From positions 1 to 39,442 of IMG/VR virus record IMGVR_UViG_3300033149_006091: a stretch of DNA of 39,442 nt. The stretch is one strand, 5' to 3'. The DNA comes from a virus. The notes below the pieces were generated by a model, which saw nothing but the letters and a program-made list of their open reading frames with translations, did not search any database and was not told where the DNA came from. The stretch's first letter is position 1; each line of letters opens with the position of its first letter. Below are positions 1 to 39,442 of the stretch, piece by piece. A program made the translations under genes and the position numbers.

Positions 1-27
1 AAAATCTTAGATGAGGCGGTGAAATGA
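1..27 (+). CDS. 3' end of coiled-coil protein (wraps from 39092)
   Basis: Partial gene. Positions 1-27 encode the last eight residues and the TGA of the 87-residue protein that is complete at 39092-39355 at the other end of the window. It is present twice only because of the terminal redundancy. Confidence 0.9.
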   Translation, partial: KILDEAVK

Positions 28-114
28 GAGAAATAGAATTTAATAATGGATTTATAACTGCAATTGCTTTATTTTTAGAACATAAAGATAATTGGCAATT
101 AATAAAAAACAAAG
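1..114. repeat. Terminal direct repeat, left copy
   Basis: Bases 1-114 are identical to 39329-39442. Reading frames continue correctly across the join: the gene at 39092-39355 ends at 27, and the gene starting at 39352 is the one starting at 24. This is the signature of a circular or circularly permuted genome cut at an arbitrary point by assembly, not of a packaged end. Unit length is 39,328 bp. Confidence 0.95.
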
Positions 115-368
115 AAGGCAAGATAATAAGTGATTTAAGACTTTATGGAGCAACAGACCATCTTTATGATATGGAAATTCCAAAAAAATTATCTGAAAAA
201 TTAAAAAGAAGAATTTTAAGATGGAGAGCAAAATGTTTTCATCATAGATTAGAGAATTTCAAAGATAGGAAAATTTCAGATGAATTATTTAAAGAAGCTG
301 AACAGATTTTGAAAGCAATAGATGAAGAAATATTTAAAACTAAAAAAGTTGTTATGAATTTTAGATAA
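24..368 (+). CDS. Hypothetical protein, 114 aa
   Basis: I do not recognise this family. The protein is soluble, with no membrane segment. It has a basic middle (LKRRILRWRAK near residues 60-70) and a charged helical C-terminus. The start ATG overlaps the stop of the preceding gene (ATGA), and GAGGCGGTG just upstream can act as ribosome binding site. It is one of a run of closely packed small plus-strand genes that continues across the circular junction from 38868. The start of this gene appears again at 39352-39442. Confidence 0.75.
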   Translation: MREIEFNNGFITAIALFLEHKDNWQLIKNKEGKIISDLRLYGATDHLYDMEIPKKLSEKLKRRILRWRAKCFHHRLENFKDRKISDELFKEAEQILKAIDEEIFKTKKVVMNFR

Positions 369-369
369 A

Positions 370-714
370 ATGAAAAGCAAAGCACAAAAACTTATGGATG
401 AGATTAAAGGATGGAAAAATAAAAGAAAAGAAACCTATCCAAATGATATATATAATTATAATGTTGCTGTATATAAACTACGGAAATTAAGAATCAAAGC
501 CGAACAAATGTTAGAAGATTATAAAGAAGAATTGAAGTTTTTGAAAAAAATAAGAAAAATATTGAATGCATATCATAGTCAAATCCCTATGATAGAAATA
601 GGAAGACAGAATGTTCTTAATGATATTGATAATGAAGTTAAATTAGATGAAAGAATCTCCCACCTAAAATCAGAAATAAAAATTTTGGAAGAAATAGAAA
701 ATGAAAGAAGATAA
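370..714 (+). CDS. Hypothetical coiled-coil protein, 114 aa
   Basis: Family not recognised. Nearly the whole protein is predicted helix with heptad-like spacing of L, I and K/E, typical of a coiled coil. There is no cysteine cluster, signal peptide or membrane segment. It starts one base after the preceding gene's stop, so the two are probably translationally coupled. Its last codons overlap the next small zinc-finger gene by 14 bases. The MKSK start and charged helical make-up resemble the protein at 39092-39355, but I cannot show homology. Confidence 0.75.
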   Translation: MKSKAQKLMDEIKGWKNKRKETYPNDIYNYNVAVYKLRKLRIKAEQMLEDYKEELKFLKKIRKILNAYHSQIPMIEIGRQNVLNDIDNEVKLDERISHLKSEIKILEEIENERR

Positions 715-841
715 AAAAGATATAAAAGAAAAAGAATTATGTGAATTATGCGGGAAAAGCAAAGGAATTTATTTAGTAAATGAAACTCATTTTATTTGTG
801 GAGAATGTTACAAACGAATTATGAAAAACCACCACTTTTAA
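701..841 (+). CDS. Small zinc-finger protein, 46 aa
   Basis: A short reading frame encodes a protein with two CxxC pairs (CELCGKS near residues 14-20 and CGECYKR near 33-39), which can form a four-cysteine zinc ribbon. Such mini-proteins are common in tailed viruses and often bind nucleic acid or act as adaptors. It overlaps the preceding coiled-coil gene by 14 bases and the following SWIM gene by about 37. A similar two-CxxC mini-protein lies at 14283-14405. The function is unknown. Confidence 0.7.
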   Translation: MKEDKKDIKEKELCELCGKSKGIYLVNETHFICGECYKRIMKNHHF

Positions 842-1179
842 CCCCCAAAACAGTCATCAAATGGAGCGAACATTATAAAAAACTGGAAATGGAGGGAGAA
901 AAAACCTATTCTATAAGAGCCAAAGCTAAAAAATTTGTAGAAAACAATTGTATAGAATATGACAAAGAAAAAAAATGCTACATTTGTAAGCCGATTAAAG
1001 GTTATAATTCAACTACTTATCATCTTGTAAATAAAGGAAAAGAATTTGAATGCTCCTGCCAATTTCACCAAAAAACAAAAAGAATGTGTTCTCATATTTT
1101 GGCTTTATATCTTCAACTAAAAATTTGGAATTGGAACAAACGAGCCGAAAGAAATATAAACTCTTGCGAGTTAATCTAA
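805..1179 (+). CDS. SWIM zinc-finger protein
   Basis: The protein is about 124 aa. Near its C-terminus it carries the SWIM signature CxCx(n)CxH (FECSCQFHQ followed by RMCSHILALYLQL, about residues 88-110). SWIM domains bind DNA or partner proteins and occur in recombination mediators and plant or archaeal regulators. The N-terminal half has no recognisable enzyme domain. ATG at 805 is chosen. A TTG at 796 in frame is possible but sits deeper in the preceding gene. A second SWIM protein lies at 38187-38435, so this virus has two. Role inferred only: DNA-binding or recombination accessory. Confidence 0.75.
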   Translation: MLQTNYEKPPLLTPKTVIKWSEHYKKLEMEGEKTYSIRAKAKKFVENNCIEYDKEKKCYICKPIKGYNSTTYHLVNKGKEFECSCQFHQKTKRMCSHILALYLQLKIWNWNKRAERNINSCELI

Positions 1180-1181
1180 GT

Positions 1182-1766
1182 ATGTTAAAGGCAGAAAAAC
1201 TTGATGAAAAACTTCAACAACTAATTCTCCGTTTAAAGATGGAGGGATGGTCTGCAAAAGCAATAGCAGACAAACTTAATGCAGAATATGACACAGAACT
1301 TTTCCCAGAAGATGTTTTGAACCTCTTTAAAAAGAGAGAAAGAGAAGCCATCAAGATGGCGAATAAGCCAGAATTCCAAGAAAAAATCATCAAACAATAT
1401 TTCGATACAATAGAGCAGTTAAAAAGATTAAATGGAGAGATGTGGAGCTTTTTTTATGCTCTTAAACAAGACCCAGAAAAAACCACCAAATCAGTTAGTT
1501 GCCCTAAATGCAGACACATTTTCAAGGTTCAGGTTCAATCCTTTCAGGCCCTTTTAAAAACAGCAGACCATCTCTTAAAACAAATTCAACACGTAGATAC
1601 TGTTTTAGGCAGAATGCAGAAAAAACAAATAAACGTAACTTACAATTATGTGGATTTATCAAGAAAATTAACCCAAATTTATCCTGAACTCCTTTTAAAA
1701 GCAGAAAGATTAGGTTTAGCAAAAATAAACAAAAGAAAACTAAAAGAAATCAAAAATGAGACTTAG
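1182..1766 (+). CDS. Helix-turn-helix protein, possible small terminase
   Basis: 194 aa. The N-terminal third contains a resolvase-like helix-turn-helix (MEGWSAKAIADKLNAEY, about residues 19-35). Long amphipathic helices follow, then a single CPKC pair near residue 108 and another helical stretch. An HTH followed by oligomerising helices is the usual plan of small terminase subunits, and no other small-subunit candidate is obvious. The gene is far from the large terminase, and the assignment is inference from architecture only. The ATG at 1182 is preferred because upstream sequence in this frame overlaps the SWIM gene. Confidence 0.6.
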   Translation: MLKAEKLDEKLQQLILRLKMEGWSAKAIADKLNAEYDTELFPEDVLNLFKKREREAIKMANKPEFQEKIIKQYFDTIEQLKRLNGEMWSFFYALKQDPEKTTKSVSCPKCRHIFKVQVQSFQALLKTADHLLKQIQHVDTVLGRMQKKQINVTYNYVDLSRKLTQIYPELLLKAERLGLAKINKRKLKEIKNET

Positions 1767-1971
1767 TCTTTCAAATGAAGAAAAAACTATTTTATATTGG
1801 AAATATAGAAATTCGGGTTTAACTTCTGAACAAGCAAATGAAAAATTAAACAAAATAAAAAAACATTTACGAAATTTGGTTTTAAATCTAATGAAAAAAA
1901 AGAAATCAAAGAAATATATTGAAATTAGATTTAAACAAGAATTTATAAATCTTCTAAATAATTATTCTTAA
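1756..1971 (+). CDS. Hypothetical small basic protein, 71 aa
   Basis: Not recognised. It is a lysine-rich protein (a KKKKSKK stretch near residues 47-53) with a helical N-terminal half, possibly nucleic-acid binding. It overlaps the preceding gene by 11 bases. Its 3' end runs 29 bases into the opposing RuvB-like gene, so the plus and minus transcription units meet tail to tail with overlapping coding ends. Confidence 0.55.
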   Translation: MRLSLSNEEKTILYWKYRNSGLTSEQANEKLNKIKKHLRNLVLNLMKKKKSKKYIEIRFKQEFINLLNNYS

Positions 1972-3115
1972 AACTTTCTTCAATTGAACAATCGTTAGAG
2001 AATGAATAAAAGTCAATTTCATCAGGAGAAATTCCTTCTACAATTTTATCTGCTATAAATTGGATTAACTCAAAATATTTATTTTTGAATTTTTCTTTGA
2101 TGTGAGGATTATCTTCTAAATATTGTTTAGCCAATTCTATTTCATCTAAAGTTTTTTCAGAATGTTCTTTTTCACTCTCTTTTTTCAATTCTTCATAAGA
2201 ATAATCTGCAAATTCAGGATTTAGTTCTCTTCCTCTGCTTGTTATTAAAATATAATTCTTTCTTATTAAGTCAGGTTCCAATTCATATTTTATATAATTT
2301 TCAGATTTTTTTAAATACAAAGAGAGTGTTCTTAAACTTGCTCTTTTTAGATTTTTTAATATATCTAAATATTTTTCCTGTAAATCAGATAAACCACTAT
2401 ACAAACTGATTTTTTTTAATCTAAATACTTTTATTAAACTTTCTTTATTTATTTCTCCATAAAGTTTAATCATATTCAATAAATTATTTAAAACTCTAAA
2501 ATTTGTGGTATAATTCAATAAATAATTTGCTATTTCTTCTGAACAGCCCCTTTTAATTAATACTTCCTTCATTTTATCATTTGAAAGTTCTGAAAATTCA
2601 ATCTGAATAAATCTTTCAATTAAAGGTTTAGGCAAAAGTTCGGGTTCAGTGGTTGTTCCAATAAACATCAAATTTAATTTTTTTCTTTCCCCATCAACAT
2701 AAATTTCATTATCTTGGATGCAAGGATAAATTATTTCTGCTACTTTAGAAGGTAGAGAATGAATTTCATCAATTAAAACAAGAGCATTATTTTTAGCATT
2801 TAAGATTAAATTTGTTATTTTGGTTTTAGTCATATTTCCGTTAATATAAATGAATGGTTTTCCTGTTTCGCAAGCCAACATTTTTGCTGTTGTGGTTTTG
2901 CCCGTTCCCTGTGTCCCATAAAACAATAAGTTTAATCTCTCTTTTTTGATTTTCTCTAAAATTAATTTAATAGTCTCTTTAAAATTATCTTCAAAAATCA
3001 AATCTTCAAAATAAGGAGAATTTAATATTTCTCCAACTTCCTCTTTTTCCTCTCGCAGGGCCTCACAAAGAGATTTAACCTCTGCGAAATATTTTTTATC
3101 TAACATTTTATACAT
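1943..3115 (-). CDS. RuvB-like Holliday-junction AAA+ ATPase
   Basis: 390 aa. AAA+ core: Walker A GTQGTGKT (67-74), Walker B LVLIDEIH (112-119), sensor-1 GTTT (153-156) and arginine finger in IERF (R168). The order of IYPCIQDN, the FIGTTTEPELLP stretch and a C-terminal winged helix with EPDLIRKNYILITSRGRELNP (about 280-300) matches bacterial RuvB, where EPYL...RTPRGR is diagnostic. RuvB drives branch migration of four-way DNA junctions. Cellular archaea normally lack RuvB and use Hjm/Hel308. About 85 extra acidic helical residues follow the RGR motif, where RuvB usually ends. The start overlaps the ligase stop by 16 bases, so the two genes are co-translated with the Ku cassette. A distant RFC-like loader is the alternative, but the C-terminal domain favours RuvB. 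Confidence 0.85.
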   Translation of the reverse strand: MYKMLDKKYFAEVKSLCEALREEKEEVGEILNSPYFEDLIFEDNFKETIKLILEKIKKERLNLLFYGTQGTGKTTTAKMLACETGKPFIYINGNMTKTKITNLILNAKNNALVLIDEIHSLPSKVAEIIYPCIQDNEIYVDGERKKLNLMFIGTTTEPELLPKPLIERFIQIEFSELSNDKMKEVLIKRGCSEEIANYLLNYTTNFRVLNNLLNMIKLYGEINKESLIKVFRLKKISLYSGLSDLQEKYLDILKNLKRASLRTLSLYLKKSENYIKYELEPDLIRKNYILITSRGRELNPEFADYSYEELKKESEKEHSEKTLDEIELAKQYLEDNPHIKEKFKNKYFELIQFIADKIVEGISPDEIDFYSFSNDCSIEESFKNNYLEDL

Positions 3116-3795
3116 TTAAAAGTAGCCATTCGTAATTTTCCTGACGAAGTTTCATTTAGATAATGAACTTCAATTTTGCATTTTCCTGTTTCATCTATTT
3201 TCTTTTTAACTAATTCAGCATTTTTTCCACTAATTTGAACAGCGATTTCTCCATCTGCCCTTATTCCTGCGGGATTAATCTCATAAGAATTGATTATCAC
3301 ATCTTTGCTTTTAATGTATTTAATCTTTAACCAATTATAACTTCTTCTCATTACATATCTGCTTAAAGGATTTTTGATGATTATTCCTTCCCAATTCTCT
3401 TTTTTTGCCCTTTCCCATAAATTTACTAAATCAAAAGTATTTTCCACTAAATCAACAGGCAATTCTTTTAAAAATTGAAGCCGTTTAATTAAAGGCAAAT
3501 CTCTTAAATCCTTTCCATTTATATTTAGAATATCAAACACATAATATTTTGCAGGATATTCTTTTTTTAACAATTTAGATTTTAATTTATTTTGAGTATG
3601 CACTCTTGCTTGAGTATGCTCAAAGGTGTCGCAGACAATCTCCCCGTCCAAAATACAATTTAATCCCTTTAATTTTTCAACTATTTCTGTGAATACTTTT
3701 GTCAGGTTAGTTGTTCCCCGCCCCTTTAAAATAATATTCTCTTTGCAAATAGCCAAACATCTAACTCCGTCAATTTTGCGACTACCGAGAGCCAT
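3100..3795 (-). CDS. ATP-dependent DNA ligase (N-terminus in another frame)
   Basis: 231 aa in this frame. It seals DNA nicks through a ligase-AMP intermediate. Visible motifs: I, KIDG (K7, the adenylated lysine); Ia-like KGRG (24-27); III, LDGEIV (49-54); IIIa, VFDIL (86-90); IV, EGIIIK (136-141); V, WLKIKY (155-160). An OB-fold follows, ending in GKLRMATFK. Motif I sits only seven residues from this start, so the usual lead-in is missing. It appears in the adjacent frame upstream (see 3781-3866). The gene is compact like NHEJ and viral ligases and lacks an N-terminal DNA-binding domain. It lies in one cassette with Ku, which suggests end joining. Whether it is active depends on how the frames are joined. 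Confidence 0.88.
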   Translation of the reverse strand: MALGSRKIDGVRCLAICKENIILKGRGTTNLTKVFTEIVEKLKGLNCILDGEIVCDTFEHTQARVHTQNKLKSKLLKKEYPAKYYVFDILNINGKDLRDLPLIKRLQFLKELPVDLVENTFDLVNLWERAKKENWEGIIIKNPLSRYVMRRSYNWLKIKYIKSKDVIINSYEINPAGIRADGEIAVQISGKNAELVKKKIDETGKCKIEVHYLNETSSGKLRMATFKCIKC

Positions 3796-3866
3796 CGGAG
3801 ATGATATTTTTTAATATCGCTTTCTTTTCCTTTCTCACATAACATCATCTTTTCCCGCCACCTCCT
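3781..3866 (-). other. Likely ligase N-terminus and frameshift site
   Basis: On the minus strand a full Shine-Dalgarno AGGAGGTG (3866-3859) precedes ATGATG (3848/3845). That frame encodes MMLCEKGKESDIKKY followed by HLRWLS and continues 41 codons without entering the ligase frame. Its content fits the segment that normally precedes ligase motif I, with HLRWLS running into SRKIDGVRC. The two frames differ by one base, and the join would lie at about 3781-3795. The ligase frame itself has no ribosome binding site and a stop codon six codons upstream. This is either an indel (real or a sequencing error) or a recoding site. Confidence 0.55.
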
Positions 3867-3892
3867 TTCAAAAACCTTCCAAACTTGTTCTT

Positions 3893-4390
3893 CTATCCAT
3901 TTTTAAACACCCTTATTTTAACAGAATAACCATATTTTCTTTTTAACAATTCTTTTAATTCTTCTGATTTCTTTTTAATTTCCAACTCAATAGGATTTCC
4001 CATCACAAAATTAGGATTTTTCCAATAATCCTTCTCTTTTTTCATATTTAATTCTTTTATAAGCCAATCTCCAAAATCTTTTGTAATCATCCAAGTATGT
4101 GTATGTTGTCCGTATTCGTCATAAAGAACCAATCCATAAACTAATCCATAAGGTTTATCTGAATATTGAACAATCCCTTCAATTTCTTTAAAAAAACATT
4201 CTTGTTTTTCGCAATGTGTCCAAAAATATAATTTATTATTTTTAAGATAAAAACCCAAACTCGTAAATCCTGCTTTTCGCATCTTTTTAATTTCTTCTTC
4301 CCACTCTTTTTTTAAATCTTCTTCTGTTTTAGGTTTCCATTCTAAATTTTCCTTTTCTATTTCAATCCCAAATAGAGTTTCCTGCCCCAT
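3893..4390 (-). CDS. Unknown protein of the Ku-ligase cassette, 165 aa
   Basis: Family not recognised. The N-terminus GQETLFGI resembles the archaeal PCNA-binding pattern Q-x-x-L-F-x-hydrophobic, which is suggestive but weak. The middle (FYLKNNKLYFWTHCEKQE and GLVYGLVLYDEYGQ) looks like a beta-rich domain, and the C-terminus is a charged helix. It lies between the 44-aa protein and the ligase. Its stop is about 45 bases upstream of the likely ligase start, and that spacer holds the ligase Shine-Dalgarno. Position suggests a repair accessory factor. The function is not known. Confidence 0.7.
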   Translation of the reverse strand: MGQETLFGIEIEKENLEWKPKTEEDLKKEWEEEIKKMRKAGFTSLGFYLKNNKLYFWTHCEKQECFFKEIEGIVQYSDKPYGLVYGLVLYDEYGQHTHTWMITKDFGDWLIKELNMKKEKDYWKNPNFVMGNPIELEIKKKSEELKELLKRKYGYSVKIRVFKNG

Positions 4391-4412
4391 TTTAAAAAAA
4401 AAGAAAAAAAAT
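4391..4412 (-). terminator. T-tract terminator after the Ku/44-aa pair
   Basis: Read on the minus strand, the spacer between the 44-aa gene and the next gene is two runs of eight to nine T separated by one C. Archaeal RNA polymerase terminates on such U-tracts without a hairpin, so partial termination here could set the ratio of Ku to ligase and RuvB. Confidence 0.45.
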
Positions 4413-4546
4413 TAATGAAAATTGTCCTCGTTTAAGTCCTCTAAAATTGCTTCTGCTTTTAACTCTTCTAATGTTTCTAAATCTTTTATTACTTGTCTTA
4501 TCTCGTGAAGTTCCATTTCAGTAAAACCCTTTAATTTAACTTCCAT
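4412..4546 (-). CDS. Hypothetical 44-aa protein downstream of Ku
   Basis: A short acidic helical protein (begins MEVKLKGFTEMELHE, ends LNEDNFH). No family is recognised. It starts one base after the Ku stop, so it is very likely translationally coupled to Ku. It is followed by a T-tract. It could be a Ku partner or simply a spacer protein, and nothing in the sequence decides this. Confidence 0.55.
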   Translation of the reverse strand: MEVKLKGFTEMELHEIRQVIKDLETLEELKAEAILEDLNEDNFH

Positions 4547-4547
4547 T

Positions 4548-5276
4548 TTAAAATTCTACTAACTCAATAGGGTTTATTTCTTCTTTTTCTGTTTTTACTT
4601 CTCTATCACTTAAAGCACTTTCTATAAGTTTATCTCTTGTATTTTCTATATTTTTTATCGGAATTTCTTGTTTTTCTAAAATCTTTTGAGCCATCTGTTT
4701 AATTACTTGCTTGTCTGTTTCAAAAACACTTGAATATCCTTTAATCTCTTGTATATCTCTAATTCTGTCAAAATGATAAACTCCCAATCCAATTAAACCA
4801 TTAAAATAAGGTTTTAAAATTACTATTTTCTCTTTTCCTCTTAAACTGATTAATCCAATAAAAGAGGTTTTGCTCTCTCTTAAACTTTCCCTGAAATAAC
4901 TAAACTTCATTAAGTTTCTTTCTGTTTTTCTCTTGTTTTTATCCACTTGAAAGCCGATAAACCAAACTGTTCCATCTTTAAATACTCCGTTTTCCTCTAA
5001 ATCTTTTATTCTTCCCAAAATTCTTAAATTTCCTGTTTCTACTTTTATTTTTTCCTCGTCTATTTTTTTGATTTTATCTCCTACTTCTAACCCTTTAAAG
5101 ATGTCCTCTCTTTCTAACTCTTTTCCACATTCAGAACAAACTTTTTTATAATTTACTCTTGCTTTACAGCAAACTGAAAACTGATTAAATCTTGTTTCGC
5201 TTTCTATTGCTGAATAAATACTTATTGGAATGTCTGAATTTCCAATTTCTATATCTACCTTTGAAAGTGCTTTCAT
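4548..5276 (-). CDS. ku: Ku DNA-end-binding protein (bacterial/archaeal type)
   Basis: 242 aa, within the usual bacterial Ku range. Ku homodimers encircle DNA ends and recruit a ligase in non-homologous end joining. Matches to the prokaryotic Ku core in order: IPISIYSAIE (16-25); a cysteine pair (36-37) and VCSECGKE (46-53) with EDIFKGLE after it, equal to the CxxCG and divKGyE region of bacterial Ku; RESLRES (129-135); ISLRGKEKIVILKPY (143-157); and YHFDRIRD (167-174), equal to the yadEvRD motif. The C-terminal tail (about 205-242) is acidic and helical, where bacterial Ku contacts LigD. The start codon overlaps the stop of the 55-aa gene upstream (ATGA). A DNA ligase and a RuvB-like ATPase follow in the same transcription unit. 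Confidence 0.92.
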   Translation of the reverse strand: MKALSKVDIEIGNSDIPISIYSAIESETRFNQFSVCCKARVNYKKVCSECGKELEREDIFKGLEVGDKIKKIDEEKIKVETGNLRILGRIKDLEENGVFKDGTVWFIGFQVDKNKRKTERNLMKFSYFRESLRESKTSFIGLISLRGKEKIVILKPYFNGLIGLGVYHFDRIRDIQEIKGYSSVFETDKQVIKQMAQKILEKQEIPIKNIENTRDKLIESALSDREVKTEKEEINPIELVEF

Positions 5277-5440
5277 TCTAATGCTTTAATGTCGTTATCT
5301 GCAACTCTTATAAATCTGTCTTTAATTTCTTGTGGTAACTCACTGCTGTCTGTTAATGCTTTAAATTCCTCTAAAATTTTAATTCTTGCTGTCTTATCTT
5401 CAAATAACTTGCTCTTTTTATAAAGTTCCTCTAATTCCAT
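5273..5440 (-). CDS. Hypothetical 55-aa protein upstream of Ku
   Basis: An acidic helical protein beginning MELEELYKKSKLFEDK. Family not recognised. It has a strong leader (AATTGAAAGGGGGTTAAAATG) shared with the genes starting at 5902 and 6821. Its stop overlaps the Ku start codon, so Ku expression probably depends on its translation. It may be a small Ku partner, but that is inference from coupling only. Confidence 0.65.
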   Translation of the reverse strand: MELEELYKKSKLFEDKTARIKILEEFKALTDSSELPQEIKDRFIRVADNDIKALE

Positions 5441-5482
5441 TTTAACCCCCTTTCAATTATTTAAACAAAAAAAAATAAAAAA

Positions 5483-5902
5483 TTATAATTTAAAATTTTT
5501 AAACTCTTTTACTAAATTTATTACTTTTTTGTCGCAATCAGCACATAGGATTTTTAAAGTCATTTCTTCTAACTTCTTGTTTAATTTCTCTTTTAATTCT
5601 TTTTCTATGTCATAACTTTCAACCTCTATTTTCTCTGCATATTCTATAAAAGAAGCACCCACCTTATCAGCATATTCTCTTAAATCTTTTTCTGCCTTTT
5701 CTATTTTTTTTAATATTTTGTTTTTTTCCTTTTTTAAAGTAAATAAATGTTTTAATTTCTGTTTGGTTTCACTCAATTTGTTTATTTCTCTTGTTTTTGT
5801 GTTTGCTATTTTTTTTGCTTTCTTTTCTATTTCTCTCTCTTTGCTTATCGCAATTTTGTTTAAAATCCTGATGACTTGCTCTTTTTCGCTTTTGTTTAAC
5901 AT
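5483..5902 (-). CDS. Hypothetical coiled-coil protein, 139 aa
   Basis: A highly charged, lysine- and glutamate-rich protein, helical over residues 1-115 with heptad-like leucine/isoleucine spacing. It ends in a segment holding CADCDKK (about 119-125), which could bind a metal or pair in a dimer. No enzyme motif is visible. The leader AAAGGAGGTTTAAAATG is an excellent ribosome binding site. It is part of the minus-strand early block upstream of Ku. Function unknown. Confidence 0.75.
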   Translation of the reverse strand: MLNKSEKEQVIRILNKIAISKEREIEKKAKKIANTKTREINKLSETKQKLKHLFTLKKEKNKILKKIEKAEKDLREYADKVGASFIEYAEKIEVESYDIEKELKEKLNKKLEEMTLKILCADCDKKVINLVKEFKNFKL

Positions 5903-5945
5903 TTTAAACCTCCTTTCAATTAATTTTAAAATAAAAAAATAAAAA

Positions 5946-6821
5946 TTAATTATTTATAGTTTTTATATTTGTCTTGTTTATTCCCTTTATACTCTTTTCT
6001 GTTAATTTTTGGGATATTCTAACCATAAATTTTAAAAAATTTTCTTTATCACTAAATTTTTTTAAATAATTAAATCTCTTAAATTTTTTATCTTGCTCGT
6101 ATTCTTCTGTTGTCTGCTCTAAATAAAATCTCGGTGACAATATAAACCCTGTTTCCTTGCTTATGCTGTCAGGTTTTAATAGGTTTCTTATGTCCATATC
6201 TTTATCTATATCCATTAAATAAAATCTAATTAAACCCTTTCTTTTCTTCTCTAAAACCATAGCATTATTATTTATTGCTTTGTTAGAAGTTAAGATTTTA
6301 ACCCCGTCACTTAAATTTATTAGTTGTTCCTCTTTCAAATATCCCTCTTCTACAAATTGCTTAAAGTCATCAGTAGAAAAATCAAAATCAACACTTAAAA
6401 AAACCTGTGTTTTTGTGTCCTCATATTCTACTTTTTTAAATCCCTGCTCTTTTTGGTATTCCTCAATTTTCTTTATTATTTCTCTTGCCTGTTTCTTGTT
6501 TATTGTTTCGTTGTTTAATTTCTCTTGTAGATACTGAAAAAAATCATTATTTATAAGTGCCTGTTCTAAACAACAATAAGCAGAAGTTACTAATTGCCTG
6601 TTTAAACTGCTATTATCTATTAAACCCTCGTCTACATATTGCAATAAATTAGTTTCCTCTATAAATTTAAGTGCTGTTTGATTATCCTGTGGCGTATTGC
6701 TGTCTATTTCCTCGTGTGCTATGTCCCAAAAATAAACCTCTTTTTCTGTTATTTCTTTAAGTTCGTCTTTTATTCTCTCTAAAATTGCGTTTAAAGTATT
6801 GTTTATTATTTGTTCTCTCAT
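5946..6821 (-). CDS. Hypothetical protein, 291 aa
   Basis: The largest unrecognised protein of the minus-strand block. The N-terminal half is helical and acidic (LKEITEKEVYFWDIAHEEID near residues 21-40). A beta-rich middle follows, holding FLSVDFDFSTDDF and FYLMDIDKDMD, then a helical basic C-terminus. I see no nucleotide-binding, nuclease or polymerase signature. The position in an early-type block of a virus with no visible replication initiator makes a replication role possible, but there is no direct evidence. It has a good leader (GAAAGGGGGTTTAAAATG) and overlaps the upstream gene by four bases. Confidence 0.75.
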   Translation of the reverse strand: MREQIINNTLNAILERIKDELKEITEKEVYFWDIAHEEIDSNTPQDNQTALKFIEETNLLQYVDEGLIDNSSLNRQLVTSAYCCLEQALINNDFFQYLQEKLNNETINKKQAREIIKKIEEYQKEQGFKKVEYEDTKTQVFLSVDFDFSTDDFKQFVEEGYLKEEQLINLSDGVKILTSNKAINNNAMVLEKKRKGLIRFYLMDIDKDMDIRNLLKPDSISKETGFILSPRFYLEQTTEEYEQDKKFKRFNYLKKFSDKENFLKFMVRISQKLTEKSIKGINKTNIKTINN

Positions 6822-7024
6822 TTTAAACCCCCTTTCAATTTATTTAATTTTCTTAAATCAAATATTTTCTTTTCTTCTTTTACTAAAACCTTTTTTAAAT
6901 AAGTCCTAATTTCCCAATTATTACTTACTATTTTGTTATAATCCTGTAAGTTTAAAGGTTTGTTCTTTTCAATTAAGTTTAATAATTCTTTGATTATTTC
7001 CTCCTGTTTTTTTATGATTTTCAT
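6818..7024 (-). CDS. Hypothetical 68-aa helical protein
   Basis: A small basic, helical protein beginning MKIIKKQEEIIKELL. Not recognised. The ATG at 7024 is preferred over an upstream in-frame ATG at 7048 because the longer version would overlap the preceding gene by 11 bases with no ribosome binding site. The stop overlaps the start of the 291-aa protein by four bases, indicating coupling. Confidence 0.6.
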   Translation of the reverse strand: MKIIKKQEEIIKELLNLIEKNKPLNLQDYNKIVSNNWEIRTYLKKVLVKEEKKIFDLRKLNKLKGGLK

Positions 7025-7037
7025 TTTAATATTTTTT

Positions 7038-7220
7038 CTACAATTCATATTCTAATATAAATTTAATTTCATTAAGCAAGTATTCTAAATTATTTTTATC
7101 GTTTAAATTGTCTTGGTTTGTTATTTCTGCTATTCTATCTGCGAATGCTCTTATAACTGCTCTTATATCATTACCATAAATATTTATTTCCTCTTGTTTA
7201 ATTATAAAATCTTTTTTCAT
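7038..7220 (-). CDS. Hypothetical 60-aa protein
   Basis: Begins MKKDFIIKQEEINIYGND. A mixed small protein with an amphipathic helix near RAVIRAFADRIAEI (about residues 20-33). No family is recognised. It sits in a string of minus-strand mini-genes separated by one to twenty bases and probably shares their transcript. Confidence 0.6.
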   Translation of the reverse strand: MKKDFIIKQEEINIYGNDIRAVIRAFADRIAEITNQDNLNDKNNLEYLLNEIKFILEYEL

Positions 7221-7221
7221 T

Positions 7222-7455
7222 TTAATATACTACAATTAACCTTTTATTTATTTTATTTAAATTGCTTATAAATTCTATATAATCATCATTCTTAAAAATG
7301 CTGTTTCTAAAAATTGAAAAATCTTCATAACATAAATTAATCTCTTGGTTTTGTCTATCTAATTCAATAAAAGGAGTATTTAAATTAAGTTTTTTTTGTT
7401 CTTTTTTATTTAAAACAACCCAACATATAAAACCATTATCTTTTTTAATTTTCAT
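7222..7455 (-). CDS. Hypothetical 77-aa protein
   Basis: A small mixed alpha/beta protein beginning MKIKKDNGFICWVVL, with a short hydrophobic beta-like strand at the N-terminus. No family or catalytic motif is recognised. The leader carries AGGTTTTAAAATATG, a weaker form of the block's usual ribosome binding site. It lies one base upstream of the 60-aa gene. Confidence 0.6.
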   Translation of the reverse strand: MKIKKDNGFICWVVLNKKEQKKLNLNTPFIELDRQNQEINLCYEDFSIFRNSIFKNDDYIEFISNLNKINKRLIVVY

Positions 7456-7473
7456 ATTTTAAAACCTCTTTTA

Positions 7474-7731
7474 TTATATCCATTTTAAATCACTCTCTTT
7501 TATAATCATTTTAAAAGGTGTTCCCTTCCCATTAAATATATCTATTCTTTTAACCTGATTATCTATATTGGCAGTCAGGATATAATGCCCGTAAGGATTT
7601 TTAAAAACATAAAGTTCTTTTTTCAGTTTATTTAATGCTTTTTGAGTTGTAATGTCCCAAATGGCAGTAATCACTAAATCTTTTTTTATTTCTTTTGGTT
7701 TTCCTATGATTTGAATTATTTTTTTAAACAT
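7474..7731 (-). CDS. Hypothetical 85-aa protein
   Basis: Beta-rich in the second half (YVFKNPYGHYILTANI and KRIDIFNGKGTPFKM). No family is recognised. Compact basic proteins like this in viral early blocks often inhibit host functions, but nothing specific can be read here. It begins two bases before the membrane-protein stop at 7734, so the genes are tightly packed. Confidence 0.6.
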   Translation of the reverse strand: MFKKIIQIIGKPKEIKKDLVITAIWDITTQKALNKLKKELYVFKNPYGHYILTANIDNQVKRIDIFNGKGTPFKMIIKESDLKWI

Positions 7732-7733
7732 TT

Positions 7734-7952
7734 TTAATTATCCCCTATTTTCCACCTACCTAAACCTAAAAAATGGAATGCTAATGGATAAAAGATAAAC
7801 CCCAATCCATTAGGAAATAAGGCAATTATTAGGCATATTATACCTAATATTATTCTCTTTTTAGGTTTGATTATCCGCATTCCGTTTTTTATTGCTTGGT
7901 TATATTTTGCTATTTGCCTGTTGTATTGCTCATATGTTATATATTTTTTCAT
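7734..7952 (-). CDS. Small membrane protein, 72 aa
   Basis: A basic N-terminus (about 1-32) is followed by a hydrophobic stretch (IILGIICLIIALFPNGLGF, about 34-52) and a second short hydrophobic segment, so one or two membrane passes. Such proteins in early viral blocks can alter the host membrane or exclude other viruses. That is inference. It overlaps the preceding gene by four bases. Confidence 0.65.
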   Translation of the reverse strand: MKKYITYEQYNRQIAKYNQAIKNGMRIIKPKKRIILGIICLIIALFPNGLGFIFYPLAFHFLGLGRWKIGDN

Positions 7953-8158
7953 TTTAAAACCTCTATTATGTTTTTATGCTCTTCCCAACTTTTAGGCATA
8001 ATTTTTACATATTCATCTATTATATCCCATTCTACATTTGGAAAATTACTAAAAAACTTGTTTATTCTGTCTTTTCTTTTTATTAGAATAACCATTAGGT
8101 TTTTTTCTTTCTCTTTTCTCTCTTGCTCTATTATGAGATTATATATTTGATTTATCAT
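7949..8158 (-). CDS. Hypothetical 69-aa protein, first gene of the minus block
   Basis: A charged helical protein beginning MINQIYNLIIEQERKEKEK. Not recognised. It is the promoter-proximal gene of the minus-strand block: a TATA-like box lies about 30 bases before its ATG, with no ribosome binding site between, so its mRNA is probably leaderless or nearly so. First genes of early blocks are often regulators or host-takeover proteins, but this is not demonstrated. Confidence 0.65.
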   Translation of the reverse strand: MINQIYNLIIEQERKEKEKNLMVILIKRKDRINKFFSNFPNVEWDIIDEYVKIMPKSWEEHKNIIEVLK

Positions 8159-8160
8159 TT

Positions 8161-8183
8161 TATAGAAAATACAGGAATTTATA
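8161..8183 (+). promoter_or_regulatory. TATAGAAAATA / AATTTATA element, early-region copy
   Basis: TATAGAAAATACAGGAATTT, followed by ATA, on the plus strand. It matches the elements before the protease (19970) and portal (29385) genes. Here it directs toward the gene-free region rather than toward a protein gene. It abuts the start of the minus-strand block, so it may work as an operator for a shared regulator or drive an untranslated transcript. Confidence 0.45.
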
Positions 8184-8194
8184 CTTTATAAAGG
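8184..8194 (-). promoter_or_regulatory. TATA box for the minus-strand block
   Basis: CCTTTATAAAG on the minus strand, centred about 30 bases before the ATG at 8158. This spacing fits an archaeal promoter giving a leaderless or nearly leaderless transcript of the whole 1943-8158 block. Confidence 0.5.
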
Positions 8195-8369
8195 TTTTGT
8201 GAGTTTAGTTTAGTGAAAAAGTATTATAGTTCTTATTATAGTCGCTAAATTAGTAATCACTTTATAGTGGATGTAATCATAAAAAAATGACACTCGCCGA
8301 AGGCAAAAATCAACATAACCCACAATATAACCCATATAAGATAGTTTATAGTTTATTAGTTTTTAGATA

Positions 8370-8396
8370 GATAGTTTAGATAGTTTAGATAGTTTT
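8370..8396. repeat. Three tandem 9-mers (GATAGTTTA), iteron-like
   Basis: GATAGTTTA, GATAGTTTA and GATAGTTTT lie end to end. They are flanked upstream by further ATAGTTTA or TAGTTTA fragments from 8341. Short tandem direct repeats in AT-rich intergenic DNA are typical initiator-protein binding arrays, though simple low-complexity slippage is an alternative. Confidence 0.6.
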
Positions 8397-8426
8397 TAGT
8401 ATATAGTTTTTGTAAATGCAAAATAA

Positions 8427-8451
8427 GTTCTTACTATTTGTTAATAGGTAA
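8427..8451. repeat. 25-base dispersed repeat, copy 1
   Basis: GTTCTTACTATTTGTTAATA followed by GGTAA. It differs by one base from the copy at 8623-8647. Each copy is also an imperfect inverted repeat (TTACTATT and AATA[G/A]GTAA around TGTT), so it may be a binding site for a dimeric regulator or initiator. Confidence 0.65.
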
Positions 8452-8488
8452 GTATATACAAATAATCACATAGTATATAATCACATAG

Positions 8489-8512
8489 TTCGCACAATCT
8501 ATATTATGCGAA
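8489..8512. repeat. 24-base near-palindrome, operator candidate
   Basis: TTCGCACAA, then six bases, then TTATGCGAA. The 9-base arms pair with a single mismatch. Two copies of AATCACATAGT lie directly upstream. A compact palindrome like this is the usual form of a dimeric-repressor operator. The AbrB-type gene at 8823 is the nearest candidate binder. Confidence 0.55.
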
Positions 8513-8622
8513 TAAATAAATAACTAATTTTCTTATTTTTAATAATACCTTGATTTCTTATGGAATACACATAAAAAAGGCTCATATCTCGGGTTTTTTT
8601 TCATTGGAAATAGAGGTTAGAG

Positions 8623-8647
8623 GTTCTTACTATTTGTTAATAAGTAA
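8623..8647. repeat. 25-base dispersed repeat, copy 2
   Basis: The second copy of the sequence at 8427-8451, with A in place of G at one position (AATAAGTAA). The copies are 196 bases apart in the same orientation. Confidence 0.65.
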
Positions 8648-8786
8648 TTAATTGAGTTTGGGTTTTGGGTGGGGCTTTGGATTTTGAAGGATTGAAAACT
8701 ATAAACTTAATCCCCCGTATATTTTTCCCAAAATTTCCCAAAATTTGAATATTTTACAATGATTTGGCCCATAATTACTTACTAAT

Positions 8787-8805
8787 CGAAAGATTTAAAT
8801 ATAAG
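8787..8805 (+). promoter_or_regulatory. Archaeal promoter of the AbrB/chaperonin block
   Basis: CGAAAGATTTAAATATAAG: a purine-rich BRE-like segment followed by a TATA box centred about 25 bases before the ATG at 8823. There is no ribosome binding site between, so the first gene is read from a leaderless mRNA. Confidence 0.65.
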
Positions 8806-8822
8806 TGGGTATTATAAAAAGC

Positions 8823-9053
8823 ATGGCTAAAACAATAAAATTTGAAGGACCCCCTTTATTAAAAAAAGTCTTAAAAATCAAAACCTTGCAAAAACATGGC
8901 AGTGCGAGGTGTGTGACTATTCCCAAATCTTGGAGATTAGCTTTGGGATGGACTGATGATTCTTTGTTGGTTATGACATTTGACCCTTATTTAAGTAAAG
9001 TTATTATTAGTAAAGATGAGAAAGTTGATAGTCTTATCACCATCGCAGATTGA
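8823..9053 (+). CDS. AbrB/SpoVT-family DNA-binding regulator
   Basis: 76 aa. After a 20-residue N-terminal arm it shows the swapped-hairpin AbrB pattern: LQKHGSARCVTIPKSWRLAL (about 22-41), then GWTDDSLLVMTFDP and KVIISKDE. The VTIPKSW signature is typical of archaeal AbrB-like regulators and MazE-type antitoxins. These bind DNA as dimers or higher oligomers. The ATG at 8823 is chosen because the TATA box lies 25 bases upstream. A GTG at 8805 would fall inside the promoter. It is the first gene of the plus-strand middle block and probably controls the adjacent repeat-rich region. No toxin gene is visible beside it. Confidence 0.85.
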   Translation: MAKTIKFEGPPLLKKVLKIKTLQKHGSARCVTIPKSWRLALGWTDDSLLVMTFDPYLSKVIISKDEKVDSLITIAD

Positions 9054-9118
9054 CTACGTCAAGAGTCTCCAAAGGCAAACTGGCCAAACTTTCAGTAAAA
9101 CTTTAAGGAGAATAATAG

Positions 9119-9283
9119 ATGAACATAGAGAATTTAAAAGAAGAATTAATAAATAAAAGAAGCCAACTCTTATACACTTTGTGTGAAGATGAATCAGTCT
9201 TTCACCCCCAAGTAATACATCAATTAGTAATAGATTTGCGCTCAATAACTAAAATATTAAAAATGATAAATGGAAAAAAATAA
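9119..9283 (+). CDS. Small helical protein before the chaperonin, 54 aa
   Basis: Begins MNIENLKEELINKRS and is predicted as two helices. The AAGGAG ribosome binding site eight bases before the ATG is one of the clearest in the region, which supports a real gene. Its last 14 bases overlap the chaperonin start, so the two are probably coupled. The helix-turn-helix hairpin pattern loosely recalls Spo0E-like mini-proteins, but the resemblance is too weak to name. Function unknown. Confidence 0.65.
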   Translation: MNIENLKEELINKRSQLLYTLCEDESVFHPQVIHQLVIDLRSITKILKMINGKK

Positions 9284-10694
9284 AAATTACATACAGGTTG
9301 GAATTAATTTTGCTAATTTAGTTAAATCTACGCTTGGGCCTAAAGGAATGAATAAGATGGTTGTCTCCGACAAGGACTCAAAGCATTTAGTGGTCTTGAC
9401 AAACGATGGAGCCACTATCCTAAAAAATGTCAAAACAGACAACCCAATCACAGAGCTTTTCAAAAATTTGGCAGTAGGGCAAGAAGAAGCCTCCGGCGAT
9501 GGCACAACCACCGCAAGCATTTTAGCCGGACAATTACTTGAAAATGCCTTAACTCTTCTCGAAAAGGGGGTTCATCAAACCACCATAATAACTGGGTATA
9601 GTATTGCAATGATAGAAGCAATAAATTACTTAAATCAAGTCAAAGAGAAAGCTCCAACCGAAAATATCATTAAGACTTCATTCGGAAGTAAAATCCCAAA
9701 AGAATTATCCGAAAAGCTTACCAATCTACTTAAAGATTTATCTAAAAAAGAATTAAATTTATTAAGAATTTTCAAAAGACCCAACTCTAATCCGCTTAAT
9801 ACAAAAATAATCAATGGGTATGCATTTGAAGGTTATACTATAAATGACAGAATGGAGAGTGAAACTAACGGAAAAATTGCTGTTCTTGATTTCAGAGCCA
9901 ATATGGATAATACTAAAATTCAGGTGGATAAAGCAGAAGAGTGGGAGAAAGCCAATAAAGTAGATAGAGAATACAGAAGAAAGATTGTCAATAAACTTAA
10001 AGAATTAAATGTTAAATGCGTTTTTATGTCTGATACTAACCCCGAATTTGAAGCTTACTTGACCGAAAGCCAAATTACCGGCATCACAGTATGGGAAAGG
10101 CCAATTTTGGATAATATTTGCTACTCAACAGGAGCGATAGCAATTAGTTCTCCAGATGATTTGACTGAAAATCATTTAGGGAAAGGGAAAGTCAAATACA
10201 TAAAACCCAAACAGATTTATATTGAAGGAAACGGAAAAACTCTGATACTTTGTGGTTCTACTCTCCAGACACTTGACGAAACAGAAAGAGCCTTAGATGA
10301 TGTAGTTAATTTGCTACTCAAAAATGATGAATATTGTGTTTTAGGAGCCGGTTCAATAGAAGTTGAATTGTCTTTGCATTTAACCGAGTTTGCCAAACAA
10401 GTCGGCGGAAAAGAGCAAATTGCTATTGAAAAGTTCGCGGAAGCGTTAGAAATAATCCCTCTCGCAATAGCAGAAAATGCTGGTTTAGATGCTGTTGAGA
10501 TTTTAACTGCCTTAAAGACCCTCCACTCAAAAGGACAAAGAATGGGAGTAGACATAATTAAAAAAGTAAGTTGTCCAAGAGAGAGGGGCATCTTTGAGCC
10601 AGTGATAATGAAAATTAATGCAATTAGTTCAGCAGTAAATGTAGCCAACTTGATACTTAAACTTGACGAGGTTTTAATCGGAGATGAAAAATGA
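9270..10694 (+). CDS. Group II chaperonin (thermosome-type), short form
   Basis: 474 aa, against roughly 545 for cellular thermosome subunits. It is an ATP-driven folding chamber of the Cpn60/TCP-1 group II family. Diagnostic motifs: TLGPKG (21-26), NDGATIL (45-51), GDGTTT (76-81, with the catalytic aspartate), VLGAGSIEVELS (about 356-367, GGGA-E like) and NAGLDAVEIL (about 404-413). The segment EEWEKANKVDREYRRKIVNK fits the apical helical protrusion that forms the built-in lid. The missing residues are mostly at the two ends and in the intermediate/apical region. Virus-borne chaperonins usually fold capsid or other virion proteins. Whether this one makes its own ring or mixes with host subunits cannot be told. 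It is followed by the E1-like genes with an 11-base overlap. Confidence 0.93.
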   Translation: MEKNKNYIQVGINFANLVKSTLGPKGMNKMVVSDKDSKHLVVLTNDGATILKNVKTDNPITELFKNLAVGQEEASGDGTTTASILAGQLLENALTLLEKGVHQTTIITGYSIAMIEAINYLNQVKEKAPTENIIKTSFGSKIPKELSEKLTNLLKDLSKKELNLLRIFKRPNSNPLNTKIINGYAFEGYTINDRMESETNGKIAVLDFRANMDNTKIQVDKAEEWEKANKVDREYRRKIVNKLKELNVKCVFMSDTNPEFEAYLTESQITGITVWERPILDNICYSTGAIAISSPDDLTENHLGKGKVKYIKPKQIYIEGNGKTLILCGSTLQTLDETERALDDVVNLLLKNDEYCVLGAGSIEVELSLHLTEFAKQVGGKEQIAIEKFAEALEIIPLAIAENAGLDAVEILTALKTLHSKGQRMGVDIIKKVSCPRERGIFEPVIMKINAISSAVNVANLILKLDEVLIGDEK

Positions 10695-11265
10695 ACTAAT
10701 AAATTTTGAACTTAAAGTAAAAGAGGAATTTGAAAACGGAAAATTGCCGTATCCTATACATTTCTCGGGAGGGAACGAATCTCAATTAATCAAAATATTC
10801 AAAAAGATAAAAAAAGAGGACTGGGTTTTTTCTACACATCGTTCTCATTATCATTATCTTCTTCACAAAAAAAATCCAAAAAAATTAATGAAGATGATTC
10901 AAAATGGAAAATCTATGCATATTTTTGATAAAAAATTCTTTACAAGTTCAATCGTGGCTGGGACCTGTGCAATCGCTGTCGGAGTGGCATTAGCCCTAAA
11001 ACTAAAAAAATCAAGAAACAAGGTTTGGTGTTTTGTTGGAGACGGAGCAGAGGATTCAGGACATTTCTATGAGGCGGTAAAATATTCAATAGGACACAAT
11101 TTGCCTATAACCTTTATAATAGAAGATAATGGAATGTCTGTTGATACCCCAAAAAAATCAAGGCATAATTATGATGTCAAGTGGGATAAAAAAGTAATAA
11201 GATACAAATATAAGAGAAAATTTCCTCATGTTCAAACAGGAAAAATTGTGGAGGCTTACTTATGA
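10684..11265 (+). CDS. Thiamine-diphosphate enzyme, E1 alpha-like subunit
   Basis: 193 aa, clearly shorter than the usual 320-370 aa of 2-oxoacid dehydrogenase E1 alpha. It has the ThDP-binding half: DWVFSTHRSHYHYLL (46-60), GKSMHI (75-80), an IVAGTCAIAVGVALA stretch (90-104), and the ThDP/magnesium motif GDGAEDSG (119-126) ending in EDNG (147-150), the GDG-x(~26)-DN rule. Such subunits bind the cofactor's diphosphate and pair with a beta subunit carrying the pyrimidine domain, here the next gene, which overlaps by four bases. The substrate is unknown. The C-terminal regulatory and lipoyl-domain contacts of true E1 alpha are missing, so a stand-alone carboligase or decarboxylase is as likely as a dehydrogenase component. 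Confidence 0.85.
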   Translation: MKNELINFELKVKEEFENGKLPYPIHFSGGNESQLIKIFKKIKKEDWVFSTHRSHYHYLLHKKNPKKLMKMIQNGKSMHIFDKKFFTSSIVAGTCAIAVGVALALKLKKSRNKVWCFVGDGAEDSGHFYEAVKYSIGHNLPITFIIEDNGMSVDTPKKSRHNYDVKWDKKVIRYKYKRKFPHVQTGKIVEAYL

Positions 11266-11711
11266 AAATTAAAAAAGAGATGGAGAAACTGAGCAAAGAT
11301 AAAAAAGTTTACTTTATCGGGTATAACTTAAAATTTGGAAGTAGAAATTATGGGGCTTTAGAGAACGTTCCGGAGAACAAAATTCTCGAAATGCCTATTG
11401 CAGAAAATTTAATGACTGGCATAGCAATCGGAATGGCGTTAGAAGGATTTAAGCCAGTTTTAATCTTTGAGAGGCACGATTTTATATTGAATGCTCTCGA
11501 CCAGTTGATAAATCATTTACACAAACTCCCAGAAATGAGCGATGGACTTTTTGACCCAAAAGTTATGATTAGAGCAAAAGTTGGACACACCAAACCATTC
11601 CATCCGGGACCTCAGCACATCCAAGATTTTACTTGGATACTTAAAAAATTTTTTCCCGTGGAAATAAACCCAAAAAAATATAAATTCGATAAAAAAATAA
11701 TTATAGAATGA
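11262..11711 (+). CDS. Thiamine-diphosphate enzyme, E1 beta-like pyrimidine domain
   Basis: 149 aa. This is the pyrimidine-binding domain of the transketolase/E1 beta family without the C-terminal swivelling domain that normally completes about 330 aa. Key features: EMPIAENLMTGIAIGMALEG (43-62), in which E48 is the glutamate that activates thiamine; ERHDF (70-74); NALDQLINH (77-85); and a GHT...HPGPQHIQ stretch (about 118-132) equivalent to the conserved G-H-S-Q segment. Together with the preceding gene it makes a minimal heterodimeric active site. The ATGA overlap on both sides ties it to the E1 alpha-like and glycosyltransferase genes, suggesting a shared pathway for a sugar or an acyl unit. 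Confidence 0.85.
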   Translation: MKIKKEMEKLSKDKKVYFIGYNLKFGSRNYGALENVPENKILEMPIAENLMTGIAIGMALEGFKPVLIFERHDFILNALDQLINHLHKLPEMSDGLFDPKVMIRAKVGHTKPFHPGPQHIQDFTWILKKFFPVEINPKKYKFDKKIIIE

Positions 11712-12364
11712 AAATCTTATTAGTTTATTTGGAAGAAGATGAAAAACTAAAAAGATGCTTAAATAGTTTAAATAAATATTCCCCAGAGTTAGAAGTAATC
11801 AAAGTCAAGGCGGACAGAAAAACCTCAAAAACAGCAGAAGAAGTTTACGACAAATATTTGCCTGAAATTGATGATGATGTGATGATTTGGCATCCTGATA
11901 TGGAAGCCTTACCTAATTGGTATGAAGACTTAAAAAAATATTACAATCAATTTGATGTTTTAGGAGTAAAATTAATTTATCCAAACAAATTAATCAATCA
12001 TTATGGCGGAGCCATTAGGTCTGATGGAATTGGATTTCATCCTCATCAGGGAGCATTAGATATTGGTTTAACAAATCCCCAAGAGTGTGCATACGTAACC
12101 GGCCCGGGAACAGTCATAAAAAAATATGTTTATCAAAAAATCGGAAAATATGACCATAGATTTACTTATTTTATAGATGTTGATTTTTGCTTTAGAGCCA
12201 GACAAGCCGGATTTACAGTCGGAGTAGTTCCAGTCAAATTAATTCATCATGAGGGAGAAGACAATCTAAAAAAAAGACCCCTCTCTCAAACACAGCTTTT
12301 AATTAAACAATCCCACGATTTGTTCATAAGTAAATGGATGAATGAACTATCAAAATACAAATGA
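11708..12364 (+). CDS. Glycosyltransferase family 2
   Basis: 218 aa. GT-A fold pattern: an N-terminal strand MKILLVYLEED, a WHPDMEALPNW segment (61-71) in the place of the DXD/metal site, YVTGPGTVIKKYVYQKIG (129-146), and YFIDVDFCFRARQAGF (154-169), the equivalent of the ED-x-D-x-x-R acceptor/base region. These enzymes move a sugar from a nucleotide or lipid donor to an acceptor. It lacks membrane segments, so it is cytosolic. It overlaps both neighbours by four bases (E1 beta-like and radical SAM), so the genes are one translational unit. Confidence 0.85.
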   Translation: MKILLVYLEEDEKLKRCLNSLNKYSPELEVIKVKADRKTSKTAEEVYDKYLPEIDDDVMIWHPDMEALPNWYEDLKKYYNQFDVLGVKLIYPNKLINHYGGAIRSDGIGFHPHQGALDIGLTNPQECAYVTGPGTVIKKYVYQKIGKYDHRFTYFIDVDFCFRARQAGFTVGVVPVKLIHHEGEDNLKKRPLSQTQLLIKQSHDLFISKWMNELSKYK

Positions 12365-13191
12365 AAGTTCCAAAAGAAATAAATTATATTGAAGCTTATT
12401 TGACTCTTAGGTGCAATCTTAATTGTCCCTACTGCATAAATGATTTTAAGAAAGTTAAAAGAAAAAGAGATGAAATCGGCGAATGGGCAAACGGATTAAA
12501 TAGATTTGAAACAGACATCCCGATAACTCTCGGCGGAGGCGAACCAACCCTTCACAAAGATTTTTATAAAATAGTAAAAAATATCAAACCAACTCTCAAA
12601 TTAGACCTTCTAACTAACTTACAATTCGACGAAGATGAATTTATTAAAAATTGTAAAGGAAGATTTAATTGGGGAGAAGGAGCATACAAAAATATTAGAG
12701 TTAGTTATCATCCATCTCAACAGAATCCAGAAAAGTTAATAAACAAAATCATTAAATTACAAAAATATTTTAAAATTGGCTTATTTGGGATTAATCATCC
12801 AGAAAATATTGAAGCAAACATCAAAATGGCAGAATTGGCAAGAAAAAATCAAATTTATTTTTTCATCAAAGATTTTTTAGGCGAATATGATGGAAAATTG
12901 TTTGGTTATTACAAATATCCTGCTGGATTAAATGGAAGACCAAAAAAAGCACTATGCAGAACCAAAGAGATTTTAATTGACCCTGAGGGAGATGTTTATA
13001 GATGCCATAGAGACCTTTATTCAAAAGAGAATCCAATTGGGAATATCCTTGATACAAATTGGAAACCTGAATTTAAATTTAGAGAATGTAATAATTATGG
13101 AAATTGTAATCCTTGTGATATTAAATTAAAAACAAATCGATTTTTACAATCAGGAATATGTCAGGTAGAAATAAAAGAAAAAAATAGATGA
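12361..13191 (+). CDS. Radical SAM enzyme with C-terminal cysteine cluster
   Basis: 276 aa. CNLNCPYC (C18, C22, C25) is the CxxxCxxC site for the SAM-binding 4Fe-4S cluster, and GGGEPT (58-63) is the SAM-contact motif. Near the C-terminus, cysteines in ALCRTKE, VYRCHRD, RECNNYGNCNPCD and SGICQVE form a SPASM/twitch-like auxiliary cluster, as in peptide- or sugar-modifying radical enzymes. The reaction is unknown. Neighbouring glycosyltransferases and the second radical SAM gene suggest modification of a glycan, a peptide or a nucleotide. Confidence 0.88.
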   Translation: MKVPKEINYIEAYLTLRCNLNCPYCINDFKKVKRKRDEIGEWANGLNRFETDIPITLGGGEPTLHKDFYKIVKNIKPTLKLDLLTNLQFDEDEFIKNCKGRFNWGEGAYKNIRVSYHPSQQNPEKLINKIIKLQKYFKIGLFGINHPENIEANIKMAELARKNQIYFFIKDFLGEYDGKLFGYYKYPAGLNGRPKKALCRTKEILIDPEGDVYRCHRDLYSKENPIGNILDTNWKPEFKFRECNNYGNCNPCDIKLKTNRFLQSGICQVEIKEKNR

Positions 13192-13194
13192 AAA

Positions 13195-14286
13195 ATGAAA
13201 AAAAGAGAAATGAATAATACTAAACTCTTATGGCATATGGATAGAGTCATTTCTTATTTTGATAAAGGAGAAAAAGTCCCGCCAATCCACATAGATATTG
13301 GAATAGCAAAATTCTGTAATTTAAATTGTGTTTTTTGCTATGGCATTTTTCAAAATAGAAAAAAAACAATAATCCAAAGAGACGCCCTACTTCAAACAAT
13401 GAAAGACGCAGGAGAAATCGGAGTAAAATCAATAGCCGTTATCGGAGATGGAGAACCAACCATGAATCCTTACTATTTTGAAGCTCTTGACGCCGGAAAA
13501 AAAGTAGGATTAAGCTTAGCCACTTCAACTAACGGGGTTCTTTTAGACACAGATTCAAAATTAGAAAATATTTTAAGAAATTGTGAATGGATGAGGTTTT
13601 GTTTTTCTGCAGGAACAAGAGAGGGATACAAAAAAATTCACGGAGTAGACAGATATGATAAAGTAGTAAAAAACATAGAGAGAATGGTTTATTTAAAAGA
13701 AAAACATAAATATGGTTGTGATATCGGATTGCAGGCAGTTTTTGTTCCAAATTTAATGGAAGAAGAAATGATAGAGGAAGCAAAATTAGCAAGAAATTTG
13801 GGGGTAGATTATTTTGTAATCAAACAATGCTCTCTCCCAGAAGGAAATAAAAAAGTAGGGGGCATTTCTTTTTCTCCAGAAGATTATGACAAACCAAAAG
13901 TTATAGAATCCTTAAAAAAAGCAGAATCTTACTCCAATGATAAAACAGACGTAATCGTAAAATGGGACTTGATTAGACAAAAAGGAAGAAGACCTTATGA
14001 TGGCTGTTTATCTGTTCCATTTATTTCTGAAATTTCTGGAAATGGAGACTGGTATCCTTGCGGGTATATGTTTGGAGAAAATTCAAGATTTAAAGAGTAT
14101 AAATTTGGGAATGTTCATGAGAAAAGCTTAAAAGAAATCTTCCACTCAGATAGATATTGGGATATAATTGACAAGATGAAAAAATTTGATGTTCATAGGG
14201 ATTGTGCAGGAGCATGCAGATTAGATAAAACAAATGAATTTTGCTATAATTACATAAATAAACCAAAAGGAATAAATTTCATATGA
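13195..14286 (+). CDS. Radical SAM/SPASM enzyme
   Basis: 363 aa. CNLNCVFCYG (C41, C45, C48) and GDGEPT (84-89) are the SAM-cluster and SAM-contact motifs. The C-terminal part has DGCLSVPF, WYPCGYMFGE, a FGNVHEKSLKEIF stretch, then DCAGACRLDKTNEFCYN, the pattern of a SPASM domain with an auxiliary iron-sulphur cluster. The NVHEKSLKEI segment is the usual GNi.e.sl.eIw signature of that domain. It starts three bases after the first radical SAM gene and is only distantly similar to it, so the two probably catalyse different steps. The product is unknown. Confidence 0.88.
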   Translation: MKKREMNNTKLLWHMDRVISYFDKGEKVPPIHIDIGIAKFCNLNCVFCYGIFQNRKKTIIQRDALLQTMKDAGEIGVKSIAVIGDGEPTMNPYYFEALDAGKKVGLSLATSTNGVLLDTDSKLENILRNCEWMRFCFSAGTREGYKKIHGVDRYDKVVKNIERMVYLKEKHKYGCDIGLQAVFVPNLMEEEMIEEAKLARNLGVDYFVIKQCSLPEGNKKVGGISFSPEDYDKPKVIESLKKAESYSNDKTDVIVKWDLIRQKGRRPYDGCLSVPFISEISGNGDWYPCGYMFGENSRFKEYKFGNVHEKSLKEIFHSDRYWDIIDKMKKFDVHRDCAGACRLDKTNEFCYNYINKPKGINFI

Positions 14287-14405
14287 GAGTAAAAAAGAAG
14301 TGTGATAGGTGTGGAATAATGAGAAATGAATTGACTTTTTATAGAGGACAATTTCTTTGTGGTAAATGTAGAAAAAGCGGGAGAATAATCAAAAGCAAAA
14401 AATGA
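14283..14405 (+). CDS. Zinc-ribbon mini-protein, 40 aa
   Basis: Two CxxC pairs (CDRCG at residues 7-11 and CGKCRKS at 26-32) in a very basic protein. It is probably a single zinc ribbon that binds nucleic acid or a partner. It overlaps the radical SAM gene by four bases and the nuclease gene by four. The same design as the 46-aa protein at 701-841. Confidence 0.7.
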   Translation: MRVKKKCDRCGIMRNELTFYRGQFLCGKCRKSGRIIKSKK

Positions 14406-14869
14406 ACACAAGAGCAAAAGGAATGAGGTTTGAAGCACAAGTCAGGAAAGACTTAGAGTCAAGAGGCTTTATAATTAGCAAGTGGCAGAATAATGTTGAA
14501 TTATCTAATAAAAAAGAGAAAATAGAGGGGAGATTAGTCCCAGCAAGACAGGGAAAATACAGACTAACAAGCACAGGATTTCCAGATTTTATTATTTTTA
14601 GAAGGATAGAACTTCAGGGACACGGAAGACACAAGTTCCCAAAGAAAATTAGAATAAGAGAGGTTTGGGGGTATAGTGAGATTTCTTTTCCACAGCCAAT
14701 GTATGCTATTGTCGGGGTAGAATGTAAATTCAATGGTTACCTGTCAAAAGAGGAAAAAGCAAAATGTGAATGGCTTTTAGAGAATAATATCTTCAGTAAA
14801 ATACTTATAGCTAAAAAAGGGAAAGGTGGAATAGTCTATGAAGAATGGGACGCAAAAAGAGAAAATTAG
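14402..14869 (+). CDS. PD-(D/E)XK (VRR-NUC-like) nuclease
   Basis: 155 aa. The restriction-nuclease fold is seen as GMRFEAQVRKDLESRGF (7-23, E11), STGFPDFIIF (57-66, D62) and IVGVECKFN (103-111, E107 and K109), followed by LSKEEKAKCEWL. Together these give the E...PD...ExK catalytic set. Families with this spacing include VRR-NUC and Holliday-junction resolvase-like enzymes. It may resolve replication or packaging intermediates. Standing next to a DNA methyltransferase, it could instead be a restriction partner, though it is small and lacks an obvious recognition domain. Confidence 0.8.
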   Translation: MNTRAKGMRFEAQVRKDLESRGFIISKWQNNVELSNKKEKIEGRLVPARQGKYRLTSTGFPDFIIFRRIELQGHGRHKFPKKIRIREVWGYSEISFPQPMYAIVGVECKFNGYLSKEEKAKCEWLLENNIFSKILIAKKGKGGIVYEEWDAKREN

Positions 14870-14907
14870 AGTTGGCTAACTAAAATTTGTATCAACAAGT
14901 ATAAAAA

Positions 14908-15984
14908 ATGAAGACAATACATAAATTATATTTAGGAGATTGTAATGAAATAATGGCTAAATTTAAAGCGGAAAGCGTTGATGTAGTCTTAGTAGATCCG
15001 CCTTACAATACAGCTAATAAAAATACAAAAAAACTTAGAGGAAGAAAAGATTTATCTAAAGATTTTGGAAAATGGGACTATTTTGGAGATGCTGAATACT
15101 TAAGTTTTACTAAAAAATGGATTTCTAATGTTGTTAGGGTTTTAAAGAAATCAGGAAATTTTTTAATTTTTTGCAAATTGGAATATGTAAGTGATATTAG
15201 AAGGATTTATGAGTCTTTTAGACTTTACCATCATGCAACCATTATTTGGCATAAAACAAATCCTGCACCACAAATAAGAAAGACGGGTTTTTTATCCTCA
15301 TGTGAAGCTATTCTATGGGCTGTTAAAGGTTATGATGAAAAAAAAGTTCCTTACACATTTAATTTTAAATCTCAGAAAGAGATGCATAACTTTATTGAAA
15401 CCCCAATATGCATGGGAAAAGAAAGAACAAAACACCCTACTCAAAAACCAGAAAAAGTTATAAGACACTTATTAGAAATATTCAGTAATCCAGGAGACAC
15501 TGTCTTAGATTGTTTTGCTGGAAGTGGAACGACTACAAAAGTAGCTAAAGAACTTGGTAGAAATTCCATAAGTATTGAAAATAACAAGGAATATTTTCAA
15601 ATAATGAAACAAAGATTACATGTTAATGAGCAATTATTCAACAAGGTAAAAATGGAAAAAATAGGAATAGGAAAAATAGTTAAAAGAAGAAACTCTAAAG
15701 TTTATAGTGGAACTCTCCCATTCAAAATAGGAGAGGATGTTGTGTTAATAAAAAAGAGCGATTTAGAATTAATGATAAAAAATTCCACAGCCGCTTTACT
15801 TTCAAATAAAATAGAAATGCCAAAGTCTCTTTATCCGCCATGCTTATTAGACGAGATAGATTACATTACAGAAGATGGAAGATTTAAATTATTTTTAGAT
15901 AGACATTTATATTCACCTAATTTTAAAGATATGATATTCATTCGATACGAAAGTGTCGATGAAGCATTTATGGAGGAGCTATGA
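14908..15984 (+). CDS. DNA methyltransferase, DPPY type (N6-adenine or N4-cytosine)
   Basis: 358 aa. Motif IV DPPY (30-33) lies near the N-terminus and motif I CFAGSGTTT (about 201-209) lies after it, with HPTQKPEKVIRHLL just before: the beta-class order. It methylates a base in double-stranded DNA using SAM, probably shielding viral DNA from host nucleases. The C-terminal 120 residues (from about 240) are unlike the methyltransferase core and may hold the target-recognition or an accessory domain. The 38-base gap upstream holds AAAATTTGTAT about 23 bases before the ATG, a weak promoter candidate. The stop overlaps the next glycosyltransferase by four bases. Confidence 0.9.
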   Translation: MKTIHKLYLGDCNEIMAKFKAESVDVVLVDPPYNTANKNTKKLRGRKDLSKDFGKWDYFGDAEYLSFTKKWISNVVRVLKKSGNFLIFCKLEYVSDIRRIYESFRLYHHATIIWHKTNPAPQIRKTGFLSSCEAILWAVKGYDEKKVPYTFNFKSQKEMHNFIETPICMGKERTKHPTQKPEKVIRHLLEIFSNPGDTVLDCFAGSGTTTKVAKELGRNSISIENNKEYFQIMKQRLHVNEQLFNKVKMEKIGIGKIVKRRNSKVYSGTLPFKIGEDVVLIKKSDLELMIKNSTAALLSNKIEMPKSLYPPCLLDEIDYITEDGRFKLFLDRHLYSPNFKDMIFIRYESVDEAFMEEL

Positions 15985-17021
15985 AAATTATATGGAAAGG
16001 GCCAATATTTAATCCGACAGGAATAGCCACGGCGAGCAGAGAGACTGTAAAAGCATTAGTTAAACTCGGATGTCAAGTTCAAACTACTGACGTCTGGCAC
16101 GATTCTTATGATTTTAACGAAGGATTGGAACACCTAAACAAACCAATAAATGCAAACGGAGCAAATACAATCTTCGCTGATTATCCTCAATATTGGAGAG
16201 AAGGATATGGAAGATTGATAGGACATTTTGTTCATGAAGGAACAAGACTTTTTCCTGATTGGGTTACTCACCTAAACAAAGTAGAAAGATTATGGGTTCC
16301 AAGCAAAGCAACCAAAAACCTATTTAAATGGAATGGGGTAGAAGTTCCAATAGAAATAATTCCTCACGGAATCAGTGAGATTTATCGTCCTGCCGATTAT
16401 GAAAGCGAGGAATTTATTTTTTTGTCTGTTAATTCTTGGACAGGAAATAAAGGGGATAGAAAAGGAACAGACCTTCTAATCAAAGCATTTGATGAGGAAT
16501 TTAAAAATGAAAAAGTAAAATTATTATTAAAAATTTCTACATTTTGGAGAAAAGGGATAGACTATGGAAGAGCCATTTATGATATTCTTGGACATATAAA
16601 TAAGAATATTTTATGGAATGATGCTTATGTCCCAGAAAAAGAATTAGTCAAATATTATCAAAAATCTAATTGTTTTGTAGCTCCTACAAGAGGAGAAGCA
16701 TTCGGATTAACAATTGCTAATGCTATGCGGTGCGGGCTTCCAGTAATTGCCACAAAAGATATAAACTCTGGGCATATGGATTATTGTAAAGGGAAAGGAG
16801 TATTATTTGTAGATGCTCCGAATGTAATCCAAGGAGACCCAACTTTTTATATAGAAGGGAATATGTTGGCGGAGCCAGACTTAGAAAGCCTAAAATCTCA
16901 AATGAGATGGGCCTATGAGAACAGGGATAAACTCAAAAAATTAGGTAAATTAAATGTAAATGAGGTAAAACATTTAACATGGGAGAACACAGCCAAAAAA
17001 ATAATGAACTTACTATCCTGA
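15981..17021 (+). CDS. Glycosyltransferase family 4 (GT-B fold)
   Basis: 346 aa. The N-terminal acceptor domain starts KIIWKGPIFNPTGIATASRE, with the glycine-rich loop typical of the family. The C-terminal donor domain holds RGEAFGLTIANAMRCGLPVI (about 236-255), the E-x7-E type nucleotide-sugar site, and IPHGIS (about 130) at the domain linker. It transfers sugars from nucleotide donors with retention. It lacks transmembrane segments. The last 43 bases overlap the next glycosyltransferase, so the pair is likely co-expressed and may act in sequence on one glycan. Confidence 0.88.
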   Translation: MKIIWKGPIFNPTGIATASRETVKALVKLGCQVQTTDVWHDSYDFNEGLEHLNKPINANGANTIFADYPQYWREGYGRLIGHFVHEGTRLFPDWVTHLNKVERLWVPSKATKNLFKWNGVEVPIEIIPHGISEIYRPADYESEEFIFLSVNSWTGNKGDRKGTDLLIKAFDEEFKNEKVKLLLKISTFWRKGIDYGRAIYDILGHINKNILWNDAYVPEKELVKYYQKSNCFVAPTRGEAFGLTIANAMRCGLPVIATKDINSGHMDYCKGKGVLFVDAPNVIQGDPTFYIEGNMLAEPDLESLKSQMRWAYENRDKLKKLGKLNVNEVKHLTWENTAKKIMNLLS

Positions 17022-18226
17022 GTTATGGAGACAACCCCCTTGTTTCCACTGGATATGGACAAGTATGGAATAATCTTCTCAAAAGATGGACTAAACAAAA
17101 ACCTAAATGGAAATTTTATCATCTTGGATGGCAAAGCAGAGACCGTGCTCATGAAACCAAAGAAGGATTTATTCAGCTTCCGATGGGAAAATTAGAATAT
17201 GGTTATGATACAGTAGTAACAAACATAATGAAATATAATCCTGATTTTTTCATAACATTATGTGATGTCGGATGGCAGTCTGGATTCATCAAGAGTGTTT
17301 ATGAAGCAAAGAGAAGAGGATGGAAAGGCAAATGGATTGCATATACTCCAATTGATACTCATTCTTGGGCTATGACTTGGGACGAAATTTTTCAAAGTCC
17401 AGATATTAATGTTGCTATGTCTCAATGGGGAGAAGCAATGATGAAAAAACATAATGTCCCAAACGTAACGATGATTCCTCATGGAGTTGATACAAAAGTT
17501 TTTTATCCTCTTTCTATTAGAGAACAATTAAGAGAAAAATATAAAGTGAATGATAAATTTGTAGTTGGATTTGTAGGCAGAAACCAACGAAGAAAGATGA
17601 TAGCCAATTTGATTAAGGGATTTTCTAATTTTGCTAAAAATAAAGATGATGTTTTATTATTGCTTCATACAGACCAAGAACCTGCCAAAGCCAAACAAAA
17701 TGTAGAAACAGCATTTGTTGGATGGAGTCTTCCTTATTTACAAGATAAATTTAAAATAGAGGATAAACTAAAATTATCTAAGACCAATTTAGATATTGAT
17801 ACGAGACAAAAGATAGCCCCCCAAAATATGAATGAAATTTATAATTTAATGGATATTTTTTGTTATGCGACAGGAGGAGAAGGATTTGGTCTCCCCGCAA
17901 TCGAATGTCAAAGCGCAGGAGTTCCCTTGCTTATGACTTCTTGCACTACTGCATTTGAATTATGTAGAAAGCATAATTTAATCCCTGTTTTAGTGGATTG
18001 TTATGGAAGAGCTGTTGTAGATATCGGAACAAATGGAGTTGAATTTGTTTATCCTGATGATATTAAAATAGCAGAACTTTTAGAAAAATATTATAATGAT
18101 TGGAAAGGGAAAAAAGAATTATTAAAAAAAGAGTCAGAAGATGCAAGAAAATTCTCTCTCAAATATGATTGGGATATAATATCAAAGAGATGGATAAATT
18201 TATTTGAAAATGAGAAGTATTGGTGA
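16979..18226 (+). CDS. Glycosyltransferase family 4 (GT-B fold)
   Basis: 415 aa. SYGDNPLVSTGYGQVWNNLL (about 15-34) is the acceptor-side loop, IPHGVDTKVFYP (about 160-171) the linker motif and GGEGFGLPAIECQSAGVPLL (about 299-318) the donor E-x7-E site. This is a complete family 4 enzyme, distinct from its upstream neighbour. The annotated ATG lies inside the preceding gene. Conserved sequence begins about 12 residues later, so the true start is uncertain. It is followed by the large terminase with a 17-base overlap, linking the glycan block to the virion block. Confidence 0.87.
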   Translation: MGEHSQKNNELTILSYGDNPLVSTGYGQVWNNLLKRWTKQKPKWKFYHLGWQSRDRAHETKEGFIQLPMGKLEYGYDTVVTNIMKYNPDFFITLCDVGWQSGFIKSVYEAKRRGWKGKWIAYTPIDTHSWAMTWDEIFQSPDINVAMSQWGEAMMKKHNVPNVTMIPHGVDTKVFYPLSIREQLREKYKVNDKFVVGFVGRNQRRKMIANLIKGFSNFAKNKDDVLLLLHTDQEPAKAKQNVETAFVGWSLPYLQDKFKIEDKLKLSKTNLDIDTRQKIAPQNMNEIYNLMDIFCYATGGEGFGLPAIECQSAGVPLLMTSCTTAFELCRKHNLIPVLVDCYGRAVVDIGTNGVEFVYPDDIKIAELLEKYYNDWKGKKELLKKESEDARKFSLKYDWDIISKRWINLFENEKYW

Positions 18227-19622
18227 TATTCTTGAAGGAACAAAATATATGCCTCATGAGATGGAATTTTTTCTTGCAGAGTGTATGATAGATTATCTTT
18301 ATTTTGCTAAACATGTTCTGGGATTTGAAATAGCAGATTATCATCAAGAATGGTATGAATTAGTGGAAAGATTCCCAAGATTGAGTATCACTGCATTTAG
18401 AGGTTCAGGAAAAACCCATTTTTTTTCTGGTTATTTTTTATGGAAGGCAATTTTTAATCCAAAAACAGAATATTTAATTATTTCTAATTTATTAGAACAG
18501 GCAAAACTTATTTTAAAGATTATAAGAACTATGATTGTAGAAAATGAAATATTAAAACAATTTGTCCCGCAAAATAGAGAGGGCTCATGGAAAGCAACTG
18601 AATTAAATTTGGTTAATGGTTCTATTTTTTATTGTAAGCCTTACGGGGAGGGAGTGAGGTCTATCCACCCAAATTATGTATTATGCGACGAGGCGGGGGA
18701 ATATGAAGATAAATCTATTTTTTGGACGGCAGTTTTAGGAACAATTCAATTAAAGCAAGGAAGAGTGATTGTCATAGGAACCCCAAAAAGTTCAGTAGAT
18801 TTGTTATCTGAATTAAAAGAAAATGATGAATATTTTTGTAAAGAATATCCCGCAGAATTAAATGGGAAACCTCTTTGGCCACAACGATATACAAACAAAC
18901 CAATAGATGAATTCGGAAAAAGAAGCTTAGTTAAGATTAGAAAAGAAATGGGAGAGCTCCCATACACCCAAGAATATATGCTAATTCCGATAAGCTCCGC
19001 AAATAGTTTGTTCCCTTATGGATTGACCACCAAAGCAGTAGATAATTCTATGGGATTTCTTCCTTATGGAAGAAAAGACGGAAAATATTATATAGGATAT
19101 GATATGGCAATTTCCCCGAAAGGAGACTGGACGGTTATGACTGTAATTGAAGCAAATACTGATGGAAAAATAGTTGTAGAAGCCCAAAGATTCAGAGACA
19201 CATTCGAAGAACAAAAAAGAAGACTCAACAGATTATACGAAGATTTTAAACCAATCAAAATTTTAATAGATTCAACTGGACTTGGGGATATTCCAGTCAG
19301 AGAGCTTCAAGAAAAGTTCGAATGTGTAGAGGCAGTAAAATTCACCTATGATGAAAAATACAAAATGTTGATGGATTTAAGACAGGAATTTGAAAGATAT
19401 AATATTACTCTTCCTAATTTAAAAGATGATAGAGCATATACATACACGCAACAATTATTAAAAGAATTAAATGACTTTTCGATAAAAACAGATTTAAAAA
19501 TCGGGAGCAGACATAAATTAAAGTTCCATTCTGGGAAAACGGATGATTGTGTGATTTCATTGGCATTAGCAAACAAAGCAGCACAATTAACTTCCGGAAA
19601 CGTATCACTAACAGCTTTTTAA
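18210..19622 (+). CDS. terL: Large terminase subunit
   Basis: 470 aa. This packaging motor and nuclease fills proheads with DNA. ATPase: Walker A FRGSGKTH (63-70), Walker B YVLCDEAGE (156-164), coupling motif VIGTPKS (188-194). RNase H-like nuclease: GYDMAISPKGDWTVMTVI (D298), LIDSTGLGD (D354) and KTDDCVISLALAN (D445/D446), which supply the metal-binding acids. ATG 18210 is preferred; a TTG at 18204 is also in frame. The gene lies between a glycosyltransferase and the protease-scaffold-capsid genes. The portal that usually follows is about 10 kb away. Confidence 0.95.
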   Translation: MRSIGDILEGTKYMPHEMEFFLAECMIDYLYFAKHVLGFEIADYHQEWYELVERFPRLSITAFRGSGKTHFFSGYFLWKAIFNPKTEYLIISNLLEQAKLILKIIRTMIVENEILKQFVPQNREGSWKATELNLVNGSIFYCKPYGEGVRSIHPNYVLCDEAGEYEDKSIFWTAVLGTIQLKQGRVIVIGTPKSSVDLLSELKENDEYFCKEYPAELNGKPLWPQRYTNKPIDEFGKRSLVKIRKEMGELPYTQEYMLIPISSANSLFPYGLTTKAVDNSMGFLPYGRKDGKYYIGYDMAISPKGDWTVMTVIEANTDGKIVVEAQRFRDTFEEQKRRLNRLYEDFKPIKILIDSTGLGDIPVRELQEKFECVEAVKFTYDEKYKMLMDLRQEFERYNITLPNLKDDRAYTYTQQLLKELNDFSIKTDLKIGSRHKLKFHSGKTDDCVISLALANKAAQLTSGNVSLTAF

Positions 19623-19861
19623 TCAGAGATATTTATAGTAACATAACCTCTGCTTACATTTAAAGTTCCATCATGGTATCTCATAAGAATTGTTTTATAA
19701 AACTTTTCTAATAACTTAGATTTATTAATTTTAAATTCCTTACAGAATTTATTAAAATCATCTCTTATTTGTTTATCAATTAGATGACATTCTCCGACCT
19801 TTTCTGGATATATATAAATTTTTCCATTTCCAAATTTTCCGCCAGCTCTTACTTTTTTCAT
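19619..19861 (-). CDS. Ribbon-helix-helix-like protein on the opposite strand, 80 aa
   Basis: The only minus-strand gene inside the virion block, convergent with the terminase (4-base overlap). Begins MKKVRAGGKFGNGKIYIYPE. The middle IDKQIRDDFNKFCKEFKINK (28-47) plus SKLLEKFYKTIL resembles the two helices of ribbon-helix-helix repressors. Its start region faces the protease promoter, with AATTTAAAC upstream as a possible TATA box, so it is placed to control the structural operon. The family call is tentative. Confidence 0.55.
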   Translation of the reverse strand: MKKVRAGGKFGNGKIYIYPEKVGECHLIDKQIRDDFNKFCKEFKINKSKLLEKFYKTILMRYHDGTLNVSRGYVTINISD

Positions 19862-19933
19862 TTTTAAAATAGTGGGTTTAAATTGAGCGACAAGAAGTAG
19901 GACAACACTCTGACGCTCATACCCACACCTATT

Positions 19934-19997
19934 TATAGAAAATAATATTACTATTTAAATCTTTTGTTTTATAGAAAATAAAGGCAATTTATAAATA
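19934..19997 (+). promoter_or_regulatory. Promoter of the capsid block with two TATAGAAAATA elements
   Basis: TATAGAAAATA occurs at 19934 (followed after six bases by TATTTAAAT) and again at 19970, followed five bases later by AATTTATAAATA (19986-19997). The latter box is centred about 27 bases before the ATG at 20019, giving a leaderless mRNA. The second copy matches the portal promoter at 29385-29412 almost base for base. The upstream copy may be an operator or a second start. A 6-base inverted repeat (TGAGCG...CGCTCA) lies at about 19883-19920. Confidence 0.65.
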
Positions 19998-20018
19998 CCA
20001 TTAAATAGTAGTTAAAAT

Positions 20019-21035
20019 ATGCCAGCTAAACTTGATGAAATCCACGAATCAATTAGAAGAAAGCTTAGTGGCAAAATCAATCCAAGAACAAAAAAACCTT
20101 ACACAGAATCAGAAATTTGGGCGATAGCCCAAGCACAATATCAAGAATGGAAGAAAAAAAATAAGATGGTAGAAGTATTTACTCCAATAACAAAAAGTTG
20201 GACTGAAACAATCAATAAAGAAACGGGAGAAAAACAAAGATTTATAGAGGTAACTGTAAGTGGATTAAAAGAAGATAGAGACGGCGAAAGAATTTCTCAA
20301 GAAGCTATTTTAGATATGATTAATCAGTATAAATCTGGAAAAATCCCTTTAATGCCCAATCATGGACAGATAACTCCCACTGGGGAAAGATTATACAGAT
20401 GGCAGGATATGATGGGAGTATGGGTTGATGCTAAACAGGTAGGAGATAATCTTGTTGCAGTAGCAAGATTAAATAATGCTCATCCAGAAAGTGAATTATT
20501 TTGGAATTACATTCAAGAAGGAATGCCTATTGGATTTAGCATCGGCGCCAAGCCAATTGAAGCAGAAGAAGAGGAAGTAGCAGATACAGAACCAGAAATA
20601 GAAAAAGCAAGAGGAGAAGGCATTGGAGTGGGCGGAGAAAGACAAGGAGATGGCGGAGCCGATTATTGTATTTGTCCAAATTGTGGTTATAAAGAAACAC
20701 ATACAAAAGGAATTCCATGTTCAGAAAAAAAATGTCCTAAATGTGGAACACCATTAAAAGGAATAAACAAAAGTTTAGAATTAAAAGCAAAAGTCACAAA
20801 CCTCGAAGAAAAAAGAAAACAATTAGGAATGTCTGTTTCTGAATTCTATGCGGCCCCACGAGACCCTCCAAGCAGTTCAGCATTACCTATCTTTGATGCA
20901 GCTCACGTAAGAAATGCTATGGCAAGGTTTAACCAAACCAAATTCAGAAGTGCAGAAGAAAAAGCAAAGGCCAAAAGAAAAATCATCGCCGCCGCAAAAA
21001 AATTCAAAATAAATATTGGAGCATTCGATGCCTAA
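20019..21035 (+). CDS. HK97-type prohead protease, main part
   Basis: 338 aa. It cuts scaffold and capsid during head maturation. Core: VTVSGLKEDRDGERISQEA (78-96), LMPNHGQI (111-118, catalytic H115) and GMPIGFSIGAK (168-178, catalytic S174). Two additions are present. One is a six-cysteine zinc ribbon (C217, C219, C222, C234, C239, C242). The other is a C-terminal module containing ALPIFDAAHVRNAMARFNQT and KIIAAAKKFKI, seen in other phage capsid-operon proteins. The N-terminal 45 residues (KINPRTKKPYTESEIWAIA) are another phage-specific module. The typical end of the protease (ETSAVGTPSYPDA) is found not here but in the next, overlapping gene. The leaderless start is set by the TATA box 27 bases upstream. 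Confidence 0.85.
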   Translation: MPAKLDEIHESIRRKLSGKINPRTKKPYTESEIWAIAQAQYQEWKKKNKMVEVFTPITKSWTETINKETGEKQRFIEVTVSGLKEDRDGERISQEAILDMINQYKSGKIPLMPNHGQITPTGERLYRWQDMMGVWVDAKQVGDNLVAVARLNNAHPESELFWNYIQEGMPIGFSIGAKPIEAEEEEVADTEPEIEKARGEGIGVGGERQGDGGADYCICPNCGYKETHTKGIPCSEKKCPKCGTPLKGINKSLELKAKVTNLEEKRKQLGMSVSEFYAAPRDPPSSSALPIFDAAHVRNAMARFNQTKFRSAEEKAKAKRKIIAAAKKFKINIGAFDA

Positions 21036-21471
21036 AAAAAGAAGAGTTTGGAAAAAAATAGAATTAATTGAAACAAGCGCAGTTGGAACACCAAGTTACC
21101 CAGATGCTCATTTATCTTACTCATTTATCAAAGCACTTAATGCTCAATTAAATTTAAAGGAGACCGAGATGGCAGAAGAAAACGAAGTTCAGGAAACTGA
21201 AACTTCCGAAGCTCCTGCTGAAACTTCTGAAACTTCCGAAAGCGAAGAAAAAGAAGAAACAGAAAATTCTGAAAGCGAAAGCGAAAAATCAGAAGATTCA
21301 GCAGAAAAATCTGCAGAAATCAAAGAGTTAATTGACAAATCTGTCAATGAAGCTCTTATAAAGGCTATTAAGGAACTCTCTCCACAGAGAGGCTTAGTAG
21401 CTAAAAAAGAAGAACTGCAGAAAATGAGCTTAGGAGAGCTTGCTATCAAATCAGGTCTCTTCAAAGCATAA
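21028..21471 (+). CDS. Prohead protease C-terminal segment fused to scaffold
   Basis: 147 aa, starting at ATG 21028 inside the end of the protease gene (8-base overlap, +1 frame, ATGCCTAA). Residues about 8-28 (WKKIELIETSAVGTPSYPDA) match the stretch that normally closes the protease domain, where 'EiSvV..PA.p.A' precedes the scaffold. The rest is acidic and low in complexity (S/E/T-rich, about 48-100) and then helical, like a scaffolding or delta domain. Termination-reinitiation at ATGCCTAA would couple it to the protease. The product could complement the protease fold in trans. Confidence 0.7.
   Translation: MPKKRRVWKKIELIETSAVGTPSYPDAHLSYSFIKALNAQLNLKETEMAEENEVQETETSEAPAETSETSESEEKEETENSESESEKSEDSAEKSAEIKELIDKSVNEALIKAIKELSPQRGLVAKKEELQKMSLGELAIKSGLFKA
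21169..21471 (+). CDS. Nested scaffolding protein, internal start
   Basis: An internal in-frame ATG at 21169 is preceded by AAAGGAG at a six-base spacing, a much better ribosome binding site than the upstream start has. It would yield a separate 100-aa acidic protein (MAEENEVQETETSEAPAETS onwards) ending in a helix, right before the capsid gene. This copies the lambda C/Nu3 arrangement, in which scaffold is the in-frame C-terminal product of the protease gene. Confidence 0.6.
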   Translation: MAEENEVQETETSEAPAETSETSESEEKEETENSESESEKSEDSAEKSAEIKELIDKSVNEALIKAIKELSPQRGLVAKKEELQKMSLGELAIKSGLFKA

Positions 21472-22415
21472 TGGCAGACATCATAAAGGCTTTGAGAGAA
21501 GCAACAGGAAGTGAAGGTGGCTTTTTAGTCCCTGATGAGTTTGCTGCTCGTGTGTTAGAGTTTATACAGGCTAATGTAATCACTATGCCTGACTTAGAAA
21601 GAGTCCAAATGCACCACGAGACAATGTATATTCCAAAAGCTACTGCAGGAACAACTGCATACTGGGTTAGTGAAACTGAATCAATAACAGCTTCACAGCC
21701 AGCTTATGGAAGAATAACATTGACTGCAAAGAAAGTTGCAGCATTGGTAGAAGCAAGCACAGAAGTCCTTGAAGATGCTAATGTTTCAGTTGCTAATCTT
21801 ATCGTTGAGCAGATGGGTAAAGACATCGCTCTTAAAATAGACGATGAGATTTTAAACGGAACTGGCGGAACTTTCGAAGGACTTAGATACACCGGCTCTT
21901 TCACTAATGCTGTTGATGCAGGGGATTCTGGTGTAATAGGAACAGGAGCTACAAGTGCAGACAACATTAGCGTAAGTATAATCAGCAAAGCCATAGATGA
22001 AGTCTTAAAAGACAACCATCAAATGCCTGATGTGTCTTATTGGCACCCAAGAACAATCGGTTCAATAAGGAGATTGACTGACGGTTCAGCAAGACCTTTA
22101 TTGAATGCAGAAACTTGGGGAAGTCCATTATTGGCACAAGGTGTTGTTGGTAAAATCTATGGAACAGCTGTAAAAAGCTCTACACAGTTGCCAATCAATC
22201 TTTCCTATGGAACTGCATCAGGTGAAACAACCTGTGCAGATGCTCTTGTAGGAAAGTCTAAGATGTTTGGTATTTATGGTGAAAGAAGAGGCCTTGTCTG
22301 GAAAACAGACTATGTTATTGCTTCTGACAAGCACCAATACCAGACAACAATGAGAGCGGCTTTCAGTGTTAAGTATCCTGACGCTTACTGTTTGATAAGA
22401 GCAATAAAGGATTAA
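21471..22415 (+). CDS. Major capsid protein, HK97 fold
   Basis: 314 aa. It forms the icosahedral head. The pattern fits phage HK97-like capsids after removal of a delta domain: GGFLVPDEFAARVLEFI (16-32), then VQMHHETMYIPK, the TAYWVSETESITASQPAYG loop (about 62-80), ITLTAKKVAALVEASTEVLED (E-loop/spine region), IDDEILNGTGG, and the C-terminal VIASDKHQYQTTMRAAFSVK, typical of A-domain endings. No protease-cleaved N-terminal domain is evident, so scaffolding is supplied by the preceding gene. TAATG overlap with that gene. Strong T-tracts follow, as expected for a highly expressed gene with partial termination. Confidence 0.93.
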   Translation: MADIIKALREATGSEGGFLVPDEFAARVLEFIQANVITMPDLERVQMHHETMYIPKATAGTTAYWVSETESITASQPAYGRITLTAKKVAALVEASTEVLEDANVSVANLIVEQMGKDIALKIDDEILNGTGGTFEGLRYTGSFTNAVDAGDSGVIGTGATSADNISVSIISKAIDEVLKDNHQMPDVSYWHPRTIGSIRRLTDGSARPLLNAETWGSPLLAQGVVGKIYGTAVKSSTQLPINLSYGTASGETTCADALVGKSKMFGIYGERRGLVWKTDYVIASDKHQYQTTMRAAFSVKYPDAYCLIRAIKD

Positions 22416-22440
22416 TTTTACTTTTTTTTACTTTTTTTTA
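22416..22440 (+). terminator. Double T-tract after the capsid gene
   Basis: TTTTA, then CTTTTTTTTA twice, directly after the capsid stop. U-rich tracts end transcription in archaea. Two in a row probably give partial termination, so that capsid mRNA exceeds that of the connector genes downstream. Confidence 0.65.
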
Positions 22441-22462
22441 GTGGTAACTCCCGCAGGGATAG

Positions 22463-23272
22463 ATGGCAAACTACATAACTTCACAAGACATCTGGAAACA
22501 ACTTGGAAAAGACGCCTACACAAAAGTTAGGACAGAAATAGTTGGAACAGGAGATGATTCTACTACTGTTTTTGATTTAGACCATGATAATGTAATCTCT
22601 TCTTCTGAAACAATTTATACTGGCGGAACAGCCGTTACTTCTGGGATTTCAATAGATTATGATGATGGAAAAATTACTTTTAGTTCTGCTCCCGCAAGCG
22701 GTTCTGAAATAACCGCTGATTACGACTACGCAGACTTAGAAGATTCTGCTGTCCAAGACATCATAAATCAGGCAGAAGATGAATTAGAAAATTTAACTGG
22801 CAGAACATTTACTACTACAACAAATTCAACAGAATATTTAGATGTTTATACTTCTCAATCGACATTTTATTTAAAAAATTATCCGGTAATAGCAATTAAT
22901 TATTTATCATCTAATACTGCGAGTTCTGTTGCAGATTCTCCTGCTTGGTCCGCCTCAACAGAGGGGTTGGGAAATGATTATTTATTATACGCAGATGAAG
23001 GAAAAATTAAATTTATTGATAATTTTCCATATTCTGGAGAAAAAAGATTAAAAGTCAATTATGATTATGGATATTCGTCTGTTCCAGACATAGTTAAAGA
23101 ATTAACAATTCTCTTAGCTACAAGAAAAATGGTCAATTCAACAATCTACAAATCAATTATCAAAGGATATGATAATTTTAACCCAACAAGATTAGAAGAA
23201 ATAGAAAAAAGGATTAACCAATTACTAAGCATACTCCGAAAACAAAATGTAGGGCCGGAGACCCTCGTTTAA
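22463..23272 (+). CDS. Head-tail connector/adaptor (gp6-like) with beta-rich insert
   Basis: 269 aa. LEDSAVQDIINQAEDELENL (about 92-111) followed by TGRTF is the helix signature of gp6/gp15-type adaptors that bind under the portal. The C-terminal helices (VPDIVKELTILLATRKMVNS) complete the family pattern. The N-terminal part, after MANYITSQDIWKQLG, contains about 60 extra residues (TTVFDLDHDNVISS... to ITADYDYA) resembling a small beta-sandwich. The leader between the capsid T-tracts and this ATG holds GCAGGGAT, a weak ribosome binding site. Position right after the capsid supports the call. Confidence 0.75.
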   Translation: MANYITSQDIWKQLGKDAYTKVRTEIVGTGDDSTTVFDLDHDNVISSSETIYTGGTAVTSGISIDYDDGKITFSSAPASGSEITADYDYADLEDSAVQDIINQAEDELENLTGRTFTTTTNSTEYLDVYTSQSTFYLKNYPVIAINYLSSNTASSVADSPAWSASTEGLGNDYLLYADEGKIKFIDNFPYSGEKRLKVNYDYGYSSVPDIVKELTILLATRKMVNSTIYKSIIKGYDNFNPTRLEEIEKRINQLLSILRKQNVGPETLV

Positions 23273-23287
23273 ATTTCCGAAGGAAAA

Positions 23288-23716
23288 ATGATAACAAATA
23301 ATAATTTATTTACTCAAAGTTACACTGATTTAAAGAACTTTATAAAAAATAATATATCAGACCCAAGAAATCGTTTTAAAGCGAATTGGATACACGCCAG
23401 TATGCCCGACATTAATGCAAAGGATTTTGATGGTTATCCTTTTATAGTAATAGAAATAGATGTTTCAGAGGACAATAAAAATTTTGATAATTCTTCAGAA
23501 AAAATATTTAATGCACTAATTTCAGTATTTTCAAATGAACCAACAGAAGTAGATACAATAGCCGACTCTATTTATTCAAATCTGAAAGATGAAACAAAAT
23601 TAACAGATTTTCAAGTAAAAGATTTATCTAATTCGCCATTATCTTGGGATATGGATATGAAAGGAAAAAAAATATTAAATAGAAGGATTGGTATAATAGC
23701 CAAAAAAAGAATATGA
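23288..23716 (+). CDS. Head-tail joining or tail-terminator-like protein
   Basis: 142 aa. Mixed alpha/beta with YPFIVIEIDVSEDNKNF (54-70) and INALISVFSNEPTEVD-like strands, resembling the compact alpha/beta fold of tail-terminator and stopper proteins. The sequence match is not decisive. Its place between the gp6-like adaptor and the gp10-like protein is where joining and completion proteins sit. It overlaps the next gene by four bases. Confidence 0.6.
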   Translation: MITNNNLFTQSYTDLKNFIKNNISDPRNRFKANWIHASMPDINAKDFDGYPFIVIEIDVSEDNKNFDNSSEKIFNALISVFSNEPTEVDTIADSIYSNLKDETKLTDFQVKDLSNSPLSWDMDMKGKKILNRRIGIIAKKRI

Positions 23717-24144
23717 TAAAAATGAAAGTTAAAGGAATAGATAAAGCAATAAAAAGATTACAAAAAACAGCCAGAGACATAGAAAGAAGCAACAGAGTTT
23801 TAAAAGAAGTAGGAGAACTGGGATTTAAATATGCTCAAACTCTGGCTCCAGAATATACGGGAGCATTGAAGGCGGCGATGTTGAATTTCCAAGAAACCGC
23901 TGAAAGTTGGTTAATTGTTTCAGACCCCGCTCCATCAGATTTGGGTTTTCCCGTAAATATCCCTTTTGATACAGGACAATTTGGAAATATGACTATGTGG
24001 GGCCCCGGAAGACAAAGAGTTCCTTTTCAACCAAGAAGACAAACTTCAATAGGATTTATGCAACAAACAGCAAATTTTTTAAGTAAAGAATTCGCCCAGA
24101 GGTTGGGCTTAGAGATTGAACACGCAATCCGAAAGGGTAGGTAA
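23713..24144 (+). CDS. HK97 gp10-like neck/tail completion protein
   Basis: 143 aa. It opens with MKVKGIDKAIKRLQKTARDI and then shows KYAQTLAPEYTGALKAAM (54-71), the family's 'a..lAP..TG.Lr.si' signature. It ends in EFAQRLGLEIEHAIRKGR, the usual basic C-terminal helix. It joins the head to the tail tube. A YSDPAPSDLGF-like loop in the middle is typical of the beta-core. No unusual features. Confidence 0.82.
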   Translation: MIKMKVKGIDKAIKRLQKTARDIERSNRVLKEVGELGFKYAQTLAPEYTGALKAAMLNFQETAESWLIVSDPAPSDLGFPVNIPFDTGQFGNMTMWGPGRQRVPFQPRRQTSIGFMQQTANFLSKEFAQRLGLEIEHAIRKGR

Positions 24145-24160
24145 ATTTAGGAGGTAAAAG

Positions 24161-24724
24161 ATGGCACTATCGACTAAGGCATGGTATGATAAAGCATTTA
24201 TAAGCGTAGCTCAGCAAGGCGGGAATGAGGTTCAGCTTACAGCAAAAACAAACTCCATGAGTCTGCCACAAGCAGGAATAGGGTTTGAAAGTATAGAAGT
24301 ATTTGAAGGTAAAATCAGCAGACCCGGAACAAGAGAAGATATGGAATTGAGTTTTGACGGAGTCCCAACAAATGTTCAAGACTTTGATTGGATATTTCAT
24401 GGAACTTCAAACACAGCTTCCTCAATTACTACTACCAACTTGAAGAAATACAGAGTAACTATCCTATGGACAGACCAAACAGGAATAACATCAGCTACTG
24501 AGGCAATTGACACAGCCAGTGAAGCTTACAGGCACATCTATGCAAATGCTTATTGCACTGGTTTAGAGTATAATATGGACGCAGGGGAACATCTAACTGC
24601 TACCCTAACATTTACTCTTGCACCAGAGGATGAGACCGGCGGACAAAACTACAAAAAAGAGTCATGTGACACAACAAGTGCTTTGAGTGCTGTTCCAGCT
24701 TATACTTCAACAACTAAATTTTAG
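24161..24724 (+). CDS. Major tail (tube) protein
   Basis: 187 aa with an excellent ribosome binding site (TAGGAGGTAAAAGATG). Beta-rich, with ETIEVFEGKISRPGTRE-like and YCTGLEYNMDAGEHLTATLT (about 128-147) stretches that fit the repeating tube subunit fold of long-tailed viruses. It is located after the neck proteins and before the tail chaperones, exactly where the tube gene sits. It ends in TAG. The same frame continues open for another 88 codons without a convincing start codon (see 24725-24988). Confidence 0.8.
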   Translation: MALSTKAWYDKAFISVAQQGGNEVQLTAKTNSMSLPQAGIGFESIEVFEGKISRPGTREDMELSFDGVPTNVQDFDWIFHGTSNTASSITTTNLKKYRVTILWTDQTGITSATEAIDTASEAYRHIYANAYCTGLEYNMDAGEHLTATLTFTLAPEDETGGQNYKKESCDTTSALSAVPAYTSTTKF

Positions 24725-24988
24725 GTAACTAAAATTTTACCAGAAGAAATAGAAAATAACTTGAAAACAAATTTCAAGATAACGAAAATCCCAGTCGGAG
24801 CTCTCAAAGAATTCAAAAAATTTTGTAAGGAAGAATGCGGGGATGTTTATGCTGTTGGGATTATTCAGCTCTTGAAGATTAAAAAACAGTGGGAGAGTTT
24901 TGCACCGCTTTTGGCGAGAGTATTAAATGAAATTGCTGAACTTAAAACTCAAACTAAATCGGAGGTAAAAACATTCAATGGAAGTTAA
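24725..24988 (+). CDS. Small tail protein in frame behind the tube gene's TAG
   Basis: The frame is open from the codon after the tube stop to 24988 and encodes NLKTNFKITKIPVGALKEFK and a helical C-terminus (PLLARVLNEIAELKTQ). It contains no ATG or GTG at its start. The first usable initiator is TTG at 24761, with no ribosome binding site. The coding pattern (KILPEEIENN) appears to begin earlier. It could be made by readthrough of the TAG as a tube-protein extension, by TTG initiation, or from a lost start codon. The product resembles no known family. It overlaps the tail chaperone gene by 11 bases. Confidence 0.55.
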   Translation, partial: VTKILPEEIENNLKTNFKITKIPVGALKEFKKFCKEECGDVYAVGIIQLLKIKKQWESFAPLLARVLNEIAELKTQTKSEVKTFNGS

Positions 24989-25277
24989 AGATTTAATTGC
25001 CGAAGGCGAAGAAATCGAATACAAGGGAACCAAATTCAAAATATCCCCCATGACAGTAGAGGAACAAGCGAAAGTAGGTGAACTACAAGCAAAAGAACAA
25101 TATGCAGAAGCTACAAAGTATCTTTTTGTAACAACCATGAAACGAAGTTTCCCAGATTGGACAGAGGAAGACATCTTGAAAATCAACGACGCAGAATTCC
25201 TTGACAAGATAATGAAAACAATTATGAGAGTGAATGGCTTAAAAATGCCAGAAGTAAAAAAAAACCAAGCTCAATAG
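24978..25277 (+). CDS. Tail assembly chaperone, short (G-like) form
   Basis: 99 aa. EYKGTKFKISPMTVEEQAKV (about 14-33), then a helical domain with FPDWTEEDILKINDAEF (about 54-70) and IMRVNGLKMPE. This matches the pattern of tail assembly chaperones that coat the tape measure protein during tail assembly. It ends over a slippery run (25259-25265). A -1 shift there extends the product to 25492. Position directly before the tape measure is diagnostic. Confidence 0.82.
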   Translation: MEVKDLIAEGEEIEYKGTKFKISPMTVEEQAKVGELQAKEQYAEATKYLFVTTMKRSFPDWTEEDILKINDAEFLDKIMKTIMRVNGLKMPEVKKNQAQ

Positions 25278-25492
25278 CAGAGATTGAGAGTAGAATATTT
25301 AGAAGAACTCAAACATTAAATGAAGCAATCCAAATAGGAACTTACAGGATATTAAGAAAGTGTCAAGGCTATAAAATAGAAGACATACTCAGAATGCCCA
25401 TTTCGAGATTTTGGTGGCTATGCGAACAAATCTCCAAAGAAATAAAAGAACGAGAAAAAGAAATAAAGAAACATGGCAGACCAATTAAATAG
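25256..25492 (+). CDS. Tail chaperone extension (T-like), reached by -1 frameshift
   Basis: After a -1 shift at A-AAA-AAC, translation continues KPSSIAEIESRIFRRTQTLN through RFWWLCEQISKEIKEREKEI to TAG at 25492, adding about 76 residues. This frame has no start codon or ribosome binding site in its first part, as expected for a shift-only product. It overlaps the tape-measure start by 20 bases. Equivalent to lambda G-T: a minor fusion protein made in fixed ratio to the short form. Confidence 0.8.
   Translation, partial: KKKPSSIAEIESRIFRRTQTLNEAIQIGTYRILRKCQGYKIEDILRMPISRFWWLCEQISKEIKEREKEIKKHGRPIK
25259..25265 (+). promoter_or_regulatory. Programmed -1 frameshift slippery heptamer
   Basis: Within a run of nine A (25256-25264) the zero-frame codons GTA AAA AAA AAC give the heptamer A-AAA-AAC, a canonical X-XXY-YYZ site. 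It lies four codons before the short-form stop. The downstream frame is open and ends at the tape measure start. A stimulating structure after the site was not worked out. Confidence 0.78.
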
Positions 25493-26996
25493 AATTATTA
25501 TAAAATTAGAAGAAGAAGGACACAAAGAAGTAGCGACTGCTCTTAGAGGATATGGACAGGCTTTAAAAGGAGCAAAAACAGGAACAACTGCAACAGTGCA
25601 AGAACTAAAAAGATTGAATAAAGGAAGTGCGGTGATTACTTATAGACTTAAAAAGCTAAAAAATGGAACCGTTGAGGTATCTCAAGGGTTTAGCACAACA
25701 GTCACTGATATGAGAAGGTTTAGGATGGAATGGCTGAGTATTTTATTCTTTACGATGAATGCTCAAAGACAAATACAAAGAGTCATGTCCCAATCTGTAA
25801 CTACCTTCATGAAGATTGCAGGAGAGACAAATAGAACTAATCAAACTTTGGCGGCTTTCGGAGCTCAAATTAATTTTATAAAATTTACTCTTGGACGAGC
25901 TATTGGAGAAGTCTTTGAACCACTGCTCCCAGCATTTAGTAAGATTGTAGAAGCCACAGCAGATTTTATTGAACAACACCCCGATACAGTAGTGTGGGGT
26001 TTGGTTGGAGCTTGGGGGGCTTTCAAAGCTTTAAATATCCTTGCACAACTTTCATTGGTAGCGGACGCATTTCTGAATATCACGGATAGAATTGGAGAAG
26101 CAACAACTGCCCTTGAAACATTTAAAACTGCCGCCATGATTGGAGCAGGAATTGTTATAACTTGGTTGGGAATAGAGTTTATAAGAAAAGGGATAGAGCA
26201 AGAAAAATGGTGGATGGAGCTTTTAGGAATCTTAATGACAACGTTTGGAGGAGCACTAATCGGATGGAAAATCGGGGCCCTTATTGGAGGAATCGGCGGT
26301 CCAACAGGAGCGGTAATAGGAGCATTTATTGGATTATCTATCGGATTGATTATCCATTGGTTTTTTAGAAAAGGAAAACCAATTCCAGTAGAAGAGCAAA
26401 TGCAAGCATGGAAGGAACAACAAAAATTATTAGAGCTCGAAGGAAAATGGACTCCTTCGATTATGCCAGAAGTTTCAGAAGAAACCCGCAATATTAAAGT
26501 AAATTTAAAAGAAGTATCAGATGCCATTTCAAACACAAAATCAGAATGGGTATCTCTCGGAAAAACAATTAAAGAAACAAATAATCAAACAATATACAAT
26601 TTAACTCTTTTAACAGACCATTATCTTGGGTTAGAAAAGAAAAGTTCTCCTCTTGGCTGGCTTTTAAAACAAATAGCAGGAGAATGGGAAAATATGGGAA
26701 AAATAGCAATTATACAAATAAGAGCAATCCTAACTGAATTAAATAAAATTCCAAGAACGATTGTGACTACCCATTATATAAGAACTGTCAGAACTGGCGT
26801 TCGAGGATTTCAGACAGGAACACAATATGTCCCTCGAACAGGCCTATATATGCTTCATCAAGGAGAGAGAGTAGTCCCTCAAAATCAAGTTACTATGGGA
26901 AATATAAATGTAACAGCCCATACAAACGCAAACCCACAAGAAATAGCTCAAATGATAAGCAGAATATTAAATGATGAATTGAGGAGATACATATGA
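25473..26996 (+). CDS. Tape measure protein
   Basis: 507 aa. It sets tail length and probably forms or leads the DNA channel at injection. Long helical N-terminus; hydrophobic glycine-rich segments (GALIGWKIGALIGGIGGPTG and following, about 257-290) that fit membrane insertion; and the typical C-terminal QTGTQYVPRTGLYMLHQGER (about 451-470). By the usual 1.5 angstrom per residue this predicts a rather short tail, about 75 nm. It starts inside the chaperone extension. No lysozyme or peptidase domain is visible. Confidence 0.9.
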   Translation: MADQLNRIIIKLEEEGHKEVATALRGYGQALKGAKTGTTATVQELKRLNKGSAVITYRLKKLKNGTVEVSQGFSTTVTDMRRFRMEWLSILFFTMNAQRQIQRVMSQSVTTFMKIAGETNRTNQTLAAFGAQINFIKFTLGRAIGEVFEPLLPAFSKIVEATADFIEQHPDTVVWGLVGAWGAFKALNILAQLSLVADAFLNITDRIGEATTALETFKTAAMIGAGIVITWLGIEFIRKGIEQEKWWMELLGILMTTFGGALIGWKIGALIGGIGGPTGAVIGAFIGLSIGLIIHWFFRKGKPIPVEEQMQAWKEQQKLLELEGKWTPSIMPEVSEETRNIKVNLKEVSDAISNTKSEWVSLGKTIKETNNQTIYNLTLLTDHYLGLEKKSSPLGWLLKQIAGEWENMGKIAIIQIRAILTELNKIPRTIVTTHYIRTVRTGVRGFQTGTQYVPRTGLYMLHQGERVVPQNQVTMGNINVTAHTNANPQEIAQMISRILNDELRRYI

Positions 26997-27430
26997 CATA
27001 TCAGGCAGTTTATCTTAGTTCAAGTGCAGTTAATTCTGGAAATGAAGTCAAACTTAGTGCGAGAGAGATTACTTTCAAACACAATAACAATCTTAGAAGT
27101 CCAAGCAAACCGGGTTATTTTACAACAAGTGATGCAATAGGAGAAGTAGATTTTATTTCTTGGGAAAATCCAACAATCAACATTCAGGGAGTTTTTGATG
27201 AAAAAAATGCTCCCTCAAACAGTGCAACAGTCAGTCTTTTGAAAGAATTTGCCAAAGAAACAACAAGTGTTTATTTCAAAGATAATTTATTATTTACTAC
27301 TTATCAGAAGATACAAATAAGTGATTTAACATTAAGTAGAAATGCACAAGATAATATTTCAGAAAGCGGAAGCGACAAATGGAAAGGGACAATAATTAAT
27401 TACACAATAAACGCTATACTGACAGAATGA
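26993..27430 (+). CDS. Tail-tip (distal-tail-like) protein
   Basis: 145 aa, beta-rich: VYLSSSAVNSGNEVKLSARE (6-25), VDFISWENPTINIQGVF and KIQISDLTLSRNAQDN. It has no enzyme motif. The order tape measure, small beta protein, large hub protein is the standard distal-tail module, so this is probably the ring protein that links tube and hub. The call depends on position more than on sequence. Four-base overlaps on both sides. Confidence 0.65.
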   Translation: MTYQAVYLSSSAVNSGNEVKLSAREITFKHNNNLRSPSKPGYFTTSDAIGEVDFISWENPTINIQGVFDEKNAPSNSATVSLLKEFAKETTSVYFKDNLLFTTYQKIQISDLTLSRNAQDNISESGSDKWKGTIINYTINAILTE

Positions 27431-28725
27431 GCCCAAAAGCAGAACTAAGATTATATAAGAAACTAAATGAAACTTCTTGGGATAGCAATTACTCTATAAT
27501 TAATTTATCTGATTTAGATGAGTCAGAAGGAATAGAGGCAAACAGAGACCAATTCAGAATAACTCTTGATAATCAGAAAAATAATTTAACCAAAACTTTT
27601 GATGTTGATGACAGAATAGAAATTTATTTGTATAGGGGGGCTTCGCCAACCTCAGATGATTTAGTTATTGATGGATTAATCACTGAAATAAGTTTTAGTT
27701 TAGATTCAAGTGGAAGAAGAATTGTCATTCGCGGAGCAAACAGAACACAAGAATTATTGGGAAGTTTAGTCTTATTAACTTTCACAGACAATTCTAAAAA
27801 ACCCTACGAAGCAATTCAAGAAATAGTAAATCAGGTAAATAATAACAATCAAGCATCTTCACCAAATCACCCAAGACACATATTTTATGATTCAAGCACA
27901 ATTGTAGAGACTAAATCTGATGGGTCCTCTTTTAGCAATAATAATTTTATAGTTAATTATAAAACCGCTTATGAGGCGATACAGCAATTTTCAGGAGATG
28001 AATATACCGGAGACGGACAATATGTTTTTTGGATTGATTCAGATAATTATTTACACTGGACATATAAATCAACTCAAATTCCGTCTGGGTATTCTTTTTC
28101 AGATGAAAATGGTTTGCTTGAAGGATTAGAAATCACAAAAGGGACTTGGGATGTTTATAATTCTGTAATAATTGATGTTGGAAGAGACTGCAACGGACAC
28201 GGAAATCATGCATTAGAAATCAACGCAAGAAGCATAATAGAGGCAGGAGCAAAATGGAAATTTTTAGATAGAAGCTCAATCACCGCCAATTTGATTAACG
28301 CCGAATTTCAAGCAGACACTTCTAAATGGAATGTTGGAGATGAAGGAGAAAGATTAGAGAATTATCCAAAAGACACAGCTTATCCTTACACTATGCAGTT
28401 TGAAGAAATTGATTCAGACGGACAAGAAACAGGAAGCAAGTGGATAGTTTCCGACGATAATGAATTCAATAAAGCAATAAGAATAAGAGCAAGATTTGAA
28501 GGTAAAAAGGTTGCCAGAAATTTCATAAACAAACACGGAGAAATCAGATATAAAGCCAAATTAGAATTAAATGGAACATTAGATTTTGAAAAAGGATTAT
28601 TATGCCAATTAACAAGCAAAACCGCCAACCTAACAAATCAAAGATTAAGAATTATGGACATATCCCACTCTTACAATAAAGCTGGATGGATTACAACTCT
28701 AAATTTAGAGGAGGATGTAGAATAA
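27427..28725 (+). CDS. Tail hub / baseplate-like protein
   Basis: 432 aa. The N-terminal domain with ANRDQFRITLDNQKNNLTKT (38-57) and DRIEIYLYRGASPTSDDLVI (63-82) followed by GLITEISFSLDSSGRRIVIR (84-103) is the gpD/gp27-type hub pattern (define frame, shift, describe derivative). C-terminal ARFEGKKVARNFINKHG and a repeat of hub-like strands follow. It forms the trimeric hub at the tail tip. The stop overlaps the next start (TAATG). Confidence 0.72.
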   Translation: MSPKAELRLYKKLNETSWDSNYSIINLSDLDESEGIEANRDQFRITLDNQKNNLTKTFDVDDRIEIYLYRGASPTSDDLVIDGLITEISFSLDSSGRRIVIRGANRTQELLGSLVLLTFTDNSKKPYEAIQEIVNQVNNNNQASSPNHPRHIFYDSSTIVETKSDGSSFSNNNFIVNYKTAYEAIQQFSGDEYTGDGQYVFWIDSDNYLHWTYKSTQIPSGYSFSDENGLLEGLEITKGTWDVYNSVIIDVGRDCNGHGNHALEINARSIIEAGAKWKFLDRSSITANLINAEFQADTSKWNVGDEGERLENYPKDTAYPYTMQFEEIDSDGQETGSKWIVSDDNEFNKAIRIRARFEGKKVARNFINKHGEIRYKAKLELNGTLDFEKGLLCQLTSKTANLTNQRLRIMDISHSYNKAGWITTLNLEEDVE

Positions 28726-29384
28726 TGGTAATTGAAAAAATTGGCGAAGAATTAAGAGACAAAGACGATTTTAAGTCGGAAAAAGATTTAGGAAATCTTA
28801 AATCTATGGTTTTAATTAGTTCTCCAAGAAAAGTCAAACCAAAACATAGACACACAATAATCAAAGAAAGAAATATTGCAGGAGATATTTTAATTTGGGG
28901 AAGCACTACTTTTGGAAAATGGGGTTCTCAAAAATGGGGCGATACAGCGACTTATTCGTTTATATTAGGACACTCCGGAGCAGGCATACTTGGAACAAGT
29001 AAATTAGGAAGCAATGTAAGTTCTTGGGAAACAACAAGAGTAGTCAATCCAAACAGAAAATATATAGATAATCTATTAGGAACAACATTCAAAGATACTT
29101 CTTCAACTGCTACTTGGACAGGGGGCGGACAAATAACATTCACTGGTGGAGAAACCGCAAGCAGTTTAACAATATATATGAATAATGAAACAGTCAGCTC
29201 AGCCACTCTAACTGCTGTTGATTCAGGTTCGATTGATTATTATTTAAGTGCAGACGGAGGAACTAATTGGGAGAAAGTTACAAGCGGGATATCTCACACA
29301 TTTACAAATCAAGGAACAGATTTAAGATGGAGAGCCACTTCAACAGGTTCTGCGAGTATAAGCTCAATAGAAATAGAATATTGA
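28725..29384 (+). CDS. Tail-tip protein with C-terminal beta domain
   Basis: 219 aa. The N-terminal 60 residues are charged (GEELRDKDDFKSEKDLGNLK). The centre ILIWGSTTFGKWGSQKWGDT (about 53-72) is rich in W and G. The C-terminus (TATWTGGGQITFTGG to ISSIEIEY) is a beta-sandwich, a common receptor or carbohydrate-contact fold. The ATG at 28725 is chosen for the TAATG overlap with the hub gene. It is probably a baseplate periphery protein. The precise role is unknown. Confidence 0.65.
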   Translation: MVIEKIGEELRDKDDFKSEKDLGNLKSMVLISSPRKVKPKHRHTIIKERNIAGDILIWGSTTFGKWGSQKWGDTATYSFILGHSGAGILGTSKLGSNVSSWETTRVVNPNRKYIDNLLGTTFKDTSSTATWTGGGQITFTGGETASSLTIYMNNETVSSATLTAVDSGSIDYYLSADGGTNWEKVTSGISHTFTNQGTDLRWRATSTGSASISSIEIEY

Positions 29385-29412
29385 TATAGAAAATAAAAAG
29401 AATTTATAAATA
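29385..29412 (+). promoter_or_regulatory. Promoter of the portal/fibre block
   Basis: TATAGAAAATA, AAAAG, AATTTATAAATA. Nearly identical to 19970-19997 upstream of the protease gene. The TATA box is centred about 34 bases before the portal ATG at 29440, leaving a leader of perhaps eight bases. It shows that the portal and fibre genes are separately initiated, not only read through from the tail genes. Confidence 0.65.
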
Positions 29413-29439
29413 ACAAAAAAACTTTAAAAAAATGAAAAA

Positions 29440-31011
29440 ATGAGCAAAAAAAAGCAAAAAATCGAAAAAACCACCACAATTCGTGGATTGGAAGAAGAAT
29501 TTGTTCCTCATTCTCCAAGTTGGGGAATTGCTAAAGGTATTTTTACTTCTGAACCGGGAACAAACATAGAAACCCTGTATAATGTTGTTGAGCATGTCCC
29601 AGAAGTTTTGGGTTGTATAAACGCAGTAATTGAAGATATTATGGCAGATGGGTGGAGATTTGAAGGAAGCAAAAGTGCCATAAAAAATGCAAAAAGATTT
29701 CAATTAAAATCCAAATTCTATAAAATTCTTACAAATGCAATTTTTGATTTAATAATCACTGGAAATGCTTATATCTTGAAATTACAGGTAGATGAAGACA
29801 AACTAAAAGAAGTGATAGTTACTTTAAGAAAAAATCTATTAAAAAATTTTGCCATAAATCCGAAAGATTTGGATGTTAAAGAGAATGCTGTTTTTGAATT
29901 AATCGACCAAGACTTTAAAATTCCAAATGATTTACAATTATTGAAGGCTTCTACTATGAAAATTAATTTTGATGAGACTGGAGAAATTAAATCTTATGTT
30001 CAAAATGTTGGAGGAAATATTAGAACTTATCGTCCGAAAGATATTATTCATTTAAGTTTATTGAATGTAGGGGGGCAACCTTATGGATTGTCTAATCTTG
30101 AACCAGCTCTTTCTGATATTGGAACTTTAATCTTTGCTAAAGAATATGTCGGGAAATATTTTGAAAATGATGGTATTCCTTATTTTATGTTCAATTTGCC
30201 GGAGGCATCTCCCGACGATAGAAACTATAAAGCTCTTAAAGATGGCTTAAAAGAATTAAAGAAAAAAGAAAACAAATTCAGGACTATGGTTACTACTGGG
30301 AAAGTGGAAGTTAATGAGATTAAAAGATTTGACAAAGATATGGAGTTTGCTAAATTAATTCAGCATTTCACTCAAATAATCTTAATGGCTTTGGGAGTTC
30401 CTGCTCACAGAGTTAATTATACAATAGATGTTAAGCAAACTCCTGCTCAACAAATAGGAAAAATAGAAACCGGCTATTACAAGAAAATTGCATTTATTCA
30501 GAAAAATTTAGAAGAAACTTTAAATCGTGAATTATGGGACGCCTTCCATGTAGAGATGAAATTCAAAAGAGGATACAAAATAGATGAAATGAGAGAGGCC
30601 CAAATAATTCAAATTTTATCCCAAACCGGAGCAATTACTTTAGAAGAAGCAAGAGAAAGAATTGGAATGGAGCCTGAACTCCCAAAGGGAAATTCATTAA
30701 AATCTATCGGAGACGATAAAGCAATCAACGAAAAAAAAGACAAAAAACAAGAGCAAGGAGTAGAAGAACTTCCAGATAATTTAGATAATAAATTAAAATC
30801 TTTTGACGAGGTGGAAGTAGATTTTGAAAGATTAAAATTATTGGTTGAGAGAGTTATGCCATTTGATAATGCTAATATTCTCTATTATGAAACCCCAGAA
30901 GAATATATAATTTTATGGCATGATGGAAAATGGAAATACAAAGCGAGAGTTCCTAAATCAGAAGATTTTTTCAGAGAAAATTTATCTTATGCTACGAGGA
31001 TAAAGGTATAA
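29440..31011 (+). CDS. Portal protein
   Basis: 523 aa. It forms the dodecameric channel at the head vertex. HK97/SPP1-type features: ETLYNVVEHVPEVLGCINAV (44-63), FDLIITGNAYILKLQ (102-116), DIIHLSLLNVGGQPYGLSNL (about 201-220), the stem and clip region (KYFENDGIPYFMFNLP), and VNYTIDVKQTPAQQIGKIET (about 327-346). The C-terminal 80 residues after PELPKGNS are acidic then beta-rich (VDFERLKLLVERVMPFDNAN) and are not part of the usual portal core. The gene is displaced: it follows the tail genes instead of the terminase. TAATG overlap with the next gene. Confidence 0.88.
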   Translation: MSKKKQKIEKTTTIRGLEEEFVPHSPSWGIAKGIFTSEPGTNIETLYNVVEHVPEVLGCINAVIEDIMADGWRFEGSKSAIKNAKRFQLKSKFYKILTNAIFDLIITGNAYILKLQVDEDKLKEVIVTLRKNLLKNFAINPKDLDVKENAVFELIDQDFKIPNDLQLLKASTMKINFDETGEIKSYVQNVGGNIRTYRPKDIIHLSLLNVGGQPYGLSNLEPALSDIGTLIFAKEYVGKYFENDGIPYFMFNLPEASPDDRNYKALKDGLKELKKKENKFRTMVTTGKVEVNEIKRFDKDMEFAKLIQHFTQIILMALGVPAHRVNYTIDVKQTPAQQIGKIETGYYKKIAFIQKNLEETLNRELWDAFHVEMKFKRGYKIDEMREAQIIQILSQTGAITLEEARERIGMEPELPKGNSLKSIGDDKAINEKKDKKQEQGVEELPDNLDNKLKSFDEVEVDFERLKLLVERVMPFDNANILYYETPEEYIILWHDGKWKYKARVPKSEDFFRENLSYATRIKV

Positions 31012-31373
31012 TGGTATTCACAGACGCTGGAAGGACAGAAATAAGAAATTGGTTAGCTGGGACTTCAGCTACTGCTCCAAGCAAGATGTTATGGGGCACA
31101 ACATCCGAAACTTCAAGCGTAACTGACACTCAAATGACTGGATTAGTTCATACAGATGACTTTGTAAATGTAGGAACAAGCGTCGCCAGACAAGTAGAAT
31201 ATGAAGGGATGGTCCTTTCAATAGAGGCAACAGGTTCGTCGATTAGACAAATCGGAATCGGAACAGAAACAACAGGCACAGCAGGAACAATCTACATAAA
31301 AGAAGATATATCTCCAATAACTAAAACAGACCAATTTGATTTACAAACATTCATAATCGCGGAGGTAGAATAA
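31011..31373 (+). CDS. Small virion protein, fibre-proximal, 120 aa
   Basis: Begins MVFTDAGRTEIRNWLAGTSA, a pattern seen at the start of small tail or fibre-attachment proteins. It continues as a beta-rich domain (RQVEYEGMVLSIEATGSSIR, QIGIGTETTG). No enzyme motif. It shares the TAATG overlap pattern with the portal and with the next fibre gene. The family is not identified with certainty. Confidence 0.6.
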   Translation: MVFTDAGRTEIRNWLAGTSATAPSKMLWGTTSETSSVTDTQMTGLVHTDDFVNVGTSVARQVEYEGMVLSIEATGSSIRQIGIGTETTGTAGTIYIKEDISPITKTDQFDLQTFIIAEVE

Positions 31374-31840
31374 TGGCATTACCATATACTTTCACAAATG
31401 GAACCGTAGCAGATGCGGATGAAGTTAATTCTAATTTTGATGCTGTAAATAGTCTTGGGATTTATGGAGGGGGGCTATATTATTCAAGTTCAATATCATA
31501 TAATGTAAATACCTATGTTCCAGTAAATGGAATTTCTGTTCCCCACGCTACTGAAGATTACATGAAAATAGTTGTTCCCGTTTCAGGAGTCTTAAAAAAT
31601 TTTTATGTAGATGTTATAACAAATAGTTTAGATGGAACCATGAGTTTTACAATAAGAAAGAATGGAGTAAATACTGATTTAGAAGTTACATATTCATCAA
31701 GTGAGACTGGTGTAAAATCTGATACGTCTAATACAGTTTCAGTAAGTGCAGGAGATGTTCTTTCAATAAGAATTAATACAGGAGGCTCAACTTCTGGAAG
31801 TGCAAGCAAAATAAATTGGGGGCTTCAAATAATAAAATAA
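31373..31840 (+). CDS. Tail-fibre-like protein, 155 aa
   Basis: Starts MALPYTFTNGTVADADEVNS followed by NFDAV, the 'a..VNsNFd' opening typical of tail-fibre subunits. The remainder is a jelly-roll-like beta domain (VSGVLKNFYVDVIT, GTMSFTIRKNGVNT, AGDVLSIRINTGG). It probably contributes to host attachment. The stop is directly followed by the next fibre gene. Confidence 0.68.
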   Translation: MALPYTFTNGTVADADEVNSNFDAVNSLGIYGGGLYYSSSISYNVNTYVPVNGISVPHATEDYMKIVVPVSGVLKNFYVDVITNSLDGTMSFTIRKNGVNTDLEVTYSSSETGVKSDTSNTVSVSAGDVLSIRINTGGSTSGSASKINWGLQIIK

Positions 31841-31841
31841 A

Positions 31842-32228
31842 ATGGCAAGTGAAGGAGAATTCCCAAAATCTGATGGTGATGTATTGTATGCAAGTGAAGT
31901 GAATACTCTTCATAATTTAGCTCATGCCCGGTCTCATGCTATAGACAGTCCAGATGACCATACATCAACAATTACAGAAAATCATTTGATAGATGCTGAT
32001 GCAAATGGTTTGCCTGATGATAGTGGATTAAGTGTCAGTGATGTTTCAGATGCAGTTTCTAAAAAACATGCTCAAAACACTGATACTGCTCTTGGCTCTG
32101 GTTGTGTTGCGGCAGACCATGGGACAGCATCAGTTGACCAAGTAATAAATGTTTGTTATGGAACAGGAGACCCGCCAGACGCAAGCACAACAACAGAGGG
32201 CGCTCTCTTTATAAAATACACAGCTTAA
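31842..32228 (+). CDS. Tail-fibre-like protein, 128 aa
   Basis: The N-terminus (GDVLYASEVNTLHNLAHARS) resembles the fibre opening of the preceding gene. The middle HAIDSPDDHTSTITENHLID is a fibre-type linker. The C-terminal ending GTGDPPDASTTTEGALFIKY is typical of trimer tips. No catalytic residues. Likely part of a hetero-fibre or an assembly factor. Confidence 0.62.
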   Translation: MASEGEFPKSDGDVLYASEVNTLHNLAHARSHAIDSPDDHTSTITENHLIDADANGLPDDSGLSVSDVSDAVSKKHAQNTDTALGSGCVAADHGTASVDQVINVCYGTGDPPDASTTTEGALFIKYTA

Positions 32229-32231
32229 AAT

Positions 32232-33005
32232 ATGGCAATTATTGATAATTTAATCTCTTACTGGAAATTAGATGAAACTTCTGGGACAGTTTTAGATGCT
32301 CATGGCTCAAATAATGGAACAAATCACGGGGCAACTCCAAATGTTTCAGGAAAGATTAACACTGCTTATTCTTTTGATGGGAGTGATGATTATATTGAAC
32401 TTTCAGAAATTCCTTTTACTGGAAGTGGGAATTTTTCTATTTTTGCGTGGATAAAAACATCTGATAGCGGAAATAGAATAACTATAATTAATTTTGGAAC
32501 TACTGGAATTAGCTATAATCAAGAGCTATATTTATACAAAGGAACAGATGATAAATTGCATTTTGATTTAAGAAATGTTCCTGGTCCTATATCTGCGGAA
32601 ACAATTAATGATAATTCTTGGCATCATGTTGGAGTTACAAATACTGGAGGAACAATACAGCTATGGGTAGATGGCTCACCAAGTGGAAGTTCGATGAGTA
32701 TGTCCCCAAATATAACTTCCGGAGACCAATCAATAGGGGTTGCCGAAGCAACCTCGTATCCAAGTGCTTATTGGAGTGGAGAAATAGATGAAGTAGGGAT
32801 TTGGACAAGAGCTTTATCATCTGATGAGATTACAGAACTTTATAATAATGGAAATGGATTAGCTTATCCTTTTACAAACATGAAAATAAACATCGGTGAT
32901 GCTTGGAAAGATGTTGTCGGCATGAAAATAAATATAGGCGGAGCATGGAAAGATGTTGAAAGTGTAAAGATAAATGTTGGTGGTGCATGGAAAACGGTTT
33001 ATTAA
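32232..33005 (+). CDS. LamG/concanavalin-like adhesin with C-terminal repeats
   Basis: 257 aa. LISYWKLDETSGTVLDAHGS (7-26), AYSFDGSDDYIEL (45-57), SIFAWIKTSD, WHHVGVT and GEIDEVGIWTRALSSDEITE (about 187-206) form a complete laminin-G/LamG3 jellyroll, a glycan-binding fold. The last 40 residues are three near-identical units of 12-14 residues (MKINIGDAWKDV, MKINIGGAWKDV, VKINVGGAWKTV). It is probably a receptor-binding tip. The unit repeats may mediate trimer packing or vary by recombination. Confidence 0.8.
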   Translation: MAIIDNLISYWKLDETSGTVLDAHGSNNGTNHGATPNVSGKINTAYSFDGSDDYIELSEIPFTGSGNFSIFAWIKTSDSGNRITIINFGTTGISYNQELYLYKGTDDKLHFDLRNVPGPISAETINDNSWHHVGVTNTGGTIQLWVDGSPSGSSMSMSPNITSGDQSIGVAEATSYPSAYWSGEIDEVGIWTRALSSDEITELYNNGNGLAYPFTNMKINIGDAWKDVVGMKINIGGAWKDVESVKINVGGAWKTVY

Positions 33006-33030
33006 AAGTCTAATTAAGAATTTAATAAAA

Positions 33031-33486
33031 ATGCTAAAAAAACTTTGGAAAAAATTCATAGCAAAACAATATGAATATTGGTTTACAGAGCTTGAGCCAA
33101 AAAACTATGGATTTATAGGATATAATGAAGTTAATTATTTATTAAAACCATTGACTCAGAACCTATTTATTTCAGATTTATACTTTAAAACTACATCCAA
33201 AGAAGAAGCTAAGAAATTTAGCGAAACAACAAGGTTAATCTATCGTGAGTGGAAAAGAGAAAAATTTGATTGTGACAATTTCAGTTTTGCTTTGATGGGA
33301 TATTGGAATGAAAGTCTTGGCAATTTTGCCTTCGGCATTGCTTGGAGCAAAAGTCACGCATTTAATATAATGATTGACCATAAAAAACAGATTTGGATAG
33401 TTGAACCTCAAACAAACAGATTTTACAAATTAGAAAATATTAAAAAAAATAAATTATATTGGCCATTGAGACTCATTTTAATATGA
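33031..33486 (+). CDS. Possible cysteine peptidase, candidate endolysin
   Basis: 151 aa. REKFDCDNFSFALMGYWNES (about 75-94), AWSKSHAFNIMID (about 104-116) and WIVEPQTNRFY (about 122-132) give a Cys, a His and a polar residue spaced as in papain-like or transglutaminase-like folds. Similar DCD(N/D)F...HA.N...EPQT proteins exist in other phages. The basic N-terminus (MLKKLWKKFIAKQ) has no signal peptide. The following two genes look like holin-type membrane proteins, so a lysis enzyme that cuts the archaeal surface layer is plausible. The catalytic assignment is unproven. The ATG at 33031 is chosen; upstream codons in frame overlap the LamG gene. Confidence 0.55.
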   Translation: MLKKLWKKFIAKQYEYWFTELEPKNYGFIGYNEVNYLLKPLTQNLFISDLYFKTTSKEEAKKFSETTRLIYREWKREKFDCDNFSFALMGYWNESLGNFAFGIAWSKSHAFNIMIDHKKQIWIVEPQTNRFYKLENIKKNKLYWPLRLILI

Positions 33487-33659
33487 AAGACGATACATTT
33501 GTAAGAATAACCAATAAAGATATATATAACAAATTAATAGAAATAGAAGAACATGTGATAAAAACAAACGGAAAAGTGAAACTTAATAGATGGATTGCCA
33601 CAACTGCCTTAACTATCGGCCTAACACTCGCATTCTTAATAATTAAATTTGGAGTGTAA
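33483..33659 (+). CDS. XhlA-like membrane protein, lysis accessory candidate
   Basis: 58 aa. A short N-terminal coiled coil (TNKDIYNKLIEIEEHVIKTN, 10-29) and one C-terminal transmembrane segment (ATTALTIGLTLAFLIIKFGV). This is the plan of the phage haemolysin/XhlA family, which works with a holin. It overlaps the peptidase-like gene by four bases. Confidence 0.7.
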   Translation: MKDDTFVRITNKDIYNKLIEIEEHVIKTNGKVKLNRWIATTALTIGLTLAFLIIKFGV

Positions 33660-33660
33660 A

Positions 33661-33816
33661 ATGAGATACGATTGGAAAAAGACCTTAAAAAAGGCTCTAA
33701 TTGCAGTGGGAGAAGTGATAATCGCAGGATTGATTGTTTATTTGACAGACAATCAATTATATTTAGTGATTGTGCCAGTATTAGAAGCCTTACGAAATTG
33801 GTTAAAACATAGATAA
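33661..33816 (+). CDS. Holin-like small membrane protein, 51 aa
   Basis: Two short hydrophobic helices (KKALIAVGEVIIAGLIVYL, 9-27, and LYLVIVPVLEAL) with a basic tail NWLKHR, a form common to small phage holins that perforate the membrane. Starts two bases after the XhlA-like gene. Its TAA overlaps the next gene's ATG (TAATG). Position in a peptidase/XhlA/holin string supports a lysis role. Confidence 0.65.
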   Translation: MRYDWKKTLKKALIAVGEVIIAGLIVYLTDNQLYLVIVPVLEALRNWLKHR

Positions 33817-33962
33817 TGCTCTCAAATCCAAGACCTGAAAACGAAATAGAAAACATCCAACACGATGATAGCTCAGACTGCAAAAGAATTCTAATGAAAG
33901 GCAGAACCACTTCTGGAGAATATGTCACTGTTTTATTAAATGATAATGGGTCTTTCAAATGA
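33816..33962 (+). CDS. Fibre N-terminal-domain paralogue, 48 aa
   Basis: MLSNPRPENEIENIQHDDSS and the ending GRTTSGEYVTVLLNDNGSFK resemble residues about 10-50 of the next protein (DIKNIEHDDDAE and GKTTSGTYTSLLLNDDGSIK). It is a stand-alone copy of the fibre's N-terminal module, perhaps a capping or chaperone piece, or a remnant of duplication. TAATG and ATGA overlaps on both sides keep it in the operon. Confidence 0.65.
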   Translation: MLSNPRPENEIENIQHDDSSDCKRILMKGRTTSGEYVTVLLNDNGSFK

Positions 33963-35797
33963 GTTTAGCAAAGAAAAAAGCAGTTCAGGATATTAAGAAT
34001 ATAGAACACGATGATGATGCAGAAGCACTCCGTGGACTATTAATAGGAAAAACTACGAGTGGAACTTATACTTCACTACTTTTAAATGACGATGGTTCTA
34101 TAAAAATTGAAGAAATTTTATCTCATTCTGATTTATCAGATATGCCTGATACTTCTGGGACTAACTCAGACCATGACACAAGATATTTAAAATTAGACCA
34201 AACAACTCCTCAGACAATCATAAATGGGGTTCCTTTATTAGATGAAACTCCAAATGGAAATGCAGATATTAAATCATTTGTCAATAAAGAATATGTTGAT
34301 TTGGCTGTAACTTCTCTTGGAGCGAGTTATTATATGTATGATGAAGATGATGCTACTGGATATAAAACCTGTTATTTAGACCCATCAAGTGATGCAGAAA
34401 CATATATAGAAGTTGCTGATTTAAGTGATAATGATTACATAGGCGGATGGATTTCTGCAACAGGCGAAGCTCCGACTAAATTATTAAAAGGAGTTTATGA
34501 CTGGTATATCACATTAGAAAAAATCACAGGAACAAAGGATTTAAGAGTTTATTGGAAATTAATAGAAAGAAAATCAGATAATTCCGAAGTAGAAATCGCG
34601 ACAAGTTCAGTTTCAAATAAGATAGACGGAAAATCAACTTATTTAGTTCCTTTGCAGTTAGATTCAGATTATTTGCCAGATTTTGGCAGCAGGATTGTCG
34701 GAAAATTATATGCTGATGTTTCAGGCTCTGGAAATGCTCCAACTGTCAAAGTATATTATCAAGGGGATACAAGTTCAAGATGGGAAATTCCTGCAAGTTC
34801 AGAGATTTTTCAAAATATTTTTTTAAAAATAGACGGCTCAAATGCAAATCAAGCTGTAGATATTAATCCTTACAACATATTAGCGAATACAGGTGTTTTC
34901 ACTAAATTAAATGTTGTTAATGTTGACAGCAATTTATTTCCATTATTAGACAATACTTATGGATTGGGAAATCCCTCAAACAGATGGGATTATTTTTATT
35001 CTAATAAGATAGATATAGAAAGCATTTCACATCTTAGGGGACTTTCTTATTTTTATAGTAATGTTAGAATTATGTATGATAATATTTATTTGAAATTTGG
35101 TAGTGCAGGAGATGGAGGAATAACTTATGATGGTTCAAATTTTATTATAAATCCTGCTCTTGTTGGTTCTGGAGGAGTTATTATAGAGAATAATCTTGGA
35201 GTAAGAAATGACCCATCTTTTTCAATTTGGAATGGTTATAACCTTCACTCTATGATGAAATGGACATCTGGAAGTTGGAAAAGTTCAATGGTCGGAGAAT
35301 TATTTCTTGACCCAACATCAAATCAAGCAACACAGGGTGTCCAATCTGCTGTTGCAGGAGTTATAAGATATGATAGCGACTATGATATAACATCTACGGA
35401 GGAAATAAGTTTAAGTGGAATATCCGGATTACTCTCAATGAACAGGGTTGCGAGTGGAAATGTTGATAGTGTGGCTGCGGTTATAGGTTGGTTTGATGGA
35501 GATAACACAAAATTCACCGGAACTGTAACAAACATCACACTATTCAGGGGGATTATAAAAAACACTAACGCTGTAACTCCAACAAACTTTTATGGATTGT
35601 ATTTACCAGATATAAGTGATGGAACAAACAATTATGCAATCTACACAAATTCAGGAGAGATAAGATTTGGTGATATTGTGAATTTTGCAGGAACAATGGG
35701 AAACTCTACAAAAGACCCGACGACAGATGCTCCTGCAGACTGGGTAGAAATAAAAATTTCAGGAACAACTTATTATATTCCTGCTTATACAGCATAA
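33959..35797 (+). CDS. Long tail fibre/spike protein
   Basis: 612 aa, the largest fibre. The N-terminal attachment module resembles the preceding gene, followed by HDTRYLKLDQTTPQTIINGV (about 72-91), a collar-like repeat found in phage fibres, then beta-rich domains. These include NTYGLGNPSNRWDYFYSNKI, the glycosyl-hydrolase-like 'W.n.Y' of fibre shafts, and a C-terminal ADWVEIKISGTTYYIPAYTA tip. Probably the main receptor-binding fibre. No endosialidase or peptidase motif could be identified. Confidence 0.78.
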   Translation: MSLAKKKAVQDIKNIEHDDDAEALRGLLIGKTTSGTYTSLLLNDDGSIKIEEILSHSDLSDMPDTSGTNSDHDTRYLKLDQTTPQTIINGVPLLDETPNGNADIKSFVNKEYVDLAVTSLGASYYMYDEDDATGYKTCYLDPSSDAETYIEVADLSDNDYIGGWISATGEAPTKLLKGVYDWYITLEKITGTKDLRVYWKLIERKSDNSEVEIATSSVSNKIDGKSTYLVPLQLDSDYLPDFGSRIVGKLYADVSGSGNAPTVKVYYQGDTSSRWEIPASSEIFQNIFLKIDGSNANQAVDINPYNILANTGVFTKLNVVNVDSNLFPLLDNTYGLGNPSNRWDYFYSNKIDIESISHLRGLSYFYSNVRIMYDNIYLKFGSAGDGGITYDGSNFIINPALVGSGGVIIENNLGVRNDPSFSIWNGYNLHSMMKWTSGSWKSSMVGELFLDPTSNQATQGVQSAVAGVIRYDSDYDITSTEEISLSGISGLLSMNRVASGNVDSVAAVIGWFDGDNTKFTGTVTNITLFRGIIKNTNAVTPTNFYGLYLPDISDGTNNYAIYTNSGEIRFGDIVNFAGTMGNSTKDPTTDAPADWVEIKISGTTYYIPAYTA

Positions 35798-35805
35798 AAC
35801 ATAAA

Positions 35806-35815
35806 ATATATAAAC
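35806..35815 (+). promoter_or_regulatory. TATA box before 35836
   Basis: ATATATAAAC centred about 26 bases before the ATG. No ribosome binding site intervenes. This gives a leaderless transcript separate from the fibre genes. Confidence 0.55.
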
Positions 35816-35835
35816 CACAAACCATTTATAATATT

Positions 35836-36048
35836 ATGAAAATCGTAATTGAAACCTTGTCAGAAAAAGACGCTCAAATAACAGAAGCGTTTAATAAATT
35901 ATTCAATGACACTCCAGAGAATGTTTTAAAGCGGTTTATTATTGATACTGAAAGGAGATATAGGGAGATTATGGCGAAAAAAACAATTTTGCCTGAAAAT
36001 CTTTTAAAGAATCCACCACCTGAAAAAACCTTTCCGCCCAATCAATAA
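35836..36048 (+). CDS. Hypothetical 70-aa protein
   Basis: Begins MKIVIETLSEKDAQITEAFN and contains a helix-turn-helix-free helical core, with a proline-rich tail (ILPENLLKNPPPEKTFPPNQ). Not recognised. The leaderless start fits the TATA box 26 bases upstream. Possibly an early regulator or host-takeover protein, but there is no direct evidence. Confidence 0.6.
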   Translation: MKIVIETLSEKDAQITEAFNKLFNDTPENVLKRFIIDTERRYREIMAKKTILPENLLKNPPPEKTFPPNQ

Positions 36049-36059
36049 AATTTAAATAA
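36047..36059 (+). promoter_or_regulatory. TATA box before 36080
   Basis: AAAATTTAAATAA, centred about 26 bases before the ATG at 36080. The same geometry as the promoter at 35806, so two leaderless mini-units follow each other. Confidence 0.5.
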
Positions 36060-36079
36060 TAGTATTATTAATAAGTAAT

Positions 36080-36256
36080 ATGAAAATTGATGAATTGTCT
36101 GATAAAGAATTGCATAAAATCGGATATAATCTTTATGAAAGAAGAGAACAAATTTTAGCAGAATTAAATCAAATTAATCAAAATATCCTTCTTATTCGCG
36201 CTGAACAACAAAAAAGATTACAAAAAACTCAAACTAAATTAAAGGAGGAAAAATGA
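36080..36256 (+). CDS. Hypothetical 58-aa coiled-coil protein
   Basis: MKIDELSDKELHKIGYNLYE and a glutamine-rich helix (LNQINQNILLIRAEQQ). Not recognised. Probably a helical hairpin. The leaderless start fits a TATA box 26 bases upstream. Its last bases form the AAAGGAGG ribosome binding site of the next gene, and the two coding regions overlap by four bases. Confidence 0.6.
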   Translation: MKIDELSDKELHKIGYNLYERREQILAELNQINQNILLIRAEQQKRLQKTQTKLKEEK

Positions 36257-36774
36257 AAAAAAAGTTAGAGACGACTTCTCTAATTCTTCTAATAGCTTTA
36301 TTAGTGATTTCTATTTATGGGATTTCCAAGATACCAACGGCCAGTGAGATAGCCAAACAGATACAAATCCCAAAAACAGAAATTCCAGAATTCCCAGAAT
36401 TTGATTATACTCAAATTAATCAGTTATGGGATAAAGTATACGAAGACGACATCGCCGAGTTAGAAAACGAGGCAATTCAAGTAACAACAAATAAGATAAC
36501 CAAACAAGATATAAAAGATTTCTTAGAAGAAAACATAGATAACTTCGAAACTCTTAAAAGCTGGAAAATAGATAATGATGAAACAGAAGCGACCATCATC
36601 AATCTCGGATTAGATGATGAAGATAACAGAAAAGTCATAGTAAATACAGAAATAGATGTTAGATATACTCTCTCTGAAGGACAAGCTACGACTTATAAAG
36701 ATATAATTTATGTAAGTTCGGTAGTTACATCTGACGCTGGGGAATTAGAGGCAGAAATAAATTTTTCTTTTTAA
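36253..36774 (+). CDS. Membrane-anchored extracytoplasmic protein, 173 aa
   Basis: Residues 8-26 (TSLILLIALLVISIYGISK) form a single N-terminal membrane segment with a positive MKKK start, so the rest is exported. The exposed part begins with a proline-spaced stalk (PKTEIPEFPEFDYTQ) and folds as a mixed domain (EATIINLGLDDEDNRKVIVN). Not recognised. It could be a surface protein altering virus exclusion or adhesion, or a late lysis factor. The strong AAAGGAGGAAAAATG leader and T-tract end frame a well-expressed gene. Confidence 0.68.
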   Translation: MKKKLETTSLILLIALLVISIYGISKIPTASEIAKQIQIPKTEIPEFPEFDYTQINQLWDKVYEDDIAELENEAIQVTTNKITKQDIKDFLEENIDNFETLKSWKIDNDETEATIINLGLDDEDNRKVIVNTEIDVRYTLSEGQATTYKDIIYVSSVVTSDAGELEAEINFSF

Positions 36775-36783
36775 TTTTTTTTT
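36775..36783 (+). terminator. T-tract terminator
   Basis: Nine consecutive T just after the stop of the membrane-anchored gene, following another T-rich stretch. A likely archaeal U-tract terminator with partial readthrough into the zinc-finger gene at 36787. Confidence 0.5.
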
Positions 36784-36786
36784 AAA

Positions 36787-36981
36787 ATGATATGTCCAAA
36801 ATGTGAAAAAGATAGGGAATATTTCAAGGAAGGAAAATGTATTTGCTGTTATAGAGCAGAAAGAGATGCAAGAGAAGAGAATGGAAATTGGAAAAAACAA
36901 ACCTATCTTTTTTCTAATAAAGGGATTGAAATCCCCTCAAAAACAGGGCATATTGACGAAAATTTGTGGATGAGAATATAG
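36787..36981 (+). CDS. Zinc-finger protein, 64 aa
   Basis: CPKCEKD at residues 3-9 and CICCYRAE near 19-26 give four cysteines for one zinc site. The rest is charged, ending GHIDENLWMRI. It may be a nucleic-acid adaptor. Its stop codon TAG shares its last base with the first base of the structured RNA candidate at 36981. The gene therefore could be the leader of that transcript. Confidence 0.6.
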   Translation: MICPKCEKDREYFKEGKCICCYRAERDAREENGNWKKQTYLFSNKGIEIPSKTGHIDENLWMRI

Positions 36982-37190
36982 GAACGAGAGTGAATACACG
37001 AGACTGGCTATGACCGTTGATGGGAGTATGTCTCTCCCTTAACAAAAGCAAGTGACGGCGGTTCAGGGTCTCGTAAGGTGCAATCTGCAATTGTGGATTG
37101 TGTCTTTTAAGTTGTTGAAAGAGAAAAATCAAATGTGTGCTTTAAGTGGGAGAAGAGTAAGGCTTAATGTTTGCTCAACAATCTCGTTCC
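36981..37190 (+). ncRNA. Candidate structured RNA 1, about 210 nt
   Basis: G+C counted by hand is about 43% (about 51% in the first 100 nt) in an AT-rich genome, with no coding signal. Closing helix: GGAACGAGA (36981-36989) with TCTCGTTCC (37182-37190), 9 bp. Inside: ACGAGAC/GTCTCGT (36998-37004 with 37068-37074); TGACCG with CGG-TCA across one bulge (37011-37016 with 37059-37065); hairpin GGGAG/CTCCC (37022-37026, 37034-37038); GCAATC/GATTGT (37080-37085, 37096-37101); TTGTTGA/TCAACAA (37112-37118, 37175-37181), abutting the closing helix; and TTAAGT/GCTTAA (37142-37147, 37162-37167). It matches no RNA class I know (not RNase P, SRP, tRNA or group I). Function unknown. Confidence 0.7.
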
Positions 37191-37354
37191 CTCCCACCAA
37201 AAAACCACATTTTTATAGCTGGGAGTATGTTTTTTGTTTAGGTTTTTTGGTGTTTTTTGGGGGTTTTTTGACCCCCACTGGTTAAAATCCTCTATTTAAA
37301 GCACACACGCATTTTTTGATATAATTTTAAAATAGTAACTTTTAATTAGAAACA
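37191..37354 (+). other. Rest of the intergenic tract: inverted repeat, G-C hairpin
   Basis: Within this otherwise gene-free stretch, CACCAAAAAACC (37195-37206) pairs perfectly with GGTTTTTTGGTG (37241-37252), a 12-bp stem with a 34-base loop. GGGGG/CCCCC (37259-37263, 37272-37276) forms a hairpin around TTTTTTGA. The latter looks like a bidirectional terminator. Beyond 37280 the sequence is plain AT-rich up to the promoter at 37355. Confidence 0.5.
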
Positions 37355-37364
37355 TTTATATATA
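37355..37364 (+). promoter_or_regulatory. TATA box before the winged-helix gene
   Basis: TTTATATATA, preceded by AGAAACA as a possible BRE, centred about 25 bases before the ATG at 37384. Predicts a leaderless mRNA for the regulator gene. Confidence 0.6.
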
Positions 37365-37383
37365 AGCGCCCCCTTTAAATAAT

Positions 37384-37635
37384 ATGAAAATTACTGAAAT
37401 TAATAGAAATTTAAGAAAAGAACGAATAGAAGTAATCAAACAATTAATACAGAATTCTAAGGGACTAATTAAAGAAAGAAAATTTGTTGCTGAATTATCA
37501 TTGAAGTGGGGTTTATCTCCAAGAAAGATTAAGGAATATATCCGTTTATTAGTTGACACCAATCAGATTGTTAAAACCCCTGACGGACATTTAAAACCAG
37601 CTTCCTTTGTTAAACGATTTAAATTTTGGAGGTAA
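37384..37635 (+). CDS. Winged-helix regulator, 83 aa
   Basis: ERIEVIKQLIQNSKGLIKER (about 13-32), VAELSLKWGLSPRKIKEYIR (35-54) and LLVDTNQIVKTPDGHLKP (55-72) fit helix, recognition helix, then beta-wing of a winged helix. Such proteins repress or activate promoters. The gene is read from its own leaderless promoter. It could control the block that follows. Confidence 0.75.
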   Translation: MKITEINRNLRKERIEVIKQLIQNSKGLIKERKFVAELSLKWGLSPRKIKEYIRLLVDTNQIVKTPDGHLKPASFVKRFKFWR

Positions 37636-37636
37636 A

Positions 37637-37993
37637 ATGAAAGGAACAGTCGAAGCAATAAGCCACAAAAATAGAAGCGTTTTACTAAGTGATGGACAGA
37701 CAAAAAAATGGTTGAATTTGGCAGATAATGTCAAACCAGAATATATAAAAAAAGGTCCAGCAGAGTTTGAAGTAGAAAACGATACAGTGAAATTTATAAA
37801 AGCATCAAACTTAGACTTGCCAGAGAAGACAAAACAAGCAATAGAAGAAAGCAATATAAACAGAGTATCTGCCTTAAAGTTTGCAGGAAACATATATCAA
37901 GGAACAGGAGACGAAGAAAATGCTAAAAGATTGGCAGAAGAAGCCCACAACTACTTACAAAGAGGAGTGTGGATAACTAAACAAGTAGTATAA
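37637..37993 (+). CDS. Possible OB-fold ssDNA-binding protein, 118 aa
   Basis: Residues 1-57 (GTVEAISHKNRSVLLSDGQT and KKGPAEFEVENDTVKFIKAS) have the strand pattern of a minimal OB fold, and residues 75-118 are helical (RVSALKFAGNIYQGTGDEEN). OB domain plus helical tail is the layout of small phage ssDNA-binding proteins, and the second half resembles phage proteins made of 'R...LK.A' helices. It is only suggestive. The start ATG 37637 has a strong GGAGGT at 37629-37634. It probably belongs to the replication functions. Confidence 0.55.
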   Translation: MKGTVEAISHKNRSVLLSDGQTKKWLNLADNVKPEYIKKGPAEFEVENDTVKFIKASNLDLPEKTKQAIEESNINRVSALKFAGNIYQGTGDEENAKRLAEEAHNYLQRGVWITKQVV

Positions 37994-37995
37994 AA

Positions 37996-38190
37996 ATGGG
38001 AGCAAGCAAAGTATTAGGAATAATTGGAATTTGCACTGGGTGGTTAGTTCCTATTTCAGGAGTCACTCTTGGAATAATTGGGTTAGCCATAAAGAAAGAG
38101 AAAGGAAAAGAGAGCAGAGATATAGCCCTAAATACACTCAGCCTAATAGAAGGATTGCTTTTTTGGGCGATTTACTTTTCATTATTATGA
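37996..38190 (+). CDS. Small membrane protein, 64 aa
   Basis: Two hydrophobic segments, GIIGICTGWLVPISGVTLGIIG (8-29) and LSLIEGLLFWAIYFSLL (48-64), separated by a charged linker (KKEKGKESRDIALN). The GxxG spacing resembles DUF4190-like small membrane proteins. The function is not known; it could be an exclusion or envelope protein. The stop overlaps the SWIM gene start by four bases. Confidence 0.65.
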   Translation: MGASKVLGIIGICTGWLVPISGVTLGIIGLAIKKEKGKESRDIALNTLSLIEGLLFWAIYFSLL

Positions 38191-38435
38191 GAAGGTATCT
38201 GTTTAAAAAAGCAAATTACCTATTAGCCCACACCGAACTATTAGTAGAAACAGACCATTCAATAAGGCTGAAAGTAAACAGAGAAGAAGTAGTATTCAAA
38301 TATAAAAAACATAAATTAATCGCCCTCTGCACCTGCAAGGCTGGAGCATTAAACTTTCCATGCTCCCACATCATAGCAGGAATAACCTATCTAACCAATG
38401 GAAGAAATAATCCACAAAAAACTCCAAAAGATTGA
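38187..38435 (+). CDS. SWIM zinc-finger protein, second copy, 82 aa
   Basis: LIALCTCKAGALNFPCSHII (about 45-64) shows CxCx(8)CxH, the SWIM motif, with AGITYLTNG following. The N-terminal 40 residues (VETDHSIRLKVNREEVVFKY) form a beta-rich lead-in, giving the same order as in the protein at 805-1179, although overall identity is low. ATG 38187 overlaps the previous stop by four bases. SWIM proteins act as DNA- or partner-binding modules in repair. Role not shown. Confidence 0.75.
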   Translation: MRRYLFKKANYLLAHTELLVETDHSIRLKVNREEVVFKYKKHKLIALCTCKAGALNFPCSHIIAGITYLTNGRNNPQKTPKD

Positions 38436-38526
38436 AAACATGCTATGTGAGCTTTTGGTGTTGCTTAAACGAGAGAATGAGAAAGCTGACAAAAAAAGAG
38501 ATAGACGTCTTGAGGGGGATGGTTGA
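38398..38526 (+). CDS. Possible 42-aa coiled-coil peptide
   Basis: MEEIIHKKLQKIENMLCELL followed by VLLKREN, an amphipathic leucine-rich helix. It overlaps the SWIM gene end and the HNH gene start in other frames. No ribosome binding site is clear, so it may be spurious. It is listed because the leucine spacing is strong. Confidence 0.35.
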   Translation: MEEIIHKKLQKIENMLCELLVLLKRENEKADKKRDRRLEGDG

Positions 38527-38686
38527 TTTTACTTGTCAAATCTGCCACAAAAAAGAATCAGAAGTCGGAAAACTATCTCCCCACAGAATAAAACGCGGAA
38601 ACGCAGGAGGAGAATACCATCCAAACAATATTTTAATGGTCTGTAACGAGTGCCACAAACAAATCCACGGCAACGAATTCAAATGA
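38477..38686 (+). CDS. HNH endonuclease, small, 69 aa
   Basis: CQICHKKES (about 20-28), LSPHRIKRGNAGGEYHPNNI (about 33-52) and VCNECHKQIHG (about 55-65) form the HNH fold with paired zinc CxxC sites and the catalytic H (H36), N (N51) and H. It is a DNA nicking or cutting enzyme. HNH proteins partner the terminase at cos sites in several phages, and the possible small terminase lies in the linked block across the genome join. A TTG at 38432 would extend it N-terminally but lacks support, so ATG 38477 is chosen. Confidence 0.8.
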   Translation: MRKLTKKEIDVLRGMVDFTCQICHKKESEVGKLSPHRIKRGNAGGEYHPNNILMVCNECHKQIHGNEFK

Positions 38687-38716
38687 AACCAAAAAAATGA
38701 CTAAAATGATTTCACA

Positions 38717-38833
38717 CTCAACAAAGCCAAAAAGAAGGTCGGGGTTTGATTCGGATTATCCTCGTCAAATCCTCAGGGGAGATGGATAACTGCCTTCATA
38801 TTCCATCATTTTATTCCTCTGGGCTTTGTTGAG
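38717..38833 (+). ncRNA. Candidate structured RNA 2, about 117 nt
   Basis: G+C counted by hand is about 44%, with no coding frame. The closing stem is a perfect 12 bp: CTCAACAAAGCC (38717-38728) with GGCTTTGTTGAG (38822-38833). Inside: GGGGTTTGA (38741-38749) with TCAAATCCT (38765-38773), 9 bp counting two G-T wobbles; GATGGA/TCCATC (38781-38786, 38802-38807); and GGGGA/TTCCT (38776-38780, 38814-38818), nested outside it with wobbles. This is a closed two-arm RNA. It lies between the HNH gene and the 75-aa gene and may be a leader element of the latter. The CTCAACAA/TTGTTGAG pair is shared with RNA 1. Confidence 0.65.
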
Positions 38834-38867
38834 ATAAATTGATTAAAATGACACTCTTTGGGAGAAA

Positions 38868-39095
38868 ATGAAAGAAGAAAAAAAATTGAAGGAAAAAATA
38901 AAGAAAATATCAGAATTAGTCGATTATGATTTTGATGTTTTATTGGAAGAAGATGTAAAACAATTCATAAAAGAAATTTTAGAGGAGATTGATGATTTAC
39001 TTGATTATTATTATAAAGAAGAAATACCAAGATATGCAATTAAAGAAATAATAAATTTTATAAAACAAAAATCAGGATTTGAGGAGTTAAAATGA
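38868..39095 (+). CDS. Hypothetical acidic helical protein, 75 aa
   Basis: MKEEKKLKEKIKKISELVDY and an acidic stretch (LLEEDVKQFIKEILEEIDDL, about 25-44). Fully helical, not recognised. It is preceded by structured RNA 2 by 34 bases. GGGAG a few bases upstream may be the ribosome binding site. It starts the operon that continues across the circular join to 1971. Confidence 0.65.
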   Translation: MKEEKKLKEKIKKISELVDYDFDVLLEEDVKQFIKEILEEIDDLLDYYYKEEIPRYAIKEIINFIKQKSGFEELK

Positions 39096-39355
39096 AATCC
39101 AAACAACTAATCCAAGAATTGAAGAAAGAGATTGAGAAAAAAGAAGAGAAGAAACAATTACTTTATGCGTTTAAAGATGTAAAAGGAAGTGATAAGAAAT
39201 ACGAAGAAGAAATGAAACTAAAAGCCCAACTCCAATTCGCAGAAAAATTGATTGAGGCAATAAAGGAAGATATTGAAAAATTGTATTGTGGAAGAGGAAT
39301 AGGGTTAAGGGTTCAAAATGGAATACTAAAAATCTTAGATGAGGCGGTGAAATGA
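39092..39355 (+). CDS. Coiled-coil protein, 87 aa
   Basis: MKSKQLIQELKKEIEKKEEK and a second helix (KLKAQLQFAEKLIEAIKEDI) form a charged coiled coil. The tail is LRVQNGILKILDEAVK. Not recognised. It overlaps the preceding gene by four bases and the following 114-aa gene (start 39352) by four. Its last residues are repeated at 1-27. Confidence 0.72.
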   Translation: MKSKQLIQELKKEIEKKEEKKQLLYAFKDVKGSDKKYEEEMKLKAQLQFAEKLIEAIKEDIEKLYCGRGIGLRVQNGILKILDEAVK

Positions 39356-39442
39356 GAGAAATAGAATTTAATAATGGATTTATAACTGCAATTGCTTTAT
39401 TTTTAGAACATAAAGATAATTGGCAATTAATAAAAAACAAAG
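39329..39442. repeat. Terminal direct repeat, right copy
   Basis: Identical to positions 1-114. One copy should be removed to obtain the circular unit. Confidence 0.95.
39352..39442 (+). CDS. 5' part of the 114-aa protein (complete at 24-368)
   Basis: Same start codon context and first 30 residues as the gene at 24-368, cut by the end of the window. Identical sequence confirms the wrap-around. Confidence 0.9.
   Translation, partial: MREIEFNNGFITAIALFLEHKDNWQLIKNK

Follow-up and report, generated by a model that had tools for sequence, protein, structure and literature searches.

A Ku gene and a compact ATP-dependent ligase gene in one unit of a head-tailed virus with a likely archaeal host

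What use might a virus of an archaeon have for a Ku protein and a DNA ligase of its own? The question is raised by a single record of a head-tailed virus, 39,442 bases long and analysed here over its full length (the window), in which genes for both proteins share a minus-strand unit. When IMG/VR was searched with both viral proteins, one other virus emerged, a 42.9-kb genome designated G001 (IMGVR_UViG_3300045118_000151); the cassette is known from these two viruses.

The virus and the layout of the locus

The head and tail genes of the window specify a terminase large subunit, a portal, an HK97-type major head protein, a head-tail adaptor, and a tape measure. The window also encodes a 474-aa group II chaperonin that thermosome models match at about 5e-88; the remaining genes include those for a MazE/AbrB-like DNA-binding protein, glycosyltransferases, and radical SAM proteins. 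Group II chaperonins are archaeal and eukaryotic proteins. Because the virus encodes one, and because thermosomes are among the genes reported for archaeal viruses (PMC8276007), its host is likely an archaeon, which agrees with the preliminary description of this DNA. Relatives of the chaperonin that are about 30% identical to it are Asgard, Methanosarcinaceae, and Methanobacteriaceae proteins, and the chaperonin tree placed the window virus with no archaeal lineage. A host search of genome contigs with the terminase gave no match, and a terminase model, run without a positive control, had 0 matches in 227 Asgard genomes and 398 genomes from the phylum of a Bathyarchaeota MAG.

The preliminary description had placed Ku, a ligase, and ORFs of 165, 44, and 55 amino acids in one minus-strand unit, with the stop of the 55-aa ORF overlapping the Ku start and the 44-aa ORF coupled to Ku. 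The arrangement is as described: the overlap is an ATGA, and a 1-nt gap separates Ku from the 44-aa ORF. The features, including the two flanking genes, are as follows.

1943–3115, minus strand: RuvB-like AAA+ ATPase; downstream flank, directly following the ligase gene and overlapping its end
3100–3848, minus strand: ATP-dependent DNA ligase gene; motifs I–V in 3100–3795, N-terminal residues in about 3798–3848 in another frame
3893–4390, minus strand: 165-aa protein; both ends shared with a 47-aa ORF of G001
4412–4546, minus strand: 44-aa ORF directly after Ku
4548–5276, minus strand: Ku, 242 aa (PF02735); core domain with a degenerate C-terminal tail
5273–5440, minus strand: 55-aa ORF whose stop shares ATGA with the Ku start
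5483–5902, minus strand: 139-aa helical protein; upstream flank of the cassette

The AAA+ protein scores above the cut-offs of PF00004, RuvB_N, and RuvB_C and, at 95.5 bits, below the cut-off of 282 for the RuvB NCBIfam; a pattern search of IMG/VR found no close relatives of it. On the other flank, the 139-aa protein has a Pfam match of the Mu Gam type that falls below the cut-off (E = 0.003) and was set aside; the protein is of a coiled-coil type and is kept in a related virus that has no Ku.

The Ku and ligase proteins

An HMM search of the product of 4548–5276 against PF02735 bears out its assignment as Ku (58.8 bits, E = 8.7e-16; cut-off 25), and the Ku of G001 also exceeds that cut-off (49.2 bits). 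Profile–profile comparison with archaeal and bacterial Ku (hhalign) gave 99.1% with E = 6.7e-19 over residues 1–227, the protein matches the Ku chains 9vnq and 8v53 in the PDB, and PHROG 4873 ('Ku-like DNA end binding') gives a partial, weak match to residues 1–77 (E = 2e-9). Because its score against the NCBI equivalog TIGR02772 is 72.1 bits, below the cut-off of 150, the window protein appears to be a divergent Ku and not the standard bacterial equivalog. Prokaryotic Ku is a ring-shaped homodimer; an AlphaFold2 model of the viral protein, built on a two-sequence alignment, had a pLDDT of 31.5.

The window Ku contains four conserved cysteines (C36, C37, C47, and C50), and this CC...CxxC set is kept in the two viral Ku. 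Alignment with cellular and phage Ku reveals that a C-terminal motif of the DLM.AL.ASL type is missing from both viral proteins, whereas it is present in the aligned archaeal, bacterial, and mycobacteriophage (Omega- and Corndog-type) Ku. In Bacillus subtilis, the minimal C-terminus of Ku is the part required for LigD binding (PMC8656161). Taken together, these observations suggest that the viral Ku would not depend on host LigD and make the cassette's own ligase a likelier partner than a recruited host LigD. The viral proteins share 25–30% identity with cellular archaeal Ku and are closest to those of a phylum in which 63 of 393 sampled genomes encode Ku. In the tree, the two form a joint branch of their own, 3.6 changes per site long and inside no cellular group, and long branches make its exact root unsure. 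A weak Ku match in a further genome (G966) was rejected, since the protein, 282 aa long, shows no clear resemblance to the Ku of these viruses.

The ligase had been described as compact and equipped with motifs I, III, IIIa, IV, and V. That much holds: the 231-aa ORF at 3100–3795 (minus strand) contains the adenylation core, with 81.2 bits against PF01068 (E = 1.1e-22; cut-off 26.2) and E = 2.5e-27 against the ligases of PHROG 114, and the motifs can be read directly (I, KIDGVR; III, LDGEIV; IIIa, YYVFDIL; IV, EGIIIK; V, WLKIKY). What did not hold is the ORF as a whole gene, as it lacks the N-terminus and the frame is interrupted. No ribosome-binding-like sequence precedes the internal ATG at 3795, which is very probably not the start. 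The likely start is an ATG at 3848, preceded by a ribosome-binding-like GGAGGT and set in a frame that differs from that of motif I. The product read from this ATG, MMLCEKGKESDIKKYHL, matches the N-terminus of the intact G001 ligase with 54% identity over 22 aa. The G001 enzyme (85.5 bits against PF01068) is encoded by one open frame of 260 aa, and the stretch from KYHL to KIDG spans 21 nt there and 20 nt in the window. From this difference, the window frame is interrupted by a single-nucleotide offset at about 3778–3797, just before motif I. Beyond this point the ORF is open, with no further breaks and all of motifs I–V kept; the offset of one nucleotide may be a real break or an error in the metagenome assembly.

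Both viral ligases score below the cut-off of 227.75 bits for the model of NHEJ ligases (LigD LIG domain, TIGR02779), with 115.6 and 122.4 bits. That model is the top match for the viral ligase and likewise for phage ligases from a control set without Ku, and we therefore dropped the top match as evidence for NHEJ. Because the cut-off is missed and the phage ligases share the same top model, the cassette enzyme may be a general ligase. In the tree, the viral pair falls outside the clade of cellular Ku-adjacent ligases (SH-aLRT 93, with long branches). Structure prediction for the G001 ligase from a two-sequence alignment gave a pLDDT of 49.8.

Distribution in related viruses, cells, and other virus records

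In G001, Ku is followed by ORFs of 119, 52, and 47 aa, the ligase, and the RuvB-like AAA+ gene. The two viruses are 55% identical in Ku, 57–58% in the ligase, and 52% in the AAA+ protein; the corresponding values for the terminase, portal, and chaperonin are 57.5%, 53%, and 50%. Because the Ku and ligase values are comparable to these core-gene values, both genes evolve at core-gene pace. The earlier claim of a real, virus-borne, and adjacent Ku–ligase pair stands.

Further relatives were found with the head protein. One of them, a 29-kb genome designated G1037, covers the early region; there, a homologue of the 139-aa gene (69% identical) precedes the AAA+ gene (66%) with 54 nt between the two. 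The whole block comprising the 55-aa ORF, Ku, the 44-aa ORF, the 165-aa protein, and the ligase is missing between these two genes, and neither Ku nor ligase was found elsewhere in the 29 kb. Thus, the cassette is absent from one of three informative genomes, the other relatives being fragments that do not cover the site. Because the entire block is absent, the Ku–ligase pair behaves as one optional cassette. A tree of head and portal proteins places G1037 on the side of the window virus and G001 on the other, which makes presence of the cassette in the common ancestor and its loss as one block in G1037 the simplest reading. The alternative, that the cassette was gained twice, independently and at one site, is less likely. 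The relatives with and without the cassette offer a natural contrast for what Ku does for the virus.

Ku-based NHEJ had been called rare in cellular archaea. This is true overall, with a reservation for one phylum: in a Ku-family survey of genomes sampled from three archaeal phyla, Ku was present in 63 of 393, 4 of 227, and 24 of 398, and in the first of these it is nearly always beside a ligase. A ligase ORF stands beside Ku in 50 of 54 sampled archaeal Ku loci, mostly overlapping or abutting it, and Ku and ligase as neighbors therefore form a functional theme. Cellular archaeal NHEJ, for example that of Methanocella paludicola, resembles the viral arrangement in that Ku lies beside a stand-alone ligase. 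The cellular ligases differ in length (about 300–435 aa, against 231–260 aa for the viral enzymes, which fall outside their clade), and the cellular Ku differ by the low identity and long viral branch given above; neither viral gene is closely related to the NHEJ genes of cellular archaea. The M. paludicola pathway also includes a polymerase and a phosphoesterase (PMC4797286), and no NHEJ polymerase or phosphoesterase was found among the viral proteins scanned with Pfam, a scan that covered the small ORFs in part.

Virus-borne Ku has been described for actinobacteriophages (11 viral Ku), and the Ku-bearing viruses named in the literature searched are mycobacteriophages and one Streptomyces phage only (PMC11936186). 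An archaeal Ku query found Ku in 82 of 50,697 phage records, 81 of them Mycobacterium phages. The Omega- and Corndog-type Ku (PHROG 4873) share with the window a prokaryotic Ku core, a small-gene neighborhood, and a presumed action on viral DNA ends. They differ in having no ligase within about 3 kb of Ku (in the two phages inspected), in keeping the ASL-type C-terminal motif, in having a bacterial host, and, according to the work cited in PMC7719229, in using host LigD. The actinobacteriophages borrow host LigD, whereas here a ligase is encoded beside Ku. IMG/VR also contains at least 56 contigs whose Ku is more cell-like (best identities of 28–58% to archaeal or bacterial Ku); on 11 of them a ligase lies no more than about 4 kb from Ku, and a portal gene is present on 5 of the 11. 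Contigs such as L149, L161, L162, L173, and L181 resemble the window in being classified as viral and in carrying an ATP-dependent ligase near Ku, so virus-borne Ku with a ligase is not unique to the window. Unlike the window, the contigs with both genes have mostly bacterial-looking contexts and ligases of other types, and some may be host flanks of proviruses. Our literature search found no description of Ku with a ligase in archaeal viruses, for which the combination is apparently unreported so far.

Proposed function, rival explanations, and the small ORFs

We propose that the block at about 3100–5440 is probably a virus-encoded minimal end-joining cassette that acts on viral DNA ends. In this model, a Ku homodimer would bind and bridge the ends of double-stranded DNA, which the compact ATP-dependent ligase from the neighboring gene would then seal; unlike full prokaryotic NHEJ, the joining would involve neither a polymerase nor a phosphoesterase. 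We infer that the two proteins cooperate. The cassette would be made early, from the leftward unit, its presumed substrate would be the virus's own DNA ends, and the outcome would be closure of the linear genome after entry or the mending of breaks. Mycobacteriophages Omega and Corndog use Ku together with host LigD for genome circularisation, as cited in PMC7719229 and PMC8068969, and on this analogy we slightly favor circularisation as the leading candidate. A role in mending breaks that host defence has caused is plausible and nearly as likely. Arguing against end joining are the interrupted ligase frame in the window, the missed TIGR02779 cut-off, the identical top model of phage ligases without Ku, the position of the ligase outside the cellular NHEJ clade, and the small number of viruses, two, from which the cassette is known.

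In the main rival to end joining, Ku protects the ends of incoming linear viral DNA against nucleases and the ligase is an ordinary replication or nick-sealing neighbor. Such a role has a precedent in phage Mu, whose Gam protein is proposed to bind and protect Mu DNA ends (PMC1378119), and it would fit a ligase that neither the profile control nor the tree marks as specifically NHEJ-like and a Ku whose C-terminal partner-binding motif is degenerate. Against it, Ku and ligase are absent as one block from G1037, which keeps the adjacent AAA+ gene; the same Ku–ligase neighborhood recurs in G001, and in cellular archaea nearly all sampled Ku loci (50 of 54) have such neighbors. We consider end protection unlikely. 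Somewhat less probable still is that the window ligase is a decaying pseudogene and that Ku alone remains active, with a ligase of the host as its partner, much as mycobacterial phage Ku works with host LigD (as cited in PMC7719229). The frame interruption before motif I and the want of a ribosome-binding-like sequence before the ATG at 3795 would fit such decay. Against it, the rest of the ORF is open with motifs I–V kept and 57–58% identity to the G001 ligase, the offset may be an assembly error, and the LigD-binding type of C-terminus is missing from the viral Ku. That the Ku gene is cargo derived from a cell and plays no part in the viral life cycle would agree with its being optional in the group (absent from G1037); given the very long branch that the two viral Ku share, nested in no cellular group, and the retention of Ku at core-gene pace across the divergence of the window virus and G001, we regard this as highly improbable.

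A broader version of the end-joining reading, which we offer tentatively and with more doubt than confidence, is that a head-tailed archaeal-virus lineage has kept its own two-protein NHEJ since before its two main branches split, in which a Ku that has lost its LigD-binding tail would work solely with a dedicated miniature ligase, for host-independent end joining and genome closure. If true, a self-contained Ku and ligase in an archaeal virus would form the smallest NHEJ unit in nature to contain a divergent Ku, and would show that viruses can supply end joining to hosts in which NHEJ is mostly missing.

The small proteins of the unit had been suggested as new NHEJ partners. This suggestion is not supported, because the small ORFs differ between the window and G001: G001 has nothing that corresponds to the 44-aa ORF, only a 51-aa ORF of marginal similarity (shuffle p = 0.04) at the place of the 55-aa ORF, and a counterpart of the 165-aa protein that is limited to its first 20 and last 30 residues. 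These two ends are all that makes up the 47-aa ORF preceding the ligase in G001, from which the middle of about 115 aa is absent. The conserved ends of the 165-aa protein, namely the N-terminal motif QxxLFGIEIEK and the last 30 residues, deserve attention in their own right.

Ku and ligase genes in cellular archaea and on other viral contigs

In one archaeal phylum, Ku was found in 63 of 393 sampled genomes and is commoner there than the literature figure of 10 in 243 archaea suggests. A ligase gene adjoins Ku in 50 of the 54 loci from sampled Ku-bearing genomes (L077-L130), and the side-by-side arrangement of the two genes is the rule among these archaea. Further IMG/VR contigs, some of which contain portal genes, carry a ligase near Ku (loci L144, L149, L161, L162, L173, L181, L189, and L198); these ligases are of several unrelated types.

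Genes flanking the viral ligase and other features of the window

The protein encoded just ahead of the ligase (window 3893-4390; L002:7811-7954 in the related virus G001) has a conserved N-terminus, QxxLFGIEIEK, whose sequence resembles a sliding-clamp-binding peptide. Its middle 115 amino acids are found in the window protein only and are missing from the G001 counterpart.

Four further features of the window are as follows:
1943-3115: RuvB-like AAA+ ATPase with a RuvB_C winged helix
9270-10694: virus-encoded group II chaperonin, 474 amino acids
10684-11711: two small ORFs, followed by two radical SAM proteins
14402-14869: 155-amino acid protein with a GFPD...VECK pattern

The ATPase belongs to a probable archaeal virus; RuvB is not known to be used by archaea. 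The gene is unsplit in the window and in the closer relative G1037, whereas that of G001 (L002:8702-10733) is broken at the Walker A motif. There, the N-terminal half terminates in an intein start (CMPKGTLIKTPNG...) and is followed by a free HNH ORF and then by an intein C-terminus (...NGIITHN|S) fused to the remainder of the ATPase. This locus looks like a split intein within a fractured gene.

Chaperonin, E1-like ORFs, and a possible nuclease-like protein

The chaperonin, which is conserved in G001 and two further relatives (G1040 and G1042), is shorter than cellular group II chaperonins and shares ~30% identity with cellular thermosomes. The small ORFs are similar to the two halves, alpha and beta, of a pyruvate dehydrogenase E1/transketolase-like enzyme, and one of the radical SAM proteins is closest to tungsten-cofactor oxidoreductase maturases. 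Searches of Pfam and PHROG returned no match for the 155-amino acid protein, which is conserved in G001 and G1037. Its GFPD...VECK pattern appears PD-(D/E)XK nuclease-like, and the protein is possibly Hjc-like.
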